From Streptomyces sp. 1-11 (GTDB lineage Bacteria; Actinomycetota; Actinomycetes; Streptomycetales; Streptomycetaceae), in contig NZ_BJTV01000005.1 in assembly GCF_007176755.1 (NCBI RefSeq), forward strand, positions 62,001 to 126,000: DNA of 64,000 bases, written 5' to 3'. Position 1 is the first letter of the stretch, and every line of letters starts with the position of its first letter. This document shows positions 1 to 64,000 of this stretch, in pieces. The position numbers were made by a program, and so were the translations under genes. Below the pieces are notes generated by a model. That model was not told the DNA's origin and did no database searches. It worked only from the letters and a program-made list of their open reading frames with translations.

Positions 1-778
1 TCACGGGCCAGTCGGCGGTGAGGTCCCGCACCGCGCGGATCCAGCGCTGGCGGGCGCCGTAGGAGGCGTAGGGCGCGGCGGCGGCCCAGGCGCGGTCGAA
101 GTCGCGCAGGAAGGCGTGCACCGGCTCACCGGGGACGTTGCGGTGGATCAGCGCCTTCGGCAGCCGCTCGGCGAGGTCGGAGGGCCGCTGGAGCGAACCG
201 AGCCGGGTGGCGAAGGTCACCGTCCGCGGGCCCTCCGGGCCCAGCGCCACCCAGACGTGCCGCCGCCCGATCTCGTCGCAGGTCCCCTCCACCAGCAGTC
301 CGCCGCGCGAGCCGTCGTCCGCCGGCGCGAGCCGCGCGCACAGCCGCTGCCACACGGCGGCCACCTGCTCCTCGTCGTACTGCCGCAGCACGTTGGCGGC
401 CCGCACCAGCACCGGGCGCCCGGGCACCGGCACCTCGAAGCCGCCGTGCCGGAAGACCAGCCCGTCCCGCTCGTAGGGCCTGGCGGCCGCCACCCGCTCC
501 GGCTCGATCTCGACCCCGACCACGCGCGCGCGGGGCGCGACGGTGCGCAGCCGGCCGAGCAGTTCCACGGCGGTCCAGGGCGCGGCCCCGTACCCGAGGT
601 CGACGGCCACCGGGTCGGCCGCGCGGCGCAGCGCGGCACCGTGCGTGGCGGCGATCCAGCGGTCCATGCGGCGCAGCCGGTTGGGGTTCGTGGTCCCGCG
701 CGTCACATTGCCCACGACGGGGGCCCGCCCGCTCGGGCGAAGCCGAGCGTGGGGGGCGGGCGCGGCGCGGGCGGTCAT
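1..778 (-). CDS. class I SAM-dependent methyltransferase, C-terminus cut by window edge
   Basis: The reading frame stays open from an ATG at 778 to the window edge, so the stop codon lies outside; about 259 residues are visible. The glycine-rich segment VAVDLGYGAAPWTAVELLG (motif I) followed by VVGVEIEPERV (acidic end of beta2) is the SAM-binding signature of Rossmann-fold methyltransferases. The substrate is unknown. It is divergent from mshA with about 290 bp between them, a pairing I recall from Streptomyces. Residues 9-20 (PHARLRPSGRAP) are encoded by a GC palindrome resembling an intergenic repeat, so the N-terminus may be extended or the true start may be internal (for example the GTG at VGNVTRG). 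Confidence 0.8.
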   Translation of the reverse strand, partial: MTARAAPAPHARLRPSGRAPVVGNVTRGTTNPNRLRRMDRWIAATHGAALRRAADPVAVDLGYGAAPWTAVELLGRLRTVAPRARVVGVEIEPERVAAARPYERDGLVFRHGGFEVPVPGRPVLVRAANVLRQYDEEQVAAVWQRLCARLAPADDGSRGGLLVEGTCDEIGRRHVWVALGPEGPRTVTFATRLGSLQRPSDLAERLPKALIHRNVPGEPVHAFLRDFDRAWAAAAPYASYGARQRWIRAVRDLTADWPV

Positions 779-1071
779 GCCTACGAGAGTAAGCGGCCTC
801 CCGCACCACCCGGCTCCCGCACCAGCCCGCTCCCGCATCATCCGGTTTCCGCTCGGCCCGCTCACCGCCCGCCGGGCCGGGCGCCCGTCCCCGCGGGCCG
901 AGCCGCGCACCGCACCCATACGACGCTTCATCGAACGGTTGAGCGAAGATAGGTCATGATTCGGTAAAGGCGCGTGATCGGGAAATGGCAGGGCACTCGT
1001 CGGCTGTTGCACTCCCTGGAGGGCGCGGTCGGTCCTCCGGCAGGCATGCCCGCACCAAGGAGGAACGCCAC

Positions 1072-2409
1072 GTGAGCCAGTACGCCAGCAGGCTCGGGCG
1101 TCGCTCACCGGCGGCACCCCCGCGGCTCAGGCTGCACCGCAGACCCCGCCGCGTCGCGATGCTCTCCGTGCACACCTCGCCGCTCCACCAGCCCGGAACC
1201 GGTGACGCCGGCGGCATGAACGTCTACATCGTGGAGCTGGCCCAGCGGCTCGCCGCGATCAACATCGAGGTCGAGATCTTCACCCGGGCCACCGAGGGCG
1301 GCCTCCCGCCCCGCGTCGAGCTCGCCCCCGGCGTCCTCGTCCGGCACGTCGACGCCGGTCCCTACGAGGGCCTGGCCAAGGAGGACCTGCCCGCCCAGCT
1401 CTGCGCCTTCACGCACGGCGTGATGCAGGCGTGGGCCGGCCACCGCCCGGGCCACTACGACCTCGTCCATTCCCACTACTGGCTCTCCGGCCACGTCGGC
1501 TGGCTCGCCGCCCAGCGCTGGGGCGTGCCGCTGGTGCACGCCATGCACACCATGGCCAAGGTCAAGAACGCCAGCCTGGCCGACGGCGACACCCCCGAGC
1601 CCGCCGCCCGCGTCATCGGCGAGACGCAGATCGTCGCCGCCGCCGACCGCCTCATCGCCAACACCGCCGAGGAGGCCGGCGAACTCGTCCGGCACTACGC
1701 GGCCGACCCCGCCAAGGTCGCCGTCGTCCACCCCGGCGTGAACCTCGACCGCTTCCGTCCCGGTGACGGCCGCGCCGCCGCCCGTGCCCGCCTCGGGCTG
1801 CCGCAGGACGCCCTGATCCCCCTCTTCGCGGGCCGCATACAGCCCCTGAAGGCGCCGGACGTGCTGCTCGGGGCGGTCGCCGCCCTGCTGGACGAGCGCC
1901 CCGAACTGCGCTCCCGGATCGTCGTGCCGGTCGTCGGCGGACCCAGCGGCAGCGGGCTCGCCAAGCCCGAGGGACTGCAGAAGCTCGCCGCGCGCCTCGG
2001 CATCGCCGACGTCGTGCGGTTCCGACCGCCGGTCGGCCAGGAGCAGCTCGCGGACTGGTTCCGGGCCGCCTCGGTCCTGGTCATGCCCTCCTACAGCGAG
2101 TCCTTCGGGCTGGTCGCCATAGAGGCGCAGGCGGCCGGGACCCCGGTGCTCGCCGCCTCGGTCGGCGGTCTGCCGGTGGCCGTGCGCGACGGCGTCACCG
2201 GCTACCTCGTCAAGGGCCACCGTCCGGCCGAGTACGCGCGCGTGCTGGCCCGGTTCGCCGACGAGCCCTCGCTGGCGGACAGCATGGGCGCGGCCGCCGC
2301 CCGGCACGCACTGGGCTTCGGCTGGGACACCGCGGCGGCCGCCACCGCCGACGTCTACACGGCCGCGGCCCAGTCACACCGTCGTCGCGTACGCTCCCAG
2401 CATGGGTGA
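1072..2409 (+). CDS. mshA: D-inositol-3-phosphate glycosyltransferase MshA
   Basis: MshA transfers GlcNAc from UDP-GlcNAc to inositol-3-phosphate, the first step of mycothiol synthesis in the actinobacterial cytosol. The product is about 445 residues, normal for the family. Visible motifs are the N-terminal loop [16 protein letters not shown] of GT4 (GT-B fold) enzymes and the C-terminal acidic nucleotide-sugar motif [21 protein letters not shown] chose GTG 1072 because AAGGAGGA lies 7-9 nt upstream; an in-frame start at 985 would add a non-conserved extension. Its 3' end overlaps the YbjN-like gene by 8 bp, so the two are probably co-transcribed. Confidence 0.95.
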
Positions 2410-2902
2410 TGTCGAGAAGACCGCGCAGGTCGTCGAGGACGTCCTGAAGGACGCCGAGCTGGAGTGGGAGAGCCCCGAGCCCGGGACGTACGTCGTCAAG
2501 CTCCCCGGCACCCGCAAGCTCTCCACCACGCTCAGCCTCATCGTCGGACGCCACACCCTGTCCCTCAACGCCTTCGTCATCCGGCAGCCCGACGAGAACG
2601 AGGCGGGCGTCCACCGCTGGCTGCTGGAGCGCAACCTCAAGCTGTTCGGCGTGAGTTACGCCGTGGACCGGCTCGGCGACATCTACGTCACCGCCCGCCT
2701 CCCGCTGGCCGCCGTCACGCCCGAGGAGACCGACCGTCTCCTCGGCCAGGTCCTCGAGGCCGCCGACGGGGCCTTCAACACCCTGCTGGAGCTGGGTTTC
2801 GCCTCCGCGATCCGCAAGGAGTACGCCTGGCGGGTCTCGCGCGGCGAGTCGACCCGGAACCTGGACGCGTTCAGCCATCTGATCGAGCGTCCGGCCGACT
2901 GA
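2402..2902 (+). CDS. YbjN / type III secretion chaperone-like domain protein
   Basis: A 166-residue acidic soluble protein with the YbjN-type pattern: an N-terminal helix ([19 protein letters not shown]), a beta strand pair ([26 protein letters not shown]), a [13 protein letters not shown] segment and [10 protein letters not shown]. Such proteins adopt the type III-secretion-chaperone fold but occur widely without that system; their role is unclear. It starts inside the end of mshA. A -10-like TACGCT sits at 2390-2395, six bases before the ATG, so a second leaderless transcript is plausible besides read-through from mshA. Confidence 0.82.
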
Positions 2903-3064
2903 CCGGCCCGGACCGGAGCCCGGCCCCCGCAAGCGCCGAACTCCCCTTCCCCGCGAACGGGGTTTCCCGGTCCCCGAACCGGTGTGCGCACGCCTGCTGT
3001 TAGCCTGCGGCGACCCGGATTCTTACCGGGTCCTCAACGTTCTCTCACCAGCAAGAGGTTGTGC

Positions 3065-3868
3065 ATGCGCGCAGGCAGATCCGGCTCCGCGGTCGCGCTC
3101 GCGGGAGCGCTCGCCCTGGGAGCGTACGCCGCACCGTCCGCGGCGGCGGCGGGCACGGGCGTCACGGTGTCGAACCTGGTCGTCAACAAGGGCAAGCCCG
3201 TCGTCGTCGGGACCACCGCCGAGGTGGAGCCCGGCTTCACCTTCCACATGTCCCTGCCGTCCGGCGTCAGCGCCGACGACGTGACCCCGTTCCCGTACCT
3301 GTACCACGACACCACGGCCGCCAAGGGCGCCGAATCCGGCGGCCTCTACACGGGCCTCGTCATGTGCGACCCGTCCGGCTCGCGGACCGCCGACTGCGAG
3401 GGGAAGCTGTACATCGATCCCCGCTGGCGGCTCGACTCCAACAACGACGCGACGACCTGGAAGACGGCCGTCTGGGTGCGCGTCTGGGACTCGAACGACA
3501 AGCTGAAGGGCGAGCAGTACCTGACCGGCTTCGCCTCGGTGCCCGTCAAGCGGGCCGGGAAGGCCACCGTCAACGCCTCGCCCGAGCCCGTCGTCAAGGG
3601 CAAGAAGCTCACCGTGACCGGTCGGCTCACCCGCGCGGACTGGGTGAAGCACGCCTACACCGGCTTCGGCGGCAAGTCGGCCAAGCTCCAGTTCCGCAAG
3701 GCGGGCACCAGCACCTACTCCACCGTCAAGATCGTGCAGGCCGACTCCGCCGGCTACCTGAAGACCACGGTCACCGCGGCCTCCGACGGCTACTGGCGCT
3801 GGACCTTCAGCGAGACGTCCACGACCGGCGGCGCCACGGCCACCGGCGACTACGTCGACGTCAAGTGA
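3065..3868 (+). CDS. secreted beta-rich protein of unknown function
   Basis: The product has about 267 residues with a Sec signal peptide: basic MRAGRSGS, a hydrophobic AVALAGALALGAYAA core and an AxA cleavage motif near APSAAAA. The mature part is Ser/Thr/Gly-rich beta-sheet sequence. The segment after residue 165 (ATVNASPEPVVKGKKLTVTG) looks like a bacterial Ig-type repeat that Streptomyces uses in exported proteins. I see no catalytic motif. ATG 3065 was chosen because it starts directly with the signal peptide; the upstream extension to 2984 would bury it. The last 8 bp overlap the convergent AraC gene. Confidence 0.75.
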   Translation: MRAGRSGSAVALAGALALGAYAAPSAAAAGTGVTVSNLVVNKGKPVVVGTTAEVEPGFTFHMSLPSGVSADDVTPFPYLYHDTTAAKGAESGGLYTGLVMCDPSGSRTADCEGKLYIDPRWRLDSNNDATTWKTAVWVRVWDSNDKLKGEQYLTGFASVPVKRAGKATVNASPEPVVKGKKLTVTGRLTRADWVKHAYTGFGGKSAKLQFRKAGTSTYSTVKIVQADSAGYLKTTVTAASDGYWRWTFSETSTTGGATATGDYVDVK

Positions 3869-4694
3869 CCCGGCGCGGCCCGGCGCTGAGCCGGTAACGC
3901 CCCGGCGGCACGCCCACCAGCCTCTTGAAGTGCCGGGTGAGGTGCGCCTGGTCGCAGAACCCGGTCGCCATCGCGACCTCGCCCGGCGGCAGCCCGTCCA
4001 GCAGCAGCCGCCGGGCCCGGCCGACCCGCCGGGACATCAGGTACTGGTGCGGGGGGATGCCGTAGGCGCCGCTGAACGCCCGCACCAGGTGGGCGGGGTG
4101 GGCGTGCAGCAGCCGGGCCGCGTCGGCGAGCACGAGCCCCTCGGTGACGTGCTCGTCGAGCAGCTCGCGCAGCGACCGGGCGAGCCCGGCCCCACGGCCG
4201 GAGCGGCCCGCGCCGTCCGCCCGCCGCCGCAGGTGCGCCCGAAGCCGCTCGCCGACTAGGGCCAGCCGGCTCTCCGCCTCCAGCTCGTCGCCTGGCCGGC
4301 CCAGGGCGGAGTGCAACTGCCCGACCCGCAGCCGCAGCGCGGGATCCCGCAGATCGGGGCCGTCCACGGCCGGGCCGATCAGCTCGTCGCCGAGGTGGCT
4401 GCCGTCGAGGTACAGCACCCGTTTGCGGAAACCGTGCGGGGTGGCGGGGGAGCCGTTGTGCGGCACGTGCGGCGGCAGCAGCGAGACGGTGTCGTGCGGG
4501 GTGCCGTGCTCGTGCCGGTCGAGGTCGTAGCGCACCGCGCCGTCGTCGACGATCAGCAGCGTCCAGGCGTCGTGGACGTGCATCGGGTACGCGTACTCGG
4601 TGAAGTGGGCGTGGAAGACCTCCACGACACCCGGGACCCGCGGGCGCCAGGCGGAGACGTCGGACTGGTCGGCGGCCACGCAAAAAACGTACAA
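3861..4694 (-). CDS. AraC-family transcriptional regulator
   Basis: The protein has 277 residues with an N-terminal cupin-like sensing domain (PMHVHDAWTLLIVDDGAVRYDLD, LLPPHVPHNG) and a C-terminal double helix-turn-helix. The second HTH is GEVAMATGFCDQAHLTRHFKRLVGVPPGRYR, written here in part as GFCDQAHLTRHFKR, which is the AraC signature. The ligand is unknown; the His-containing cupin motif is typical of arabinose/small-molecule sensors. It is divergent from the DUF2000 gene 34 bp away, which is its most likely target. An alternative start is a GTG 15 nt downstream (VAADQSDVS). Confidence 0.9.
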   Translation of the reverse strand: MYVFCVAADQSDVSAWRPRVPGVVEVFHAHFTEYAYPMHVHDAWTLLIVDDGAVRYDLDRHEHGTPHDTVSLLPPHVPHNGSPATPHGFRKRVLYLDGSHLGDELIGPAVDGPDLRDPALRLRVGQLHSALGRPGDELEAESRLALVGERLRAHLRRRADGAGRSGRGAGLARSLRELLDEHVTEGLVLADAARLLHAHPAHLVRAFSGAYGIPPHQYLMSRRVGRARRLLLDGLPPGEVAMATGFCDQAHLTRHFKRLVGVPPGRYRLSAGPRRVT

Positions 4695-4728
4695 GACGGC
4701 GGCGCGCCGCGGTCGGCAGTCTCACTCC

Positions 4729-5178
4729 ATGAACACCGCACCGCAGGCCGAGCCGGCCGCAGCCCCCGTCCGCTTCGACACCAGGATCGCCGTACTGCTC
4801 CGCGAGGACCTGGCGCCCTGGCAGCGCCTGAACGTGACAGCGTTCCTCGTCAGCGGACTGGGCACCCAGGTCCCCGAGGTGATCGGCGAACCCTACGAGG
4901 ACGCCGACGACGTCGCCTACCTGCCCATGTTCCGCCAGCCGGTGCTGGTCTTCGAGGGCACGAAGGAGACGCTCGCCGCCGCCCACGCCCGGGCCCTGTC
5001 CCGCGCTCTGCCCAGGTCCGTGTTCACCTCCGACCTGTTCGCCACCGGCAACGACCGCGACAACCGCGCCGCGGTGCGGGCGGTGGGCACCGCCGATCTG
5101 GACCTCGTCGGACTCGCCGTGTACGGCCCGCGCAACGGGGTGGACAAGGTGCTGAAGGGCGCCCGGATGCACCGGTGA
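4729..5178 (+). CDS. DUF2000 family protein
   Basis: The product has 149 residues and matches the DUF2000 family by the segments FDTRIAVLLREDLAPWQRLN, SGLGTQVPEVIGEPYEDAD and LVGLAVYGPRNGVDKVLKG. These are small alpha/beta cytosolic proteins of unknown activity, distantly like peptidyl-tRNA-hydrolase-II folds. The ATG at 4729 directly precedes the conserved region. Its position opposite the AraC regulator suggests it is regulated by that protein. I cannot assign a substrate. Confidence 0.8.
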   Translation: MNTAPQAEPAAAPVRFDTRIAVLLREDLAPWQRLNVTAFLVSGLGTQVPEVIGEPYEDADDVAYLPMFRQPVLVFEGTKETLAAAHARALSRALPRSVFTSDLFATGNDRDNRAAVRAVGTADLDLVGLAVYGPRNGVDKVLKGARMHR

Positions 5179-5549
5179 CCGGCGTCGGTGACCGAATCTG
5201 CACAGCGCTTGCGCAAGCCCGCGCGCGCGAGCGCGGTTGGTGCACAGTTGTCCGGATCGGTGCGGCCCTGGCAAGAGCGACGGCCCGTCCGCGCCGGATC
5301 ACATGTGGAGAAGCGGGCCACGACCGATGACCGCGCCGTCACGAATGAGGAGCCGCCGGCCCCAGCCGCCCTGTCCCGCGAGCCGGTCGGCTGGATGGCG
5401 GCCACGCCCCGTGATTTGATCCATCGCGCCGCCGGGTTCGAGCCACGGCGTCCGGAAACGGATGCCACCGGCCCGCGGCCGCGGCCGCGCCTCTGTCCCC
5501 AGCGGGCCGCTTTCCCCCTTGTGGCACCTCCGATGAAGGGCGTACCGAC
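5179..5549. other. 371-bp gene-free stretch
   Basis: No convincing coding sequence. It holds a perfect 12-bp palindrome GCTTGCGCAAGC at 5207-5218, resembling LacI-family operators, but no sugar gene is adjacent. The promoter of the small peptide gene at 5550 must lie in its downstream half; I see no clear -35/-10 pair. Confidence 0.4.
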
Positions 5550-5780
5550 ATGACCTCCGCTCCCCAGGTCCTGACCTCCGAGATCTCCGACGCCGAGCTG
5601 GACGGCGTCTCCGGCGGCCTGAACCCCCAGGCCGGCATCGTCGCCGGCCCCGCCGCGGTCAACAGCGCGGACCTGCTGTCCCGCCTCGACACCGTCACGG
5701 ACACGGTCCAGGGCGCCGTCGGGCAGCTCCAGGGCGCCGCCGCCCAGTTCCACCAGGTCGGCGTCTACGCCTCCTTCTGA
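5550..5780 (+). CDS. small peptide with double-glycine leader (bacteriocin/lanthipeptide-like precursor)
   Basis: The peptide has 76 residues. Residues 1-24 form an acidic leader (LTSEISDAELDGVSGG) ending in Gly-Gly, the site cleaved by C39 peptidase/ABC exporters in bacteriocin and type A2 lanthipeptide precursors. The remaining core is Gly/Ala/Gln/Val-rich, has Ser and Thr but no Cys, so it cannot form lanthionine or thiazole rings by itself. No LanM, LanB, C39 transporter or immunity gene is next to it; the downstream neighbour is a convergent MFS gene. It could be an unmodified class II bacteriocin-like peptide or an orphan substrate of a remote exporter. A GAAGGG Shine-Dalgarno-like run lies about 10 nt upstream. 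Confidence 0.65.
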   Translation: MTSAPQVLTSEISDAELDGVSGGLNPQAGIVAGPAAVNSADLLSRLDTVTDTVQGAVGQLQGAAAQFHQVGVYASF

Positions 5781-5841
5781 CCGCGCGCGCCGGCCCCCTC
5801 CGGCGCCCACGGTGGGCGCCGGCCCCCCGGCGCCCACGGCG

Positions 5842-5883
5842 ACGAGCCCCTTGCCTGCGGCGCACCGCGGGCAAGGGGCTCGT
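5842..5883. terminator. bidirectional intrinsic terminator
   Basis: A 19-bp stem (5842-5860 with 5865-5883, one G-U pair) closes a CGCA loop. It lies between the convergent peptide gene and the MFS gene and probably ends both transcripts. Confidence 0.7.
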
Positions 5884-5901
5884 ACCTTCGGCGGCCTCCG
5901 C

Positions 5902-7185
5902 TCAGGCCGTGCTGAGCTCGGCTCCCGTGTCCGCGTCGGTGCTCGCAGGGGCGGTCTCCGCCGTCCGCCGCTCGGCGGGCAGCCGCCGCATGAGCACCCC
6001 GTACCCGCTCCCGGCCACGGTGCCCACGACCGCGCACATGGCCCACAGCCACTGCGCGCCGTACCGGTCGATGACAGCGCCGGACATCAGCGGCGCCACC
6101 AGCGCGGCCAGGGACCACGACAGCGTGTACACCCCCTGGTACCGCCCGCGCCCGTGCACCGGCGACAGCCGCACCACGAGCCCGGTCTGGGTCGGCGCGT
6201 TGACGATCTCGGCGAGCGTCCACACGCACACGGTGAGCGCGAAGACCCCGACCGACCCGGCGAAGGCGGTCAGCCCGAAGCCGTACCCGGCGAGCACGGA
6301 GGAGACGACGAGGAGCGTGCGCGGATCGCGGTGCTCGATGAAGCGGGTGACGGGGATCTGCAGCGCGACGATCAGGACGCCGTTGACGGCGACCGCGAAG
6401 CCGTAGTCGGCGGCGGTGAACCCGGCCCGGCCCATGGCCACCGGCAGTCCGACGGACCCCTGCTGGAAGACGAGGGCGACGAGGAAGGACAGCCCGACGA
6501 CGGCCATGTACCGCCCGTCGCGCAGCACCGTGCCGAGGCCCACGTCGCCGTCCGCCCGCTTGGCCGAGGCCACGGGCCGCGACTCGGGCAGCTTGAGGAA
6601 GACGACCACCGCGCACGCCAGGGTCATCGCGGCCTCGATCAGGAACCCGGCGAGATAGCTGAACTCGGCGATGAACCCGGCCGCCATCGAGGACACGGCG
6701 AAGCCGAGGTTGATCGCCCAGTAGTTCAGCGAGAACGCCCGAACCCGGTCCTCCGGCCGCACGATGTCGGCCATCATCGCCTGTACGGCGGGCCGCGAGG
6801 CGTTCGAGGCCATGCCCACGAGGAAGGCGACGCCGGCGATGGCGACCGGGTCCTGCATGAACCCGAGCACCGCGACGGACACGGCGGTGGCGCTCTGGGC
6901 GATCAGCAGCGTGGGCCGCCTGCCGAGCCGGTCGGCCATCACCCCGCCGGCGAGCGAGGAGACGACCCCGCCCAGCCCGTGCAGCGAGGCGACGAGACCG
7001 GCGTACGAGGCCGAGTAGCCGCGGTCGAGCGTGAGGTACAGCGCCATGAAGGTGGCGACGAACGCGCCGAGCCGGTTGACCAGGGTGCTCGTCCACAGCC
7101 ACCAGAACTCGCGGGGCAGCCCGGAGACGGTCTCCCGGGCGGCACGTCTGAGACGGGCGACGGACGCGACGGACGCGGCAGACAC
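5902..7185 (-). CDS. MFS transporter (drug/metabolite exporter)
   Basis: The protein has about 427 residues and around 12 membrane segments. The MFS loop 2-3 motif A is clear (GGVMADRLGRRPTLL), and the first helix region reads FWWLWTSTLVNRLGAFVATFMALYL. It most resembles MdtH/YceL-type proton-driven exporters of the inner membrane; the substrate is not evident. GTG 7185 was chosen because GGGGGG lies about 8 nt upstream. An ATG at 7239 is in frame but would add a non-hydrophobic Pro-rich stretch. It is followed by a strong hairpin shared with the convergent peptide gene. Confidence 0.9.
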   Translation of the reverse strand: MSAASVASVARLRRAARETVSGLPREFWWLWTSTLVNRLGAFVATFMALYLTLDRGYSASYAGLVASLHGLGGVVSSLAGGVMADRLGRRPTLLIAQSATAVSVAVLGFMQDPVAIAGVAFLVGMASNASRPAVQAMMADIVRPEDRVRAFSLNYWAINLGFAVSSMAAGFIAEFSYLAGFLIEAAMTLACAVVVFLKLPESRPVASAKRADGDVGLGTVLRDGRYMAVVGLSFLVALVFQQGSVGLPVAMGRAGFTAADYGFAVAVNGVLIVALQIPVTRFIEHRDPRTLLVVSSVLAGYGFGLTAFAGSVGVFALTVCVWTLAEIVNAPTQTGLVVRLSPVHGRGRYQGVYTLSWSLAALVAPLMSGAVIDRYGAQWLWAMCAVVGTVAGSGYGVLMRRLPAERRTAETAPASTDADTGAELSTA

Positions 7186-7396
7186 GGACGGGACCCCCCA
7201 CGGGTACGGAGATGTAAGCGGCTCACCGGGTAAGCGCAACTTACAGGCAACCTACATGCACAGGGCGGGCGGCGGCTACCCGATTAAACGGCGGCGGCGG
7301 TCGTGAACCCCTGCCTGACCTGCTGGTCCCCCGCGGACCGTCCGCCCCTCGGGCGGGCCGGGCGGCGGGCCGAACACGTGGATTACGCTCTGAGGC

Positions 7397-8158
7397 ATGG
7401 CCGACGCACCGTACAAGCTGATCCTCCTCCGCCACGGCGAGAGCGAGTGGAACGCGAAGAACCTGTTCACCGGCTGGGTGGACGTCAACCTGAACGAGAA
7501 GGGCGAGAAGGAGGCAGTCCGCGGTGGCGAGCTCCTGAAGGACGCCGACCTCCTCCCCGACGTGGTCCACACGTCCCTCCAGAAGCGCGCGATCCGCACG
7601 GCCCAGCTCGCCCTCGAGGCCGCGGACCGCCACTGGATCCCGGTCCACCGGACCTGGCGCCTGAACGAGCGCCACTACGGCGCGCTGCAGGGCAAGGACA
7701 AGGCGGCGACGCTGGCCGAGTTCGGCGAGGAGCAGTTCATGCTCTGGCGCCGCTCCTACGACACCCCGCCGCCCCCGCTCCCGGACGACTCCGAGTTCTC
7801 CCAGTTCGACGACGCGCGCTACGCCACGCTGCCGCCGGAGCTGCGCCCGAAGACGGAGTGCCTGAAGGACGTGGTCCACCGGATGCTGCCGTACTGGTTC
7901 GACGGCATCGTCCCCGACCTCCTCACCGGCCGCACGGTCCTCGTCGCCGCCCACGGCAACTCCCTGCGCGCCCTGGTCAAGCACCTGGACGGGATCTCGG
8001 ACGCCGACATCGCGGGCCTGAACATCCCGACCGGCATCCCCCTCTACTACGAACTCGACGCCGACTTCCACCCGGTCACCCCGGGCGGCAAGTACCTCGA
8101 CCCGGAGGCCGCGGCAGCGGCCATCGAGGCGGTCAAGAACCAGGGCAAGAAGAAGTAG
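7397..8158 (+). CDS. gpmA: 2,3-bisphosphoglycerate-dependent phosphoglycerate mutase
   Basis: GpmA interconverts 3- and 2-phosphoglycerate in glycolysis and gluconeogenesis. The product is 253 residues, normal length. The phosphohistidine motif [12 protein letters not shown] is at residues 8-19, the second catalytic His region is [17 protein letters not shown], and FTGWVDVNL is typical. TACGCT at 7384-7389 lies seven bases before the ATG, suggesting a leaderless transcript, though GAGG also precedes the start. The last codons (QGKKK, stop) fall inside a direct repeat that recurs at 9899, so this 3' end has served as an attachment site for an integrating element. Confidence 0.97.
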
Positions 8159-8258
8159 CTCTTGGGATCATGCCCCTGAGTTGCGCTTACGGCGCGGCTC
8201 GGGGGCATTTTCACGGCCCGGGCCCTCTCCGGGCCTTCAGGCCCCCCGGGTCCTGCGG
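8140..8258. repeat. attL-like copy of 119-bp direct repeat (gpmA 3' end)
   Basis: The first 23 bp (8140-8162), covering the last gpmA codons and stop, are identical to 9899-9921. Homology continues with scattered differences to 8258/10016, including the terminator hairpin and the GGTCCTGCGG end. The identical block is the probable crossover core; the diverged remainder suggests the element brought a gpmA end from a related strain. Confidence 0.75.
8170..8211 (+). terminator. gpmA intrinsic terminator
   Basis: ATGCCCCTGAG (8170-8180) pairs with CTCGGGGGCAT (8198-8208) and runs into TTTT. The same hairpin is duplicated at 9929-9967 with one mismatch in the stem. Confidence 0.75.
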
Positions 8259-8483
8259 CCGGAGCGCACGCCCGAGAGCATTTCGGGCCCGGTCCCGGCT
8301 GCTGGGCATGAGGTGCCCATACACCAAGTGCCGCAGGGCGTGCATCCCATGCTCACGGGCGGCGGCGTGCTCGCGGCTCTTGGCCCTCGGGATGATGCAG
8401 TCGGCCCCCCCGAACGTCCAGGAGGACCTGCCGCAGATCAAGCGGCTCGAACACCTGCGGGAAACTTTCGCCGTTCTGGCCAT
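8211..8483 (-). pseudogene. tyrosine recombinase (integrase) remnant with internal deletion
   Basis: The minus-strand frame contains REHGMHALRH (8354-8328), matching the box II HxxR catalytic motif of actinobacterial phage/ICE integrases, followed almost at once by VYGHLMPSSRDRAR, which matches the C-terminal segment carrying the catalytic Tyr (usual form VYAHLMPSS). Normally about 25-30 residues separate these two blocks, so an internal in-frame deletion has removed the intervening helices. Sequence N-terminal to the first block is not recognisable. The stop codon is inside the attL repeat, the usual position for int next to its attachment site. It cannot encode an active recombinase. Confidence 0.7.
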
Positions 8484-8599
8484 CTCCCTCGCACGTACTC
8501 ACGGCCGTCTGGCCTGGTTTCTCTCCGGCGCTCTCAAGGCCCTCGAACCGGTCCTGCGCTCGCGCGCCATACGGGTCGTAATTTCAGGCGTTTGCATTG

Positions 8600-8634
8600 G
8601 AAAGGGCGGCCAGGAAACCCCGGGCCGCCCTTTC
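8600..8634. terminator. hairpin terminator
   Basis: GAAAGGGCGGCC (8600-8611) pairs perfectly with GGCCGCCCTTTC (8623-8634) around an 11-nt loop. It is placed to end the minus-strand SH3-like gene that stops at 8701. Confidence 0.65.
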
Positions 8635-8700
8635 ATGTTCCGGTCCAGCCTGGTCCGTCGAGCAGAATTGGCGCTCCCGGTTCATGCTGGCCGAACGAGG

Positions 8701-9294
8701 CTAGCTACTACACTCAGGAATCTTCCCATTGTGTCCCGATGGCTCCATGTAGCCGCTGTACATCCAGGCTGTGTACTTGTCCTCCCTCGAACTTTCGAGG
8801 TCGGGAGTCGCGTGAGGCTGGTCGGTCGGCCACTTGACCTTGTACCACTTGGTAATGCCCTGGCCTTCGCCGCCGTCGTAGCCGGAGTCTTTCCAGCATT
8901 CAACCCAGACCGTGTGGTGCACGCGGACGAGTCCGACCTGGCGTGCCGAGTCCGGTCCGGGGCAGTCGCTGACGTTGCACGTCCGTACCATCAGTCCCTC
9001 GTCGCCGGCCTGGGTCACCGTGCGGACGACCTTGTAGGCCCAAGGGCCTACCTTGCTTGGGGCCTTGTCCGTCCGGTAGGTGTTCTCCGGAATCGGCTGG
9101 CTCCCCTGGGGGCAGTTGACCTTGGCTCCCTGGCAGCGGGGGCCGTCGCCATTGCCGCCCATGTCGCCGCTCACTGACGCTGACGTGTTCGGCTCCTTCT
9201 TGTCGCCGTCGTCGCTGATGAGCTGCGGGGCGATGATCGTTCCGGCGGCCACGATGACAGCGCCACCAAGTGCAATTTTGTGCCCGGTCTTCAT
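8701..9294 (-). CDS. secreted SH3-like protein, cargo of the decayed element
   Basis: The product is about 197 residues: an N-terminal signal or anchor (MKTGHKIALGGAVIVAAGTIIAP), a Ser/Asp/Gly linker, then a Cys-containing domain. The pattern VRTCNVSDCPG, VHHTVWVECW, WYKVKWP, WMYSGYMEP resembles bacterial SH3 (SH3b) domains that bind cell wall. ATG 9294 is preceded by AAGGA; an upstream in-frame ATG at 9429 would hide the signal peptide. Codon usage is noticeably less GC-biased than in flanking genes, and it lies between the two att-like repeats, so it was probably acquired. Role unknown; cell-wall association is an inference. Confidence 0.65.
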   Translation of the reverse strand: MKTGHKIALGGAVIVAAGTIIAPQLISDDGDKKEPNTSASVSGDMGGNGDGPRCQGAKVNCPQGSQPIPENTYRTDKAPSKVGPWAYKVVRTVTQAGDEGLMVRTCNVSDCPGPDSARQVGLVRVHHTVWVECWKDSGYDGGEGQGITKWYKVKWPTDQPHATPDLESSREDKYTAWMYSGYMEPSGHNGKIPECSS

Positions 9295-9841
9295 CTTGTC
9301 CTTGCCTCTGTGGGACCAGTGGGGAGGATCAGAGTGCACGTCACGGACACGTATGGCGAATGTTAATTGGAAGTGACACCCGAGATGGCGGTTTAGACCA
9401 TTTGCAGTGGATGCTTGCTCTACGCGCATTGCTAAAGGCTGTTTACAAAAAAAGTCCTGTATCTGGTGGTACGGGGGCTGTCGGTGTGGGGATGTTAGAT
9501 ATATCTAGAATGCTGGTTCTGTGCTGGACATCACAAGCCCGCGCGTGCATGTACATGCTAATTCCGTCGAATAAGCAAGCGCTCCGTCACGTTAATTCAC
9601 CTTTGGTGAAGTCGGCTTCGGCTCAGTGAGAGCGAGAGGTCGAGGGTGACTGGGGCGGACGCGGTCAGTCTCAGTTCTAGTCTCGGTCGCCGCGCATTCC
9701 CGTCCGGTACGCACTGGTCCGTGGCCGTCCGACATGCTTCCTGACCTGCGACGCGGGCTGATGGGTGGACGCCGCGGACCGCTGTGGGTCGAAGGCATCT
9801 GCTGTCACTGCGTGTTCGCAGACCGCTCGACAGCCCGATCG
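9295..9841. other. AT-rich gene-free part of the element
   Basis: This stretch has clearly lower GC than the rest of the window (for example AAAAAAAGTCCTGTATCTGG near 9448 and TTAGATATATCTAGAATGC near 9495, which holds the palindrome TAGATATATCTA). I find no supportable gene. It probably contains the promoter of the SH3-like gene and degraded element sequence. Confidence 0.5.
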
Positions 9842-9874
9842 CAGGTCAGCGGGAGTCCGTGTCCCGCTGACCTG
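9842..9874. other. perfect 13-bp inverted repeat near the right att copy
   Basis: CAGGTCAGCGGGA (9842-9854) and its exact complement (9862-9874) flank a 7-nt loop, 25 bp inside the right repeat. It could be a terminator or an integrase/excisionase arm site. Confidence 0.45.
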
Positions 9875-9898
9875 GTCAAGAACGCGGGCTCACAGGAC

Positions 9899-10016
9899 CC
9901 AGGGCAAGAAGAAGTAGCTCTGGCGCTCATGCCCCTGAGTTGCGCGGACGGCGCGGTTCAGGAGCATTTTCACGGCCTGGGCGTTTTCTGGGCCCTCAGG
10001 CCCCCGGGTCCTGCGG
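9899..10016. repeat. attR-like copy of the gpmA 3'-end repeat
   Basis: A displaced copy of the last gpmA codons, stop and terminator. Upstream of the core there is also a short GGTCAAGAAC match to gpmA, separated by a 16-bp insertion. The hairpin ATGCCCCTGA/TCAGGAGCAT with a TTTT tail is kept. Confidence 0.75.
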
Positions 10017-10165
10017 TGCCCAGTCGGACCCGTCCCGGGGGCGGCTGTGGCGGCTGTCGGGCGGGGAGGCTCAGATGTTGCTCAGGCCGCTTGCCCGGGC
10101 TCCCCCGCGATGGTCGGATCACCACATGTTCGAGCGGTGTCAGCCGCTCACTGCTAGGGGGACTC

Positions 10166-11320
10166 GTGGAACATGACCGCCGAAGTCTGCCGGTAAGCGC
10201 TATGCGCGTAAGAACCGGGACGGCAGCCGCGTACGCCGTCGCCGGCCTGGTCCATCTCGTGACGGCCGTGCTGTTCGTCGGCAGCGTGCTGCTGATCGTC
10301 ATCGGATTCGACACGGTCGTTCAGCCGATGATGGGCCTGGTGCTTCTGGGCCTGGCTTTGGCTCTGCGTCCGCGGATCGGGCAGCTGAATCCCGATCTGC
10401 CCACGCTGCGAGAGGCGGATGCACCGGCGTTGTTCGACCTAGTGGGCGGCATAGCCGACACGTGTGGGGTGCGGGCTCCCGATGCGGTCCAGCTCGCTCC
10501 GGAGTTCTCGGTCGCCGTCACCCACTACGGGTTCTCCCGGAAGCGCTGCCTCGTCATCGGCCTCCCGCTCTGGGCCGCTTACCCGCCCCAGCAACGCGTC
10601 GCCGCCATCGCCCATGCGCTGGCCTACGCGGCTCCTCGCAACGTTCGTTCCCGCGCGTTCGTGGCCATGGCCCTCGAGTCATTGACCGCCGGGTCGTGGA
10701 CCGTGCGGGCCAACGAGACCGCGCACATCTCCTGGAACCCCAGCCTGCTCGCCTTCGGTGCGGAAGATGTGGCGCTCGGAGCACGGAGCTTCAACATCCG
10801 GGGCAAGGTCAGCGAGTGGGTGCTGTGGATCCCGCGGACGGCCATGGCCGCGACGGCGCGTCTGCTGCTCTGGCTCACGCTGCCGGCCACTCGGGGCGCG
10901 CTGCTGGAGGCGGACGACGCGGCAGCCCGTACAGCGTCCTCCGAGGCCGCTGTCGCCGCGCTGAACGACCAGGACCTTGCCCGCCCGGTCTGCATCGAAG
11001 CGCATCGCCTGGTGATCGAGACCAAGACACTCGCCCCCAGGCGAGCCGGCGCAGCCCCCCAGCAGGACTTCTGGGAGAGCCTCGCCCGCCAGGCGGCACG
11101 TCTGCGTGAACAACGAGACGGCGATGCCACCCGTGGTCATGCGGATGCCTCGCGCGTGGCCCGGCTGAGCGCTGAGCCGATGCACCTGGCGGCGGTCACG
11201 TTGGATGAGCCCGGCTCGACCCGTATCGCCGCCGAGCTTCGCCTGCCCGAGATGGCGGTGGCGGACAGGATGATGCGGGACGGCGTCGCCGGGGCACAGC
11301 AGCCCACCGCGCTGCGCTGA
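10166..11320 (+). CDS. M48-like membrane protein lacking the zinc-binding HExxH motif
   Basis: About 384 residues. Two N-terminal membrane helices (TAAAYAVAGLVHLVTAVLFV, MMGLVLLGLALALRP) are followed by a soluble domain laid out like M48 peptidases: LFDLVGGIADTCGVRAPDAV, CLVIGLPLWAAYPPQQRVAA, then IAHALAYAAP where active enzymes have AHELGH. Both the catalytic Glu and second His are replaced (HALAY), while the downstream LLEADDAAAR still looks like the third-ligand segment. It is therefore likely catalytically dead. GTG 10166 has AGGGGG upstream; ATG 10202 is an alternative start. It lies just outside the right att repeat, and its partner is unknown. Confidence 0.6.
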   Translation: MEHDRRSLPVSAMRVRTGTAAAYAVAGLVHLVTAVLFVGSVLLIVIGFDTVVQPMMGLVLLGLALALRPRIGQLNPDLPTLREADAPALFDLVGGIADTCGVRAPDAVQLAPEFSVAVTHYGFSRKRCLVIGLPLWAAYPPQQRVAAIAHALAYAAPRNVRSRAFVAMALESLTAGSWTVRANETAHISWNPSLLAFGAEDVALGARSFNIRGKVSEWVLWIPRTAMAATARLLLWLTLPATRGALLEADDAAARTASSEAAVAALNDQDLARPVCIEAHRLVIETKTLAPRRAGAAPQQDFWESLARQAARLREQRDGDATRGHADASRVARLSAEPMHLAAVTLDEPGSTRIAAELRLPEMAVADRMMRDGVAGAQQPTALR

Positions 11321-11507
11321 CGGATCGGTCCGCGATCGAGGGGCGGGGGTACTGGCCTGGCGGCGGCCCATGTCGCCGTCGCCGTCCATGACGCCGCCTT
11401 CGCGTCTCCCCCTACGGAGGACCCAAGGCCGACGACGGCCGCGTGGCCGAACCCGCTGTCCGTTGTCCGCGGAGTGACCGCCGGAAGCCGGTCCGGTGCC
11501 GTCCCCG

Positions 11508-11912
11508 TCAGGGACGAGGGGCCGTCACAGGCTCCGTTTCCCGCTCGCCCGTGGCCGTGGGGATGTCGCTCAGGCCGAGGCGGAGGTGTTCGACGTGGTA
11601 GAGGGCCTGGTCGAGGAGTTCGGCGACGTGGTTGTCGTAGAGGGAGTACACCACCGACCGGCCTTTGCGGGTGCCGACCACCAGGCCGAGGTTGCGGAGC
11701 AGGCGCAGCTGGTGGGAGCAGGCGGACTGCTCCATCTCGACCTCCGCCGCCAGTTCGGTCGCCGGCAGGGGGCCTTCGCGCAGCCGCGCCAGGATGAGCA
11801 GCCGGGAGGGGGTGGCCAGCGCCTGGAGGGTGGTGGCGACCTTGGCGGCACTGGCAGCGTCCAGGCGTCCGCGCGGGACGCCTCCGGTCGGCGGTGCGGC
11901 TCCATGACCCAT
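11508..11912 (-). CDS. ArsR/SmtB-family metal sensor, NmtR/CzrA type
   Basis: A 134-residue winged-helix repressor. The recognition region is MEQSACSHQLRLLRNLGLV followed by the wing GTRKGRSVVYSLYD. The last helix has the spacing D-x-H-x10-H-x2-H (DNHVAELLDQALYHVEH), the alpha5 metal site of CzrA (Zn/Co) and NmtR (Ni/Co). In this family metal binding releases DNA. It is divergent from a P1B-type ATPase gene with an inverted repeat between them, the classic sensor-exporter arrangement. I infer it represses the ATPase and itself. Confidence 0.9.
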   Translation of the reverse strand: MGHGAAPPTGGVPRGRLDAASAAKVATTLQALATPSRLLILARLREGPLPATELAAEVEMEQSACSHQLRLLRNLGLVVGTRKGRSVVYSLYDNHVAELLDQALYHVEHLRLGLSDIPTATGERETEPVTAPRP

Positions 11913-11945
11913 GCGCCCATGCTACGGCACCTCACATGAACACAT

Positions 11946-11961
11946 GAATGACTCTTCATTC
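11946..11961. promoter_or_regulatory. ArsR/SmtB-type operator
   Basis: The inverted repeat GAATGA-CTCT-TCATTC lies between the divergent sensor and ATPase genes. It has the arm sequence and AT content usual for SmtB/ArsR operators and stands out from the GC-rich background. Confidence 0.7.
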
Positions 11962-12032
11962 GTTCCTGTTACGGTGGTGGGACCGACCCGTCGCGTCCGC
12001 GCGTCCGAACTCGTGTGAAGGACCCCGTTCCC

Positions 12033-14006
12033 ATGTCTTCCACCCTCACCCGCCCGGCCGCGACCGGCGCCGCCCGCGAGGAGGTGGCGCCCCGGCGGCG
12101 CACGCGGATCTTCGCGCTGCCCGAGGCCCGGTGGGCGGCGGCCGCCCTGGTGCTGTTCCTGGTCGCGCTGCCGCTGTACCTGGGCGGTGCGCCCGCGTGG
12201 TCGTGGGGGCCGCTGTTCGCGGCGGTCTACGTCAGCGGAGGTTGGGAGCCCGGCTGGGCGGGCCTGCGGGCGCTGAAGGACAGGACCCTCGACGTGGACC
12301 TGCTCATGGTCGTCGCCGCGCTAGGGGCGGCGGCGATCGGACAGGTGCTGGACGGTGCGCTGCTGATCGTCATCTTCGCCACCTCCGGCGCACTGGAGGC
12401 GATCGCCACCGCCCGCACCGCGGACTCGGTGCGCGGCCTGCTCGACCTGGCCCCCACCACCGCCACCCGGCTGAGCGACGACGGCGGCGAGGAGAGTGTG
12501 CCCACCGGGGAACTGCGCGTCGGCGACACGATCCTCGTGCGCCCCGGCGAGCGGATCGGCGCTGACGGCCGGGTCGTGGACGGAGCCGGTGAGGTCGACC
12601 AGGCCACCATCACGGGTGAACCGCTGCCCGTGGTCAAGGAGGCCGGGGACGAGGTGTTCGCCGGCACCCTGAACGGCACCGGCGCCCTGCGGGTGAAGGT
12701 CGAGCGTGACCCGTCCGACTCGGTGATCGCCCGGATCGTGAGCATGGTCGAGGAGGCCTCCGAGACCAAGGCCCCGACCCAGCTCTTCATCGAGAAGGTC
12801 GAGCAGCGCTACTCGCTCGGCATGGTCGCGGCCACGGTCGCCCTGTTCACCCTGCCGCTGCTGTTCGGCGCCGCGCTGCAGCCCACGCTGCTGCGGGCGA
12901 TGACCTTCATGATCGTCGCCTCCCCGTGTGCCGTCGTGCTCGCCACCATGCCGCCGCTGCTGTCGGCGATCGCCAACGCCGGACGCCACGGTGTGCTGGT
13001 GAAGTCGGCCGTGGTCATGGAACGGCTCGGCCAGGTGGACGCGGTGGCGCTGGACAAGACCGGCACCCTGACCGAGGGCACCCCGAAGGTGACGGACGTC
13101 CGCCCACTGCCGGGTTCCGGGCTCGGCGAGGAGGAACTCCTGCGCCTCGCGGCGGCCGTCGAGCACCCCAGCGAACATCCGCTGGCCCGCGCCGTCGTGG
13201 ACGCCGCCCGCGCCCGTGACCTGGACATTCCCCCGGTGGAGGACTTCACGTCCGCTCCCGGTACGGGCGTCAGCGCGACCGTGGCCGGCCGTACGGTCGG
13301 GGTCGGCAGCCCCACCCGGCTGCTGACGGACGGCACGCACCGGGCGGTCGCCGCCGCCACCGCTCTGGAGGAGGACGGCCGCACCGCGGTCCTGGTCGTG
13401 GCCGACGGCACCCCGGTGGGCGTACTGGGCATCGCCGACCGGCTCCGCGATGAGGCGGCGGCCACCACCGCCGCGCTGGAGCGTCTGACCGGCGCCGCCC
13501 CGGTGCTGGTGACCGGGGACAATCCGCGCGCCGCGGCGCGTCTCGCCGACGAGGTCGGGATCACGGACGTGCGCGCCGGGCTGCTTCCGCAGGACAAGGT
13601 CACGGCGGTCAAGGAGCTGGAGCGGGCCGGCCGGAAGGTGCTGGTGGTCGGCGACGGCGTCAACGACGCCCCCGCCCTGGCGGCCGCCCACACCGGCGTG
13701 GCCATGGGGCGGGCCGGGTCGGACCTCGCCCTGGAGACCGCCGACGCGGTCGTCGTGCGCGACGAGCTCGCCACCATTCCCACGGTGATCGGGCTCTCCC
13801 GCCGTGCCCGCCGCCTGGTCGTGCAGAACCTGGTGATCGCCGCCGTGTTCATCACCGGCCTGGTCGTATGGGACCTGGCAGGCCGGCTGCCGCTGCCGCT
13901 GGGCGTCGCCGGCCACGAGGGCTCCACGGTGATCGTCGGCCTCAACGGCCTGCGGCTGCTCGCCGACGGAGCGTGGAGCCGCGCCCGGGCAGGGCTGGGC
14001 CGGTGA
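12033..14006 (+). CDS. P1B-4-type heavy-metal-translocating ATPase (Co/Ni/Zn export)
   Basis: About 657 residues. Motifs in order: TITGEPLPV (actuator TGE), SPCAV in a membrane helix near residue 296 (metal site), DKTGTLTEG near 340 (phosphorylated Asp), EHPSEHPLARAV (HP locus), GDGVNDAPALAAA, and HEGSTVIVGLNGLRLL near 627. SPC combined with HEG(S)T is diagnostic of subgroup 1B-4 (CtpJ/CoaT/CzcP-like), which exports Co, Ni or Zn. There is no N-terminal CxxC metal-binding domain, also normal for 1B-4. ATG 12033 has GAAGGA about 10 nt upstream; GTG 12015 is in frame. Likely induced by metal through the divergent NmtR-like sensor. Confidence 0.93.
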   Translation: MSSTLTRPAATGAAREEVAPRRRTRIFALPEARWAAAALVLFLVALPLYLGGAPAWSWGPLFAAVYVSGGWEPGWAGLRALKDRTLDVDLLMVVAALGAAAIGQVLDGALLIVIFATSGALEAIATARTADSVRGLLDLAPTTATRLSDDGGEESVPTGELRVGDTILVRPGERIGADGRVVDGAGEVDQATITGEPLPVVKEAGDEVFAGTLNGTGALRVKVERDPSDSVIARIVSMVEEASETKAPTQLFIEKVEQRYSLGMVAATVALFTLPLLFGAALQPTLLRAMTFMIVASPCAVVLATMPPLLSAIANAGRHGVLVKSAVVMERLGQVDAVALDKTGTLTEGTPKVTDVRPLPGSGLGEEELLRLAAAVEHPSEHPLARAVVDAARARDLDIPPVEDFTSAPGTGVSATVAGRTVGVGSPTRLLTDGTHRAVAAATALEEDGRTAVLVVADGTPVGVLGIADRLRDEAAATTAALERLTGAAPVLVTGDNPRAAARLADEVGITDVRAGLLPQDKVTAVKELERAGRKVLVVGDGVNDAPALAAAHTGVAMGRAGSDLALETADAVVVRDELATIPTVIGLSRRARRLVVQNLVIAAVFITGLVVWDLAGRLPLPLGVAGHEGSTVIVGLNGLRLLADGAWSRARAGLGR

Positions 14007-14375
14007 GGTCCCGGGTGGTCCGGGGCAGCGGGGCGGCTGGGAGCCGTGGGCGTATCGGGCCAGCCAGCCGCAGGTTGTCTGTGAGGCCTTGCGTGGGCGA
14101 TGAGGCCAGCGGTTCGTGGGCCGCGAGTGGTCCACGGGGCCATGGGGCCCCAGGTGGTCCATGAGGCCGTGTGACTGTGGGGCCGCGGGTGGTGGTCCAT
14201 GATGCTGGAAGTGGTCCGTGAGGCCGCAGACGGGGCAGTGGGCCGGCGGTGGAGCCGCAGGCGATCCGTGAGCCGCGGGCGGTCAAAGAGCCGCAGGCGC
14301 TCAGTGAACCCGCGGGAGGCCCCGGTGGTCGTCACCGACCCCGAAGCCTGCGTCCCCGGCCGAAGCGGCCTCCGC
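14007..14375. repeat. degenerate ~20-bp GC-rich tandem repeats, no gene
   Basis: The stretch after the ATPase contains many diverged copies of a unit like GTGGTCCATGAGGCCGTG (14153-14170): GTGGTCCATGATGCTGG, GTGGTCCGTGAGGCCGCAG, GCGATCCGTGAGCCGCGG, GCGGTCAAAGAGCCGCAGG. Spacing is irregular, about 20-22 bp. I see no coding potential that is conserved; it looks like a decaying minisatellite. Confidence 0.5.
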
Positions 14376-15275
14376 TCACCTCGTGACGTCCAGTTCCGTG
14401 TACATGCCGGCCGCGTAGTGCCCCGGTATGTTGCACACCAGCTCGTAGCGGCCCGGCCGCAGTGTCACCGTGGTCCAGGCCGCCGCACCCGGGGCGATGC
14501 CTTCTCCGGCGCCGCTGCCGCAGGTGCGCGACGCCTCGCCGCGGCTGCCCGCCTCCGACACCCGGCCGTCGGAGCCGACGGCACGTTCCCCCACCGCCCG
14601 GCCCGGCGCCAGCGGCAGCACGACCACCTCGTGCGTGACGGTTCCCGCGTTGAAGACCCGCACCGTCGTCCTCCCGGCCGGCACGGTCGTGGGGTGGGCC
14701 ACCAGGCGCATCATGCCCGTGCCCCGCGGGCCGGGGCGGGTGCTGTCGGGAGCGAGCCGGTTCGGGCCGTGCATCATGCGCCCCGCGTCCCACACGGTCA
14801 CGTCGACCGCACTGCCTCTCGCGGCCGGTGCGCCGCATCGCGCGCCCTGTGCCCGCCAGGACGCCGGTGGCGGCCGGTGGAAGGCACCGGACGCGGCCAT
14901 CAGGCCCGTCGAGGCGAGGCCCAGCACCAGAGCCGAGGCGAAGACGGCGATCGCCGGCCAGACCCCTCGGCGCGAACGCGGGTTCGCCGTCGCTCCGGAA
15001 GCGGCGCGGGCCGACGTTGCGTACTCGTCCTCCTCGATCTCCCCGCGCGCGAACCGCTCGGCCGGCGGGTTCCCGGCTCCCGGCGCCTGCCACCCGCCGC
15101 CACCGTCGCCGGGCCGTGGAGGCGGGCCCGGCCGCTGGTGGCGCGCACCCGTGAGGTGGCGCACCAGCGCGGCGAGCCCCGCGATCAGCACGGCCCAGAC
15201 CAGCACCGTCGTCACCGTCATGAGGAACCGGCCGGCCCAGCCCCATCCGTCGCCGAACCACATCACGCCGATCAC
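14376..15275 (-). CDS. membrane protein with SHOCT motif and C-terminal cupredoxin domain
   Basis: A 299-residue fusion. Helix 1 is MTVTTVLVWAVLIAGLAALV; residues 70-88 (PAERFARGEIEEDEYATS) form a SHOCT-type short motif; helix 2 is VWPAIAVFASALVLGLASTG. The remainder, probably outside the membrane, is a cupredoxin: VTHEVVVLPLAPG supplies the first His and YELVCNIPGHYAAGM supplies Cys, His and Met of a type 1 copper site, as in sulfocyanin-like proteins. It likely shuttles electrons or senses copper at the membrane. It is convergent with the metal ATPase across the repeat region. No oxidase genes are adjacent, so the partner is unknown. Confidence 0.78.
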   Translation of the reverse strand: MIGVMWFGDGWGWAGRFLMTVTTVLVWAVLIAGLAALVRHLTGARHQRPGPPPRPGDGGGGWQAPGAGNPPAERFARGEIEEDEYATSARAASGATANPRSRRGVWPAIAVFASALVLGLASTGLMAASGAFHRPPPASWRAQGARCGAPAARGSAVDVTVWDAGRMMHGPNRLAPDSTRPGPRGTGMMRLVAHPTTVPAGRTTVRVFNAGTVTHEVVVLPLAPGRAVGERAVGSDGRVSEAGSRGEASRTCGSGAGEGIAPGAAAWTTVTLRPGRYELVCNIPGHYAAGMYTELDVTR

Positions 15276-15538
15276 TTCCCTCGGCTGATCGCCACGTCAA
15301 CGCCAGCATGGACCGGTCGGACCAGCGTGGCTTGGGCCGTTGGTTCCCGGCCTCGGGACCGGACGGCCCGTCGTCGGACCCCGGTCGGCGGAAGCTGCCC
15401 GGCCGAGCCCGGATTCTGCTCCGGTTTCACTCTCGCAGATCAGAAGAACCGCTGGTCAGCGACGTGAAGCGGTTGCGGCCCTGTGGATCTGTGCCGACGG
15501 CCACAGCGAACGGGACACGCGGAGGCGCATACTGAGCC

Positions 15539-15760
15539 ATGACCAAGCCTGCCGCGCCGAAGCGCCATCTGCCCACCAGCCCGTTCAAGGCCCCGGTCGC
15601 CCCGGCTCCCAAGCACTTCGCTGTAGGGGACCAGGTCACGCACGACATGTACGGCCTCGGCCGCGTGGTCGGCGTCGAGGACGGGGTCGCGGTGCTCGTG
15701 GATTTCGGCTCGTCGCAGATGCGGATCCTGAGCCCGTACGCCAAGATGACCAAGCTGTAG
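15539..15760 (+). CDS. small conserved protein with CarD/SH3-like fold signature
   Basis: 73 residues: a Pro/Lys-rich N-terminus, then KHFAVGDQVTHDMYGLGRVVGVEDGVAVLVDFG. This GDxVxHxxYGxGxV pattern is shared by the N-terminal Tudor/SH3-like module of CarD/CdnL and by the C-terminal tails of UvrD-type helicases. It probably binds protein or nucleic acid, but no activity is known. A CATACT -10 box at 15528-15533 lies five bases before the ATG with no Shine-Dalgarno, so the mRNA is probably leaderless. Confidence 0.75.
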   Translation: MTKPAAPKRHLPTSPFKAPVAPAPKHFAVGDQVTHDMYGLGRVVGVEDGVAVLVDFGSSQMRILSPYAKMTKL

Positions 15761-15832
15761 GACCGCTGTGCCCGGTCAGGCACACCCAGGTCCCGTACGG
15801 GACCTGCAACGAAAGAGAGTCCTCCCATCGAC

Positions 15833-16009
15833 ATGACGTCGCTGTTCTCCGCCCTGGAAGGGCAACCCAACCGCTCCGCGGCGGCATCGCCGCCTCCGGC
15901 GACCAACCCCTTCCAGGCCCCCGACTTCGGGGAAGACGAAACCTGGTCGTTCGACGACGCGCAGGAGCCCGTCCCGGGCGCCCACGCGACGCGGGGCCGC
16001 GCGGCTTAG
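15833..16009 (+). CDS. 58-residue acidic peptide of unknown function
   Basis: Start MTSLFSALEGQPNRSA, then a Pro/Ala linker, an aromatic acidic block (FGEDETWSFDDA) and a short basic end. GC3 is high and the frame is clean, and it follows the preceding small gene by 72 bp in the same direction, so translation is credible, but the upstream AAAGAGAG is about 14 nt away and weak. The stop codon lies within the first unit of a tandem repeat. I do not recognise a family; acidic D/E- and T/S-rich cores occur in some RiPP precursors, but no maturase is nearby. Confidence 0.4.
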   Translation: MTSLFSALEGQPNRSAAASPPPATNPFQAPDFGEDETWSFDDAQEPVPGAHATRGRAA

Positions 16010-16138
16010 CCCCCACGGCGCGCGGCGGCAGCCCGCCCTGCCGCGCGGCTCAGCACCACGGCGCGCGGCGGCGCCCGCCCTGCCGCGCGCGACTCAGCCC
16101 CCACGGACCCCGGCGGCACCCCGCGCTGCCGCGCGGAA
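15997..16138. repeat. three tandem ~44-bp repeats overlapping the end of the small gene
   Basis: Units 15997-16040, 16041-16082 and 16083-16128 share CCGCGCGGCT(T/C)AGC, CCACGG and CGGCGGC blocks; a fourth truncated unit follows. The first unit contains the stop codon of the 58-residue frame. Confidence 0.7.
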
Positions 16139-16286
16139 ACGCGCACCGGCTGACAGATCGGCCGGCGTTTCTGGTCACGCGGTGACGACGGCCCTGGCCA
16201 GGGCGCAGCCCGTGACGACCAGGCCGTGGGACGACGGCACCCGCGCCGGCCGTCCGGCGTGAAAGCTCCCCGCCGGCCGGGGTGGA

Positions 16287-16889
16287 TCACGCCATGCCGG
16301 ATGCCAGCGCGCGGGCGGCGTCGGCGAAGTACTGCTCGTCGGCGCCGGGGGCGAGACCGAGCGTGACGCCCTGGGTGAGGCCGACGAACAGCGCCCTGAG
16401 GCCGAGGGCCAGACGCCGGGCCTGATGCGGCGTCACGACGCCGTCCCCGTGCCGCCTGCCGGCGAACAGCTCCGCCAGATGGCTCTCCTGCGTCCGGACG
16501 GACTCGGCTAGCCGGGACGCCAGCTCCGGGTCGTGCAGGGCCATGTCCAGCAGGGTGATCTGCAGCGACAGGCCGGACAACGCGCCGGAGGCGTCACAGG
16601 AGCGCCGGTAGTGGCGGGCGAAGGCGTCGACCGCTTCGAGCAGGTCGAGCCCCGCGGGCACAGCCTGTTCGATCTCCTCGTAATGCGGCCGCAGATGGTC
16701 CGTGACCAGTGCGACGACCAGGCCGTTCTTGCTGCCGAAGAGGGAGTAGACGGCGCCCGTCGTCAGGCCGGCCAGTTCGGCGATCTCATCGAGCCGGGCG
16801 CGGTGCCCGTCCCGGGAGACGACCTCGAAGGCGGCTTCCAGCAGGGCGCGGCGGTTTCGTTCCTTCGTTTCCGCTCTCGTCATTCTCAT
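16287..16889 (-). CDS. TetR-family transcriptional regulator
   Basis: A 200-residue one-domain repressor. The N-terminal HTH reads RRALLEAAFEVVSRDGHRAR then LDEIAELAGLTTGAVYSLFGSK, a textbook TetR/AcrR recognition helix. The C-terminal all-helical half would bind an effector and dimerise. It is divergent from a four-helix membrane protein gene; the 65-bp gap is AT-rich and contains an inverted repeat. I infer it represses that gene and its own. Confidence 0.92.
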   Translation of the reverse strand: MRMTRAETKERNRRALLEAAFEVVSRDGHRARLDEIAELAGLTTGAVYSLFGSKNGLVVALVTDHLRPHYEEIEQAVPAGLDLLEAVDAFARHYRRSCDASGALSGLSLQITLLDMALHDPELASRLAESVRTQESHLAELFAGRRHGDGVVTPHQARRLALGLRALFVGLTQGVTLGLAPGADEQYFADAARALASGMA

Positions 16890-16904
16890 AATTTCATTAT
16901 CCTA

Positions 16905-16917
16905 GTAATCGAGTTAC
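16905..16917. promoter_or_regulatory. candidate TetR operator
   Basis: GTAA-TCGAG-TTAC is a perfect 4-bp-arm inverted repeat in the short AT-rich gap between the TetR gene and the membrane protein gene. The short arms make this tentative. Confidence 0.4.
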
Positions 16918-16954
16918 GCGACCGAGCTCATTACAGGCAGCGAAGGGGACGCTC

Positions 16955-17392
16955 ATGACCCAGGCCCAGGCCCAGGCCACCACGCCGGCAGCGACCTACC
17001 GGGTGGTGGGGATCGTCGCCGACGGAGCCGTGAAGGTCCTGCTCGGCGCGGCCTTCCTCATCGGCGCGACCCGGCTGGGCGATCTGCTCGGCGTGCCCAC
17101 CTGGTTGATGATCACCTCCGGCGTGGTGCTGCTCGCCGCGGGCGGGCTCGAGATGAGGTACGCGCGCCGGCGCCGGCTGCGCACCTACACGCTGCTCATG
17201 ATCGCCTACGACAGCGGCTGGACGCTGACGGCGCTGACCGGCCTGCTGACGGCGTGGCGGGGCGGCGGCTCCGGCGGCGAGGTGTGGATGGGGTACCAGG
17301 CGGTCGCGCCCCTCGTGTTCGCCGCGCTGCTGCTGGCGTCCGCGCCGGTTCCGGAGGCTTCCGGCGCCCGCGCGGCCGACCCCGAGCACTGA
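16955..17392 (+). CDS. small four-helix membrane protein
   Basis: 145 residues with four hydrophobic segments: DGAVKVLLGAAFLIGATRLG, TWLMITSGVVLLAAGG, a YTLLMIAYDSGWTLTALTGLL stretch and YQAVAPLVFAALLLASAP. A basic ARRRRLR loop separates helices 2 and 3. The overall plan resembles DoxX-like or DUF-type integral membrane proteins, but I do not recognise a defined family. GAAGGGGAC lies just before the ATG. Likely controlled by the divergent TetR regulator. Confidence 0.75.
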   Translation: MTQAQAQATTPAATYRVVGIVADGAVKVLLGAAFLIGATRLGDLLGVPTWLMITSGVVLLAAGGLEMRYARRRRLRTYTLLMIAYDSGWTLTALTGLLTAWRGGGSGGEVWMGYQAVAPLVFAALLLASAPVPEASGARAADPEH

Positions 17393-17486
17393 CCGTGCGC
17401 GGTCGCGATCCCGGCTCAACCAGACGCTCTGCGTGGTAACTTGAAGCACATTTGTCGGGGTGGCGTGGAGCGGGCGCGAGGGACGG

Positions 17487-20400
17487 ATGAGTGGTTCGCC
17501 GTACAGCGCGATGCGCGCGAGGCTGGCGAGCAAGACCGTCCAGCACTATCTCCGCCCCACGTTCCGGGTCCGTGACTCCGCCGACGAGTCCCCCGAGCGC
17601 CTGGGGTTCGACGCGCTTCTCGACCAACTCCCCTCGTACCGGCCCAAGTACGACCCGGTCGCCAAGACCTGGCTGATCACGGGCGGTGCGGGCAGCGGCA
17701 AGAGCACCGCCGTCCAGCAGTACGCGATGGCGCTGATGGACCGGGAGACCCCCTGCGCCGTCATCGACAACCGCGTGCTCAGGGACCTCGAGGTGACCGG
17801 CCTCACCGTCGAGGGACTGGCGGGGGAGTCCCGGCCGACGGGCCTCGACCCGGTTCTGTGGAAGGCGCACATCAAGAAGCACCGTGTGGTCTTCCTGGTC
17901 GACGCCCTGAACGAGCTGAAGCGTGAGTTCGCCGGCACCCCCAAGTGGAGCTTCGTACGCCGGTTGCTGACGGGTTCGCACGACTTCACGGTGCTGGCGA
18001 CCTCCCGCAGCGACTCGGAGGACTTCGACTCGACGCTGCTGCGCGACGTCGAGACCGTGTCCATCGAACCGCTGGACGAGCAGGACATCGAGCGCTACCT
18101 GAGGATGCGCGACGAGTCGGCCACCGAGACCCTGGACGAGATCAGGTCCGGCGACATGCTGGGCGTGGCGTCCAACCCGTTCATGCTGTCGCTGCTGACC
18201 GACTGGCTGCTGGGCACACGGTCCGTCAAGGGCCGCAGGATCCCGCGCAGCCGGGCGGACCTGCTCCGGGAGACCATGGTCCGGCCCGGCGGCGGCATCG
18301 GGTCCGGCACGGCGGACGAGGGCGAGGCGGAGCGCGGGCCCGGCATGGAGGCCACGCTGTGCGCGGCGTCGCTGGCCGCGATCACCTCGGGCAAGGGCAA
18401 CGCGGACTTCGTCGACCGGGACGTGAAGGCGCTGCTCGGCCAGGTCTGGGACGACGAGCGGGAGACGGCCCGGGCGGTGCAGGCCTTCCTGCAGACGCAG
18501 ATGGTGGAGCCCGTCGCCGACGCGCCGGCCGGCCAGTACAGCCTCGTCCACCCGGCCTTCGTGGACTTCGGGCTGGCCCTCGCCTGGCAGCGCACCGACC
18601 CGCCGCCCTTCGTGCTGGACCCCGCCTTCCTCGACCAGTGCCTGGGCGACTGGGTCGGCCTCCAGACCGATCCGGACGGCGCCGTGCTCGGCCTGCTCGC
18701 CGCCGGCGCCAGGCCGTTACCGCCCGAACTGCTCGTGGACGTCCTCGTGGCCAACCGGGGTGTGCTGGGCGACGAGGCGCGCGGGGCGTTGTGGCGGCAG
18801 CTCGGCGGCTGCTTCGAACAGGGCCGACAGATACGCGACCGTCTGGCCGGCGCGCTGGCCGGTCTGCCCCCGACCGTGCTGCGCGACGGGCTCCAGCGCG
18901 GCCTGCTGCGGGCGCTCAACGCCAGGGCACCGCAGCTCGCCGACAGCGTCCTGGACACCCTGCGCAACGGCGCGCTGGACGCCCAGACACTGCAGCGGCT
19001 GCGCCGCAGGCACGAGCGCAACAAGAAGGTGCCGGCCCAGGACGGACGGGACCGCGACAAGGACGCGGCCGCGAAACGGCGGGCGTGGCTGCGCGCGGAG
19101 TCCGATCCGGCCGCGCGCCGCCGCAGCGCCAACTGGCTGGGCAGCAACGGCGGCGAGCCGGACGTCGACGACCTGTGCACGACCATGCTGACGGACGCCG
19201 ACGCCTGGGTCCGCGGCGCCTGCGCCACCGCGCTCGGACGCATCGGCTCGCACCGGGCGATCCCCGCGCTCCTGGGGACCGCCGGAACCGACCCGGACGG
19301 CGCCGTCCGCGGTTCGGCGGCCAAGGCGCTCGGGGAGATCGGTCACCCGCAGGCGGTGCCCGTGCTGGTCGAAGCCCTCGCCGGCGACGCGGTGGGCGGT
19401 GTCCGGGGTTCGGCCGCGTACGCCCTCGGTCACATCGGCCACCCGCAGGCGGTGCCCATGCTGATCGACGCCCTCGCCGGCGACGTGGAGGTCAGTGTCC
19501 GGGGTTCGGCCGCGAACGCCCTCGGTCACATCGGCGACTTCCGGGCGGTGCCCGCGCTGAGCACCGCCCTCGCCGGCGACGCCGAGGTCGGCGTCCGGGG
19601 CTCGTCCGCCAACGCCCTCGGCCAGATCGGCAGTCCCCAGGCGCTGCCCGCGCTGAGCACCGCCCTCACCGACGAGGAGGACGCCGGGGTCCGGGGTTCG
19701 TCCGCCGACGCCCTCGGCCGTATCGGGGACCCCGGGGCGGTGCCCGCGCTGACCGGCGCCCTCGCCACCGACCCGACCCCCAACGTCCGGGGTTCGGCGG
19801 CCAAGGCCCTCGGTCTCATCGGCCACCCGGCCGCGCTGGAGGCGCTGACCACCGCGCTCGCCGAGGACACCGACGGCTACACCAGGGGGGCGGCCGCCGA
19901 CGCCCTCGGCCGTATCGGGGACCCCGGCGCCATCGACGCGCTCACCGCCACCCTCAACGACCCGTACCCCATCATCCGGGGTTCGGCCGCCAACGCCCTG
20001 GGCTTCATCGGCCACCCGGCCGCCCTGGAGGCGCTGACCACCGCGCTCGCCGAGGACACCGACAGCTACACCAGGGGAACGGCCGCCACCGCCCTCGGCC
20101 GTATCGGGGACCCGGGCGCCGTCGACGCGCTCACCGCCGCCCTCACCGACAGCGGCGCCAAGGTCCGCGGTTCGGCCGCCAACGCCCTCGGTCTCATCGG
20201 CCACCCGGCCGCCCTGGAGGCGCTGACCACCGCGCTCGCCGAGGACACCGACAGCTACACCAGAGGGGCGGCCGCCACCGCCCTCGGCCGTATCGGGGAC
20301 CCCCGCGCCCTGGACGCGCTCGTCACCGCCCTCGCCGAGGACACCGACGGCCAGACCAGAGGGGCGGCCGCCAACGCCCTCGGCCACATCGGGGACCCCG

Positions 20401-22049
20401 GCGCCCTGGCCCCGCTCATCGGGACGCTCGTCCGCGACCCCGTCGGCAAGGCGCGCGGCTCGGCCGCCAACGCCCTGGGGCACCTGGGCGACCCGGCCGC
20501 CGCGGACGCCCTGCGGGCCACCATCGACAACCCCGAGGAGACCTATCTGACCCGGCGCGCCGCCGTGGGCTCGCTCAGTCACCTGGACACCGGGGACGAG
20601 GCGTGGATCACCAAGGTCGCCGACCGGCTACGGTTCCGGGCCCGTGACCGGGACGGGCGCGCGCTGCGCGGAGCCATCATCGGCCTGGTGGCCCACCGGG
20701 AGATCACCCCGGAGACGAAGAGCTGGCTGATCGGCGTGATCCACCGGGACAAGGACCCGCTGAACCGCACGACGGCCCTCGAAGGTCTGGCCCGGGCCGG
20801 GCAGGCGGATCCGGACCTGATCAAGTTCACCATCGCACCCGAGATCCCGCGGCCGGACAAGCGGCCCCGGGACAGCGACGCGGGCGTGCTGGGCGTCGCG
20901 GCGGCCGCCGTCGTACGCGCCGCCGCCGACCGCCCCGACTACACCGAGGCGCTGCTCCCGAGCCTCGTCCGGCTGCTCGTGGCCAAGAGCACCTACCGGC
21001 CGACGGTCATCCCCCCGCTCATCCAGCTCCGCCTGCTTCCGCTGCCCGTCGCGGAGCGGGTCCTCGCCCGCATCGTGGAGCTGGTGGGCGACGAGCCGCC
21101 GGAGAACCCGTACCTGGCGACGGGGCTGGACGTCGAACGGGAGCACATGGCCGAGCGCAGGCGCGTACAGGCCTGCGTCGAGTCGTTCAACCGCGACCCC
21201 GCGGCGGTGCTCGCCGGGTTCCGCGACCGACAGAAGTCGAGGTTCGAAGTGACCGTGCCCAGTGACGCCGGCGGCGACGAGTACCACGTCGCCCTGCTGA
21301 CGGCGGTGCCCGTGGAGACCAAGGCGCTCTTCCGCGTGCTCGGCGAGCGCGGCATCACCCCGACCGACATGCAGCGCGACGGGCGGTACTACGACGTCTT
21401 CGAGCTGGGGCCCGAAGGGCAGCCCCCCGTCCGGGTGGTCACCACGCAGGCCACCGACCAGGGCGGCCAGTCGGCGGCGGCGGTCACCCGCGAGCTGCTG
21501 TCCGCGTTCCGGCCGGACCTGGTGCTCCTGGTCGGGGTGTGCGGCGGCTTCGGCGAGCGCGGGGTGTCGATCCACGACGTGCTCCTGGCGCGGGAGGTCT
21601 TCGACTACGGCCCGGAGAAGGTGCGGCCGGAGGGCGGCGGCCTGCGCCCGCAGGTCTACCGGACGGACCCGCAGGTGCTGCGGCTCGTCACACGGCTGGA
21701 CAACGTCGGCCGGCTGGAGGCGTCGCTGGGCGGCGGCGAGCTGCACGTGAAGGACTTCGCGAGCGGCGAGAAGGTGATCGCCTGGCGCGACTCCGCGCTC
21801 CGCGCCGAACTGCTCGCCATGTCCCCGGACATCGCCGGGGTGGAGACCGAGGCTCACGGCGTGCTGCACGCGATCTGGGAGGCGTTCAAGGCGAAGGACT
21901 TCGTGGGCGGGGCGATGCTCAAGTGCGTCAGCGACCTCGGCGACGAGGAGATGTCCGTCGACAAGAAGGCCAAGCAGACAGAAGCCGCGCGGCGGGCGGC
22001 CCGCGTCGCGCTGGACGTGGCGGCGGCGTTCCGCCGCGCGGACACCTGA
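17487..22049 (+). CDS. STAND/NACHT ATPase with HEAT repeats and C-terminal nucleoside phosphorylase domain
   Basis: 1,520 residues in three parts. (1) NACHT ATPase: Walker A GGAGSGKST at residues 66-74, Walker B VVFLVDALNE at 134-143, sensor region VLATSRSDSED, and a helical tail ending LVHPAFVDFGLALAWQ (about 350-375). (2) About 14 HEAT units of 31-32 residues, roughly 575-1020, consensus RGSAANALGxIGxPxA. (3) From about 1265 a PNP/MTA-nucleosidase-like domain: VALLTAVPVETKALF, LVGVCGGFGERGVSIHDVLLA, ETEAHGV and CVSDLGD, matching nucleoside-binding and catalytic Asp segments. STAND proteins sense a ligand through repeats and release an effector; PNP-type domains are known defence effectors that split nucleotides such as ATP. 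An antiphage role is inferred. ATG 17487 has GAGGGA just upstream; GTG 17460 is possible. Confidence 0.9.
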   Translation: MSGSPYSAMRARLASKTVQHYLRPTFRVRDSADESPERLGFDALLDQLPSYRPKYDPVAKTWLITGGAGSGKSTAVQQYAMALMDRETPCAVIDNRVLRDLEVTGLTVEGLAGESRPTGLDPVLWKAHIKKHRVVFLVDALNELKREFAGTPKWSFVRRLLTGSHDFTVLATSRSDSEDFDSTLLRDVETVSIEPLDEQDIERYLRMRDESATETLDEIRSGDMLGVASNPFMLSLLTDWLLGTRSVKGRRIPRSRADLLRETMVRPGGGIGSGTADEGEAERGPGMEATLCAASLAAITSGKGNADFVDRDVKALLGQVWDDERETARAVQAFLQTQMVEPVADAPAGQYSLVHPAFVDFGLALAWQRTDPPPFVLDPAFLDQCLGDWVGLQTDPDGAVLGLLAAGARPLPPELLVDVLVANRGVLGDEARGALWRQLGGCFEQGRQIRDRLAGALAGLPPTVLRDGLQRGLLRALNARAPQLADSVLDTLRNGALDAQTLQRLRRRHERNKKVPAQDGRDRDKDAAAKRRAWLRAESDPAARRRSANWLGSNGGEPDVDDLCTTMLTDADAWVRGACATALGRIGSHRAIPALLGTAGTDPDGAVRGSAAKALGEIGHPQAVPVLVEALAGDAVGGVRGSAAYALGHIGHPQAVPMLIDALAGDVEVSVRGSAANALGHIGDFRAVPALSTALAGDAEVGVRGSSANALGQIGSPQALPALSTALTDEEDAGVRGSSADALGRIGDPGAVPALTGALATDPTPNVRGSAAKALGLIGHPAALEALTTALAEDTDGYTRGAAADALGRIGDPGAIDALTATLNDPYPIIRGSAANALGFIGHPAALEALTTALAEDTDSYTRGTAATALGRIGDPGAVDALTAALTDSGAKVRGSAANALGLIGHPAALEALTTALAEDTDSYTRGAAATALGRIGDPRALDALVTALAEDTDGQTRGAAANALGHIGDPGALAPLIGTLVRDPVGKARGSAANALGHLGDPAAADALRATIDNPEETYLTRRAAVGSLSHLDTGDEAWITKVADRLRFRARDRDGRALRGAIIGLVAHREITPETKSWLIGVIHRDKDPLNRTTALEGLARAGQADPDLIKFTIAPEIPRPDKRPRDSDAGVLGVAAAAVVRAAADRPDYTEALLPSLVRLLVAKSTYRPTVIPPLIQLRLLPLPVAERVLARIVELVGDEPPENPYLATGLDVEREHMAERRRVQACVESFNRDPAAVLAGFRDRQKSRFEVTVPSDAGGDEYHVALLTAVPVETKALFRVLGERGITPTDMQRDGRYYDVFELGPEGQPPVRVVTTQATDQGGQSAAAVTRELLSAFRPDLVLLVGVCGGFGERGVSIHDVLLAREVFDYGPEKVRPEGGGLRPQVYRTDPQVLRLVTRLDNVGRLEASLGGGELHVKDFASGEKVIAWRDSALRAELLAMSPDIAGVETEAHGVLHAIWEAFKAKDFVGGAMLKCVSDLGDEEMSVDKKAKQTEAARRAARVALDVAAAFRRADT
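19209..20545 (+). repeat. HEAT-repeat coding array with a 189-bp higher-order period
   Basis: About 14 tandem units of 93-96 bp. The block beginning GGCCACCCGGCCGC recurs at 19821, 20010 and 20199, exactly 189 bp apart, with almost no nucleotide differences over 60 bp or more. Such uniformity implies recent duplication or gene conversion inside the gene. Confidence 0.85.
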
Positions 22050-22151
22050 CCCGCCCCCCAGGGTCCTGTGCCCGGCCCGTCCTTGGTCCGCTCCGGTGAC
22101 CGTGCGGCCGGCGGCGGTTCGGCCGCGCGGGTTCTGGAAACCCGTAGCCGC

Positions 22152-22613
22152 ATGATCCGAAGCATCCTGTGGGGGTGTGCCGCGGGGGCCGCCGGCACCA
22201 CCGCGCTGAACGCCGTGACGTACGCGGACATGGCGCTGCGGGGACGGCCCTCCAGCGGGACACCGGAGACCGTGGTGGACAAGGTCAGTTCGGGGCTCGG
22301 GCATCCTGTCCCGGAGTCGGAGGGGCGGGAGAACCGGCTCACCGGGCTCGGCGCGCTGTCGGGCATCGCCGTGGGCGTCGCGGCCGGCGTGGCCGTGGCG
22401 GTGGCCCACCGGGCTGGAGCGCGGCTGCCGGTGTGGCTGGGCGGGCCGCTCACCGGGGCCCTGGCGATGGCGGCGGCCGACGCGCCGATCGCCGGGCTCG
22501 GAGTGAGCGACCCCCGGACGTGGTCCGCGGCGGACTGGGCCTCGGACGTGGTCCCGCACATCGCCTACGGGCTGGTCACCTACGGGATCGTGGCGGCGAC
22601 CGCCGACCGGTGA
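22152..22613 (+). CDS. membrane protein with glycine-rich helices
   Basis: About 153 residues. Hydrophobic segments are SILWGCAAGAAGTTALNAVTY, LGALSGIAVGVAAGVAVAVAH, a LTGALAMAAADAPIAGLG stretch and a C-terminal PHIAYGLVTYGIVAAT. The pattern is common in streptomycete hypothetical proteins with small-residue (glycine-zipper-like) helices; no function is known to me. It begins about 100 bp after the NACHT gene in the same orientation, so it may be co-transcribed, but it is a generic housekeeping-like protein and not clearly part of that system. ATG 22152 begins just before the first helix. Confidence 0.6.
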   Translation: MIRSILWGCAAGAAGTTALNAVTYADMALRGRPSSGTPETVVDKVSSGLGHPVPESEGRENRLTGLGALSGIAVGVAAGVAVAVAHRAGARLPVWLGGPLTGALAMAAADAPIAGLGVSDPRTWSAADWASDVVPHIAYGLVTYGIVAATADR

Positions 22614-22757
22614 ACCCGGCGGGCCGGACGGCTCCCGAGGCGGCCGGGGCGATTTCCCGTACTGCCTCCCCTCGACCGGGCTACTTCTCGTCAGAAGGGA
22701 ACCCGGCTCCCGTAGCGCCCCCGGACCGCAGGCCCGGGGACGGGATACTGAGGGATC

Positions 22758-22790
22758 ATGTGTGCTGACCGCCTGGCCGGACGGGGGTGA
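22758..22790 (+). promoter_or_regulatory. candidate leaderless 10-codon uORF
   Basis: ATG 22758 opens MCADRLAGRG and stops at TGA 22788-22790, which overlaps the ATG at 22790 of the GAF-ANTAR gene (TGATG). A GATACT -10 box at 22744-22749 lies eight bases before the uORF ATG, so it may be translated from the mRNA 5' end and coupled to the downstream gene. Confidence 0.4.
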
Positions 22791-23623
22791 TGACCATGCC
22801 GCCCGAGCAGCCCGAGCAGCCGGACGGCGGTGGTGTGCCGCCCGACGTCCGGGACCGCCTTCGGGTCACCGACGCGCTGGCCGCCGCCGCCCGCGGGGTG
22901 CGGGACGAACCGGAGCGGATGCCGGCGGCGCTGTGCGCGGCGTGCGTACGGCTGCTGCCGGTAACCGGCGCCTCCGTGTCGATCTCCGGGGGACGCGGGG
23001 TGCAGATGACCTGGTGCGCCAGCGACCGGGTCGCGGCGCGGCTCGCCGAGCTGCAGTACACCCTGGGCGACGGGCCCTGCCAGACCGCCCTCGAACAGGG
23101 CGCCCCGGTGATCGCCGCCGATCTGACCGCGGGGCGTGACACCCGGCGCTGGCCGGTCTTCGCGCACGAGGCGGCCGAGATGGGTGTGCTCGCGGTGTTC
23201 TCGCTGCCCCTGGGGGTCAGCGGAGCCGCGGTCGGCACCCTCGATCTGTACTGCGACCGGGTGGGCGGCCTCTCCGAACCCGACCTGCGGACCGCGCTGT
23301 GGGTGCGCGACGCGGTCACGTACGCCCTGATGAGCGTGCAGCCCGCCTATGACGGCACCGAGGACGAGGCGGAGGAAGCGGTAGCGTCCTGGGTGGAGGC
23401 CTCGGAAGCCGACCACACGGAGGTCTACCAGGCCGTTGGCATGGTGATGGTGCAGATCGACGTGGACCCCGAGCAGGCCCTGGACCGGATGCGCGCCCGC
23501 GCCTTCGCCGAGGGCCGTACGGTCAGCCAGGTGGCCCGCGAGGTCCTGGCCCGCAGGCTCCGCTTCCGGCCGGAGCCGGATGGCCGCGACGACGACCAGG
23601 GAAGGGACGGTGACCGCTCATGA
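22787..23623 (+). CDS. GAF-ANTAR antitermination regulator 1
   Basis: 278 residues. A GAF sensor domain spans roughly residues 30-180 (ASVSISGGRGVQMTWCASD, LGDGPCQTALEQGAPVIAADL, FSLPLGVSGAAVGTLDLYCD). The C-terminal ANTAR domain (HTEVYQAVGMVMVQIDVDPE, ALDRMRARAFAEGRTVSQVA) is an RNA-binding three-helix bundle that prevents terminator formation in target mRNAs. The start is GTG 22787 or ATG 22790. It ends in a 4-bp ATGA overlap with the next regulator, so the pair is translationally coupled. The signal sensed is unknown. Confidence 0.9.
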   Translation: MMTMPPEQPEQPDGGGVPPDVRDRLRVTDALAAAARGVRDEPERMPAALCAACVRLLPVTGASVSISGGRGVQMTWCASDRVAARLAELQYTLGDGPCQTALEQGAPVIAADLTAGRDTRRWPVFAHEAAEMGVLAVFSLPLGVSGAAVGTLDLYCDRVGGLSEPDLRTALWVRDAVTYALMSVQPAYDGTEDEAEEAVASWVEASEADHTEVYQAVGMVMVQIDVDPEQALDRMRARAFAEGRTVSQVAREVLARRLRFRPEPDGRDDDQGRDGDRS

Positions 23624-24351
23624 GCCGGGAACAGCAGCTCGCCGAGGCGCTCGTCGGGCTGGCCGACTCCTTCGCCGACGACATCGACCCCGTCGTGCTC
23701 GTGGACCGGCTGGCACAGCGCTGCGTCGAGATCACCGGCGCCGACGCGGTCGGCATCATGGTCGTCTCCGCCCGAGGCGACCTGCGCACGCTCGCGGTCA
23801 CCGACGACCAGGCCGGCTTCCTCGAACTGTTCCAGCTCCAGACGGACCAGGGGCCCTGCCTGGACTGCTACCGCGAGGGGCACCGCGTCGACGTCCGTGA
23901 CATGGCCGCCGACGCCGGCCGCTGGCCCCAGGTCGTCCCGTTCGCCCTGGAGATCGGTTTCCGCGCGGCGCACGCGCTGCCGTTGCGCGTCCACGGTCAG
24001 ACCGTCGGCGCCGTCAACCTGCTGCTGCGCGAGCCGGGCGGGCTGGCCCCGGTCGATCTGGACCTGGCCCAGGCGCTCGCGGACGTGTCGGCCGTCGCGC
24101 TGGTCAACTGGTCGCCGGAGCCGCTGCGCTCCGCCGACGTCGCCAGCAGCGTCCAGGCCGCGCTGGCCGGCCGCGCGGCGGTCAGCATGGCCACCGGGAT
24201 GATCGCCGAGGCGTCCGGCCTCCCCCTGGCGGAGGCCCACGGCGTGCTGCGCGCGTACTCGGCGGGCCGGCGCCGGCGTCTGGTCGACACCGCGCACGCG
24301 CTGATCCGGCGCACCCTCACCCCGGACGAAGTGCTCGCGACCCGGGGCTGA
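23620..24351 (+). CDS. GAF-ANTAR antitermination regulator 2
   Basis: 243 residues. The GAF domain includes DAVGIMVVSARGDLRTLAVTD, LQTDQGPCLDCYREGHRVDV and HALPLRVHGQTVGAVNLLL. The C-terminal ANTAR-like segment is AAVSMATGMIAEASGLPLAE, AHGVLRAYSAGRRRRLVDTAH. Same architecture as the previous gene but quite diverged, so not a recent duplicate. The start codon overlaps the previous stop. A third related gene follows after 129 bp, giving a tandem set likely acting on a common signal. Confidence 0.88.
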   Translation: MSREQQLAEALVGLADSFADDIDPVVLVDRLAQRCVEITGADAVGIMVVSARGDLRTLAVTDDQAGFLELFQLQTDQGPCLDCYREGHRVDVRDMAADAGRWPQVVPFALEIGFRAAHALPLRVHGQTVGAVNLLLREPGGLAPVDLDLAQALADVSAVALVNWSPEPLRSADVASSVQAALAGRAAVSMATGMIAEASGLPLAEAHGVLRAYSAGRRRRLVDTAHALIRRTLTPDEVLATRG

Positions 24352-24480
24352 CGCCTTGGCGCGAGCGGCCGGACGGCTCTGACCTGCCGTCCCATCCGCA
24401 CACGACTACGCTGAAAGGTGCCGGGACGAACCCGGCAGCGAGACCCGCAGGTCCCGTGGCCCCCCAGCGAGGGAGCGGCC

Positions 24481-25680
24481 ATGCAGCAGTTCTCCTGCGA
24501 GACCGTGGCCGACCTGGCGGTCCCCGGACTGGCCACCGGCAGGCTGACGGTGATCGCCGTGCACGGTGTCGCCGACACCACGACCGGTACCGCTCTCGCC
24601 TCCGCCCTCGCCGCGCCGGGCCCCGCCCAGCTCGTCGTCGATCTGACCGGCCTGTACCGGCTGGAGCCCGCCGGCGCCGAGATCCTGTACCGGTTCGCCG
24701 AGGAGGCGGCCGCCCAGGGCCGCCCGCTGCGCCTGACCGGATGCACCGCGCAGGCCGCCGCCGTGCTCGCCCGGACCCGGGCGGCCCGCGCGCCGGTCGG
24801 CCGGGCCGGGCCCGAGCTGTACGGCTCGGTGTCGGAGGCGCTCGCCGCGGTGATCTCCGCGGCCGCGGCGGCGCCGGAGCCGCCGCCCGGGGCGCCGTTC
24901 GCGCGCACCGACGCGGTGGAGCTGCGGCACCGCCTGCTGGCGCACGCCCTGGTCGCCCGTGCGCAGGGCCTGCTCATGGAGCGCTACGGCCTCCCCGGCG
25001 CGGACACCGCCGGCGCGCTGCTGCGCATGGTGGCCCGGCGGCACGGGATGCGGACCGTCGCACTGGCCGGGGCCCTGGTGGAGGCCGCGGCGCCACGGCC
25101 CGGCGAGGCGTGGTTCCCCGGCCGGGAGCACCCCGCCGAGCCCGCCGTCGGTTTCCTGCTGCCGTCCGCCGGCCGGCCGCGGCCGCTGTCCGCGTTCCTC
25201 GACGCGCTCCGGGACACCGTCTGCGCGATCACCCACACCGACATGGCCAACGTGCAGCTCCTCGACCCCAGCGACAACACGCTGCGGATGGAGTCCCACT
25301 GCGGCTTCCCCGCCGAGTTCGTGCACTTCTTCGCGGTGGTCGACGGCACCGCCACCCCGTGCGGCCACGCGGCCCGCAAGAGCGAGCGGATCGTGGTGGA
25401 CGACGTGGCCAGCGCCCCGGAGTTCGACGAGCCCTCACGGGCCGCGACGCTCGCCGCGCACAGCCGCTCGGTGCAGTGCACGCCCATCCCCGGCCCCGCC
25501 GGCCGCGCACAGGGCATGCTCTCCACCCATCACGCCCAGGCCGGCCACGCCTTCACCGGCGCCGAGCTCGTCGCCCTCGACACCGTCGCCCGGGAGGCCG
25601 GCGCCTGGCTGGACTGGTACCGGACGACCACCGTCCTGGACGCGCTGGAGGACCTGCACCGCAGGGCGCACGGTCCCTGA
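24481..25680 (+). CDS. STAS-ANTAR-GAF regulator 3
   Basis: 399 residues with a domain order opposite to its two neighbours. Residues 1-115 look like a STAS/anti-anti-sigma-like fold (RLTVIAVHGVADTTTGTALA, AQLVVDLTGLYRLEPAGAEI). An ANTAR-like helix set follows (LLAHALVARAQGLLMERYGL, ALLRMVARRHGMRTVALAG). The C-terminal GAF-like half has DMANVQLLDPSDNTLRMESH and TATPCGHAARKSERIVVDD. It probably links ligand or light/redox sensing to RNA antitermination or to partner binding. ATG 24481 is preceded by AGGGAGCGGCC; the conserved STAS-like region begins right after it. Confidence 0.8.
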   Translation: MQQFSCETVADLAVPGLATGRLTVIAVHGVADTTTGTALASALAAPGPAQLVVDLTGLYRLEPAGAEILYRFAEEAAAQGRPLRLTGCTAQAAAVLARTRAARAPVGRAGPELYGSVSEALAAVISAAAAAPEPPPGAPFARTDAVELRHRLLAHALVARAQGLLMERYGLPGADTAGALLRMVARRHGMRTVALAGALVEAAAPRPGEAWFPGREHPAEPAVGFLLPSAGRPRPLSAFLDALRDTVCAITHTDMANVQLLDPSDNTLRMESHCGFPAEFVHFFAVVDGTATPCGHAARKSERIVVDDVASAPEFDEPSRAATLAAHSRSVQCTPIPGPAGRAQGMLSTHHAQAGHAFTGAELVALDTVAREAGAWLDWYRTTTVLDALEDLHRRAHGP

Positions 25681-25708
25681 GGCCCGCGCGCGGGGCCGGG
25701 GACGCCGA

Positions 25709-25741
25709 AGGGCCGGTGCGAAACGGGTTCGCACCGGCCCT
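25709..25741. terminator. strong intrinsic terminator
   Basis: A perfect 14-bp stem (25709-25722 with 25728-25741) around ACGGG lies between the convergent STAS-ANTAR-GAF gene and the Cys-rich peptide gene and probably serves both. Confidence 0.8.
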
Positions 25742-25757
25742 CGGACTTCGTTTCGGG

Positions 25758-25913
25758 TCAGCCGCACTGGCAGGGAGCGCCCGACTGGCAGCCGCAGCCA
25801 CAGCCCGACCCGCAGCCGCACGCGGCGACGAGCGGGAGGTGCCTGCTCTCGGTGGGCTGGTCCGACTCGCGCGCTTGCGTGGGGTCGGGCGTGGTGCCGG
25901 GGGATTCGGCCAT
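25758..25913 (-). CDS. 51-residue Cys-rich peptide, metallothionein-like
   Basis: The N-terminal 30 residues are polar (MAESPGTTPDPTQARESD); the last 20 hold seven Cys in CxC spacing (CGCGSGCGCGCQSG, then PCQCG). Clustered CxC motifs in a tiny protein are characteristic of metallothioneins; mycobacterial MymT is of similar size and binds Cu(I). A GAGGAGGGG ribosome site precedes ATG 25913, supporting translation. It lies next to phoU but on its own terminator. Alternatives are a redox-sensing peptide or a RiPP precursor; no modifying enzymes are nearby. Confidence 0.6.
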   Translation of the reverse strand: MAESPGTTPDPTQARESDQPTESRHLPLVAACGCGSGCGCGCQSGAPCQCG

Positions 25914-26106
25914 GGGTCCCCTCCTCAGAGGCTCGGCGAGATGCCTTCGCCCATTCCATGCCCGTTCCGCCGGGCGCATCAACGGCGCATCGAGGCGTCC
26001 GCCCGCCCGGCTCCGCCTCCCCGCGAGCCCGGCACGACCCGGAGGGCAGGCCGCGCGCGCCCCGGACGGCAGGCCGCGCGCGCCCCGGGGCCGGGCCGGC
26101 GGGGCC

Positions 26107-26796
26107 CTACGCTCCCTCGATCCCGGTCACCGGCTGGATGTCTTGCTGGAGCACGTCGGCGTGCTCGCCCGTCACCAGGTAGACGACCCGCTTGGCGACG
26201 GCCACCGCGTGGTCGGCGTACCGCTCGTAGTACCGGCCCAGCAGGGTGACGTCGACGGCCGTCTCGATGCCGTGCTTCCAGCGGTCGTCGATCAGGTGCT
26301 GGAACAGGGTGCGGTGCAGCATGTCCATGTCGTCGTCGTCCTGCTCCAGCTGCAGCGCGAGGTCGACGTCCTTGGTGACGAGCACCTCGGCCGCCTTCGC
26401 CATCAGGCGCTGGGCGAGCTGGCCCATCTCCAGGATCGTGGCGTGCAGGTCGTGCGGGACCGCGCGCTCGGGGAAGCGCAGCCGGGCCAGCTTCGCCACG
26501 TGCTGGGCGAGGTCGCCGGAGCGCTCCAGGTCGGCCGACATGCGCAGCGACGTGACGACGATCCGCAGGTCGGTCGCCACCGGCTGCTGGCGGGCGAGCA
26601 GGGCTATCGCCCGGGCCTCCAGGTCGTGCTGGAGTTCGTCGACCTTCTGGTCGGCCTCGATCACGTTCTCGGCCAGCTTCAGGTCGGTGTCGAGGATGGC
26701 CGTCGTGGCGCGCCCGATCGCCGACCCGACCAGCCGGGCCATCTCCACCAGGCTGTCGCCGATCGAGTCAAGTTCCTCGTGGTACGCGTCCCGCAT
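26107..26796 (-). CDS. phoU: phosphate signalling regulator PhoU
   Basis: 229 residues with two PhoU repeats, each a three-helix bundle: residues 1-110 (MRDAYHEELDSIGDSLVEMA, LRIVVTSLRMSADLERSGDL) and 115-229 (TAVDVTLLGRYYERYADHAV). The E/DxxxD metal-cluster motifs DLERSGD and YYERYAD are both present. PhoU modulates phosphate uptake and the PhoR kinase at the membrane face. It is divergent from phoR-phoP with PHO-box-like repeats between them, consistent with PhoP control. Confidence 0.96.
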   Translation of the reverse strand: MRDAYHEELDSIGDSLVEMARLVGSAIGRATTAILDTDLKLAENVIEADQKVDELQHDLEARAIALLARQQPVATDLRIVVTSLRMSADLERSGDLAQHVAKLARLRFPERAVPHDLHATILEMGQLAQRLMAKAAEVLVTKDVDLALQLEQDDDDMDMLHRTLFQHLIDDRWKHGIETAVDVTLLGRYYERYADHAVAVAKRVVYLVTGEHADVLQQDIQPVTGIEGA

Positions 26797-26924
26797 CAGG
26801 ATTCCCTCTCGTACGTGCTTCCTTCGGGGTGCCGGGGGCCGTGACACCAGGCGCCCCGTGGCGTGACCGGCGGTGTGAACCCCACGCTCCCACGTTCTGC
26901 CCCGTACGCGTCCGTTTCCGCCAC

Positions 26925-26957
26925 CCCAAATGAACCACCACTGGCTCCAAGGTGAAC
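26925..26957 (-). promoter_or_regulatory. PHO box: three 11-bp direct-repeat units
   Basis: On the minus strand the units read GTTCACCTTGG, AGCCAGTGGTG and GTTCATTTGGG, matching the 11-bp direct-repeat organisation of Streptomyces PhoP sites (consensus GTTCACC plus spacer); the middle unit is weak. It lies between phoU and phoR-phoP. Confidence 0.75.
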
Positions 26958-27030
26958 TCTGGGCGACGAGTGTTCGAGGTCGCACCGCGACGGCTGTGGC
27001 CAGGCCATTGCGCATGCCTAACCTTGTGGC

Positions 27031-28284
27031 ATGGACGTGAACGCGGCGGTCGCCGCAGCGGCAGCGATCGCCGGGGTGCTCACCGGCGTCATCGCCATGC
27101 TGGCGTTCCGCTGGAGCGAACGCGACCAGAAGCGACCCACCAGGACTTCCTTGCACACCGATGCCGTACTCCCGCCCGGCGTGGACACCGTGCTGTCCGT
27201 GCTCCGCTCCTCGGCCGTCGTCCTCGACGAGGGCGACGCCGTCGTCAAGGCCAGCTCCGCCGCCTACGCCCTCGGGCTGGTCCGCGGCGGCAAGCTCTCG
27301 GTCGAGCCGATGCTGCAGATGGCCCGTGACACCAGACGCGACGGCGAGATACGCCAGGTCGAACTGGACCTGCCCCGGCGGGGCACCGGACGCGGCGAGG
27401 CGCTCGCCGTCTCCGCGCGCGTGGCCCCGCTCGGCTCCCGGCTGGTCCTGCTGCTGGTCGAGGACCTCACCGAGGCCCGCAGGATCGAGGCCGTACGGCG
27501 TGACTTCGTGGCCAACGTCAGTCATGAGCTGAAGACCCCCGTCGGCGCGCTCTCGCTGCTCTCCGAGGCCGTCATGGACGCCTCCGACGACCCCGAGGCC
27601 GTCGAGCGCTTCGCCGGCCGCATGCAGATCGAGGCGACCCGGCTGACCAACCTCGTCCAGGAGCTCATCGACCTGTCCAGGGTCCAGAACGACGACCCCC
27701 TCGAGGACGCCGAGCCGGTCCGGGTGGACGAGCTGGTCGCCGAGGCCGTCGACCGCTGCCGCCACCAGGCGGGCGCCAAGCAGATCACGATGGCCGCCGG
27801 GGGCACCGCGGACCTGCACGTGTGGGGCAACCGGGGCCAGCTCGCCGCCGCCCTCGGCAACCTGGTCGAGAACGCCGTGAACTACTCACCGGCCCGCACC
27901 CGCGTCGGCATCGCCGCCCGCCGGATCACCGCCCCGGGCGGCGACCTGATCGAACTGGCCGTCACCGACCAGGGCATCGGCATCTCCGAACGGGACAAGG
28001 AGCGCGTCTTCGAGCGCTTCTACCGCGTCGACCCGGCCCGCTCCCGGGCCACCGGAGGCACCGGTCTGGGTCTCGCGATCGTCAAGCACGTGGTCGCCTC
28101 GCACGGCGGGGAGGTCACGGTGTGGAGCGCCGAAGGCCAGGGCTCCACGTTCACCCTCAGACTGCCGGAGGCGGGCGCGGCCCGCGACCGCGCACAGCAG
28201 CACCCCGACCTCGACGACGAGGACGGCGGCGCCCCCGACTCATCTCCTTACGAACCGCTTCCCGCCCCGGAGGTCCTTCCGTGA
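27031..28284 (+). CDS. phoR: sensor histidine kinase PhoR (SenX3-like)
   Basis: 417 residues: one N-terminal membrane helix (AAIAGVLTGVIAMLAFRWS), a PAS-like region (SAVVLDEGDAVVKASSAAYA, LLLVEDLTEARRIEAVRRDF), the HisKA phosphoacceptor VANVSHELKTPVGALSLL, and a HATPase domain with NLVENAVNYSP (N box), DQGIGISERD (G1) and GGTGLGLAIVKHV (G2). It phosphorylates PhoP under phosphate limitation. TAACCT at 27019-27024 lies six bases before the ATG, suggesting a leaderless mRNA. The stop overlaps the phoP GTG (GTGA). Confidence 0.96.
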   Translation: MDVNAAVAAAAAIAGVLTGVIAMLAFRWSERDQKRPTRTSLHTDAVLPPGVDTVLSVLRSSAVVLDEGDAVVKASSAAYALGLVRGGKLSVEPMLQMARDTRRDGEIRQVELDLPRRGTGRGEALAVSARVAPLGSRLVLLLVEDLTEARRIEAVRRDFVANVSHELKTPVGALSLLSEAVMDASDDPEAVERFAGRMQIEATRLTNLVQELIDLSRVQNDDPLEDAEPVRVDELVAEAVDRCRHQAGAKQITMAAGGTADLHVWGNRGQLAAALGNLVENAVNYSPARTRVGIAARRITAPGGDLIELAVTDQGIGISERDKERVFERFYRVDPARSRATGGTGLGLAIVKHVVASHGGEVTVWSAEGQGSTFTLRLPEAGAARDRAQQHPDLDDEDGGAPDSSPYEPLPAPEVLP

Positions 28285-28961
28285 CCCGAGTGCTCGTCGT
28301 CGAGGACGAGGAGTCCTTCTCCGACGCCCTGTCGTACATGCTCCGCAAGGAGGGCTTCGAGGTCGCCGTCGCGGCCACCGGCCCCGACGGACTCGACGAG
28401 TTCGAGCGCAACGGCGCCGACCTCGTACTCCTCGACCTGATGCTGCCGGGTCTGCCCGGCACGGAGGTGTGCCGTCAGCTGCGCGGCCGCTCCAACGTCC
28501 CCGTGATCATGGTGACCGCGAAGGACAGCGAGATCGACAAGGTCGTGGGGCTCGAGATAGGAGCCGACGACTACGTCACCAAGCCCTTCTCCTCCCGTGA
28601 GCTGGTCGCCCGCATCCGCGCGGTGCTGCGCCGCCGCGGCGAGCCGGAGGAGGTCACCCCGGCCGCCCTGGAGGCGGGTCCGGTCCGCATGGACGTCGAC
28701 CGGCACGTGGTGACCGTCTCCGGCTCCAAGGTGGACCTCCCGCTGAAGGAGTTCGACCTGCTGGAGATGCTGCTGCGCAACGCGGGTCGGGTCCTGACCC
28801 GCATGCAGCTCATCGACCGCGTGTGGGGCGCCGACTACGTGGGCGACACCAAGACCCTGGACGTCCACGTCAAGCGCCTGCGCGCCAAGATCGAGCCCGA
28901 CCCGGGCGCGCCGCGCTACCTGGTGACGGTGCGGGGTCTCGGCTACAAGTTCGAGCCGTAG
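28281..28961 (+). CDS. phoP: response regulator PhoP
   Basis: 226 residues of the OmpR/PhoB class. The receiver domain has acidic DED near residues 9-11, the phosphoacceptor in LVLLDLMLPGLPG and Lys in YVTKPFSSRELVARI. The winged-helix DNA-binding domain ends DTKTLDVHVKRLRAKIEPDP, ITVRGLGYKFEP-like. It activates phosphate genes by binding PHO boxes and indirectly restrains antibiotic synthesis in Streptomyces. GTG start overlaps the phoR stop by 4 bp; both are translated from one message. A 40-bp palindrome follows as terminator. Confidence 0.96.
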   Translation: MTRVLVVEDEESFSDALSYMLRKEGFEVAVAATGPDGLDEFERNGADLVLLDLMLPGLPGTEVCRQLRGRSNVPVIMVTAKDSEIDKVVGLEIGADDYVTKPFSSRELVARIRAVLRRRGEPEEVTPAALEAGPVRMDVDRHVVTVSGSKVDLPLKEFDLLEMLLRNAGRVLTRMQLIDRVWGADYVGDTKTLDVHVKRLRAKIEPDPGAPRYLVTVRGLGYKFEP

Positions 28962-28980
28962 GCCTGACGCGCGGCACCAC

Positions 28981-29020
28981 GACGGAGGGCGGCACCCCGC
29001 GCGGGGTGCCGCCCTCCGTC
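28981..29020. terminator. perfect 40-bp palindromic terminator
   Basis: Bases 28981-29000 are exactly complementary to 29001-29020 (GACGGAGGGCGGCACCCCGC and its complement). It separates phoP from the convergent lipoprotein gene and should act in both directions. Confidence 0.8.
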
Positions 29021-29032
29021 ATGCCTGCCCGC

Positions 29033-29728
29033 TCAGTGGCCGGCGGCCGACTGCGAGGCGGAGTCGCTCGGGGTGGCGCCGGCGGCGTCGGCGCCGGAGG
29101 CGTCACCGCCCGAGACGTCCGCGGCGTCCGAGGCGCTCGCGGAGGCGTCGGGCTTGCCCGGCTTGCCCTTGCCGGAGGCCTCCGCGCCCGGGGCCGCCGA
29201 GGCCGAGGCGGACGGGACCTCGCTCGGGCCCCAGCCGCTGAAGAAGCTGGTGGCCGGCACCACGAAGGCGCGCAGGCTCACGTCACCGGTCTTGTCGAAG
29301 GTGAAGGTGATCTTCTGGGCGTTGCCGTCGCGGACCGCCTCGCGGCTGCTCTGCAGCACCGCGGAGGCGTTGTCCTTGCCGCCGAGGATCAGCGAGCCCA
29401 TCGGCGGGATGGTCAGGCTCTGGCCCTTGGCGGGGTGCAGCGTGGCGGTCTTGCCGGTGCCGGGAAGGGCGATCGACTGCAGGGTCTCGGCGGTCTTGCC
29501 GGTGTTGAAGATGGTCGCGGACACGACGGCCGGCCCGGTCGACGTCAGGTCGGGCTGGGTGATGACCGTGGCGTTCTGGACCTTGATGCTGCCCACGCTG
29601 GTGGCCGCGTTGTCCGGCTTGATCTGCAGGGTCTGGGCGTCGTTGCCGGAGCCGCACGCGGCGAGCGAGGCGACCGAGAAGGCGATGGCGGCGGCGCCGA
29701 GGGCGCCGCGTCGAAGGCTGCTGCTCAC
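29033..29728 (-). CDS. secreted lipoprotein of unknown function
   Basis: 231 residues. The signal peptide SSSLRRGALGAAAIAFSVAS ends in the lipobox LAAC, so the mature protein is lipid-anchored outside the membrane. A beta-rich domain follows (IKVQNATVITQPDLTSTGPA, VVSATIFNTGKTAETLQSIA, ITFTFDKTGDVSLRAFVVP), which resembles copper-chaperone-like/DUF461 sandwiches but lacks the Met/His ligands I would expect. The tail is Ser/Ala/Asp/Gly low complexity. GTG 29728 is preceded by AAGGAGA. Adjacent to the pho regulators in Streptomyces; role unknown. Confidence 0.8.
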   Translation of the reverse strand: MSSSLRRGALGAAAIAFSVASLAACGSGNDAQTLQIKPDNAATSVGSIKVQNATVITQPDLTSTGPAVVSATIFNTGKTAETLQSIALPGTGKTATLHPAKGQSLTIPPMGSLILGGKDNASAVLQSSREAVRDGNAQKITFTFDKTGDVSLRAFVVPATSFFSGWGPSEVPSASASAAPGAEASGKGKPGKPDASASASDAADVSGGDASGADAAGATPSDSASQSAAGH

Positions 29729-30364
29729 GGCGGCGGCATCTCCTTGAACGCGCGGGCGGCTCCCGTATAAAGCCACCCTAAGTGTCTGTCAGCGGCCTCA
29801 GGTTACCGAGCCGTTCCCGCGCGACCGCACCCGACCCTCCCCCAAGCGCCCGGCTTGCCTCCGGGTGGGGGTACCGCGGGGCCGCGAGTGACTCGCCGGT
29901 CACATTGCCGGAGCCGTCCGCGCATTCGCATAACGCGCCCGCGACGGCGCGGTCCGCATGCCGGCAACACGGCACGCGAAAATTTCCGTGAAGGAATGCG
30001 CGACCACCCGGGATATTGATCATCCGCCGCCCTTCCCGGCCCTTGTGATCAATTCCGGAATCGCCCCGGACCCGGCCTCCGTCGCCGAACGGAGTAGCGG
30101 AAGTCGTACGCTTGGGAGCGGACATATCGGGATGTTCCACCTTCTGGGGACGACTCGACGGGTGTGTGGCGTATGTGTTTCGCCTCGCCCGGAGAGTGCC
30201 TCCGACCTGCGAATTCCCGCCGCCTCCCGGCTCGGCCCGGCCCCTCGCAGCACGTCCGTGTTGCTGTTGTCAAGCCCCGAGATATGCCCTGACCTGCGAA
30301 AACGCCATTCAGAACACGCCGTATCCGTGTTACCCTGGATAGCCACGGAAGGGGTACCTGTCAC
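29729..30364. other. 636-bp intergenic region upstream of carD
   Basis: No supportable gene. It contains a GC palindrome at 29839-29871 (CCCCC and CCCGG arms) of the kind repeated between Streptomyces genes, and the carD promoter near 30340, where TACCCTGGAT could provide a -10 element about 25 bp before the ATG. AT-richer bases cluster at 29980-30060. Confidence 0.5.
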
Positions 30365-30847
30365 ATGACGTTCAAGGTTGGCGACACCGTGGTCTATCCC
30401 CATCACGGGGCCGCGCTGATCGAGGCCATCGAAACTCGTCAGATCAAAGGCGTGGACAAGACCTACTTGGTGCTGAAGGTCGCCCAGGGTGACCTCACGG
30501 TGCGTGTGCCAGCGGACAATGCGGAGTTCGTCGGCGTGCGTGATGTGGTCGGTCAGGACGGGCTGGACCGGGTCTTCGAGGTACTGCGCGCGCCGTACGC
30601 CGAGGAGCCCACGAACTGGTCCCGTCGCTACAAGGCAAACCTGGAGAAGCTCGCCTCCGGCGATGTCATCAAGGTCGCGGAAGTCGTGCGTGACCTGTGG
30701 CGTCGCGAGCGCGAGCGCGGACTCTCCGCCGGTGAGAAGCGCATGCTCGCCAAGGCCCGCCAGATCCTGGTGAGCGAGCTCGCCCTCGCGGAGAACACCA
30801 ACGAGGACAAGGCCGAGGCACTGCTCGACGAGGTGCTCGCCTCCTGA
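30365..30847 (+). CDS. carD: CarD/CdnL-family RNA polymerase-binding regulator
   Basis: 160 residues. The N-terminal Tudor-like RNA polymerase-interaction domain reads [20 protein letters not shown], then [26 protein letters not shown]. The C-terminal helical domain ([40 protein letters not shown]) contacts DNA at the upstream edge of the open-complex bubble. CarD stabilises open complexes at sigmaA/HrdB promoters, including rRNA, and is essential in mycobacteria. It is followed by ispD and ispF, the conserved actinobacterial order. Confidence 0.95.
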
Positions 30848-31149
30848 CGCGCGGCCGGCGGCATCCGCTGCCCCCGGCACGCTCAGAACAGTGAAAATGC
30901 CGCGGTGCCCGATGACACTCACCCTGTCGCCGGGCGCTGCGGCATGTTCGTCCCCGGCCGTCCCGGCCGCGGTGCCGGGCCGCCGCGAGCGGCCTGCCGT
31001 TCGACTCGGGGGAAGCCCCCGATACTTGGTGTGCCGGGCCCGGGCAGAAGGCTCGACCAGGGTCACGGAAGGGTCCGGTCGAGCGTCGTGCCCGGCACTC
31101 CTCCAGGCCATACCCACCTAGGTCGAGCACACAAACCTGACAGGAACCG
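30848..31149. other. 302-bp intergenic region between carD and ispD
   Basis: No gene seen. A small hairpin TCGGGGGAAGCCCCCGA lies around 31013-31030; the region probably holds the ispD promoter. AGGA precedes the ispD ATG. Confidence 0.4.
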
Positions 31150-31902
31150 ATGTCTGACGATTCGCGCCCCGCGCCCGCGCAGATCCCCGTCGCCGCCGTG
31201 ATTCCCGCCGCCGGCCGCGGCGTACGCCTCGGCCCGGGCGCCCCCAAGGCGCTCCGCACGCTGAACGGCACGCCCATGCTGATCCACGCGGTACGCGCCC
31301 TCGCCGCGTCCCGCCACGTCTCCCTGGTGATCGTCGTCGCGCCCCCGGACGGCGCCGCCGAGGCCAAGCTGCTGCTCGACGCGCACGCCCTGCCCGGGAG
31401 CACCGACTTCCTCGTCGTGCCCGGCGGGGACAGCCGCCAGGAGTCGGTCCGGCTCGGCCTGGACGCCCTGCCGCCCGAGTACGGCGTGGTGCTCGTCCAC
31501 GACGCGGCCCGCCCGCTCGTCCCGGTCGACACCGTGGACGCGGTCATCGAGGCCGTGCGCGAGGGAGCGCCCGCCGTCGTCCCCGCGCTGCCGCTGGCCG
31601 ACACCGTCAAGGAGGTCGAACCGGCCGCCGTCCCCGGCGACCCGGAGCCGGTCGTGGCCACGCCCGAGCGGTCCCGGCTGCGCGCCGTGCAGACGCCCCA
31701 GGGCTTCGACCGGGCCACCCTGGTCCGCGCCCACGAGACGGTCACCGAGGACGTCACGGACGACGCGTCCATGGTCGAGCAACTCGGCCTGCGGGTCGTC
31801 ACCGTCCCCGGTCACGAGGAGGCCTTCAAGGTCACCCGCCCGCTCGACCTCGTCCTCGCCGAGGCGGTCCTGGCCCGCAGGAGGCTCAACGATGGCTTCT
31901 GA
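31150..31902 (+). CDS. ispD: 2-C-methyl-D-erythritol 4-phosphate cytidylyltransferase
   Basis: IspD transfers CMP from CTP to MEP in the non-mevalonate isoprenoid pathway. The protein has 250 residues. The nucleotide-binding loop [20 protein letters not shown] is at about 15-34; [11 protein letters not shown] and [12 protein letters not shown] are the family's catalytic and substrate segments, with [10 protein letters not shown] near the end. The stop overlaps the ispF start by 11 bp, so both are co-translated. Confidence 0.96.
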
Positions 31903-32386
31903 CACTCCGGTACTGCCCCAGGTCGGCATCGGTACCGACATCCACGCCTTCGAGGACGGCCGCGAGCTGTGGTGCGCCGGCCTGAAGTGGGAGGACGCGG
32001 GGCCGGGCCTGGCCGGGCACTCCGACGCCGACGTCGTCGCCCACGCCGCCTGCAACGCGCTGTTCTCCGCGGCCGGACTCGGCGACCTCGGGCAGCACTT
32101 CGGCACCGGCCGCCCCGAGTGGTCCGGCGCCTCCGGCGTCACCCTGCTCACCGAGGCCGCCCGCATCGTCCGCGAGGCCGGGTTCACCATCGGCAACGTC
32201 GCCGTCCAGGTCGTCGGACCCCGCCCCAAGATCGGCAAGCGGCGGGACGAGGCGCAGAAGATCCTCTCCGAGGCGGCCGGTGCGCCCGTGTCGGTGTCCG
32301 GCGCGACGACGGACGGGCTCGGCTTCCCCGGGCGCGAGGAGGGGCTGATGGCGGTCGCGACCGCGCTCGTGGTGCGGGTGCGCTGA
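31892..32386 (+). CDS. ispF: 2-C-methyl-D-erythritol 2,4-cyclodiphosphate synthase
   Basis: IspF cyclises CDP-ME-2-phosphate with release of CMP in the MEP pathway. 164 residues. The metal-binding DxH is in [14 protein letters not shown] and the second His in [30 protein letters not shown] and [20 protein letters not shown] are conserved trimer-interface segments. It overlaps the end of ispD. Confidence 0.96.
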
Positions 32387-32441
32387 GGGCGTGCGAGGGT
32401 ACCCGCAGGGTCACCGCTGACTCGAGGTCCCGGAGGTATCC

Positions 32442-32846
32442 ATGCCCGCCGCCCTGTCCGACCGGCTCAAGTCCCTGCTCGACGGCCCCGTCTTCATCGT
32501 GGTCGGCACCATCCAGCCCGACGGCAGCCCCCAGCTGTCCCCGGTCTGGGTGAAGCGGGACGGCGACCAGATCCTGTTCTCCACGACCGCCGACCGCCGC
32601 AAGAAGAAGAACCTGGACCGCGACGCCCGGGTGAGCGTGGTCGTCCAGGACCCCGAGATGCCCTACGTCTACGGGGAGATCCGGGGCACCGCCGAACTCA
32701 CCGCCGACGGCGCCGACGACCTCATCGACGAGCTGTCGGTGAAGTACACCGGCAAGAAGTACGCCGAGTTCAACCCGGCCTCCGTGGACGACGCCGAACG
32801 GGTGGTGGTGCGGATCACGCCCGAGAAGGTCGTGGGCATGTTCTAG
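32442..32846 (+). CDS. PPOX-class F420/FMN-dependent oxidoreductase
   Basis: 134 residues with the split-barrel pattern of pyridoxamine 5'-phosphate oxidase-like proteins: VFIVVGTIQPDGSPQLSPVW, ILFSTTADRRKKKNLDRDAR, VSVVVQDPEMPYVYGEIRGT. In actinobacteria such small proteins mostly bind F420 rather than FMN and act in redox reactions on unknown substrates. Placed between ispF and cysS in the same direction. The substrate cannot be told from sequence. Confidence 0.85.
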   Translation: MPAALSDRLKSLLDGPVFIVVGTIQPDGSPQLSPVWVKRDGDQILFSTTADRRKKKNLDRDARVSVVVQDPEMPYVYGEIRGTAELTADGADDLIDELSVKYTGKKYAEFNPASVDDAERVVVRITPEKVVGMF

Positions 32847-32890
32847 CCAACCGGCACCAGGCACCACTCCGGGGCCACTACCCTGGAGTG

Positions 32891-34291
32891 GTGACCATTC
32901 GCCTGTACGACACCAGCGCCCGGCAGATCCGTGACTTCACCCCGCTCAAGCCGGGTTGCGTCTCGATCTACCTCTGTGGCGCCACCGTGCAGGCGGCCCC
33001 GCACATCGGGCACATCCGCTCCGGCCTGAACTTCGACATCATGCGCCGCTGGTTCGAGTACCGCGGCTACGAGGTGACGTTCGTCCGCAACGTCACCGAC
33101 ATCGACGACAAGATCATCGCCAAGTCCAAGGAGCAGAACCGGCCCTGGTGGTCGATCGGCTACGAGAACGAGCGCGCCTTCAACGACGGCTACGCCGCCC
33201 TCGGCTGCCTGCCGCCCACCTACGAGCCCCGCGCGACCGGCCACGTCACCGAGATGACCGAGATGATGCAGGGCCTCATCGAGCGCGGCCACGCCTACGC
33301 GTCCGACGGCAACGTCTACTTCGACGTGCGGTCCTTCCCGCGCTACCTGGAGCTGTCCCGGCAGGAGCTGGACAACCTGCTCCAGCCGTCCGGCGAGGGC
33401 GAGACCGGCAAGCGGGACCCGCGCGACTTCGCCATGTGGAAGGCGGCCAAGCCGGGCGAGCCCACCTGGCCCACCCCGTGGGGCCCCGGCCGGCCCGGCT
33501 GGCACCTGGAGTGCTCCGCCATGGCCCACAAGTACCTGGGCAGCGCCTTCGACATCCACGGCGGCGGCCTGGACCTGATCTTCCCGCACCACGAGAACGA
33601 GATCGCCCAGGCCAAGGCCTACGGCGACGACTTCGCCCAGTACTGGGTGCACAACGCCTGGGTCACCATGGCCGGCGACAAGATGTCCAAGTCGCTCGGC
33701 AACAGCGTCCTGGTCTCCGAGATGGTCAGGCAGTGGCGCCCGGTCGTCCTGCGCTACTACCTCGGCACCCCGCACTACCGGTCGATGATCGAGTACAGCG
33801 AGGAGGCGCTGCGCGAGGCCGAGTCGGCGTTCGCGCGCATCGAGGGCTTCGTGCAGCGCGTGGTGGAGCTGGCCGGGGGAGTGGTCGAGCCCGCCGCCGA
33901 GGTCCCGCCCGCGTTCGCCGACGCCATGGACGACGACCTGGGCGTCCCGCAGGCCCTCGCCGTGGTGCACACCACCGTCCGGCAGGGCAACAGCGCGCTG
34001 GCCGCCGACGACAAGGAGGCCGCCGTCGCCCGGCTCGCCGAGGTGCGGGCCATGCTCGGCGTGCTCGGCCTCGACCCGCTCGACGCGCACTGGGCCGGCG
34101 AGAGCGACCGGGGCGAGGACCTGCACGGTGTCGTCGACAGCCTCGTGCGCCTGGTCCTCGCGCAGCGCGAGTCCGCCCGCGCCCGCAAGGACTGGGCCAC
34201 CGCCGACGCCATCCGCGACCAGCTCGGCCAGGCCGGACTGGTCGTCGAGGACAGCCCGCAGGGCCCGCGCTGGAGCCTCGGCCCGCGCTGA
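32891..34291 (+). CDS. cysS: cysteinyl-tRNA synthetase
   Basis: CysS charges tRNA-Cys. About 466 residues, class I synthetase. The HIGH-type motif is [20 protein letters not shown], the zinc Cys/His ligands include [14 protein letters not shown] and [18 protein letters not shown], and the KMSKS loop is [13 protein letters not shown]. The C-terminal helical anticodon-binding region ends in [23 protein letters not shown] at 32879-32884 lies six bases before GTG 32891, so the mRNA is probably leaderless; GTG 32888 is three bases upstream. It is a tRNA synthetase rather than MshC, since MshC would be shorter and lacks the anticodon domain. Confidence 0.94.
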
Positions 34292-34387
34292 TCACGCGGG
34301 CGATCCGGTGATCGATTGTGCCGTCCGGGCCTCCGGGCGGCACACTGCATAGACGTACGAACACTTCCGTCAGAGAACAGGTAGGTC

Positions 34388-35329
34388 ATGGCCGCGAACA
34401 ACCGCCGCATGTCCGGCAAGAAGGGCGCGCAGGTCGGCAGTGGCGGCCAGCGGCGCAAGGGCCTCGAAGGCAGGGGCCCGACCCCGCCCGCCGAGATGCG
34501 CAAGGGCCACAAGAAGAACCGCATCGCCAACGCCAAGGCGAAGCAGGCCGTGCGCCGCCCCGTGGCCCGGGGCCGCGGCGGCAAGTCCGCCTCCGAGCTG
34601 GTCGTCGGCCGCAACCCGGTCGTCGAGGCGCTGCGCGAGGGCGTGCCCGCGTCCACGCTCTATGTGCAGCAGTTCATCGACAACGACGAGCGCGTCCGCG
34701 AGGCCCTCCAGCTCGCCGGCGAGCGCGGCGGGATCAACCTCATGGAGGCCCCGCGCCCGGAACTGGACCGGATGACCAACGGCCTGAACCACCAGGGCCT
34801 GGTCCTGCAGGTCCCGCCGTACGAGTACGCGCACCCCGAGGACCTCACCGAGGCGGCCTACGACGAGGGCGAGGACCCGCTGATCGTCGCCCTCGACGGC
34901 GTCACCGACCCGCGCAACCTCGGCGCCGTCGTCCGGTCCGTGTCCGCCTTCGGCGGTCACGGCGTGATCGTCCCCGAGCGCCGCTCGGCTGGCATGACCG
35001 CCGGCGCCTGGAAGACCTCCGCCGGCACGGCCGCCCGCACCCCGGTCGCCCGCGCCACCAACCTCACCCGCGCCCTCGAGGCCTACAAGAAGGCCGGCAT
35101 CACGGTCGTCGGCCTCGCCGCCGACGGCGAGGTGGCGCTCGGTGACCTGGAGGCGCTGTCGGGCCCGGTGGCCATCGTGGTCGGCTCCGAGGGCAAGGGC
35201 CTGTCCCGCCTGGTCGGCGAGACCTGCGACTTCCGGGTGCGCATCCCGATGCCGGGTGGCGCCGAGTCGCTGAACGCCGGTGTGGCGGCGGGCATCGTGC
35301 TGTACGAGGTCGCACGTCGCCGGAGCTGA
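34388..35329 (+). CDS. rlmB: 23S rRNA (guanosine-2'-O)-methyltransferase RlmB
   Basis: RlmB methylates G2251 of 23S rRNA in the peptidyl-transferase P loop. 313 residues: a basic disordered N-terminus ([20 protein letters not shown]), a SpoU substrate-binding domain ([20 protein letters not shown]), and the knotted SPOUT methyltransferase domain with [30 protein letters not shown] and [20 protein letters not shown]. It follows cysS in the conserved actinobacterial arrangement. Confidence 0.95.
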
Positions 35330-35482
35330 CGTGACGTCGCGCGGACGGGACTGAACACCCGTCCGCGACTTCACCCGCACGGGGGAATTCCGGTGCCCAC
35401 GGGGCGTTCGGGACACCTTTGACGGAGTCCGGACACATCCGCCCCGTCACGGCAGTGTCCTAACTCCGCGTCACTCGGTTAG

Positions 35483-37189
35483 ATGAGTGTGGACACCAGA
35501 ACACCCCGCACACCCACGGGGGACCGCTCGTCGGGATTCGACGAGGCTCCCGCGCTGAGCATGGTGAAGGTGCCGAGTGATCCGGCGCAGGTCATCGTCA
35601 CCCACGCCAGCTTCCGCGTGCAGCTGGGCGCGTCGTCGAGGCGCAGCCAATCCCCGCGGATCGCCCGGCACCTGAGTACCGCCCAGGACACCGCCCACGT
35701 GCCGTCCATGGGCGCGGCGGGCCGGGCCGGGGCGGCCGGCCGCCGCCGGCCCGTCGTGTGGAGCGGCAGGTCCGCCCCCGACGACACCGGCGCCCACCGG
35801 CTGCTCCAGGCCGTGCGGGGCAGCAGCGTCCGCCATGAGGAGACCGGCCTGGAGGCCGGCGCCACCCAGGTCATCCCGCGCGTCGGCGGCGGCTACCCGG
35901 GCGCCTACGACGGCCTCGACGGAACCGTGGAGACCCCCGTCGTCGGCCACCAGCGCACCTCCCCGGACGGCGGCACCCGGCTGCTGCCGCCCCTGCGCGG
36001 CGGCGGCAGCGTCTACGACGAACCGGGCTACGCCGAGCCGGCCCACGGCGGCCACGGCTACGACGAACCGGCCTACGGCGACGACGAGTTCGACGACCAC
36101 CAGGAGTACGCCGGAGAGGCCGGCGGCCGCCGCCGCCGCGGCAGGCGGCACGGCGACGACCCGGCCCGGCACGCCTACTACCCGGGCCGCCGCATGAACC
36201 TCGGCGTGGTCCTGCTCCCGCTGCGCGTCTTCCTCGGCTTCATCTCCATCTACGCCGGCATGGGCAAGCTGTGCGACCCCGTGTACTTCGACGGCGGCAA
36301 ACGCGGCTCCATGGTCACCTGGCTCAACACCCTGCACCCGTGGGAAGTCGCCGAGCCGCTGCGCCAGTTCGCGCTGCACCACCCCATCGGCTCCGGTCTG
36401 GTCATCGCCTTCCTCCAGGTGGTCGTCGGCGTCCTGACCATCGCCGGCTGCTGGCAGCGCGTCGCCGCCGTCGTCGGCGCCCTGCTCTCCGCCGCGCTGA
36501 TCGTCACCGTGAGCTGGAAGACGGTCCCCGCCTACGACGCGCCCGACATCATCTACCTCGCCGCCTGGTCCCCGCTGATCATCGCCGGCGCCCCCGTGTA
36601 CTCCGTCGACGGCCGCCTCGCGGGCAGCGCCTGGCGCCGGCTAGGGCCCCGCGCCGACATCTGGGAGCTGCGCCGCCACGTCCTGCGCCGCGGCGCCCTG
36701 GTCACCGCCGTCACCGTGGGCCTCACCCTGCTCGTCGGCTCCCTGCTGGGCGGCGCGGTGCGGGACTCCAGCCGGGTGGTCGTGCCCCGGCCCGGCGAGG
36801 CCCCCCGCAACAACCTGCCCGGCTCCCCGCTCCCGCAGAAGCCGGGCCAGGACCGGCGGACGTCACCGCCCGCCTCCCGGGCCCCCGGCAGCGGCAGCGG
36901 CGCCACCACCGGCCCGTCCGGCGCCGCCACGACACCCGGCGCGAGCCGCGGCGGCACCGGCGCCACCACGACGACGCCGAGCCAGACCCAGGGCACCACG
37001 GGCCGGATCCCGCCCCGCCCGTCCTCCCCGGCCGGCGGCGGCGCCCCGAGCACCACGGCGGGCCCCACCAGCACCGGTGGCGGCACGACGGGCGGCGGCG
37101 GCACGACCGGCGGCACCGGCTCGGGCGGCGACTCCGGCGGCAGCACCTCCTCCGGCCGGCCCGGTCTGGTGGGCGGCCTGCTCGGCTGA
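35483..37189 (+). CDS. DoxX-family membrane protein with long disordered tails
   Basis: 568 residues. Residues 1-230 are polar and low-complexity, ending in a basic RRRRGRRHGDD patch. Residues 235-430 hold the DoxX-like bundle: GVVLLPLRVFLGFISIYAGM, LVIAFLQVVVGVLTIAGCWQ, VGALLSAALIVTVSWKTVPA, and a last helix ALVTAVTVGLTLLVGSLLGG. The last 130 residues are Thr/Gly/Pro/Ser-rich. DoxX relatives are linked to thiosulfate or quinol metabolism, but this one lacks such context. TTAGAT lies just before the ATG. A strong terminator follows. Confidence 0.82.
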   Translation: MSVDTRTPRTPTGDRSSGFDEAPALSMVKVPSDPAQVIVTHASFRVQLGASSRRSQSPRIARHLSTAQDTAHVPSMGAAGRAGAAGRRRPVVWSGRSAPDDTGAHRLLQAVRGSSVRHEETGLEAGATQVIPRVGGGYPGAYDGLDGTVETPVVGHQRTSPDGGTRLLPPLRGGGSVYDEPGYAEPAHGGHGYDEPAYGDDEFDDHQEYAGEAGGRRRRGRRHGDDPARHAYYPGRRMNLGVVLLPLRVFLGFISIYAGMGKLCDPVYFDGGKRGSMVTWLNTLHPWEVAEPLRQFALHHPIGSGLVIAFLQVVVGVLTIAGCWQRVAAVVGALLSAALIVTVSWKTVPAYDAPDIIYLAAWSPLIIAGAPVYSVDGRLAGSAWRRLGPRADIWELRRHVLRRGALVTAVTVGLTLLVGSLLGGAVRDSSRVVVPRPGEAPRNNLPGSPLPQKPGQDRRTSPPASRAPGSGSGATTGPSGAATTPGASRGGTGATTTTPSQTQGTTGRIPPRPSSPAGGGAPSTTAGPTSTGGGTTGGGGTTGGTGSGGDSGGSTSSGRPGLVGGLLG

Positions 37190-37203
37190 CCCGCCGCACA
37201 CAC

Positions 37204-37242
37204 GCCGAAGGGCCCGTACCACCGCGGTACGGGCCCTTCGGC
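37204..37242. terminator. strong intrinsic terminator
   Basis: A 17-bp perfect stem (37204-37220 with 37226-37242) around ACCGC separates the DoxX gene from the convergent nucleotidyltransferase. Confidence 0.85.
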
Positions 37243-37275
37243 CTGCTCGGTGCGGGCGCGGCGGCGGCAGCGCGC

Positions 37276-38007
37276 CTACCGCCCCAGGGCCGCCAGTTCC
37301 CTGGCCGCCTCGGCGAGGTCCTTCGCGGTGTCGATGGCCCGCCAGTAGGCGCCCTGCGGGATCGTGAAGCCCGCCAGGCTGCGCTCCCGGGCCAGCCGCG
37401 GGAACGTGGTCCGCTCGTGGTCGCCGCGCTCGGGCAGCAGACCGGCGAACTCGGGCGAGAACACGTAGACGCCCGCGTTGATCTCGAACGTCGACGGCGG
37501 GGCCTCGATGAAGTCGGTGATGTGCCCGAAGCCGTCGGTCCGGACCGCGCCCCAGGGGATCCGCGGCCTGGCCAGCGCCAGCGTGGCGACGGCGTCCCGC
37601 TCGGTGTGGAAGTCGGCCATGTCCCGCAGGGAGAAGCGGGTCCAGATGTCGCCGTTGGTGGCGTACCAGGGCCGGTCGGGGTGGGGGAGGTGCGCGGCCG
37701 CGTACTTCAGGCCGCCGCCGCGGCCGAGGGGCTCGGTCTCGACGACGGTGGTGACGGACACCGGCAGATCGGCCGAGTCCAGCCACTTCTGCAGGACGTC
37801 GGCGAGGTGGCCGCAGGAGACCACGACGTCCGTCACGCCCTCCTCGGCGAGCCAGGCGAGCTGGTGGCCGATGATCGGAGTGCCCGTCCCGGGGATCTCG
37901 ACCATCGGCTTGGGCCGGTCGTCGGTGTAGGGACGCAGCCGTGAGCCTTGGCCACCGGCCAGGACGACGGCTTGAGTGGGGCGCGTCGCCGCGTTCGGAT
38001 GGGTCAT
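37276..38007 (-). CDS. sugar-phosphate nucleotidyltransferase
   Basis: 243 residues with the nucleotide-binding signature AVVLAGGQGSRLRPYTDDRP at about 13-32 and KPMVEIPGTGTPIIGHQLAW, then ATNGDIWTRFSL where DI(W) is the acidic metal site. This is the fold of RmlA and mannose-1-phosphate guanylyltransferases, giving NDP-sugars. The substrate cannot be decided; short ManC/GlmU-N-like enzymes without a beta-helix are common in Streptomyces. ATG 38007 opens the conserved region. Confidence 0.85.
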   Translation of the reverse strand: MTHPNAATRPTQAVVLAGGQGSRLRPYTDDRPKPMVEIPGTGTPIIGHQLAWLAEEGVTDVVVSCGHLADVLQKWLDSADLPVSVTTVVETEPLGRGGGLKYAAAHLPHPDRPWYATNGDIWTRFSLRDMADFHTERDAVATLALARPRIPWGAVRTDGFGHITDFIEAPPSTFEINAGVYVFSPEFAGLLPERGDHERTTFPRLARERSLAGFTIPQGAYWRAIDTAKDLAEAARELAALGR

Positions 38008-38156
38008 GCCCCGAACTGTACGTGGGCCCCGGCGTGGGTCCGGACCGCGACCGGCTCGTGGGCGGCCCCGCCGCACGGAAGGCCCCGTGGCCAAGCGCGG
38101 GCGCGCGAGGGGCACCGGCTCACGGGGGAAGCCGGTGCCCGTTCCGTGGCCGCCGC

Positions 38157-38618
38157 TCAGCTGTGCGCGCTCAGCACTCCGGAGGCGAAGGCCGTGTCGC
38201 AGACCGGGCGGGCGTACGACTGTGCGCGCGCCGGGCCGTAGATGCGCACGGCGGCCTTGCCCAGGGCGCGGGCGATCGAACCGCAGTGCCTGGCCAGTGC
38301 CGGATGCCCGTTCACCGCCTGCTGGAGGTGGGTCAGGGCCACGCCCGGGTTCCTGTCCTGCAGCTCGGTCATGAGCCGGTCGCGGAGCACGTCCTGCGGG
38401 GCGCGGGGGGCGGCCTTGGAGGAGACGGACGCCGAGGAGACGTCCGAGGCCATGAGCACCGAGCTGGATGAGCTCCCCGTCCAGTTGACCCGGGTGACCG
38501 CGAGGGTCCCGGAGAGCACCAGGACGACGGGCAGGACGAGGGCGAGAGTGCGGCCGATCCGGCGGGCAGGGCCGCCCCGGTGGCCGCGTCGCGTCTGAGG
38601 GATGGTGGAGTGCTTCAC
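38157..38618 (-). CDS. membrane-anchored extracytoplasmic protein
   Basis: 153 residues: a basic N-terminus (TRRGHRGGPARRIGR), one membrane segment (TLALVLPVVLVLSGTLAV), a Ser-rich linker, and a C-terminal helical domain with two Cys (LARHCGSIARALGKAAVRIY, PVCDTAFASGVL) that could form a disulfide outside the cell. No family recognised. It ends well before the nucleotidyltransferase gene and may share its transcript. Confidence 0.7.
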   Translation of the reverse strand: MKHSTIPQTRRGHRGGPARRIGRTLALVLPVVLVLSGTLAVTRVNWTGSSSSSVLMASDVSSASVSSKAAPRAPQDVLRDRLMTELQDRNPGVALTHLQQAVNGHPALARHCGSIARALGKAAVRIYGPARAQSYARPVCDTAFASGVLSAHS

Positions 38619-38759
38619 GCGTGTGAGGGTAGCGTGCAGTAATGATTTGGCGACATTCAGTCACCCCTACGGGGGATGAGGTGCCGCTGATTTCTGGGTA
38701 AGGCGTTGACGCCGGTCGCCCCCGGTGGTCGCTTCGCCGGGGTATGTCCGCGCGAACGA

Positions 38760-38789
38760 AGAGGCCCCGCGGCGATCCGCGGGGCCTCT
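38760..38789. terminator. msiK terminator
   Basis: AGAGGCCCCGCGG and its exact complement flank a CGAT loop, 58 bp beyond the msiK stop. Confidence 0.8.
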
Positions 38790-38846
38790 GGCGTCGACGT
38801 GGCCGTTCGTCCCGGATCCACCGGGGCACAGCGGCCGGGGCGCGGC

Positions 38847-39986
<1,140 letters not shown>

Positions 39987-40302
39987 GGTGAATGGGCCCC
40001 CTTCTACCGGCAGGAACGTGCCGGACGATCCGTTGTAGGAAGGTGGTTGGTGTAGTCCACCGAAGTGAACCGGCTCAGGACGCTACCTGGCGCCGCGCGC
40101 TCTGTCAGTACCCACAGCCCTGTGAACTTCGCGGAAATCGCCCACGGAGGCAGAGCACCACTCTTTTGACCTGCTTCGCTTCCTGCTTCGACGCCCACTG
40201 CCTGCCACGCACAACCCTGGCGGGCCGCGCCTGACCGGTCTCACAGGGACTCCACAGGCATTCCGGCCCACGGCCCGTCGGTCCGTACCGCACCAGCCGC
40301 CG
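39987..40302. other. msiK upstream region and 3' flank of the TnpB gene
   Basis: The msiK-proximal part (39987-40100) should hold its promoter. The part next to tnpB contains minus-strand GAAGCAGGAAGCGAAGCAGG (near 40185) and other short repeats of the kind found at the right end of IS605-type elements. Confidence 0.4.
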
Positions 40303-40330
40303 CTACGCCGCCGGCGGACACTCCTCGAAC
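40150..40330 (-). ncRNA. candidate omegaRNA / right end of the TnpB element
   Basis: TnpB guide RNAs overlap the 3' end of tnpB and extend to the element right end. Here the sequence downstream of the TnpB stop carries short inverted and direct repeats consistent with that, but I cannot fold it or define its ends, so both boundaries are estimates. Confidence 0.3.
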
Positions 40331-41703
40331 TCCGACGCCTTGATGACTGCCGGCGCCTTCCTGCCGGGCGGCAGGGACGCCGCCATCAGCCAGTACAGGC
40401 GCATCCCCTCGTCCCGCAGGTTCGCGGCGGCGTTCACATCCCGGTCCAGCAGGGCCCCGCACGCAGGACACGTCCACTCCCGGACCGAGACGTCCATCCT
40501 CGGCCCCATGGCGTGACATGCCGAGCAACGGCGCGTCGACGGGAAGAAGCGGTCCACGATCACCAGCGTCCGCCCGTACCACCCGCACTTGTACCGAAGC
40601 TGCCGCAACAGCTCGCCCCACGAGGCATCCGCGATCGCCTGATTCAGCCTTGCCTTCCGGCGCCTCCCCCTGCCCCGCGCCGCGCGCAGCAACGTCATGA
40701 CGGACAGGTCCTCCACCACGAGCACTTGGTTCTCGCGCACGAGGCGGGTGGTGAGCTTGTCCAGCATGTCTTTCCGCTTGTCCGCGAGGAGCCCATGGAC
40801 GCGTGCGATCTTCTGCTTGGCCTTCCCCCGGTTCCTCGACCCCCGCACCTTGTTGTGCAGCTCTCGCTGCAACCGCGCCAGCTTCTCCGCGTACCGCCTC
40901 AGCAGTCGTGGGTGATCGAACCTCGTCCCGTCGTCCAGGGTGACCAGCGACGCCAGCCCCACATCCACGCCCGTGGCCTTCGGCGCTCGCGAACCCCGCA
41001 CGAAGGCCGCGGGCAGCGGCGCCATTCGCTCGTCCACCAAGGCCGAAAGGAAGTACCGGCCCGCCCGGTCCCGCGTCACCGCCAGCCGCACCGGCACGAC
41101 CCCGGCGGGCAACGCCCGCGACCACCGGATGTCCAACGGTCGCGACTGCTTGGCGAGCGTGACCGTCCCGGTACCCGGCCGGTCCGGATCCTCCATCCAC
41201 CGGAAACCCGTCCGGACGTAGACCGCCGTGTCCGGGGACCGCCCCTTCCTCTTGCGCCTCGGACGTCCTCCCGAACCCTTGAAGAACCGGCTGTACGCCT
41301 GATCCAGATGGCGCAGAGACTGCTGAAGCACCGTCGAGGACACGTCCTTGAGCCATGCGGTCTCCGCGTTCCGCTTCCAGCCGGTCAGTGCCCGGCATGT
41401 CTCCGCGAATCCCACGCTCACCCGGTGTCGCTCCCAGGCGCCCGCCCGCAGTGCCAGCCCCTCGTTGTAGACCCACCTGCACGCGCCGAACGTCCGCCCC
41501 AACTGCTCGGCCTGCTGCTCGGTCGGATAGAAGCGGAAGCGGTAGAGGCGATGGTGGGTGTCCGCCCGCTTGACGTGCCCCTTCAGCGGAGTCGCCTTGC
41601 GCGCGTGGTGCTTGCTGCGGTCGCCGATGCCGAGAGTCTCACGCTTGATGGTTCGCGCTGTGCCGCCCCTCACGGCCTCCGGCTTCTCCGCCACGTCCCC
41701 CAT
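40303..41703 (-). CDS. tnpB: IS200/IS605-type TnpB (RNA-guided nuclease family)
   Basis: About 466 residues. The RuvC core is complete: first Asp in GVDVGLASLVTLDDG, Glu in VLVVEDLSVMTLLRA, last Asp in LDRDVNAAANLRDEG. The zinc ribbon CSACHAMGPRMDV...CPAC and the N-terminal helix-turn-helix YRFRFYPTEQQAEQLGRTFG (family-typical) are present. TnpB of this class is a guide-RNA-directed DNA nuclease that supports retention of its transposon. No TnpA transposase is adjacent, so the element is non-autonomous. ATG 41703 has GGGAGGGG just upstream; 41766 is an alternative. The 5' end is about 175 bp from tRNA-Thr. Confidence 0.92.
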   Translation of the reverse strand: MGDVAEKPEAVRGGTARTIKRETLGIGDRSKHHARKATPLKGHVKRADTHHRLYRFRFYPTEQQAEQLGRTFGACRWVYNEGLALRAGAWERHRVSVGFAETCRALTGWKRNAETAWLKDVSSTVLQQSLRHLDQAYSRFFKGSGGRPRRKRKGRSPDTAVYVRTGFRWMEDPDRPGTGTVTLAKQSRPLDIRWSRALPAGVVPVRLAVTRDRAGRYFLSALVDERMAPLPAAFVRGSRAPKATGVDVGLASLVTLDDGTRFDHPRLLRRYAEKLARLQRELHNKVRGSRNRGKAKQKIARVHGLLADKRKDMLDKLTTRLVRENQVLVVEDLSVMTLLRAARGRGRRRKARLNQAIADASWGELLRQLRYKCGWYGRTLVIVDRFFPSTRRCSACHAMGPRMDVSVREWTCPACGALLDRDVNAAANLRDEGMRLYWLMAASLPPGRKAPAVIKASEFEECPPAA

Positions 41704-41878
41704 GAACCCCTCCCGGCGATCCGCTCCTCGGAAAAGCACGTCAGATCGATCAACGAACGGGTGCACGGATGGTTACGCGCGGTCCTCGAATCTGCCGAGC
41801 GCCACAAACTCCGTGCCTGAGGAATGCGGCTCTGTGTACAGTGGATCCGCCTTCGCGTACGGCGTCGTAGTGCGCGGT

Positions 41879-41952
41879 GCCTCCTTAGCTCAGCTGGCCA
41901 GAGCAAGATCCTTGTAAGATCGAGGTCGTCGGTTCGAATCCGACAGGGGGCT
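41879..41952 (+). tRNA. tRNA-Thr (anticodon TGT)
   Basis: The acceptor stem GCCTCCT pairs with AGGGGGC; the D arm is AGCTC/GAGC, the anticodon loop CTTGTAA gives TGT, and the T arm is GTCGG-TTCGAAT-CCGAC. The anticodon stem has one A-G mismatch at its outer pair. CCA is not encoded. Confidence 0.93.
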
Positions 41953-41962
41953 CCGTACCTGG

Positions 41963-41998
41963 CAGGGCCATCCGCACCCATCGGTGCGGGTGGCCCTG
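41963..41998. terminator. terminator after tRNA-Thr / FAD hydroxylase
   Basis: A 16-bp stem (41963-41978 with 41983-41998, one G-U) closes CATC. It lies between the convergent tRNA and hydroxylase genes. Confidence 0.8.
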
Positions 41999-42012
41999 TC
42001 CGTCGTCGTGGC

Positions 42013-43653
42013 TCAGGCGGTTGCCAGCAGGGTTCCGAGCACCTCGCGCAGCACGCCCTCCGGGTCCGGTACGGCGCCCGTGGCGCGCCAGGCCACGAAG
42101 CCGTCCGGGCGGACGAGGACCGCGCCGTCGGCGGTGACGCCGTGCAGCTCGGCCCAGTCGGTGGCGTCGTCCTCGTAGGTCAGGTCCGCGTCCGCGCCCG
42201 GGCCGATGCGGTAGGCGTCCAGGCGTACGCCGCCGGCCTCGGCGATCCTGCGGGCGGCGGTGTGCCAGCCCGCGTCGTCCGGGGAGTCGCTGAGGAGGAC
42301 GAGGGAGCGCTCGTACAGGTCCACGGTGGACAGCCGGCGGTTGGCGCGGCGCAGCCAGAGGTGCGGGGCGCGGGTGCCGGGCCGGCCGGTGAGGTCGAGG
42401 GTGTCGGGGACGACCGGCCGGTCGGGGTCGGCGCCGAGGACGGCGCCGTGCGGGTAGTGGTAGCCGAGGACGACGTCGAGGATGCCGCCGCGCCCGCCGG
42501 CGCCGACGCCGGGGGCGGGGGCGAAGCCCGGGTGGCTGTGCTCGACGGAGCGGGCGGAGGCGCGGGCGCTGGTGGCGATCGCCACCGGGCGGCGCTCGGT
42601 GTCGTAGGTGGCGAGGAGGTCGGGGCCCGCCCAGCCGTCGAGGACGGCGGCCAGCTTCCAGGCGAGGTTGTGCGCGTCCTGGATGCCGGTGTTGGAGCCG
42701 AACGCGCCGGTGGGTGACATCTCGTGGGCGGAGTCGCCGGCGAGGAAGACACGCCCGTGGGAGTAGCGGTCGGCCACTCTTTCGGCGGCGCGCCAGGACG
42801 CCTTTCCGGTGATCTCCACGTCGAGGCCGGGGACGCCGACGGCCTGGCGGATGTGGCGCTGGAGGCGTTCCTCGGTGAACTCGTCGAGGGTCTCGCCCTG
42901 CTCGGGGTGCCAGGGGGCGTGGAAGACCCAGTGCTCCTTGTTGTCGACGGGGAGCAGGGCGCCGTCGGCCCCGGGGCTGGTGAGGTAGCAGCAGATGAAG
43001 CGGCGGTCGCCGACGGTGTCGGCCAGCCGGGTGGAGCGGAAGGTGACGCTGACGTTGGCGAAGAGGTCTCCGGGGCCGCTCTGGCCGATGCCGAGGGCGT
43101 TGCGCACGGGGCTGCGCGGGCCGTCGGCGGCGACCAGGTAGTCCGCCCGTACGGTGTAGTGCTCCTCGGTGGCGCGGTCGAGGATCACGGCCGTCACTCC
43201 GTCGGCGTCCTGTTCGAAGGACTCCATCTGGTGGAAGTAGCGCAGGTCGCCGCCGAGTTCGCGGGCGCTGTCGACGAGGACGGGTTCGAGGTCGTTCTGG
43301 CTGCACAGGCACCAGCCGGTGGGGCTGAACCGGGCGAGTCCGCCGCCGGGGTCGATGTGCCTGAAGAGCCATTCGCCGGCGTCGCCCACGAGGGTGGGGG
43401 TCTGCAGGATGCCGTGGTTGTCGGCGAGGAGCGAGGCCGCCGCCTTGACGTCCGGTTCGATGCCGGCCACGCGGAGGAGTTCCATCGTGCGGACGTTGTT
43501 GCCGCGTCCGCGCGGGTGGATGGAGGTGCCGGAGTGCCGCTCCACGAGCATGTGCCGGACGCCGTGACGGCCCAGGAAGACGGACGTGGACAGGCCCACC
43601 AGGGAGCCGCCCACGACGAGGACGGGGACCCGGTGGTCCGCTTTCTGATGCAT
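42013..43653 (-). CDS. FAD-dependent aromatic polyketide hydroxylase (WhiE-VIII-like)
   Basis: About 546 residues of the PHBH/MhpA flavoprotein monooxygenase class. The FAD-binding motif is VPVLVVGGSLVGLSTSVFLG near the N-terminus, the DG motif is YLVAADGPRSPVRNALG, and the GD motif is GRVFLAGDSAHEMSPTGAFG. A thioredoxin-like C-terminal domain follows. It would hydroxylate the pigment polyketide. It is divergent from the polyketide genes, the arrangement of whiE ORFVIII in S. coelicolor. ATG 43653 has GGAGGC upstream; 43740 would add a Pro-rich tail. Confidence 0.93.
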   Translation of the reverse strand: MHQKADHRVPVLVVGGSLVGLSTSVFLGRHGVRHMLVERHSGTSIHPRGRGNNVRTMELLRVAGIEPDVKAAASLLADNHGILQTPTLVGDAGEWLFRHIDPGGGLARFSPTGWCLCSQNDLEPVLVDSARELGGDLRYFHQMESFEQDADGVTAVILDRATEEHYTVRADYLVAADGPRSPVRNALGIGQSGPGDLFANVSVTFRSTRLADTVGDRRFICCYLTSPGADGALLPVDNKEHWVFHAPWHPEQGETLDEFTEERLQRHIRQAVGVPGLDVEITGKASWRAAERVADRYSHGRVFLAGDSAHEMSPTGAFGSNTGIQDAHNLAWKLAAVLDGWAGPDLLATYDTERRPVAIATSARASARSVEHSHPGFAPAPGVGAGGRGGILDVVLGYHYPHGAVLGADPDRPVVPDTLDLTGRPGTRAPHLWLRRANRRLSTVDLYERSLVLLSDSPDDAGWHTAARRIAEAGGVRLDAYRIGPGADADLTYEDDATDWAELHGVTADGAVLVRPDGFVAWRATGAVPDPEGVLREVLGTLLATA

Positions 43654-43854
43654 CGAAGCCTCCAGGAGCAGGGGGGTGCGCGAGTGGGGGGCCCTGTGTG
43701 TCTTCTTGCCCGGTGGCGGTGGCTCCGCGTGCCCAATCACCCACGTGGTTCATACGAGTCGCGGGCGTGGTGGGTCCGGCACAGGATCAAGGAACGCTGC
43801 CGTCGCGTCAGTCGCGCGGCATCGATCCCGCCCCGCGAAGGAGATGTGTACAGG

Positions 43855-44940
43855 ATGACCACGACGTCTGAACGTCCTTCAGCAACATCGGCCAGTGAGG
43901 TGTCGAAGCGTGTCTCGCAGTCCGTCTTCGACGGCTCGCCGCTCCGGGTGGTGCTGCTGGTCGATGTCCACGACGGTGCGCAGCAGCAGTTCCTGGAGGC
44001 GTACGAGCAGCTGTGCAGCCAGGTCGCGTCGGTGCCGGGACACGTGAGCGACCAGCTCTGCCAGTCCATCGAGAACCCGTCGCAGTGGCTCATCACGAGT
44101 GAGTGGGAGAGTGCTCCGCCGTTCCTCACCTGGGTGAACAGCGAGGATCACGTGCGGATGGTGGAGCCGCTGCACAGCTGTGTCCGGGACACCCGGTCGC
44201 TGCGTTTCCACGTGGTGCGCGAGACCGGCGGCGCCGCGCAGCAGGCCGGGCCGGGGCAGCGGCGGCTGCAGAGGCACCCGCGCATCGGTGACGGTGTGAT
44301 CCGTCACGCGCTGACCTTCACCGTGAAGCCCGGCAGTGAGCGGGAGGTCGCCCGGATCCTCTCGGACTACGCCTCGCCCGAAGCGCGGGTGGACGACGCC
44401 ACGCGGCTGCTGCGGACATCGCTGTTCATGCACGGCAACCGGGTGGTGCGGGCCATCGAGGTGCGGGGCGACCTGCTCGCGGCGCTGCGGCACGTGGCCC
44501 GGCAGCCGGAGGTGCGGGCCGTGGAGGAGGCGATCAACCCGTACCTGGAGCAGGACCGGGACCTCGACGACCAGGAGTCGGCCCGGATGTTCTTCACCCG
44601 TGCGGCGCTGCCGGCCGTGCACCACGTGACCGCCGGCGATTCCCGGGAGGGGATGCGCCAGGCCCTGTACTACGCGGCCCGGCCGGGCGTGGGGATGCGG
44701 CTGGCGGAGCTGCTCGCGCAGGCCGACTCCCAGTCCGCGGACGACCCGGCGAGCCCGGTGCTGCGCAGCACGGTCTTCCAGCGTGACGACGTCGTGGTGC
44801 GGCTGATCGACGTGCGTGCCGACCAGGGCGCTGAGGCGGTGCCGCTGCCGGCGCGGGTGGCGGCCGAGGTCCGGGAGCTGCTGGACAGCGAGGCCGCGCG
44901 CATGGACCTGATCACCGACCGCCGCTCGCCGGACGCCTGA
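43855..44940 (+). CDS. WhiE ORFI-like protein (tandem antibiotic-monooxygenase-type domains)
   Basis: 361 residues, first gene of the pigment operon. Two ferredoxin-like repeats resemble ABM/SchA-type domains: [40 protein letters not shown] and [39 protein letters not shown]. Homologues open spore-pigment clusters, but their exact chemical role is undefined (oxygenation or cyclisation assistance has been proposed). GAAGGAG lies about 11 nt before the ATG; a GTG at 43846 is in frame. Confidence 0.85.
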
Positions 44941-45002
44941 TCCCGCGCCGCGGCTTGCCCCAGCACCGAGCGCCGTACACGGCCCAGACACCGGAGGAAA
45001 CG

Positions 45003-45470
45003 TTGTCCATCAAACCCCGTCCGAAAATCGTGGACCTCAGTGAGGTCGAGCCCAACGTCCGGCGAGGCGGCGATCTGCGCGCCATGCTCACCCCTGCCAC
45101 GGTCGGCTCCACCAGCGGCTTCATGGGCGTGGCCATCGTGCAGCCCGGTGACCGCATCGGTGAGCACTACCACCCTTACTCGGAGGAGTTCGTCTACGTC
45201 GTCTGCGGTGAGCTGGAGGTGGATCTGGACGGCGAGCCGCACGCGTTGCGGCCCGAGCAGGGTCTGATGATCCCGGCGCACATGCGGCACCGGTTCCGCA
45301 ACGTCGGGAAGGCGGAGGCGCGGATCGTCTTCCACCTGGGCCCGCTGGCCCCGCGTCCGCAGCTCGGTCACGTGGACACCGAGGAGACGGAGGTCATCGG
45401 GGCCGCCGCGGTGGTCACGGAGCCGGTCGCGGCGGGTGCCGCCCACGACCGGGGTCAGGTCCGCTCATGA
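45003..45470 (+). CDS. cupin protein of the spore-pigment cluster (WhiE ORFII-like)
   Basis: 155 residues. The cupin core is [20 protein letters not shown] and [15 protein letters not shown]-like, giving the HxH(x)nE...H metal-binding set. Such cupins in whiE-type operons probably act in oxygenation or ring closure of the polyketide. A TTG start at 45003 is chosen because GGAGGAAA sits a few bases upstream and no better start lies nearby. The stop overlaps the KSalpha ATG (ATGA), so the two are coupled. Confidence 0.87.
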
Positions 45471-46726
45471 CCCGGCGCGTGGCGGTCACTGGCATAGGCA
45501 TCGTGGCTCCGGGTGGTATCGGCGTACCGGCTTTCTGGGATCTGCTTGCCAACGGCCGGACCGCGACGCGGGGCATCACCTTCTTCGACCCCTCCGGGCT
45601 GCGGTCGCGGATAGCGGCCGAGTGCGACTTCGACCCGGCGGCGCACGGCCTGGGTGAGGACGAGGCGGCGCGTGCGGACCGGTACATCCAGTTCGCCCTG
45701 GTCGCCGGGCAGGAGGCGGTGCGGGACTCGGGTCTCGACCTATCCGCGGAGGACCCGTGGCGGGTGGGTGTGTCGGTGGGCACCGCGGTCGGCGGCACGA
45801 CCCGGCTGGAGCGTGACTACGTCCTGGTCAGCCATCGCGGTGAGCGCTGGGACGTCGATCACCGGGAGGCGGAGCCGTATCTGCACCGGGCGTTCTCGCC
45901 GAGCACGGTCGCCTCAGCGGTGGCGGAACGTTTCGGCGCCCAGGGTCCGGTGCAGACCGTCTCCACCGGCTGCACCTCGGGCCTGGACGCCGTCGGGTAC
46001 GCCTTCCACACCGTCGAGGAGGGCCGGGCCGACATCTGCATAGCCGGGGCGTCGGACTCGCCGATCTCCCCGATCACCATGGCCTGCTTCGACGCGATCA
46101 AGGCCACCTCCCCCAACAACGACGACCCCGCGCACGCCTCCCGGCCCTTCGACAACAACCGTGACGGGTTCGTCATGGGCGAGGGCGGAGCGGTGCTCGT
46201 CCTGGAGGAGCTGGAGCACGCCCGGGCCCGCGGCGCGCACGTCTACTGCGAGCTGGGCGGCTACGCCACCTTCGGCAACGCCTACCACATGACCGGCCTG
46301 ACCAGCGAGGGCCTGGAGATGGCCCGGGCGATCGACACGGCCCTCGGGCACGCCCGGCTGGACCCCACGGCGATCGACTACGTCAACGCGCACGGCTCCG
46401 GCACCCGGCAGAACGACCGCCACGAGACGGCGGCCGTGAAGCGGGCGCTCGGCCACCACGCCTATGACACCCCCATGAGCTCCATCAAGTCGATGGTGGG
46501 GCACTCCCTCGGGGCGATCGGGGCGATCGAGGTGGTCGCGTGCGTGCTGGCCCTCGCCAAGCAGGCCGTACCACCGACCGCGAACTACGAGATCCCCGAC
46601 CCCGAGTGCGACCTGGACTACGTCCCGCGTGTCGCCCGCGAACGGAAGCTGACCAGCGTCCTGTCCGTGGGCAGCGGGTTCGGCGGCTTCCAGTCCGCGG
46701 TGGTCCTGACCCGGTCCAGGGAGTGA
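45467..46726 (+). CDS. type II PKS ketosynthase KSalpha
   Basis: 419 residues. KSalpha condenses malonyl units on the ACP with its CLF partner. The active-site Cys is C169 in [17 protein letters not shown]; His residues of the triad are in [15 protein letters not shown] and [19 protein letters not shown]. The MAT-like C-terminus [20 protein letters not shown] is typical. It overlaps the cupin by 4 bp and precedes the CLF by 6 bp, the standard type II PKS order. Confidence 0.97.
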
Positions 46727-46732
46727 GGACAG

Positions 46733-47974
46733 ATGAGTGCTCCGCAGGAACGGCGCGCGGCCGTCACCGGCATCGGGGTGGTCGCGCCCAACGGAACCAG
46801 CACCGACACGTTCTGGAAGGCCACCCAGGAAGGCCTCAGCGTCCTCGACCGGGTCACCCGTGAGGGCTGTGAGCATCTTCCGCTGAAGGTGGCCGGCGAG
46901 GTCCGCGGCTTCGAGCCGGCGGCCACCATCGACGAGCGGTTCCTCGTCCAGACCGACCGGTTCACCCACTTCGCCCTGGCCGCCGCCGACTTCGCGCTGG
47001 AGGACGCCCGGCTCGGGCAGGCTGACACCTCCGGGGAGCCCTACTCCATCGGGGTGGTCACCGCGGCCGGTTCCGGCGGCGGCGAGTTCGGCCAGCGCGA
47101 GCTGCAGCAGCTGTGGGGCAAGGGCAGCCGCTTCGTCGGCCCGTACCAGTCCATCGCCTGGTTCTACGCGGCGAGCACCGGCCAGATCTCCATCCGCCGG
47201 AAGTTCAAGGGCCCCTGCTCGGTCGTCGCCTCCGACGAGGCGGGCGGCCTGGACGCCCTCGCGCACGCCGCCCGGGCGGTGCGGCGCGGCACCGACGTGA
47301 TCGTGGCCGGTTCCACCGAGGCGCCGCTGGCGCCGTACTCGGTGGTCTGCCAGCTCGGGTACGAGGAGCTGAGCACGGAGTCCGACCCGTCCCGCGCCTA
47401 CCGGCCGTTCACGGACGCCGCCCGCGGCTTCGTGCCGGCCGAGGGCGGCGCGATGCTCGTGATCGAGGCCGAGGCGTCGGCCCGGGAGCGCGGCGCGGAC
47501 GTGCGGGCCTTCGTCGCGGGCCACGCGGCGACCTTCACCGGCGCCTCCCGCTGGGACCGGTCCCGGGAGGGTCTCGCGCAGGCCGTCAGGCAGGCGCTGG
47601 ACGAGGCCGGCTGTGCTCCCGAGGAGGTCGACGTGGTCTTCGCCGACGCCCTCGGGGTGCCGGAGGCGGACCGCGCCGAGGCCCTCGCGCTCGCCGACGC
47701 CCTCGGCGCGCACGGCACCCGGGTTCCGGTCACCGCGCCGAAGACCGGCACCGGCCGGGGCTACTGCGCGGCCCCGGTGCTGGACACCGCGGCGGCGGTG
47801 CTCGCGATGGAGCACGGCCTGATTCCGCCCACCCCCAACGTCGCCGACGTCTGCCACGACCTCGACCTCGTGACCGGCCGCGCCCGCGTCGCCGAACTGC
47901 GGACGGCGCTGGTGCTCAGCCGCGGACTCATGGGGTCCAACTCGGCGCTCGTGCTGCGGCACGGCGCCGCGTAG
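46733..47974 (+). CDS. type II PKS chain length factor KSbeta
   Basis: 413 residues, homologous to KSalpha but without the catalytic Cys: at the equivalent position (residue 169, SVVASDEAGGLDALAHA) there is Glu, where most CLFs have Gln. The CLF sets chain length within the KSalpha heterodimer. Other conserved segments are AVTGIGVVAPNGTSTDTFWK and PFTDAARGFVPAEGGAMLV. Spore-pigment systems of this type make a long (about dodecaketide) chain; that is by analogy with WhiE. Confidence 0.95.
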   Translation: MSAPQERRAAVTGIGVVAPNGTSTDTFWKATQEGLSVLDRVTREGCEHLPLKVAGEVRGFEPAATIDERFLVQTDRFTHFALAAADFALEDARLGQADTSGEPYSIGVVTAAGSGGGEFGQRELQQLWGKGSRFVGPYQSIAWFYAASTGQISIRRKFKGPCSVVASDEAGGLDALAHAARAVRRGTDVIVAGSTEAPLAPYSVVCQLGYEELSTESDPSRAYRPFTDAARGFVPAEGGAMLVIEAEASARERGADVRAFVAGHAATFTGASRWDRSREGLAQAVRQALDEAGCAPEEVDVVFADALGVPEADRAEALALADALGAHGTRVPVTAPKTGTGRGYCAAPVLDTAAAVLAMEHGLIPPTPNVADVCHDLDLVTGRARVAELRTALVLSRGLMGSNSALVLRHGAA

Positions 47975-48019
47975 GCGAACGACCGAAAAGAGCTGTGAGG
48001 ACAGCAAAGGAGGAGAGCA

Positions 48020-48755
<736 letters not shown>

Positions 48756-48775
48756 GCCGAGGAAGGACCGAGCCC

Positions 48776-49099
48776 ATGCACCAGGCACTGATCGTCGCCC
48801 GCATGGCCCCGGGCTCCGCCCCGGACATCGCCAAGGTGTTCGAGGAGTCCGACCGGGGAGAGCTGCCCCACCTCGTCGGCGTGGTCCGGCGCAGCCTCTT
48901 CCAGTTCGGCGACGTGTACATGCACCTCGTCGAGTCCGAGCGCGACCCCGGGCCCGCCATCGCCAAGGTGGCCGGCCACCCCGAGTTCCGCGGCATCAGC
49001 GAGCGCCTGACGGCGTACGTCAGCGCGTACGACCCTCAGACCTGGCGGTCCCCCAAGGACGCGATGGCGCAGCGCTTCTACGTCTGGGAGCGCGACTGA
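48776..49099 (+). CDS. TcmI-family polyketide cyclase (WhiE-VII-like)
   Basis: 107 residues of the dimeric alpha+beta-barrel cyclase type: QALIVARMAPGSAPDIAKVF, VVRRSLFQFGDVYMHLVESE and AQRFYVWERD at the end. TcmI-like enzymes close a later ring of the polyketide. GAGGAAGGA precedes the ATG. It ends the pigment operon; a very strong terminator follows. Confidence 0.93.
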   Translation: MHQALIVARMAPGSAPDIAKVFEESDRGELPHLVGVVRRSLFQFGDVYMHLVESERDPGPAIAKVAGHPEFRGISERLTAYVSAYDPQTWRSPKDAMAQRFYVWERD

Positions 49100-49119
49100 G
49101 CCGTACGGCACCTCCGGAC

Positions 49120-49169
49120 GGCCACCGGCCGCCGGGCCCGCAGCGTCGCGGGCCCGGCGGCCGGTGGCC
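49120..49169. terminator. very strong terminator at the end of the pigment operon
   Basis: A perfect 22-bp GC stem (49120-49141 with 49148-49169) around AGCGTC; shared with the convergent methyltransferase. Confidence 0.9.
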
Positions 49170-49187
49170 TGTGCCGTCGCCGACGTG

Positions 49188-50216
49188 TCACGCGGGCACG
49201 AGGCAGTCGAAGGCGTGCAGGTAGGGGTTGACCGGACGGATGTCGCCCACCTTCAGGCCCGCCGAGGTCAGCCTGCTCACCATGGAGTCGGTGGTGTGCT
49301 TGGCCCCGCCGACGTTGAGGAGCAGCAGCAGGTCCATGGCGGTGCTGAAGCGCATCGAGGGGGTGTCGTCCACCAGGTTCTCGATGACGACGACCCGGGT
49401 GCCCGGGCCGCCCGCCTCGACGACGTTGCGCAGCGTGCGGGCCGTGCTCTCGTCGTCCCACTCCAGGATGTTCTTGATGACGTAGACGTCGGCCTGGACC
49501 GGGATCGCGTCCCGGACGTCGCCGGGCACGATCCGCGCGCGGTCGGCGAGGTCGCCGCCCTCGCGCAGCCGGGGCAGGGCGTTGTCGACCACCCGGGGCA
49601 GGTCGAGCAGGGTGCCGCGCATCGCCGGGTACTTGTCCAGCAGGCAGGCCACGACGTGCCCCTGGCCGCCGCCGACGTCCGCGACCGACTTGGCCCCGGA
49701 CAGGTCCAGCAGGGCCGCGACCTCGCGCGCGGACTGCTCGCTGGAGCGGGTCATGGCGCGGTTGAAGACGTCCGCGGACTCCGGGGCGTCCTCGTTGAGG
49801 TAGGTGAAGAACTCCTTGCCGTACAGGCCCTCCACGACGTTGTCGCCGGTGCGCACGGCCTCGTCCAGCCTGGGCCAGGCGTCCCAGGTCCAGGGTTCGG
49901 TGCACCACAGGGCGATGGCGCGCAGGCTGTTGGGGTCGTCCTCGCGCAGCAGCCGGGACATGCCGGTGTGCGCGAAGGCGCCGTCCGGCTGCTCGTCGAA
50001 GACGCCGTAGCAGGACAGCGCCCGCAGCAGCCGGCGCAGGGGCTTGGGTTCGGTCTTGACCGCGGCGGCGAGCTCCTCGGCGGTCATCGGGGTGTCGTCG
50101 AGGGCGTCGGCGACACCCAGCCGGGCGGCGGCCCGGACGGCGGCGGCACAGGCCGCGCCGAACACGAGCTCGCGCAGCCGCATGGGAGGCGGTGGTGCTG
50201 TTTCAGCGGACGTCAT
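49188..50216 (-). CDS. O-methyltransferase (family 2, DnrK/TcmN-like)
   Basis: 342 residues: an N-terminal winged-helix dimerisation domain (LRELVFGAACAAAVRAAARL, PLRRLLRALSCYGVFDEQPD) and a SAM-binding domain with motif I VADVGGGQGHVVACLL, DLPRVVDNALPRL and VYVIKNILEWDDES. Enzymes of this class methylate phenolic hydroxyls of aromatic polyketides. As I recall, the S. coelicolor whiE cluster has no such gene, so here it may add a methyl to the pigment. It faces the operon end to end. GAGAGGG lies before ATG 50216. Confidence 0.9.
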   Translation of the reverse strand: MTSAETAPPPPMRLRELVFGAACAAAVRAAARLGVADALDDTPMTAEELAAAVKTEPKPLRRLLRALSCYGVFDEQPDGAFAHTGMSRLLREDDPNSLRAIALWCTEPWTWDAWPRLDEAVRTGDNVVEGLYGKEFFTYLNEDAPESADVFNRAMTRSSEQSAREVAALLDLSGAKSVADVGGGQGHVVACLLDKYPAMRGTLLDLPRVVDNALPRLREGGDLADRARIVPGDVRDAIPVQADVYVIKNILEWDDESTARTLRNVVEAGGPGTRVVVIENLVDDTPSMRFSTAMDLLLLLNVGGAKHTTDSMVSRLTSAGLKVGDIRPVNPYLHAFDCLVPA

Positions 50217-50275
50217 CTGCCGCCCTCTCTCTTTCCTTGGCCTTCGTCGGTCCAGCAGTGGCAGCGCCCGTGCGG

Positions 50276-51469
50276 TCAGCACAGGCCCGCGGGCTTCGAG
50301 GCCCGGCAGGAGTTGCGCTCGAAGGCGTTGGTCCTGCTGGTCTCGGTGTTCACCAGGTCGGCGGGGGAGTTGTCCGAGAGCACGTTGCGGTCGACGCGGT
50401 TGCCGGTGCCGGCCACGCCCACGAAGCTCTTGAACAGCACGATGCCGCCGGACATCGGGGACTTGCCCGAGTTGCCGGTGACCCAGTTGCGGGACACCCG
50501 GGTCTGCTCGGTGCCGGTCAGGACGATGCCGGAGCCCTTCAGGGCGGGCAGCCGCTCGGTCTTCGGGCAGGACCTGTTGTTCGCGACGACCCGGTTGGCG
50601 GTGACGTCCAGGTGACCGGCCTTGGGCTTGTTCTCGTCGCCGACGACGAACACCCCGGCGCAGTTGCCGGAGACGTAGTTGCGCCCGACGGTCAGGTTCC
50701 GCAGCCGGCGCACGGTGACGCCGATCCGGTTGCCCTCGAGCAGGTTGTGCGCCACCAGGGTCTGCTTGGCGTCGTAGGCGCCGGCCTCCTCCTGGATGGT
50801 GTTGGCGAGGAACACGCCGGCGTCACCGTTGCCGTGCGCGTAGTTGTCCCGCAACAGGCTGCGCACCGACCGTTCCTCGGCGATGCCCCACACGCCGTTG
50901 TCCGCGGCCTCCACCCCCCGCACGGTCAGGCCGTCGGTCGCCATGCCGAACACACCGGTGCGGCTGAACTTGGTCACCTTCAGATCGGCGACCGTGACGC
51001 CCACGACGTCCTTGGTCTTGGTGCCCAGGACACAGATGCCGTTGCCGCCCTCGGCGCAGCTCTTCGCGACCTTCTTGACGGGCTTGCCGGAAGTCTTCTT
51101 CGCAACCTTCCCCGTGGCCTTCTTCGAGGCCTTCGAGGCCTTCGAGGCCTTCGAGGCCTTCTTCACGGTCTTGCCGGCGCTCGCCCCGGCGGGCTTCTTC
51201 CCGCCCTTCTTGGCGGCGGGCTCGATGACCGTCCTGGAACCGACGCCCCGCAGGGTCACGTAGGGGGTGCGGATCGTCACGCTCTCGTGATAGGTGCCGG
51301 CGAGCACGAGAACGGTGTCGCCGGCCTTGGCGGCGTCGACCGCCTTCTGGATCGACTCGCCGGGGCGGACCACCAGGGTCGAGTGGGCGGCGACCGCGGG
51401 GGCCGCGCTGAGGGCGGTGCCGGCGAGGGCGGCGGTGCACGCGAGATATGCGATGTGACATCTCTTCAT
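50276..51469 (-). CDS. secreted right-handed beta-helix protein with Lys/Ala-rich insert
   Basis: 397 residues. Signal peptide CHIAYLACTAALAGTALSAA with an AxA site. A pectate-lyase/NosD-type beta-helix has successive coils (TLVVRPGESIQKAVDAAKAG, TVLVLAGTYHESVTIRTPYV; later VFLANTIQEE, NVLSDNSPADLV). A histone-like insert of about 50 residues, KKASKASKASKASKKATGK and similar, interrupts the helix near residue 90. The insert is low complexity and strongly basic, so it may bind anionic wall polymers or DNA. No catalytic residues are evident. Confidence 0.8.
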   Translation of the reverse strand: MKRCHIAYLACTAALAGTALSAAPAVAAHSTLVVRPGESIQKAVDAAKAGDTVLVLAGTYHESVTIRTPYVTLRGVGSRTVIEPAAKKGGKKPAGASAGKTVKKASKASKASKASKKATGKVAKKTSGKPVKKVAKSCAEGGNGICVLGTKTKDVVGVTVADLKVTKFSRTGVFGMATDGLTVRGVEAADNGVWGIAEERSVRSLLRDNYAHGNGDAGVFLANTIQEEAGAYDAKQTLVAHNLLEGNRIGVTVRRLRNLTVGRNYVSGNCAGVFVVGDENKPKAGHLDVTANRVVANNRSCPKTERLPALKGSGIVLTGTEQTRVSRNWVTGNSGKSPMSGGIVLFKSFVGVAGTGNRVDRNVLSDNSPADLVNTETSRTNAFERNSCRASKPAGLC

Positions 51470-51744
51470 ATCGCGTACCGTATGGCCGGTTTATCCTTTT
51501 ATGGCCGAATGGGCCGTCCGGTGGCGTGTCAGGCGTGGCGCGGTCGGCGGAGCGGAGCCTGGAGCGCCGGCCGGTGGCCCGCGGCCGGTGTGGCGACCCG
51601 TTCGGCCCGCGCCGGGCGCCGCCCGCACCGTCACCCGGACGGCGCAGCCCGTGCGGGGGCGGGTGCGGCACCGCGCCGGGCCGCCGGGGCGCCGCCGGCC
51701 GGACTCGCAGGACCTGGGACGCCCCGGCGACCATACTGGCGGTT

Positions 51745-52410
51745 GTGAACCGGGTCATCCGCGCACCGCGAGGGCTCCGGGCGGCCGCGGCCTACGTGCG
51801 CAGCGCCCCGGGCACCTACGTCTGGCTGACGATCCTGTTCTTCACCACCGTGGCCCTGCACCACATGTCACCGGCGTTCGAGCAGGACTTCCTGCGGCAG
51901 CGCTCGACCAACATCCACGAGCTGTCGCGGAACCCCGTACGGGTGCTGATCACCAGCGCGATGTGGATCGACAGCGGCCGCTGGCTGCCGTACGCCGTGC
52001 TGTACACCGTCTTCCACGCCCAGGCCGAGCGCTGGCTCGGTACCCTGCGCTGGCTCGCGGTGTGCGTCGCCGCGCACGTGCTCGCCACGCTGATCAGCGA
52101 GCTGGCCCTGCTCCGGGCGATCCACGCCGGCCACGCCCCTCCCTCCGCCGTCAACACCCTGGACATCGGGGTGAGTTACGCGCTCGCCGGGGTGATGGCG
52201 GTGCTGACCTACCGGCTGCCGGCGCCCTGGCGTCACCTGTATCTCGCCTGCGTGCTCGCCTTCTACGGCGTGCCGCTGGTGACGGGCCGCACCTTCACCG
52301 ACTTCGGGCACTTCCTGTCCGTCCTGGTCGGTCTCGCGTGCCGTCCGCTGGTCAGGGGCCGCGGAAAAGCACGGAATCCGAAGGAGACACTGGCCGCTCC
52401 GAGGGGTTAA
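51745..52410 (+). CDS. rhomboid-like integral membrane protein
   Basis: About 221 residues and six membrane helices. LDIGVSYALAGVMAVLTYRL and FTDFGHFLSVLVGLACRPL place Ser and His as in rhomboid proteases, but the usual GxSG is GVSY, so activity is doubtful; this is the Rhomboid_2-like actinobacterial family. CATACT at 51732-51737 lies seven bases before GTG 51745, suggesting a leaderless message. Confidence 0.75.
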   Translation: MNRVIRAPRGLRAAAAYVRSAPGTYVWLTILFFTTVALHHMSPAFEQDFLRQRSTNIHELSRNPVRVLITSAMWIDSGRWLPYAVLYTVFHAQAERWLGTLRWLAVCVAAHVLATLISELALLRAIHAGHAPPSAVNTLDIGVSYALAGVMAVLTYRLPAPWRHLYLACVLAFYGVPLVTGRTFTDFGHFLSVLVGLACRPLVRGRGKARNPKETLAAPRG

Positions 52411-52420
52411 CGTCCCGGCC

Positions 52421-53827
52421 ATGAGCAGCTCGGCAACCAGCGTCGTCAACGGCGGGATCTCCTTCTGGTACGCGGACGACGGCCTCCCCGCGGTGCGGGA
52501 GCCGCTGCCCGGGGACGCCTCGGCCGACGTCGTCATCGTCGGCGGCGGCTTCACGGGACTGTGGACCGCCTACTACCTGAAGAAGGCCGCACCCTTCCTG
52601 CGGATCACCGTCCTGGAGCAGAAGTTCTGCGGGTACGGCGCCTCCGGCCGCAACGGCGGCTGGCTCTACAATGGGATCGCGGGCCGCGACCGGTACGCGA
52701 GGCTGCACGGCCACGAGGCCGCCGTACGCCTGCAGCGGGCCATGAACGACACCGTGGCCGAGGTGGTCGCCGTCGCCGCGGCGGAGGGCGTCGACGCGGA
52801 CGTGCACCAGGGCGGGGTGCTGGAAGTGGCGACCACCCCGGCCCAGTTGGCACGGCTGCGGGCGTTCCACGAGCAGGAGCTGACGTACGGCGAGAAGGAC
52901 CGCGAGCTGTACGGGGCCCGGCAGACCGCCGAGCGGATCAGGGTGGCCGGCGCGGTGGGCTCGAGCTGGACCCCGCACGGCGCCCGGCTGCACCCGGTGA
53001 GGCTGGTCAAGGGGCTCGCGGCGGCCGTGGAGGCGCTGGGCGTGACCGTCCACGAGTCCACGCCGGTGACGGAGATCCGCCCGAAGCACGCCGTGACCCC
53101 GTACGGCACGGTCCGCGCGCCGTACGTGCTGCGCTGCACGGAGGGCTTCACCGCGTCGCTGAAGGGCCAGCGGCGGACCTGGCTGCCGATGAACTCCTCG
53201 ATGATCGCCACCGAGCCGCTCACCGACGAGCAGTGGGCGGCGGTCGGCTGGGACGGCCGGGAGACGCTCGGCGACATGGCGCACGCCTACATGTACGCCC
53301 AGCGCACCGCCGACGGCCGGATCGCGCTGGGCGGCCGCGGGGTGCCGTACCGCTTCGGCTCGCGCACCGACAACGACGGCCGCACCCAGGTCGCGACGGT
53401 CGAGGCCCTGCGGGAGATCCTGACCCGCTTCTTCCCGGCCCTCGCGGGCGTACGGGTCGCGCACGCCTGGTCCGGGGTGCTCGGCGTCCCGCGTGACTGG
53501 TGCGCCACCGTCACCCTGGACCGGGCCACCGGGCTCGGCTGGGCGGGCGGCTACGTCGGCTCGGGCGTCGCCACCGCCAATCTGGCCGCCCGCACCCTGC
53601 GCGACCTCGTGCAGCAGGACTCGGGGCAGTCCGGCCGGACCGAGCTGACGGACCTGCCCTGGGTGAACCACAAGGTCCGCAAGTGGGAGCCGGAGCCCTT
53701 CCGCTGGCTCGGCGTGCACGGCATGTACGCCACCTACCGCGCCGCCGACCGGCGCGAAGCGCTGCACCCCGGCACCGGTTCCTCCCGGCTGGCCCGGGTG
53801 GCGGACCGGGTGGCCGGGCGGAGCTGA
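52421..53827 (+). CDS. FAD-dependent oxidoreductase (DAO family)
   Basis: 468 residues. The dinucleotide-binding motif is VVIVGGGFTGLWTAYYLKKA near residue 38, then YGASGRNGGWLYNGIAG, a pattern shared by gamma-glutamylputrescine and related amine oxidases. The C-terminal end GYVGSGVATANLAARTLRDL contacts FAD. It probably oxidises an amine or amino acid; the substrate is unknown. It starts 10 bp after the rhomboid-like gene, so the two may share a transcript. Confidence 0.9.
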   Translation: MSSSATSVVNGGISFWYADDGLPAVREPLPGDASADVVIVGGGFTGLWTAYYLKKAAPFLRITVLEQKFCGYGASGRNGGWLYNGIAGRDRYARLHGHEAAVRLQRAMNDTVAEVVAVAAAEGVDADVHQGGVLEVATTPAQLARLRAFHEQELTYGEKDRELYGARQTAERIRVAGAVGSSWTPHGARLHPVRLVKGLAAAVEALGVTVHESTPVTEIRPKHAVTPYGTVRAPYVLRCTEGFTASLKGQRRTWLPMNSSMIATEPLTDEQWAAVGWDGRETLGDMAHAYMYAQRTADGRIALGGRGVPYRFGSRTDNDGRTQVATVEALREILTRFFPALAGVRVAHAWSGVLGVPRDWCATVTLDRATGLGWAGGYVGSGVATANLAARTLRDLVQQDSGQSGRTELTDLPWVNHKVRKWEPEPFRWLGVHGMYATYRAADRREALHPGTGSSRLARVADRVAGRS

Positions 53828-53868
53828 GGGGGTGACCCGCCCGGACGCACCCGGTTAGCCTCACCCTC

Positions 53869-54351
53869 ATGATTCGCTCCGCCACCCCCGCCGACGTGCC
53901 CGTCATCCACACCCTGATCCGTGAACTGGCCGAGTACGAGAAAGCCGCGCATGAGGCGCGGGCGACCGAGGAGCAGCTCCGTGAGGCGCTCTTCGGGGAG
54001 CGGCCGGCGGCCTTCGCGCACCTGGCCGTGGACGACGAGAGCGGGGAGTGCGTCGGCTTCGCGCTGTGGTTCCTGAACTTCTCCACCTGGCGCGGTGTGC
54101 ACGGCGTCTACCTGGAGGACCTGTTCGTCCGCCCGTCCGCCCGGGGCGGCGGCCACGGCCGGGCGCTGCTGACCGAGCTGGCGCGCATCTGCGTGCGGCG
54201 CGGCTACGAGCGCCTGGAGTGGTCGGTGCTCAACTGGAACAGCCCCGCGATCGGCTTCTACGAGGCCCTCGGCGCCCGCCCGCAGGACGAGTGGACGGTG
54301 TACCGGCTCACCGACGGGGCGCTGGCCGAGCTGGGCCGCTCAGCGGACTGA
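53869..54351 (+). CDS. GNAT acetyltransferase (SAT-like)
   Basis: 160 residues matching diamine-type N-acetyltransferases: LIRELAEYEKAAHEARATEE, FALWFLNFSTWRGVHGVYLE, DLFVRPSARGGGHGRALLTE (acetyl-CoA loop RGGGHG) and LNWNSPAIGFYEALGA. It could acetylate a polyamine or amino acid, fitting the neighbouring amine-oxidase-like gene, but this is an inference. TAGCCT at 53856-53861 lies seven bases before the ATG: likely leaderless. The stop overlaps the convergent MFS gene by 12 bp. Confidence 0.92.
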   Translation: MIRSATPADVPVIHTLIRELAEYEKAAHEARATEEQLREALFGERPAAFAHLAVDDESGECVGFALWFLNFSTWRGVHGVYLEDLFVRPSARGGGHGRALLTELARICVRRGYERLEWSVLNWNSPAIGFYEALGARPQDEWTVYRLTDGALAELGRSAD

Positions 54352-55854
54352 CTCCGGCACCGGCGTCTCGGACCGGGCCCCGCGACCGGGGGCCCGGGCG
54401 GTCACCATCAGGCCCGCCACCAGGCCGGCCAGCAGCACCACGCCCGCCGCCCAGGAGATCGCGACCGTGTAGCCGTGCACCACGCCCGCCGGGACGACCG
54501 CGGCCCTGGTGGCCGGGCCGCGCAGGTGGGCGGTGAGGTAGGCGGCGCTGCTGGTGGTGGCGACGGTGTTGAGCAGGGCCGTGCCGATCGAGCCGCCCAC
54601 CTGCTGGGAGGTGTTGACGGTCGCCGAGGTGACCCCGGCGTCGCGCGGGGCCACTCCGGCGGTCGCGGTGGCGAACACCGGCATGAAGGTCAGGCCCATG
54701 CCGAGGCCCATCAGGATCAGCGCGGGCAGGATCTCGCCGGTGTAGGAGGAGCCGACGGTCATCCGGGTCAGCAGCAGCAGCCCGGAGGCGGCCAGCAGCA
54801 TGCCGGGCACCATGAGCATGCGCGGGGCCGCCCGCTGCAGCAGCCGGGCCGAGATCTGGGTGGAGCCGACGATGATCGCGGCGGTCAGCGGCAGGAAGGC
54901 CAGGCCTGCCCGGACCGGCGAGTAGCCGAGGATGACCTGCAGGTAGTAGGTCATGAACAGGAACAGCCCGAACATGCCGATCACCGCGAGCATCATGGTC
55001 AGGAAGCAGCCCGCGCGGTTGCGGTCCCGGACGATGTGCAGCGGGAGCAGCGGGCTCGGCGCCCGGGTCTGCCACCGGACGAACACCGTGAGCAGCACCG
55101 CGCCGGACGCGAACAGGGCGAGCACCAGCGGGTCGGTCCAGCCGCGCGGCTCCGCCTCGGCGAAGCCGTAGACGATCGCGACGAGCCCGCCGCAGCCGAG
55201 CACCGCACCGGGCACGTCGAGACGGGCCTCTCGGTGGCCGGGGCGGTCGTGCAGCAGGGCGAAGGCGCCGAGCACCGCGACGGCGGCGATGGGCACGTTG
55301 ACGTACAGGCACCAGCGCCAGTCCAGGTACTCGGTGAGCAGGCCGCCGACGATGAATCCGATCGCCGAGCCGCTGCCGGCCAGGGCGCCGTAGATGCCGA
55401 AGGCCTTGCCGCGCTCGCGCGGGTCGGTGAACGTCGTGGTCAGCAGACTCAGCGCGGAGGGTGCGAGCAGGGCGGCGAAGACGCCCTGCAGGGCGCGGGC
55501 GCCGAAGAGCATGCCGGAGCTGTTGGCCGCGCCGCCCACCGCCGAGGCGGCCGCGAAGCCGACGAGCCCGATGACGAAGGTGTGCTTGCGGCCCACGAGG
55601 TCGGCGATCCGGCCGCCGAGCAGCAGGAGTCCGCCGAAGGCCAGTGTGTAGGCGGTGATCACCCACTGCCGGTCGCCGTCGGACATGTGCAGTTCGCGCT
55701 GGGCCGAGGGGAGTGCGATGTTCACGATCGTCGCGTCCAGGACCACCATGAGCTGGGCGAGGGCGATGACGACCAGGCCCCACCAGCGGTGGGGATCGGC
55801 TTGTACGGCGTCGGCGCGCGCCGGCGGGCCCTCACCCTTTCGGCGGGTATCCAT
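54340..55854 (-). CDS. DHA2-type MFS drug exporter (EmrB/QacA-like)
   Basis: 504 residues with 14 membrane segments. Motif A is GGRIADLVGRKHTFVIGLVG, motif B/C includes RALQGVFAALLAPSALSLLT and the drug-antiporter motif GIYGALAGSGSAIGFIVGGL. The first helix MVVLDATIVNIALPSAQREL is the DHA2 signature. It should export cationic or amphipathic drugs with proton antiport. No substrate is evident. A plausible ATG at 55854 begins the conserved region. Confidence 0.93.
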   Translation of the reverse strand: MDTRRKGEGPPARADAVQADPHRWWGLVVIALAQLMVVLDATIVNIALPSAQRELHMSDGDRQWVITAYTLAFGGLLLLGGRIADLVGRKHTFVIGLVGFAAASAVGGAANSSGMLFGARALQGVFAALLAPSALSLLTTTFTDPRERGKAFGIYGALAGSGSAIGFIVGGLLTEYLDWRWCLYVNVPIAAVAVLGAFALLHDRPGHREARLDVPGAVLGCGGLVAIVYGFAEAEPRGWTDPLVLALFASGAVLLTVFVRWQTRAPSPLLPLHIVRDRNRAGCFLTMMLAVIGMFGLFLFMTYYLQVILGYSPVRAGLAFLPLTAAIIVGSTQISARLLQRAAPRMLMVPGMLLAASGLLLLTRMTVGSSYTGEILPALILMGLGMGLTFMPVFATATAGVAPRDAGVTSATVNTSQQVGGSIGTALLNTVATTSSAAYLTAHLRGPATRAAVVPAGVVHGYTVAISWAAGVVLLAGLVAGLMVTARAPGRGARSETPVPESVR

Positions 55855-55971
55855 CTGGTCAGAACACCATGAATCGGTGGGTATCGCATCCGGGTGCGCC
55901 GGGACCCGCGCCGGCGGAGCGGTTCGCCCGGGCCGGGACCGGTTGTCAGTGGCGCGGTGCAGCATGGGGGC

Positions 55972-56655
55972 ATGGCGAGCAGAGCGACGGGTGCGGACGG
56001 GACACGGGTGAAGGGCGCGCGGCGGCCGGAGGTGCGGCTGCCGCCCCTGGAGCCCTGGAGCGGCGGCGCGCTGGAGCCGGACGGCGACTACGACGGCCTT
56101 CAGTTCCGGGCGGCCGACCTGACCGGGCAGGACGGCGCGGGCGCCCGCTTCATGGACTGCGCGCTCACCGGCTGCGTGGTGGACGAGGCGGTGCTGCGCC
56201 GGGCGCGGGTGCTGGACTCGGTCCTGAGCGGCCCGCGGGGTGTCGGCACGGACCTGGCCGAGGCCACGTTCCGGGACGTCGAGCTGCTCGATCCCCGGCT
56301 GGGCGGCACCCAGATGCACGGCGCCGTGCTGGAGCGGGTCGTGATCCGCGGCGGCAAGATCGACTTCCTCAACCTCCGCGAGGCCCGGCTCAGGGACGTC
56401 GTCTTCGAGAACTGCGTCCTGGTCGAGCCGGACTTCGCCGGGGCCCGTCTGGAGCGGGTGGAGTTCACCGGCTGCGCCCTGAAGGAGGCCGACTTCGGCG
56501 GCGCCACGCTGAAGGACGTCGACCTGCGCGGGGCCGCCCCGCTGGAGGTCGTCCGGGGCCTGGACCGGCTGGCGGGGGCGGTGATCAGCACCGGTCAGCT
56601 GCTGGACCTGGCCCCGCTGCTGGCCGGTGCGCTGGGCATCAGGGTGGCGGACTGA
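55972..56655 (+). CDS. pentapeptide-repeat protein
   Basis: 227 residues. From about residue 45 the sequence carries imperfect A(D/N)LxX repeats: LQFRAADLTGQDGAGARFMD, CVVDEAVLRRARVLDSVLSG, EFTGCALKEADFGGATLKDV. This forms a quadrilateral beta-helix; some members mimic DNA to inhibit gyrase (MfpA), others are structural. This one is short and lacks the usual perfect repeats, so its target is unknown. ATG 55972 begins the conserved N-terminus. Confidence 0.85.
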   Translation: MASRATGADGTRVKGARRPEVRLPPLEPWSGGALEPDGDYDGLQFRAADLTGQDGAGARFMDCALTGCVVDEAVLRRARVLDSVLSGPRGVGTDLAEATFRDVELLDPRLGGTQMHGAVLERVVIRGGKIDFLNLREARLRDVVFENCVLVEPDFAGARLERVEFTGCALKEADFGGATLKDVDLRGAAPLEVVRGLDRLAGAVISTGQLLDLAPLLAGALGIRVAD

Positions 56656-56659
56656 GGGC

Positions 56660-57232
56660 TCAGGACACGCGGGGGAAGCGGGCCTGCAGGGTCCAGATCG
56701 CCGGGTTCTCCGACAGGTCCTCGTGGAGATCGCCCAGGTCGGCGATCAGGTCGTGCAGGAAGTCGCGGGACTCCCGGCGCAGTTCGGCGTGGGAGAAGGA
56801 CAGCGGGGCCTCCTCGGCCGGCATCCAGTCGGCCTCGATGTCCACCCAGCCGAACCGGCGCTCGAACAGCATCCGGTCGGTGGACTCGGTGAAGTCCAGC
56901 TCCGCCCGCTGCGGCCGGGAGGCACGCGAGCCCATCGGGTCCCGGTCCAGCCGCTCCACGATGTCGCACAGCGCCCACGCGAAGTCCAGCACCGGCACCC
57001 ATCCCCAGGCTGTGGACAGCTCCCGGTCCGACTTGGTGTCCGCCAGATAGACGTCCCCGCAGAACAGGTCGTGCCGCAGCGCGCGGACGTCCGCGCGGCG
57101 GTAGTCGGTCTGCGGCGGGTCGGGGAAGCGGTTGGAGAGGGCGTAGCCGATGTCGAGCACGCAGGAGATGGTGTCACGCCCCGCCGCCGCGTCCCGCCCC
57201 GGTGCGCGCCGCCGCCGTAGGATCACTGACAT
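56660..57232 (-). CDS. conserved hypothetical protein
   Basis: About 191 residues, beginning ILRRRRAPGRD and then VLDIGYALSNRFPDPPQTDY, HDLFCGDVYLADTKSDRELS and WVPVLDFAWALCDIVERLD. Acidic and aromatic throughout; I do not recognise the family. The listed ATG at 57232 overlaps the start of the divergent M1 peptidase gene by two bases, so the internal GTG 57160 is a good alternative. A leaderless M1 transcript would constrain this start. Confidence 0.7.
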   Translation of the reverse strand: MSVILRRRRAPGRDAAAGRDTISCVLDIGYALSNRFPDPPQTDYRRADVRALRHDLFCGDVYLADTKSDRELSTAWGWVPVLDFAWALCDIVERLDRDPMGSRASRPQRAELDFTESTDRMLFERRFGWVDIEADWMPAEEAPLSFSHAELRRESRDFLHDLIADLGDLHEDLSENPAIWTLQARFPRVS

Positions 57233-58622
57233 GTCCAGATCCGCACGCCTTGTCCCGGCCGTCGCGGCCCTCCTGGCGCTCTCCCTCACCGGCACCGCCT
57301 GCGACGCGGGCGTACGCGGCACCCCGGGCGGCTCGGGCGTGCACGACCCGTACTTCCCGAAGGCGGGCAACGGCGGCTACGACGTCACCCATTACGCCCT
57401 CACCCTCGACTACGCGCCGGCCACCCGCAGGCTCACCGGCAGGGCCGTGATCACCGCCCGCGCCACCCACGATCTGACCGCCTTCGACCTCGACCTCGAC
57501 GGGCTGGACGTCGGCTCGGTCACCGTCGACGGCCGGGACGCCCGCTGGAACCGGGCCGGCCAGGAACTGACCGTCCGCCCCCACGACGACCTCCGCGCGG
57601 GCCGGACCTTCACCGCCGCCGTCCGCTACTCCGGCGTCCCGCGGACCCTCACCGACCCCGACGGCTCCAAGGAGGGCTGGCTGCGCACCGCCGACGGCGC
57701 GCTCGGCCTCGGCGAGCCGGTCGGCTCGATGGCCTGGTTCCCCGGCAACCACCACCCCTCGGACAAGGCGGCCTACGACATCACCGTCACCGTCCCCGAC
57801 GGGCTGCAGGCCGTCTCCAACGGGGAGCTCACCGGCCGGACCGGCAAGAACGGCCGGACGACGTACTCCTGGCACGCCGCCGAGCCGATGGCGAGCTACG
57901 TGGCCACCGTCGCGATCGGCCGCTTCGACATCGGCCGCACCACCGGGCCGCACGGCCTGCCCGTCCTCACCGCCGTCGACCCGCAGCAGGCGAAGGCGAG
58001 CAAGGGTGTCCTGGCGAAGATCCCGGAGATCCTCGGCTGGGAGGAGCGCAACTTCGGGCCGTACCCCTTCTCCTCCGCCGGCGCGATCGTCGACCGCCCG
58101 GGGGACGCCCAGTACGCCCTGGAGACCCAGACCCGCCCCGTCTTCCCCGGCGCCCCCGACACCGGCACGCTCGTCCACGAACTCGCCCATCAGTGGTACG
58201 GCGACTCGGTCACCCCGCTGAGCTGGCGGGACATGTGGCTCAACGAGGGCTTCGCGACGTACGCGGAGTGGCTGTACCAGGAGGACCACGGCGGCAAGAG
58301 CGCCCAGCAGACCTTCACCGACCTGTACGGCAGCCACGACGACTCCCTGTGGGCCTTCCCGCCGGCGAGGCCGGCCGACGCCGCGCACATCTCCGGCCGG
58401 CCGGTCTACGAGCGCGGCGCGATGGTGCTGCAGAAGATCCGCCGGAAGGTGGGGGACGCCGTCTTCCACGACATCCTGCGGGGCTGGGCCGCCGCCCACC
58501 GCCACGGCACCGCCGACACCGCGCAGTTCACCGCGTTCGTGGAGAGGAAGGCCCCGGACAAGGACTTCGGCGAGATCTGGAAGGACTGGCTCTACGGAGA
58601 CGGCAGGCCGGACCGCCCGTGA
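57231..58622 (+). CDS. M1-family metallopeptidase lipoprotein
   Basis: 463 residues. Lipobox LTGTAC at the end of a short signal peptide anchors it outside the membrane. The zinc-binding motif HELAHQW starts at H316 and the third ligand is in WLNEGFATYAEW, both diagnostic of gluzincin M1 aminopeptidases. The N-terminal beta domain is VTHYALTLDYAPATRRLTGR. GAMEN is not conserved (YALETQT), as in several bacterial M1 homologues. TAGGAT at 57218-57223 is seven bases before the ATG: likely leaderless. Confidence 0.93.
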   Translation: MSRSARLVPAVAALLALSLTGTACDAGVRGTPGGSGVHDPYFPKAGNGGYDVTHYALTLDYAPATRRLTGRAVITARATHDLTAFDLDLDGLDVGSVTVDGRDARWNRAGQELTVRPHDDLRAGRTFTAAVRYSGVPRTLTDPDGSKEGWLRTADGALGLGEPVGSMAWFPGNHHPSDKAAYDITVTVPDGLQAVSNGELTGRTGKNGRTTYSWHAAEPMASYVATVAIGRFDIGRTTGPHGLPVLTAVDPQQAKASKGVLAKIPEILGWEERNFGPYPFSSAGAIVDRPGDAQYALETQTRPVFPGAPDTGTLVHELAHQWYGDSVTPLSWRDMWLNEGFATYAEWLYQEDHGGKSAQQTFTDLYGSHDDSLWAFPPARPADAAHISGRPVYERGAMVLQKIRRKVGDAVFHDILRGWAAAHRHGTADTAQFTAFVERKAPDKDFGEIWKDWLYGDGRPDRP

Positions 58623-58665
58623 CGGACGGCCCGGCCTGCCGGGAACGCGCTGAGGGGGGCAGGCC

Positions 58666-60291
58666 CTAGTTGACGTTGACCGCCTTCCAGGCCGCCGCCA
58701 CCGCGTTGTACTCCGCGCTGCCCGAGCCGTACAGGGCGGCCGCGGCCTGCAGGGTGCCGGTGCGGGCGCCCGCGTAGTTGGTGGTCGAGGTGAAGTACGT
58801 GCTCAGGGCCTTGTACCAGATCTGGATCGCCTTGTCGCGGCCGATGCCGGTGACCGTGGAGCCGTCGTACGTCGGGGAGTTGTAGGACACCCCGTTGACC
58901 GTCTTCGCGCCGCTGCCCTCGGACAGCAGGTAGAAGAAGTGGTTGGCGACACCGGACGAGTAGTGCACGTCCAGGCGGCCTACGGACTTCGACCAGTAGT
59001 CGGCGGAGCCGCCGTCCTTGCTGGGCTTGTCCATGTAGCGCAGCGGGGTGCCGTTGCCGTTGATGTCGATCTTCTCGCCGATGAGGTAGTCACCGGGGTC
59101 GGAGGAGTTGTTCGCGAAGAACTCCACCGCGGTGCCCATGATGTCGCTGGTGGCCTCGTTCAGGCCGCCGGACTCGCCCCGGTAGTTGAGCTTCGCGGTG
59201 GCCGCGGTCAGCCCGTGGCTCATCTCGTGGCCGGCCACGTCCAGCGAGGTCAGCGGGTCCGCGTTGCCGGAGCCGTCGCCGTACGTCATGCAGAAGCAGC
59301 TGTCGTCCCAGAAGGCGTTGACGTAGGCGTTGCCGTAGTGGACGCGGGAGTAGGCGGCCTTGCCGTCGCCCGCGATGCCGTTGCGGTTGAAGGCGGACTT
59401 GTAGAAGTCCCAGGTGACGGCGGCGCCGTAGGCGGCGTCCACGGCGGCGGTCTGGCGGTTGGAGACGGTGCCGTTGCCCCAGACGTCGTCGGCGTCGTGG
59501 AAGAGGGCGCCGGTGCCGGTGGTGCCGCCGTTCAGGTCGTACGTCTTGTGGCCGCCGCGGCCGCCGTCGATCAGGTCGTAGCCGCCGGAGGCGGAGGCGG
59601 TGGTGCCGATGGTGACCGTGCCGCTGTACTGGCTGGTGCCCGTGCCGGTCTCGATCGCCTCGTAGGAGTAGATCTTCTTGCCGGTCCGCGCGTCGGTGAC
59701 GACGTGCAGCTCGCTCGGGGTGCCGTCGTGCTGGACGCCCTTGACCACGGACTCGTAGGCGAGCACCGGCTTGGCGCCGGCGGCCCAGACCACCTTGCGG
59801 GAGGACGAGGCGGTGGCCTTCGCGGTGTCCGCGGCCTTGACGGCGGTCTTCTTCGCGCCGGTGGCGGAGACGGCGGCCGTGGTGGTCGGCACGGATATGC
59901 GGGCCTTCGCCGCCTTGCTGACCCCCTTCAGGGAGCCGTTCTTCGCCACGTGGGTGACCAGGTCGCCGCCGAGCACGGGAAGACCCGCGTACGTCCGCTC
60001 GTAGCGGGTGTGGACGGTGCCGTCCGCGTCCTTGACGACGTCCCGGACGATCAGCTTCTCCTTGGCTCCCAGCCCGAGCTCCCGGGCCGTGGCGCCGGCG
60101 TGCCGCTGGGCCGTGCCGATGGCGGCGGCGCGGGCCGGTGCGCTGAGCGGGACGGCCAGGGCGCCGGGGGTGTGCGTGGGGGCGGCGGTGGCGGAGCCGT
60201 TCTGCAGCGCGAGGACGACCATCGCCGCCGAGCCGGCGAGTGCGACGGCGCGCACGGCGGTCCTGCGGGGGGCGCTGGGGTGCTGTGTCAC
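58666..60291 (-). CDS. secreted M4-family thermolysin-like protease
   Basis: 541 residues: signal peptide (RTAVRAVALAGSAAMVVLAL), a FTP/PepSY-type propeptide (about 40-200), then the M4 catalytic domain with DVAGHEMSHGLTAATAKL (HExxH), GGLNEATSDIMGTAVEFF (Glu ligand), YMDKPSKDGGSADYW and HYSSGVANHFFYLL (His of the substrate site). It is an extracellular neutral protease needing Zn and Ca, autoprocessed on secretion. GTG 60291 has AAGGAG immediately upstream. Confidence 0.94.
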   Translation of the reverse strand: MTQHPSAPRRTAVRAVALAGSAAMVVLALQNGSATAAPTHTPGALAVPLSAPARAAAIGTAQRHAGATARELGLGAKEKLIVRDVVKDADGTVHTRYERTYAGLPVLGGDLVTHVAKNGSLKGVSKAAKARISVPTTTAAVSATGAKKTAVKAADTAKATASSSRKVVWAAGAKPVLAYESVVKGVQHDGTPSELHVVTDARTGKKIYSYEAIETGTGTSQYSGTVTIGTTASASGGYDLIDGGRGGHKTYDLNGGTTGTGALFHDADDVWGNGTVSNRQTAAVDAAYGAAVTWDFYKSAFNRNGIAGDGKAAYSRVHYGNAYVNAFWDDSCFCMTYGDGSGNADPLTSLDVAGHEMSHGLTAATAKLNYRGESGGLNEATSDIMGTAVEFFANNSSDPGDYLIGEKIDINGNGTPLRYMDKPSKDGGSADYWSKSVGRLDVHYSSGVANHFFYLLSEGSGAKTVNGVSYNSPTYDGSTVTGIGRDKAIQIWYKALSTYFTSTTNYAGARTGTLQAAAALYGSGSAEYNAVAAAWKAVNVN

Positions 60292-60521
60292 TCGATCTCC
60301 TTCTGGCTGGCCTCCGGTGGGGCCGGAGACACAGTTGGGGCACAGGGGATGCACAAGCTGCGGCGGGTGCGGAGAGAGTGACACCGTTAAGGCCCTGTTT
60401 GACAGAGCGCCGACAAAACTTTACGTGTTCATATCCGAATGCCGTGCCCCGGAAACCGTTATCCGGACGTCCGCCGAGTGCTCAACTCGTCATTCCCACA
60501 GCGGATTTGAGGACTCCGGCG

Positions 60522-61076
60522 TCACACCTGACCTTCCGGCGCCCCTGCCGGGCCGGTCGGCGTGCGCAGCACCTTGCGCAGTACGGCGCAGGGGCGGTCG
60601 AGGGCGCGGTCGGTGCGGTGGTCGACCACCTCGTAGCCGAGGGCGGTCCAGAAGGCCAGCGCGCGGGTGTTGCCCTCCAGGACGGCCAGGCTCACGGCCC
60701 GGCGGCCGGCGGCCCGGAAGCGCTCCTCGACCTCCGTGACCACGCGCCGGCCGTACCCCTTGCCCTGCTCTGCCCCGCTCACCATCAGCAGGCCGATCCA
60801 CGGATCGGGCTCGGCCGGGTCGGGATGGCGGGCCAGCGTGATCGCGACCGCGACCAGGCGCCCCTCGGACCGGGCCAGCAGCACCTCGGCGCCCGGCTGG
60901 GCCAGCTCGTCGGCCAGCGCCGCCGCCACCTGCTCGGCCCGGATGTCGTCCGGGTCGGGGAACTCGCCGCTGAGCGCGTGGAACTCGCGGTTGGAGGCGT
61001 GAAGCGCCGTCAGTTCGGTGAGCAGCGGGGCCGGGAGGTCGCGGTCGGCGCCGATGACGAGGGGCTCGAAGATCAC
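60522..61076 (-). CDS. GNAT-family acetyltransferase
   Basis: 184 residues. The acetyl-CoA binding loop is GAEQGKGYGRRVVTEVEERF and VLEGNTRALAFWTALGYEVV is the C-terminal GNAT signature. The substrate is unknown. TACGTT (minus strand, 61088-61083) lies six bases before GTG 61076, so the message is probably leaderless; an upstream ATG at 61184 would add a Pro/Arg-rich tail. Confidence 0.87.
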   Translation of the reverse strand: MIFEPLVIGADRDLPAPLLTELTALHASNREFHALSGEFPDPDDIRAEQVAAALADELAQPGAEVLLARSEGRLVAVAITLARHPDPAEPDPWIGLLMVSGAEQGKGYGRRVVTEVEERFRAAGRRAVSLAVLEGNTRALAFWTALGYEVVDHRTDRALDRPCAVLRKVLRTPTGPAGAPEGQV

Positions 61077-61194
61077 ACGGGCAACGTACCGCGCGGTGTG
61101 CCGGCGCCTCGGCCGGATCTCCGCGCGCCCCCCGGGCAGCCCGGGAGGGCCCCCGCCCCGAGGGGCCGGGGGCTCCCGCTCCACGCGGTGCGTG

Positions 61195-61770
61195 TCAGAC
61201 GTTCACACCGAAGTCCTGGGCGATGCCCACCAGGCCCGAGGCGTAACCCTGGCCCACCGCGCGGAACTTCCACTCCGCGCCGTTGCGGTACAGCTCGCCG
61301 AAGACCATGGCCGTCTCGGTGGCGGCGTCCTCGGAGAGGTCGTAGCGGGCGATCTCGGCGCCGCCGGCCTGGTTGACGATGCGGATGTAGGCGTTGCGGA
61401 CCTGGCCGAAGTTCTGGCCGCGGTTCTCGGCGTCGTAGATGGAGACCGGGAAGACGATCTTGTCGACGTCGGCCGGGAGGGCGGCCAGGTTGACGTTGAT
61501 CGCCTCGTCGTCGCCCTCGCCCTCGCCGGTGCGGTTGTCACCGGTGTGGACGATCGAGCTGTCCGGCGTCTGCTTGTTGTTGAAGAAGACGAAGTGGGCG
61601 TCCGAGTAGACCTTGCCCTGCGCGTTGACCGCGATGGCGGAGGCGTCCAGGTCGAAGTCCGTGCCGGTGGTGGTGCGGACGTCCCAGCCGAGGCCCACGG
61701 TGACGGCGGTCAGGCCCGGAGCCTCCTTGGTGAGCGAGACGTTGCCACCCTTGGACAGGCTTACAGCCAT
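61195..61770 (-). CDS. TerD-family protein
   Basis: 191 residues of the tellurium-resistance/calcium-binding family: [60 protein letters not shown] (acidic Ca site with [10 protein letters not shown]), and [20 protein letters not shown]. TerD proteins occur widely in Streptomyces in stress and development; a direct role in tellurite resistance here is not shown. A GC stem-loop follows at about 61139-61178. Confidence 0.95.
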
Positions 61771-61950
61771 GATTGGGAGTCCCTTCCCTAGTTATTCGTG
61801 CGCATCTGTGCCGACGAAGCTACCGTCACCCGGGACAACGTCGAGGGGTGTCCCGGTGGTTCCGGATCCCTTTACCTTTTTTACCCATGTGGCCGTCAGC
61901 CGGTGAAAACCGGGTGACGTGGGACGGGCCGGGCCGGGAACATGGGAGGC

Positions 61951-62379
61951 ATGTCCGGTCCCCATGTCATCCGCGGTTCGGTCTCGCTGCCCGAGGCCGA
62001 GCTGATGTGGCGTTTCTCCAGGTCCTCGGGGCCGGGCGGGCAGCACGTCAACACCAGTGACTCCCAGGTCGAGCTGCGCTTCGACCTCGCGCGCACCGAG
62101 GCGCTGCCGGCGGTGTGGAAGGAGCGGGCGCTGGGCCGGCTGGCCGGGCGGCTGGTCGACGGGGTGGTCGTCGTGCGGTCCTCCGAGCACCGCTCCCAGT
62201 GGCGCAACCGCGAGGCCGCCGCCGTACGCCTCGCCGCCCTGCTCGCCGAGGCCACCGCGCCCCCGCCCCGGCCCCGCCGTCCCACCCGCGTGCCCCGCGG
62301 CATCAACGAGCGCAGGCTGCGCGAGAAGAAGCAGCGCTCGGAGCGCAAGCGCGGCCGCTCCGGGCGGGACTGGGGATAG
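61951..62379 (+). CDS. arfB: alternative ribosome-rescue factor ArfB (peptidyl-tRNA hydrolase)
   Basis: 142 residues. ArfB hydrolyses peptidyl-tRNA in ribosomes stalled without a stop codon. The GGQ motif is at residues 29-31 (SGPGGQHVNTSDSQVELRFD). The basic C-terminal tail (GINERRLREKKQRSERKRGR) inserts into the empty mRNA channel. GGGAGG lies just before ATG 61951; 61942 is also in frame. Confidence 0.93.
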   Translation: MSGPHVIRGSVSLPEAELMWRFSRSSGPGGQHVNTSDSQVELRFDLARTEALPAVWKERALGRLAGRLVDGVVVVRSSEHRSQWRNREAAAVRLAALLAEATAPPPRPRRPTRVPRGINERRLREKKQRSERKRGRSGRDWG

Positions 62380-62401
62380 CCGGGAGCCCGGCGGCGGCCC
62401 G

Positions 62402-62986
62402 TCAGCCCAACTGGCGGTAGCGGCCGCGGAAGTACATCAGCGGGCCGCCCTCGGCGCCCGGCACCCGCGCGGACAGCACCCGGCCGATGACGAGGGTGTG
62501 GTCGCCCGCCGTCACCCGCTGCTCGGTGCGGCACTCCAGGGTGGCCAGCGCGCCGTCCAGCAGCGGGGCGCCGGTGATCTCACCGCGCGCCCGGGGCAGG
62601 TCCTGGAAGAGCAGCCGGTCGCTGATGCGGCCCTTCATGGCGAAGCGCCCGGCGATGTGGCGCTGGCTCTCGGCGAGCACCGATACCGCCCACAGCGGCT
62701 GTTCGTCCAGCAGGTCGTCCATGCGCGAGCCCTCGCGCAGGCTGACCAGCACCAGCGGCGGGTCCAGCGAGACGGACATGAAGGCGGTGGCGGTCATGCC
62801 GACGTCCTCGCCGACCGGCGCGCCCGGGTCGTCGGGGTCCAGCGGCGGTTCCTGCGCGGTCACCAGGACCACGCCCGCGGCCAGCCGGGACATGGCGGCC
62901 CGGAACTCGTCGTTGCTCACCCCCTCAGCATGCCCGGAAGCGGCTGTGGCGGTGGTGGTGGAGGAGGTGTTCAGCACACCCTGCAC
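62402..62986 (-). CDS. flavin reductase-like domain protein
   Basis: 194 residues. RAAMSRLAAGVVLVTAQEPP, GMTATAFMSVSLDPPLVLVS and DGALATLECRTEQRVTAGDH match the FMN-binding split barrel of NAD(P)H:flavin oxidoreductases (the small component of two-component monooxygenases). It would supply reduced FMN or FAD. No partner oxygenase is next to it. GTG 62986 is listed; the conserved part begins about 25 residues later. Confidence 0.85.
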   Translation of the reverse strand: MQGVLNTSSTTTATAASGHAEGVSNDEFRAAMSRLAAGVVLVTAQEPPLDPDDPGAPVGEDVGMTATAFMSVSLDPPLVLVSLREGSRMDDLLDEQPLWAVSVLAESQRHIAGRFAMKGRISDRLLFQDLPRARGEITGAPLLDGALATLECRTEQRVTAGDHTLVIGRVLSARVPGAEGGPLMYFRGRYRQLG

Positions 62987-63320
62987 GCTAATCTCCGCGC
63001 CAAGCGCGCCGCATCGGGCCCTGGCCCGAGCCGGGTCCTAGGACCGGGGGACCACGACGTGACGGTTCGTGCATCATGTGCACACGACGACAAAGTTTGC
63101 GTTCAGGAAACGCACAGGGAAAACGCAGAAACTCCACTCAATTGTTCACGTTCCCCTGTGACTTGAGTCACAAGGGGCAGATATTGTTGACCCTGTGTAC
63201 CGAGTGGGCAGCGCGCTGTGATTCAGTGGCTGAAGACCACTGAGAGACGACGGGACGCACGGTAGGGAAGCGCCAGAGACAGCCCTTGACGCGCTGCGAG
63301 GTCTCGGGGGGAGGGCGAGC
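62987..63320. other. cdgB upstream regulatory region
   Basis: 334 bp without a gene between the divergent flavin reductase and cdgB. It carries the BldD-like palindrome and AT-richer segments (AACTCCACTCAATTGTTCAC), consistent with a regulated developmental promoter. Confidence 0.55.
63158..63173. promoter_or_regulatory. BldD-like binding palindrome
   Basis: TGTGAC-TTGA-GTCACA is an inverted repeat of the GTGAC(n)GTCAC type recognised by the developmental repressor BldD when bound to c-di-GMP. It lies about 150 bp before the cdgB ATG. Confidence 0.65.
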
Positions 63321-64000
63321 ATGGAGACCGAGTCGGAGCCGTATGTCCGCCTTGCGTCCCTGCGGCAGCTTCACCAGGTCATGGCCGACATGAACACGGC
63401 GCGCAGCCTGGCGGACACCCTGCAGACCGTCGCCGACGGCGCCGTGGGCGCTCTCGGGTACGAGCTGGCGTGCGTGAACCTGGTGCGGCCCGACGGGGAC
63501 CTCGTCGTCGCCGCCTTCTCCGGCAACTCCGCCGCCGAGTCCCTGATCACCGGCCGGGTCGGCTCCCGGGACTCCTGGGAACGGCGTCTGACCATGGGCG
63601 AGCAGTGGGGCGACCTGGTGTTCATACCCCACACCGAGGGCTGGGTGCTGGACGACGACGACGTCCCGCAGTGGTACACCGACGGCCCCGCTCCCCGCTT
63701 CGAGGACGAGTGGCACCCCGCCGACCGTCTCTTCGCCCCGATGTACACGCCCGGGGCGCAGGGCAACTCCTCCGGCGAGCTGCTCGGCGTCATATCCGTG
63801 GACCGGCCGCGCAACGGCCGGCACCCCGGCGCCTGGGGCCGCGAGGCCCTGCAGATGTACGCCTTCCAGGCCGCCATCGCGATCAGCAACGCGCGCTTGC
63901 GGTCCAACATGCAGCGCGCCCTGGTCCGCCTGGAGCGCGAGCAGCAGGCGCTCAGGGCCAGCGAGGAGAGCTTCCGGCAGGCCTTCGAGTACGCGCCCTC
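63321..64000 (+). CDS. cdgB: CdgB-like diguanylate cyclase, N-terminal part only
   Basis: The open frame runs off the window after about 226 residues. The visible part is a GAF-type domain (ELACVNLVRPDGDLVVAAFS, SGELLGVISVDRPRNGRHPG, LQMYAFQAAIAISNARLRSN), then a coiled linker MQRALVRLEREQQALRASEE and the opening of a PAS domain. This matches CdgB of S. coelicolor, a GAF-PAS-GGDEF enzyme that makes c-di-GMP and controls development. The PAS and GGDEF parts lie beyond the window, so the call rests on the N-terminus and the TerD/ArfB/flavin-reductase neighbourhood. Confidence 0.8.
   Translation, partial: METESEPYVRLASLRQLHQVMADMNTARSLADTLQTVADGAVGALGYELACVNLVRPDGDLVVAAFSGNSAAESLITGRVGSRDSWERRLTMGEQWGDLVFIPHTEGWVLDDDDVPQWYTDGPAPRFEDEWHPADRLFAPMYTPGAQGNSSGELLGVISVDRPRNGRHPGAWGREALQMYAFQAAIAISNARLRSNMQRALVRLEREQQALRASEESFRQAFEYAP

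Follow-up and report, generated by a model that had tools for sequence, protein, structure and literature searches.

The window, by which we mean the whole stretch of 64,000 nucleotides of Streptomyces sp. 1-11 DNA analysed here, carries a gene that in our assessment probably encodes a membrane-anchored pseudopeptidase of the M48 family, retained for non-catalytic binding by a mechanism that we infer. The gene (10166..11320, +), in a genome of 7.85 Mb, encodes 384 amino acids, with a GTG start, a reading frame uninterrupted over 10166-11317 and a stop codon ending at 11320. It belongs to a longer listed ORF (9734-11320), in which we take the GTG at 10166 as the start because a likely ribosome-binding site, AGGGGG (10156-10161, +), lies just upstream and close relatives align from this GTG. 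The putative ribosome-binding site falls within a stretch of about 105 bp (10060..10165, +) that is conserved alongside the gene in the closest relatives. Measured in 30-bp windows, identity to S. cellostaticus is 0.83-0.93 from 10060 onward and 0.53-0.63 before it, while the 5' stretch reaches 0.83-0.93 in S. bungoensis and 0.67-0.90 in S. diastatochromogenes. Likeness to the three closest relatives covers approximately 10060-11317, the gene and some 105 bp upstream, and the flanks differ.

The zinc site and its M48 background

Neither Pfam nor NCBIfam, PF01435 included, gave a match to the window protein, and its M48 kinship is seen through intact relatives. A profile of eight dead-clade proteins aligned in hhalign with a profile of 20 long-type M48 proteins over 350 columns (E 2e-49), thus across the domain, and an intact paralogue in the same genome (G000:C7:394780-395994, with HELAH), which itself matches PF01435, is 38% identical to the window protein (E 1e-24). 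Additionally, two short-type proteins with intact sites (L019 and L021) just exceed the Pfam M48 cut-off and so bridge the short and long types. The original prediction of an M48-like protein is supported in this respect: the protein is homologous to M48-type membrane peptidases, and its active site is dismantled. Among solved structures, the dead-clade profile had no M48 match at E values of 10 or less and returned only D-tagatose 3-epimerase chains (E 0.23); the best solved matches of the long-type profile, an HtpX homologue (3cqb, E 0.016) and a Ste24 homologue (4aw6, E 0.076), are weak and lie over the zinc helix. An AlphaFold model of the window protein, built with four sequences only, has a mean pLDDT of 35.5. 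Most long-type rows (e.g., L005) carry an N-terminal WCxxCDWNVDP-like segment, resembling a small zinc-ribbon, which the short type lacks.

In the window protein, VAAIAHALAYAAPRN occupies the HExxH position. The former zinc helix, AHALAYA (residues 149-155; 10610..10630, +), reads HALAY for HExxH: the first ligand, His150, is kept, the catalytic Glu151 is replaced by Ala and the second ligand, His154, by Tyr. The claim that IAHALAYAAP stands at the AHELGH position, with the catalytic Glu and one His gone, is therefore accurate; it needs the rest of the chain to be free of an intact HExxH, and a script scan of the whole ORF found none elsewhere. Its companion claim, that an EADD segment of the site remains, does not hold. 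Intact AEYLAD and ALLEAD of the window protein align without a gap (ALLEADDAAARTAS against AEYLADxxAARAGS of intact relatives), so that the third zinc ligand, the Glu of ExxAD, falls on Leu246 (10901..10903, +), a position occupied by Glu in all 41 long-type loci whose sequence was fetched. Of the Glu-Ala-Asp in EADD (residues 248-250; 10907..10915, +), Ala-Asp is all that the protein retains of ExxAD; Glu248 is not a ligand, and its position in the long-type loci holds Leu (36/41), Arg (4/41) or Gln (1/41). One zinc ligand of three, His150, is thus left.

The HPx4R active-site loop, a motif described for PF01435 in PMC7950410, persists as a remnant (11135..11155, +) in which Gly324-His325 replace His-Pro and Arg330 is kept. 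Hence three marks of an active M48 enzyme, HExxH, the ExxAD Glu and HPx4R, are missing from the window protein. The His-Pro is also absent from the intact short-type protein L019, so this loss is not specific to dead proteins.

In the N-terminal part, residues 17-69 (10214..10372, +) form a continuous hydrophobic stretch, which by hydropathy could accommodate two membrane helices and probably does; intact relatives have its aligned counterpart, at 58-116 in the intact paralogue fragment. The two remaining membrane helices of the original prediction are upheld in this predicted form. A third, weak hydrophobic stretch spans residues 219-237. Judged by its sequence, the protein is descended from a membrane-bound zinc protease, having kept recognizable homology, the N-terminal stretch and an alignable domain. 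Its losses comprise the catalytic Glu, two zinc ligands (the second His and the ExxAD Glu) and, in the regulatory HPx4R loop, His-Pro.

Short-type genes and the order of losses

Short-type genes were found in 10 of 295 genomes of the genus. One more row came from a draw of 391 genomes largely overlapping the 295, two from an order-wide draw of 293 genomes, and a scan of named genomes gave three at 69-82% identity, one of them already counted, for a total of 15 distinct rows. Redundant loci were removed beforehand, namely L015, identical to L014, ahead of the trees, and L081, L084, L087 and L095, which are the loci L032, L027, L056 and L038, ahead of the site counts. HExxH is absent from 12 of the 15 short-type rows versus none of the 41 long-type loci, and is kept in L019, L020 and L021. 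The Glu-to-Ala change of the window protein recurs among related species (10/15 rows, window row included), which answers the proposal that homologues be surveyed for the same substitution: the loss is conserved. Nine of these ten also lack the third ligand, which L023 has kept, and in four of the nine the first His has become Gln. L012 reads HALAH, with both His present, probably by reversion from Tyr, the residue found in its nearest relatives. L022 and L074, which read AQELAY, lost their site residues in another order than the window clade: both His ligands are replaced and the catalytic Glu is kept, as is the third ligand in L074.

A second tree, built from 31 rows after leaving out 25 of the 41 long-type rows and excluding the site columns, recovers the short type as one group (support 100/100). 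On this tree the Glu-to-Ala replacement and the third-ligand loss each require one change, and the branch uniting L023 with the nine rows has a support of 94/86. HExxH loss requires two changes; although the best tree thus needs two origins, a single clade for all losses is compatible with the data (p-AU 0.121). Outside the genus, the best match to the dead-clade profile is L080 (E 1.7e-39), whose site is intact. A phage search gave no match, and a plasmid search gave four Streptomyces matches with a coverage of 24-40%.

A pattern of this kind could be left by a protease that had lost its job, whose functionless copies are now at different stages of decay. The stepwise loss of site residues would suit such a relic, as would the patchy presence of the short type in the genus sample and the existence of broken members, namely L018 (no N-terminal hydrophobic stretch), L020 (truncated) and L022 (frameshifted). 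The substitution rates of the dead genes bear directly on this explanation.

Selection and possible roles of the dead gene

We calculated dN/dS by the Nei-Gojobori method for seven dead genes in 21 pairs, a set outside which L018, L022, L023, L072 and L074 fall. The ratio is 0.32-0.55 in 19 of the 21 pairs: the window gene and its three closest relatives give 0.32-0.43 with one another and 0.41-0.55 against L016, L061 and L017, and L016-L061 gives 0.46. The two remaining pairs, L017 with L016 and with L061, reach 0.67-0.71, inside the low tail of neutral draws, and count in favour of a relic. Neutral draws simulated from the window gene (n=1600, no indels modelled) had dN/dS medians of 0.93-1.05 and a minimum of 0.59, so that the ratios near the window gene lie below every one of them; they also overlap those of other intact long-type pairs between species (0.32-0.46). 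Furthermore, the seven tested frames are unbroken at a synonymous divergence of 0.19-0.87, whereas only 0.5-15.5% of the neutral copies were stop-free under this indel-free model. Considering both sides, we regard a functionless relic as unlikely. For the pair formed by the window genome and S. cellostaticus, dN/dS is 0.43 in the dead gene, 0.22 in the intact paralogue and 0.20 in gpm. The dead gene is therefore under constraint, weaker than that on the intact paralogue, and in the L017 pairs the constraint is not clear. In effect, loss of the site is common to related species and goes together with purifying selection, with 2 of the 21 pairs not clearly below neutral.

That related species mostly keep the dead version readable suggests a protein working by binding and not by cutting. 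From the chemistry of the M48 family, peptide cutting would have been lost. Persistence of the hydrophobic stretch and of the domain suggests that the protein binds at the membrane, and the weakest step of the proposal is that the former substrate cleft and the membrane segment may still bind something. The most likely ligands would be unfolded or membrane-inserted proteins at the cytosolic face, a position predicted by the positive-inside rule, which would be held or shielded there. No single fixed partner protease would be served by such a protein.

Regulation of a partner protease, as the original prediction had put forward, would operate through mixed complexes or substrate competition with an active M48 enzyme, the intact long-type paralogue being the candidate. 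The window genome, S. cellostaticus and G207 do have such a paralogue alongside the dead form, with a second hit in G640 as a possible fourth, and a review reports that, in other families, pseudopeptidases can act as regulators of their active relatives (PMC11266112). Weighing against the proposal, the long type occurs in three, possibly four, of the ten genomes with the Glu-to-Ala form, compared with strong matches (E <= 5e-67) in 52 of the 295 genus genomes, and in the window genome the dead gene and the paralogue are on different contigs. A dedicated partner is therefore improbable and, being absent from most Glu-to-Ala genomes, finds no support as a general rule; more distant M48 proteins could be partners. 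Altogether, we consider regulation of an active M48 protease quite unlikely.

The dead clade also has fixed residues of its own, from which an active site might have been re-built, e.g., Cys128, Glu278 and His280. All nine rows lacking both the catalytic Glu and the third ligand carry Cys128 and His280, and Glu278 is shared by the eight of these rows that were aligned for it; in the long-type loci Cys128 is never found (0/41) and His280 once (1/41). However, His280 also occurs in L019, L023 and L074, and Cys128 in the intact L019. The two residues are therefore not tied to loss of the site, and a peptidase with a re-built site is, in our view, highly improbable.

Genomic neighbourhood and relation to known systems

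An all-against-all comparison of predicted ORFs from 16 stretches, in which the ORF caller missed the M48-like gene of L014 and L053, revealed no gene common to all. The reading that no neighbour is conserved was nevertheless dropped, as one small neighbour group consists of XRE-DUF5753 regulators. In a survey of 39 stretches (10 Glu-to-Ala, 5 other short-type and 24 long-type), four of the ten Glu-to-Ala stretches have such a regulator within 1.2 kb (L013, L044, L046 and L096, two of which are close relatives), none of the five other short-type stretches has one nearby, and three of the 24 long-type stretches have one within 1.4 kb (L055, L100 and L108). Ten genomes totalling 89.65 Mb contain 242 of these regulators, a background of 2.7 per Mb, which predicts 0.065 for the ten Glu-to-Ala stretches (Poisson P 7e-7, or 3e-5 with the two relatives taken as one), the family having been chosen post hoc. 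Twenty long-type stretches fetched afterwards contain one within 2.01 kb in three cases, where 0.22 are expected (P 0.0014). No XRE-DUF5753 gene was found in the 15 kb examined near the window gene, and gene order and orientation vary; we thus consider this a locus preference and not an operon. A putative DUF397-like stretch, assigned by its motif, is present in four of nine stretches having an XRE gene. According to PMC10364602 and PMC6262351, XRE genes of this kind frequently accompany DUF397 proteins in Streptomyces and act as regulators of antibiotic production.

Other features surround the gene in the window. Downstream, an ArsR-type regulator (11508-11912, -) diverges from a P-type ATPase (12015-14006, +), which resembles an ordinary metal-efflux pair. 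Upstream, the 3' end of a phosphoglycerate mutase gene (7397-8158) is involved in a direct repeat of 116 bp (85%), at 8134-8249 and 9893-10008. In both S. cellostaticus (L068) and S. bungoensis (L070), this tail recurs 2.7-3.9 kb farther downstream, separated by other DNA, and the repeated tails appear as at an insertion hotspot. The repeat-bounded stretch contains an ORF of 242 amino acids (8701-9429, -) with an N-terminal hydrophobic segment, several Cys and a third-position GC of 0.76, for which Pfam gave no match at E 0.001.

Put together, these data might be read as showing, in living Streptomyces, a protease turning step by step into one that binds, a series seen here in this genus only: from intact forms through Glu-to-Ala and third-ligand loss to loss of the first His in one subgroup, with the emptied cleft and the fixed Cys128 and His280 as a new binding site, at loci sometimes beside XRE-DUF5753 regulators. 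We hold this extended scenario to be rather doubtful in its entirety. The coexistence of intact, partly lost and mostly lost sites in one genus offers in any case a test of the M48 scaffold without cutting, and annotation by family name could label such pseudopeptidases as metallopeptidases. Pseudopeptidases are already known from several metallopeptidase families; the term "M48" is absent from the main text of one 2024 review (PMC11266112). Within one paper library, the titles and abstract beginnings of the matches listed mention no bacterial M48 pseudopeptidase clade, and none is described in passages of PMC7804941, PMC8621943 and PMC9965338.

The nearest known counterparts of the window protein are the long-type Streptomyces M48 metallopeptidases, which share with it the hydrophobic N-terminal stretch, the alignable domain, the Asp of ExxAD and the Arg of HPx4R, but have HExxH, the ExxAD Glu and His-Pro intact in 41/41 loci examined and, in most rows, the WCxxCDWNVDP-like segment. 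HtpX and Ste24 show a weak likeness by way of the long-type profile, whereas the window clade has neither the catalytic residues nor, up to E 10, a match of its own to an M48 structure. As a membrane-anchored protein probably retained for binding, it may work like BepA of E. coli, an M48 protein that takes part in assembly as well as cutting: PMC7950410 and PMC8423444 report that BepA also aids LptD maturation, and that its protease-dead form, E137Q, affects the cell, failing to complement and severely increasing vancomycin sensitivity. BepA differs in its periplasmic location, its TPR domain and its intact site; the window protein has no TPR family match in Pfam. Finally, the pseudopeptidases of M12 and M14 and plant FtsHi, as treated in PMC11266112 and PMC8197885, have likewise lost their sites and perform non-catalytic roles, but belong to different families.
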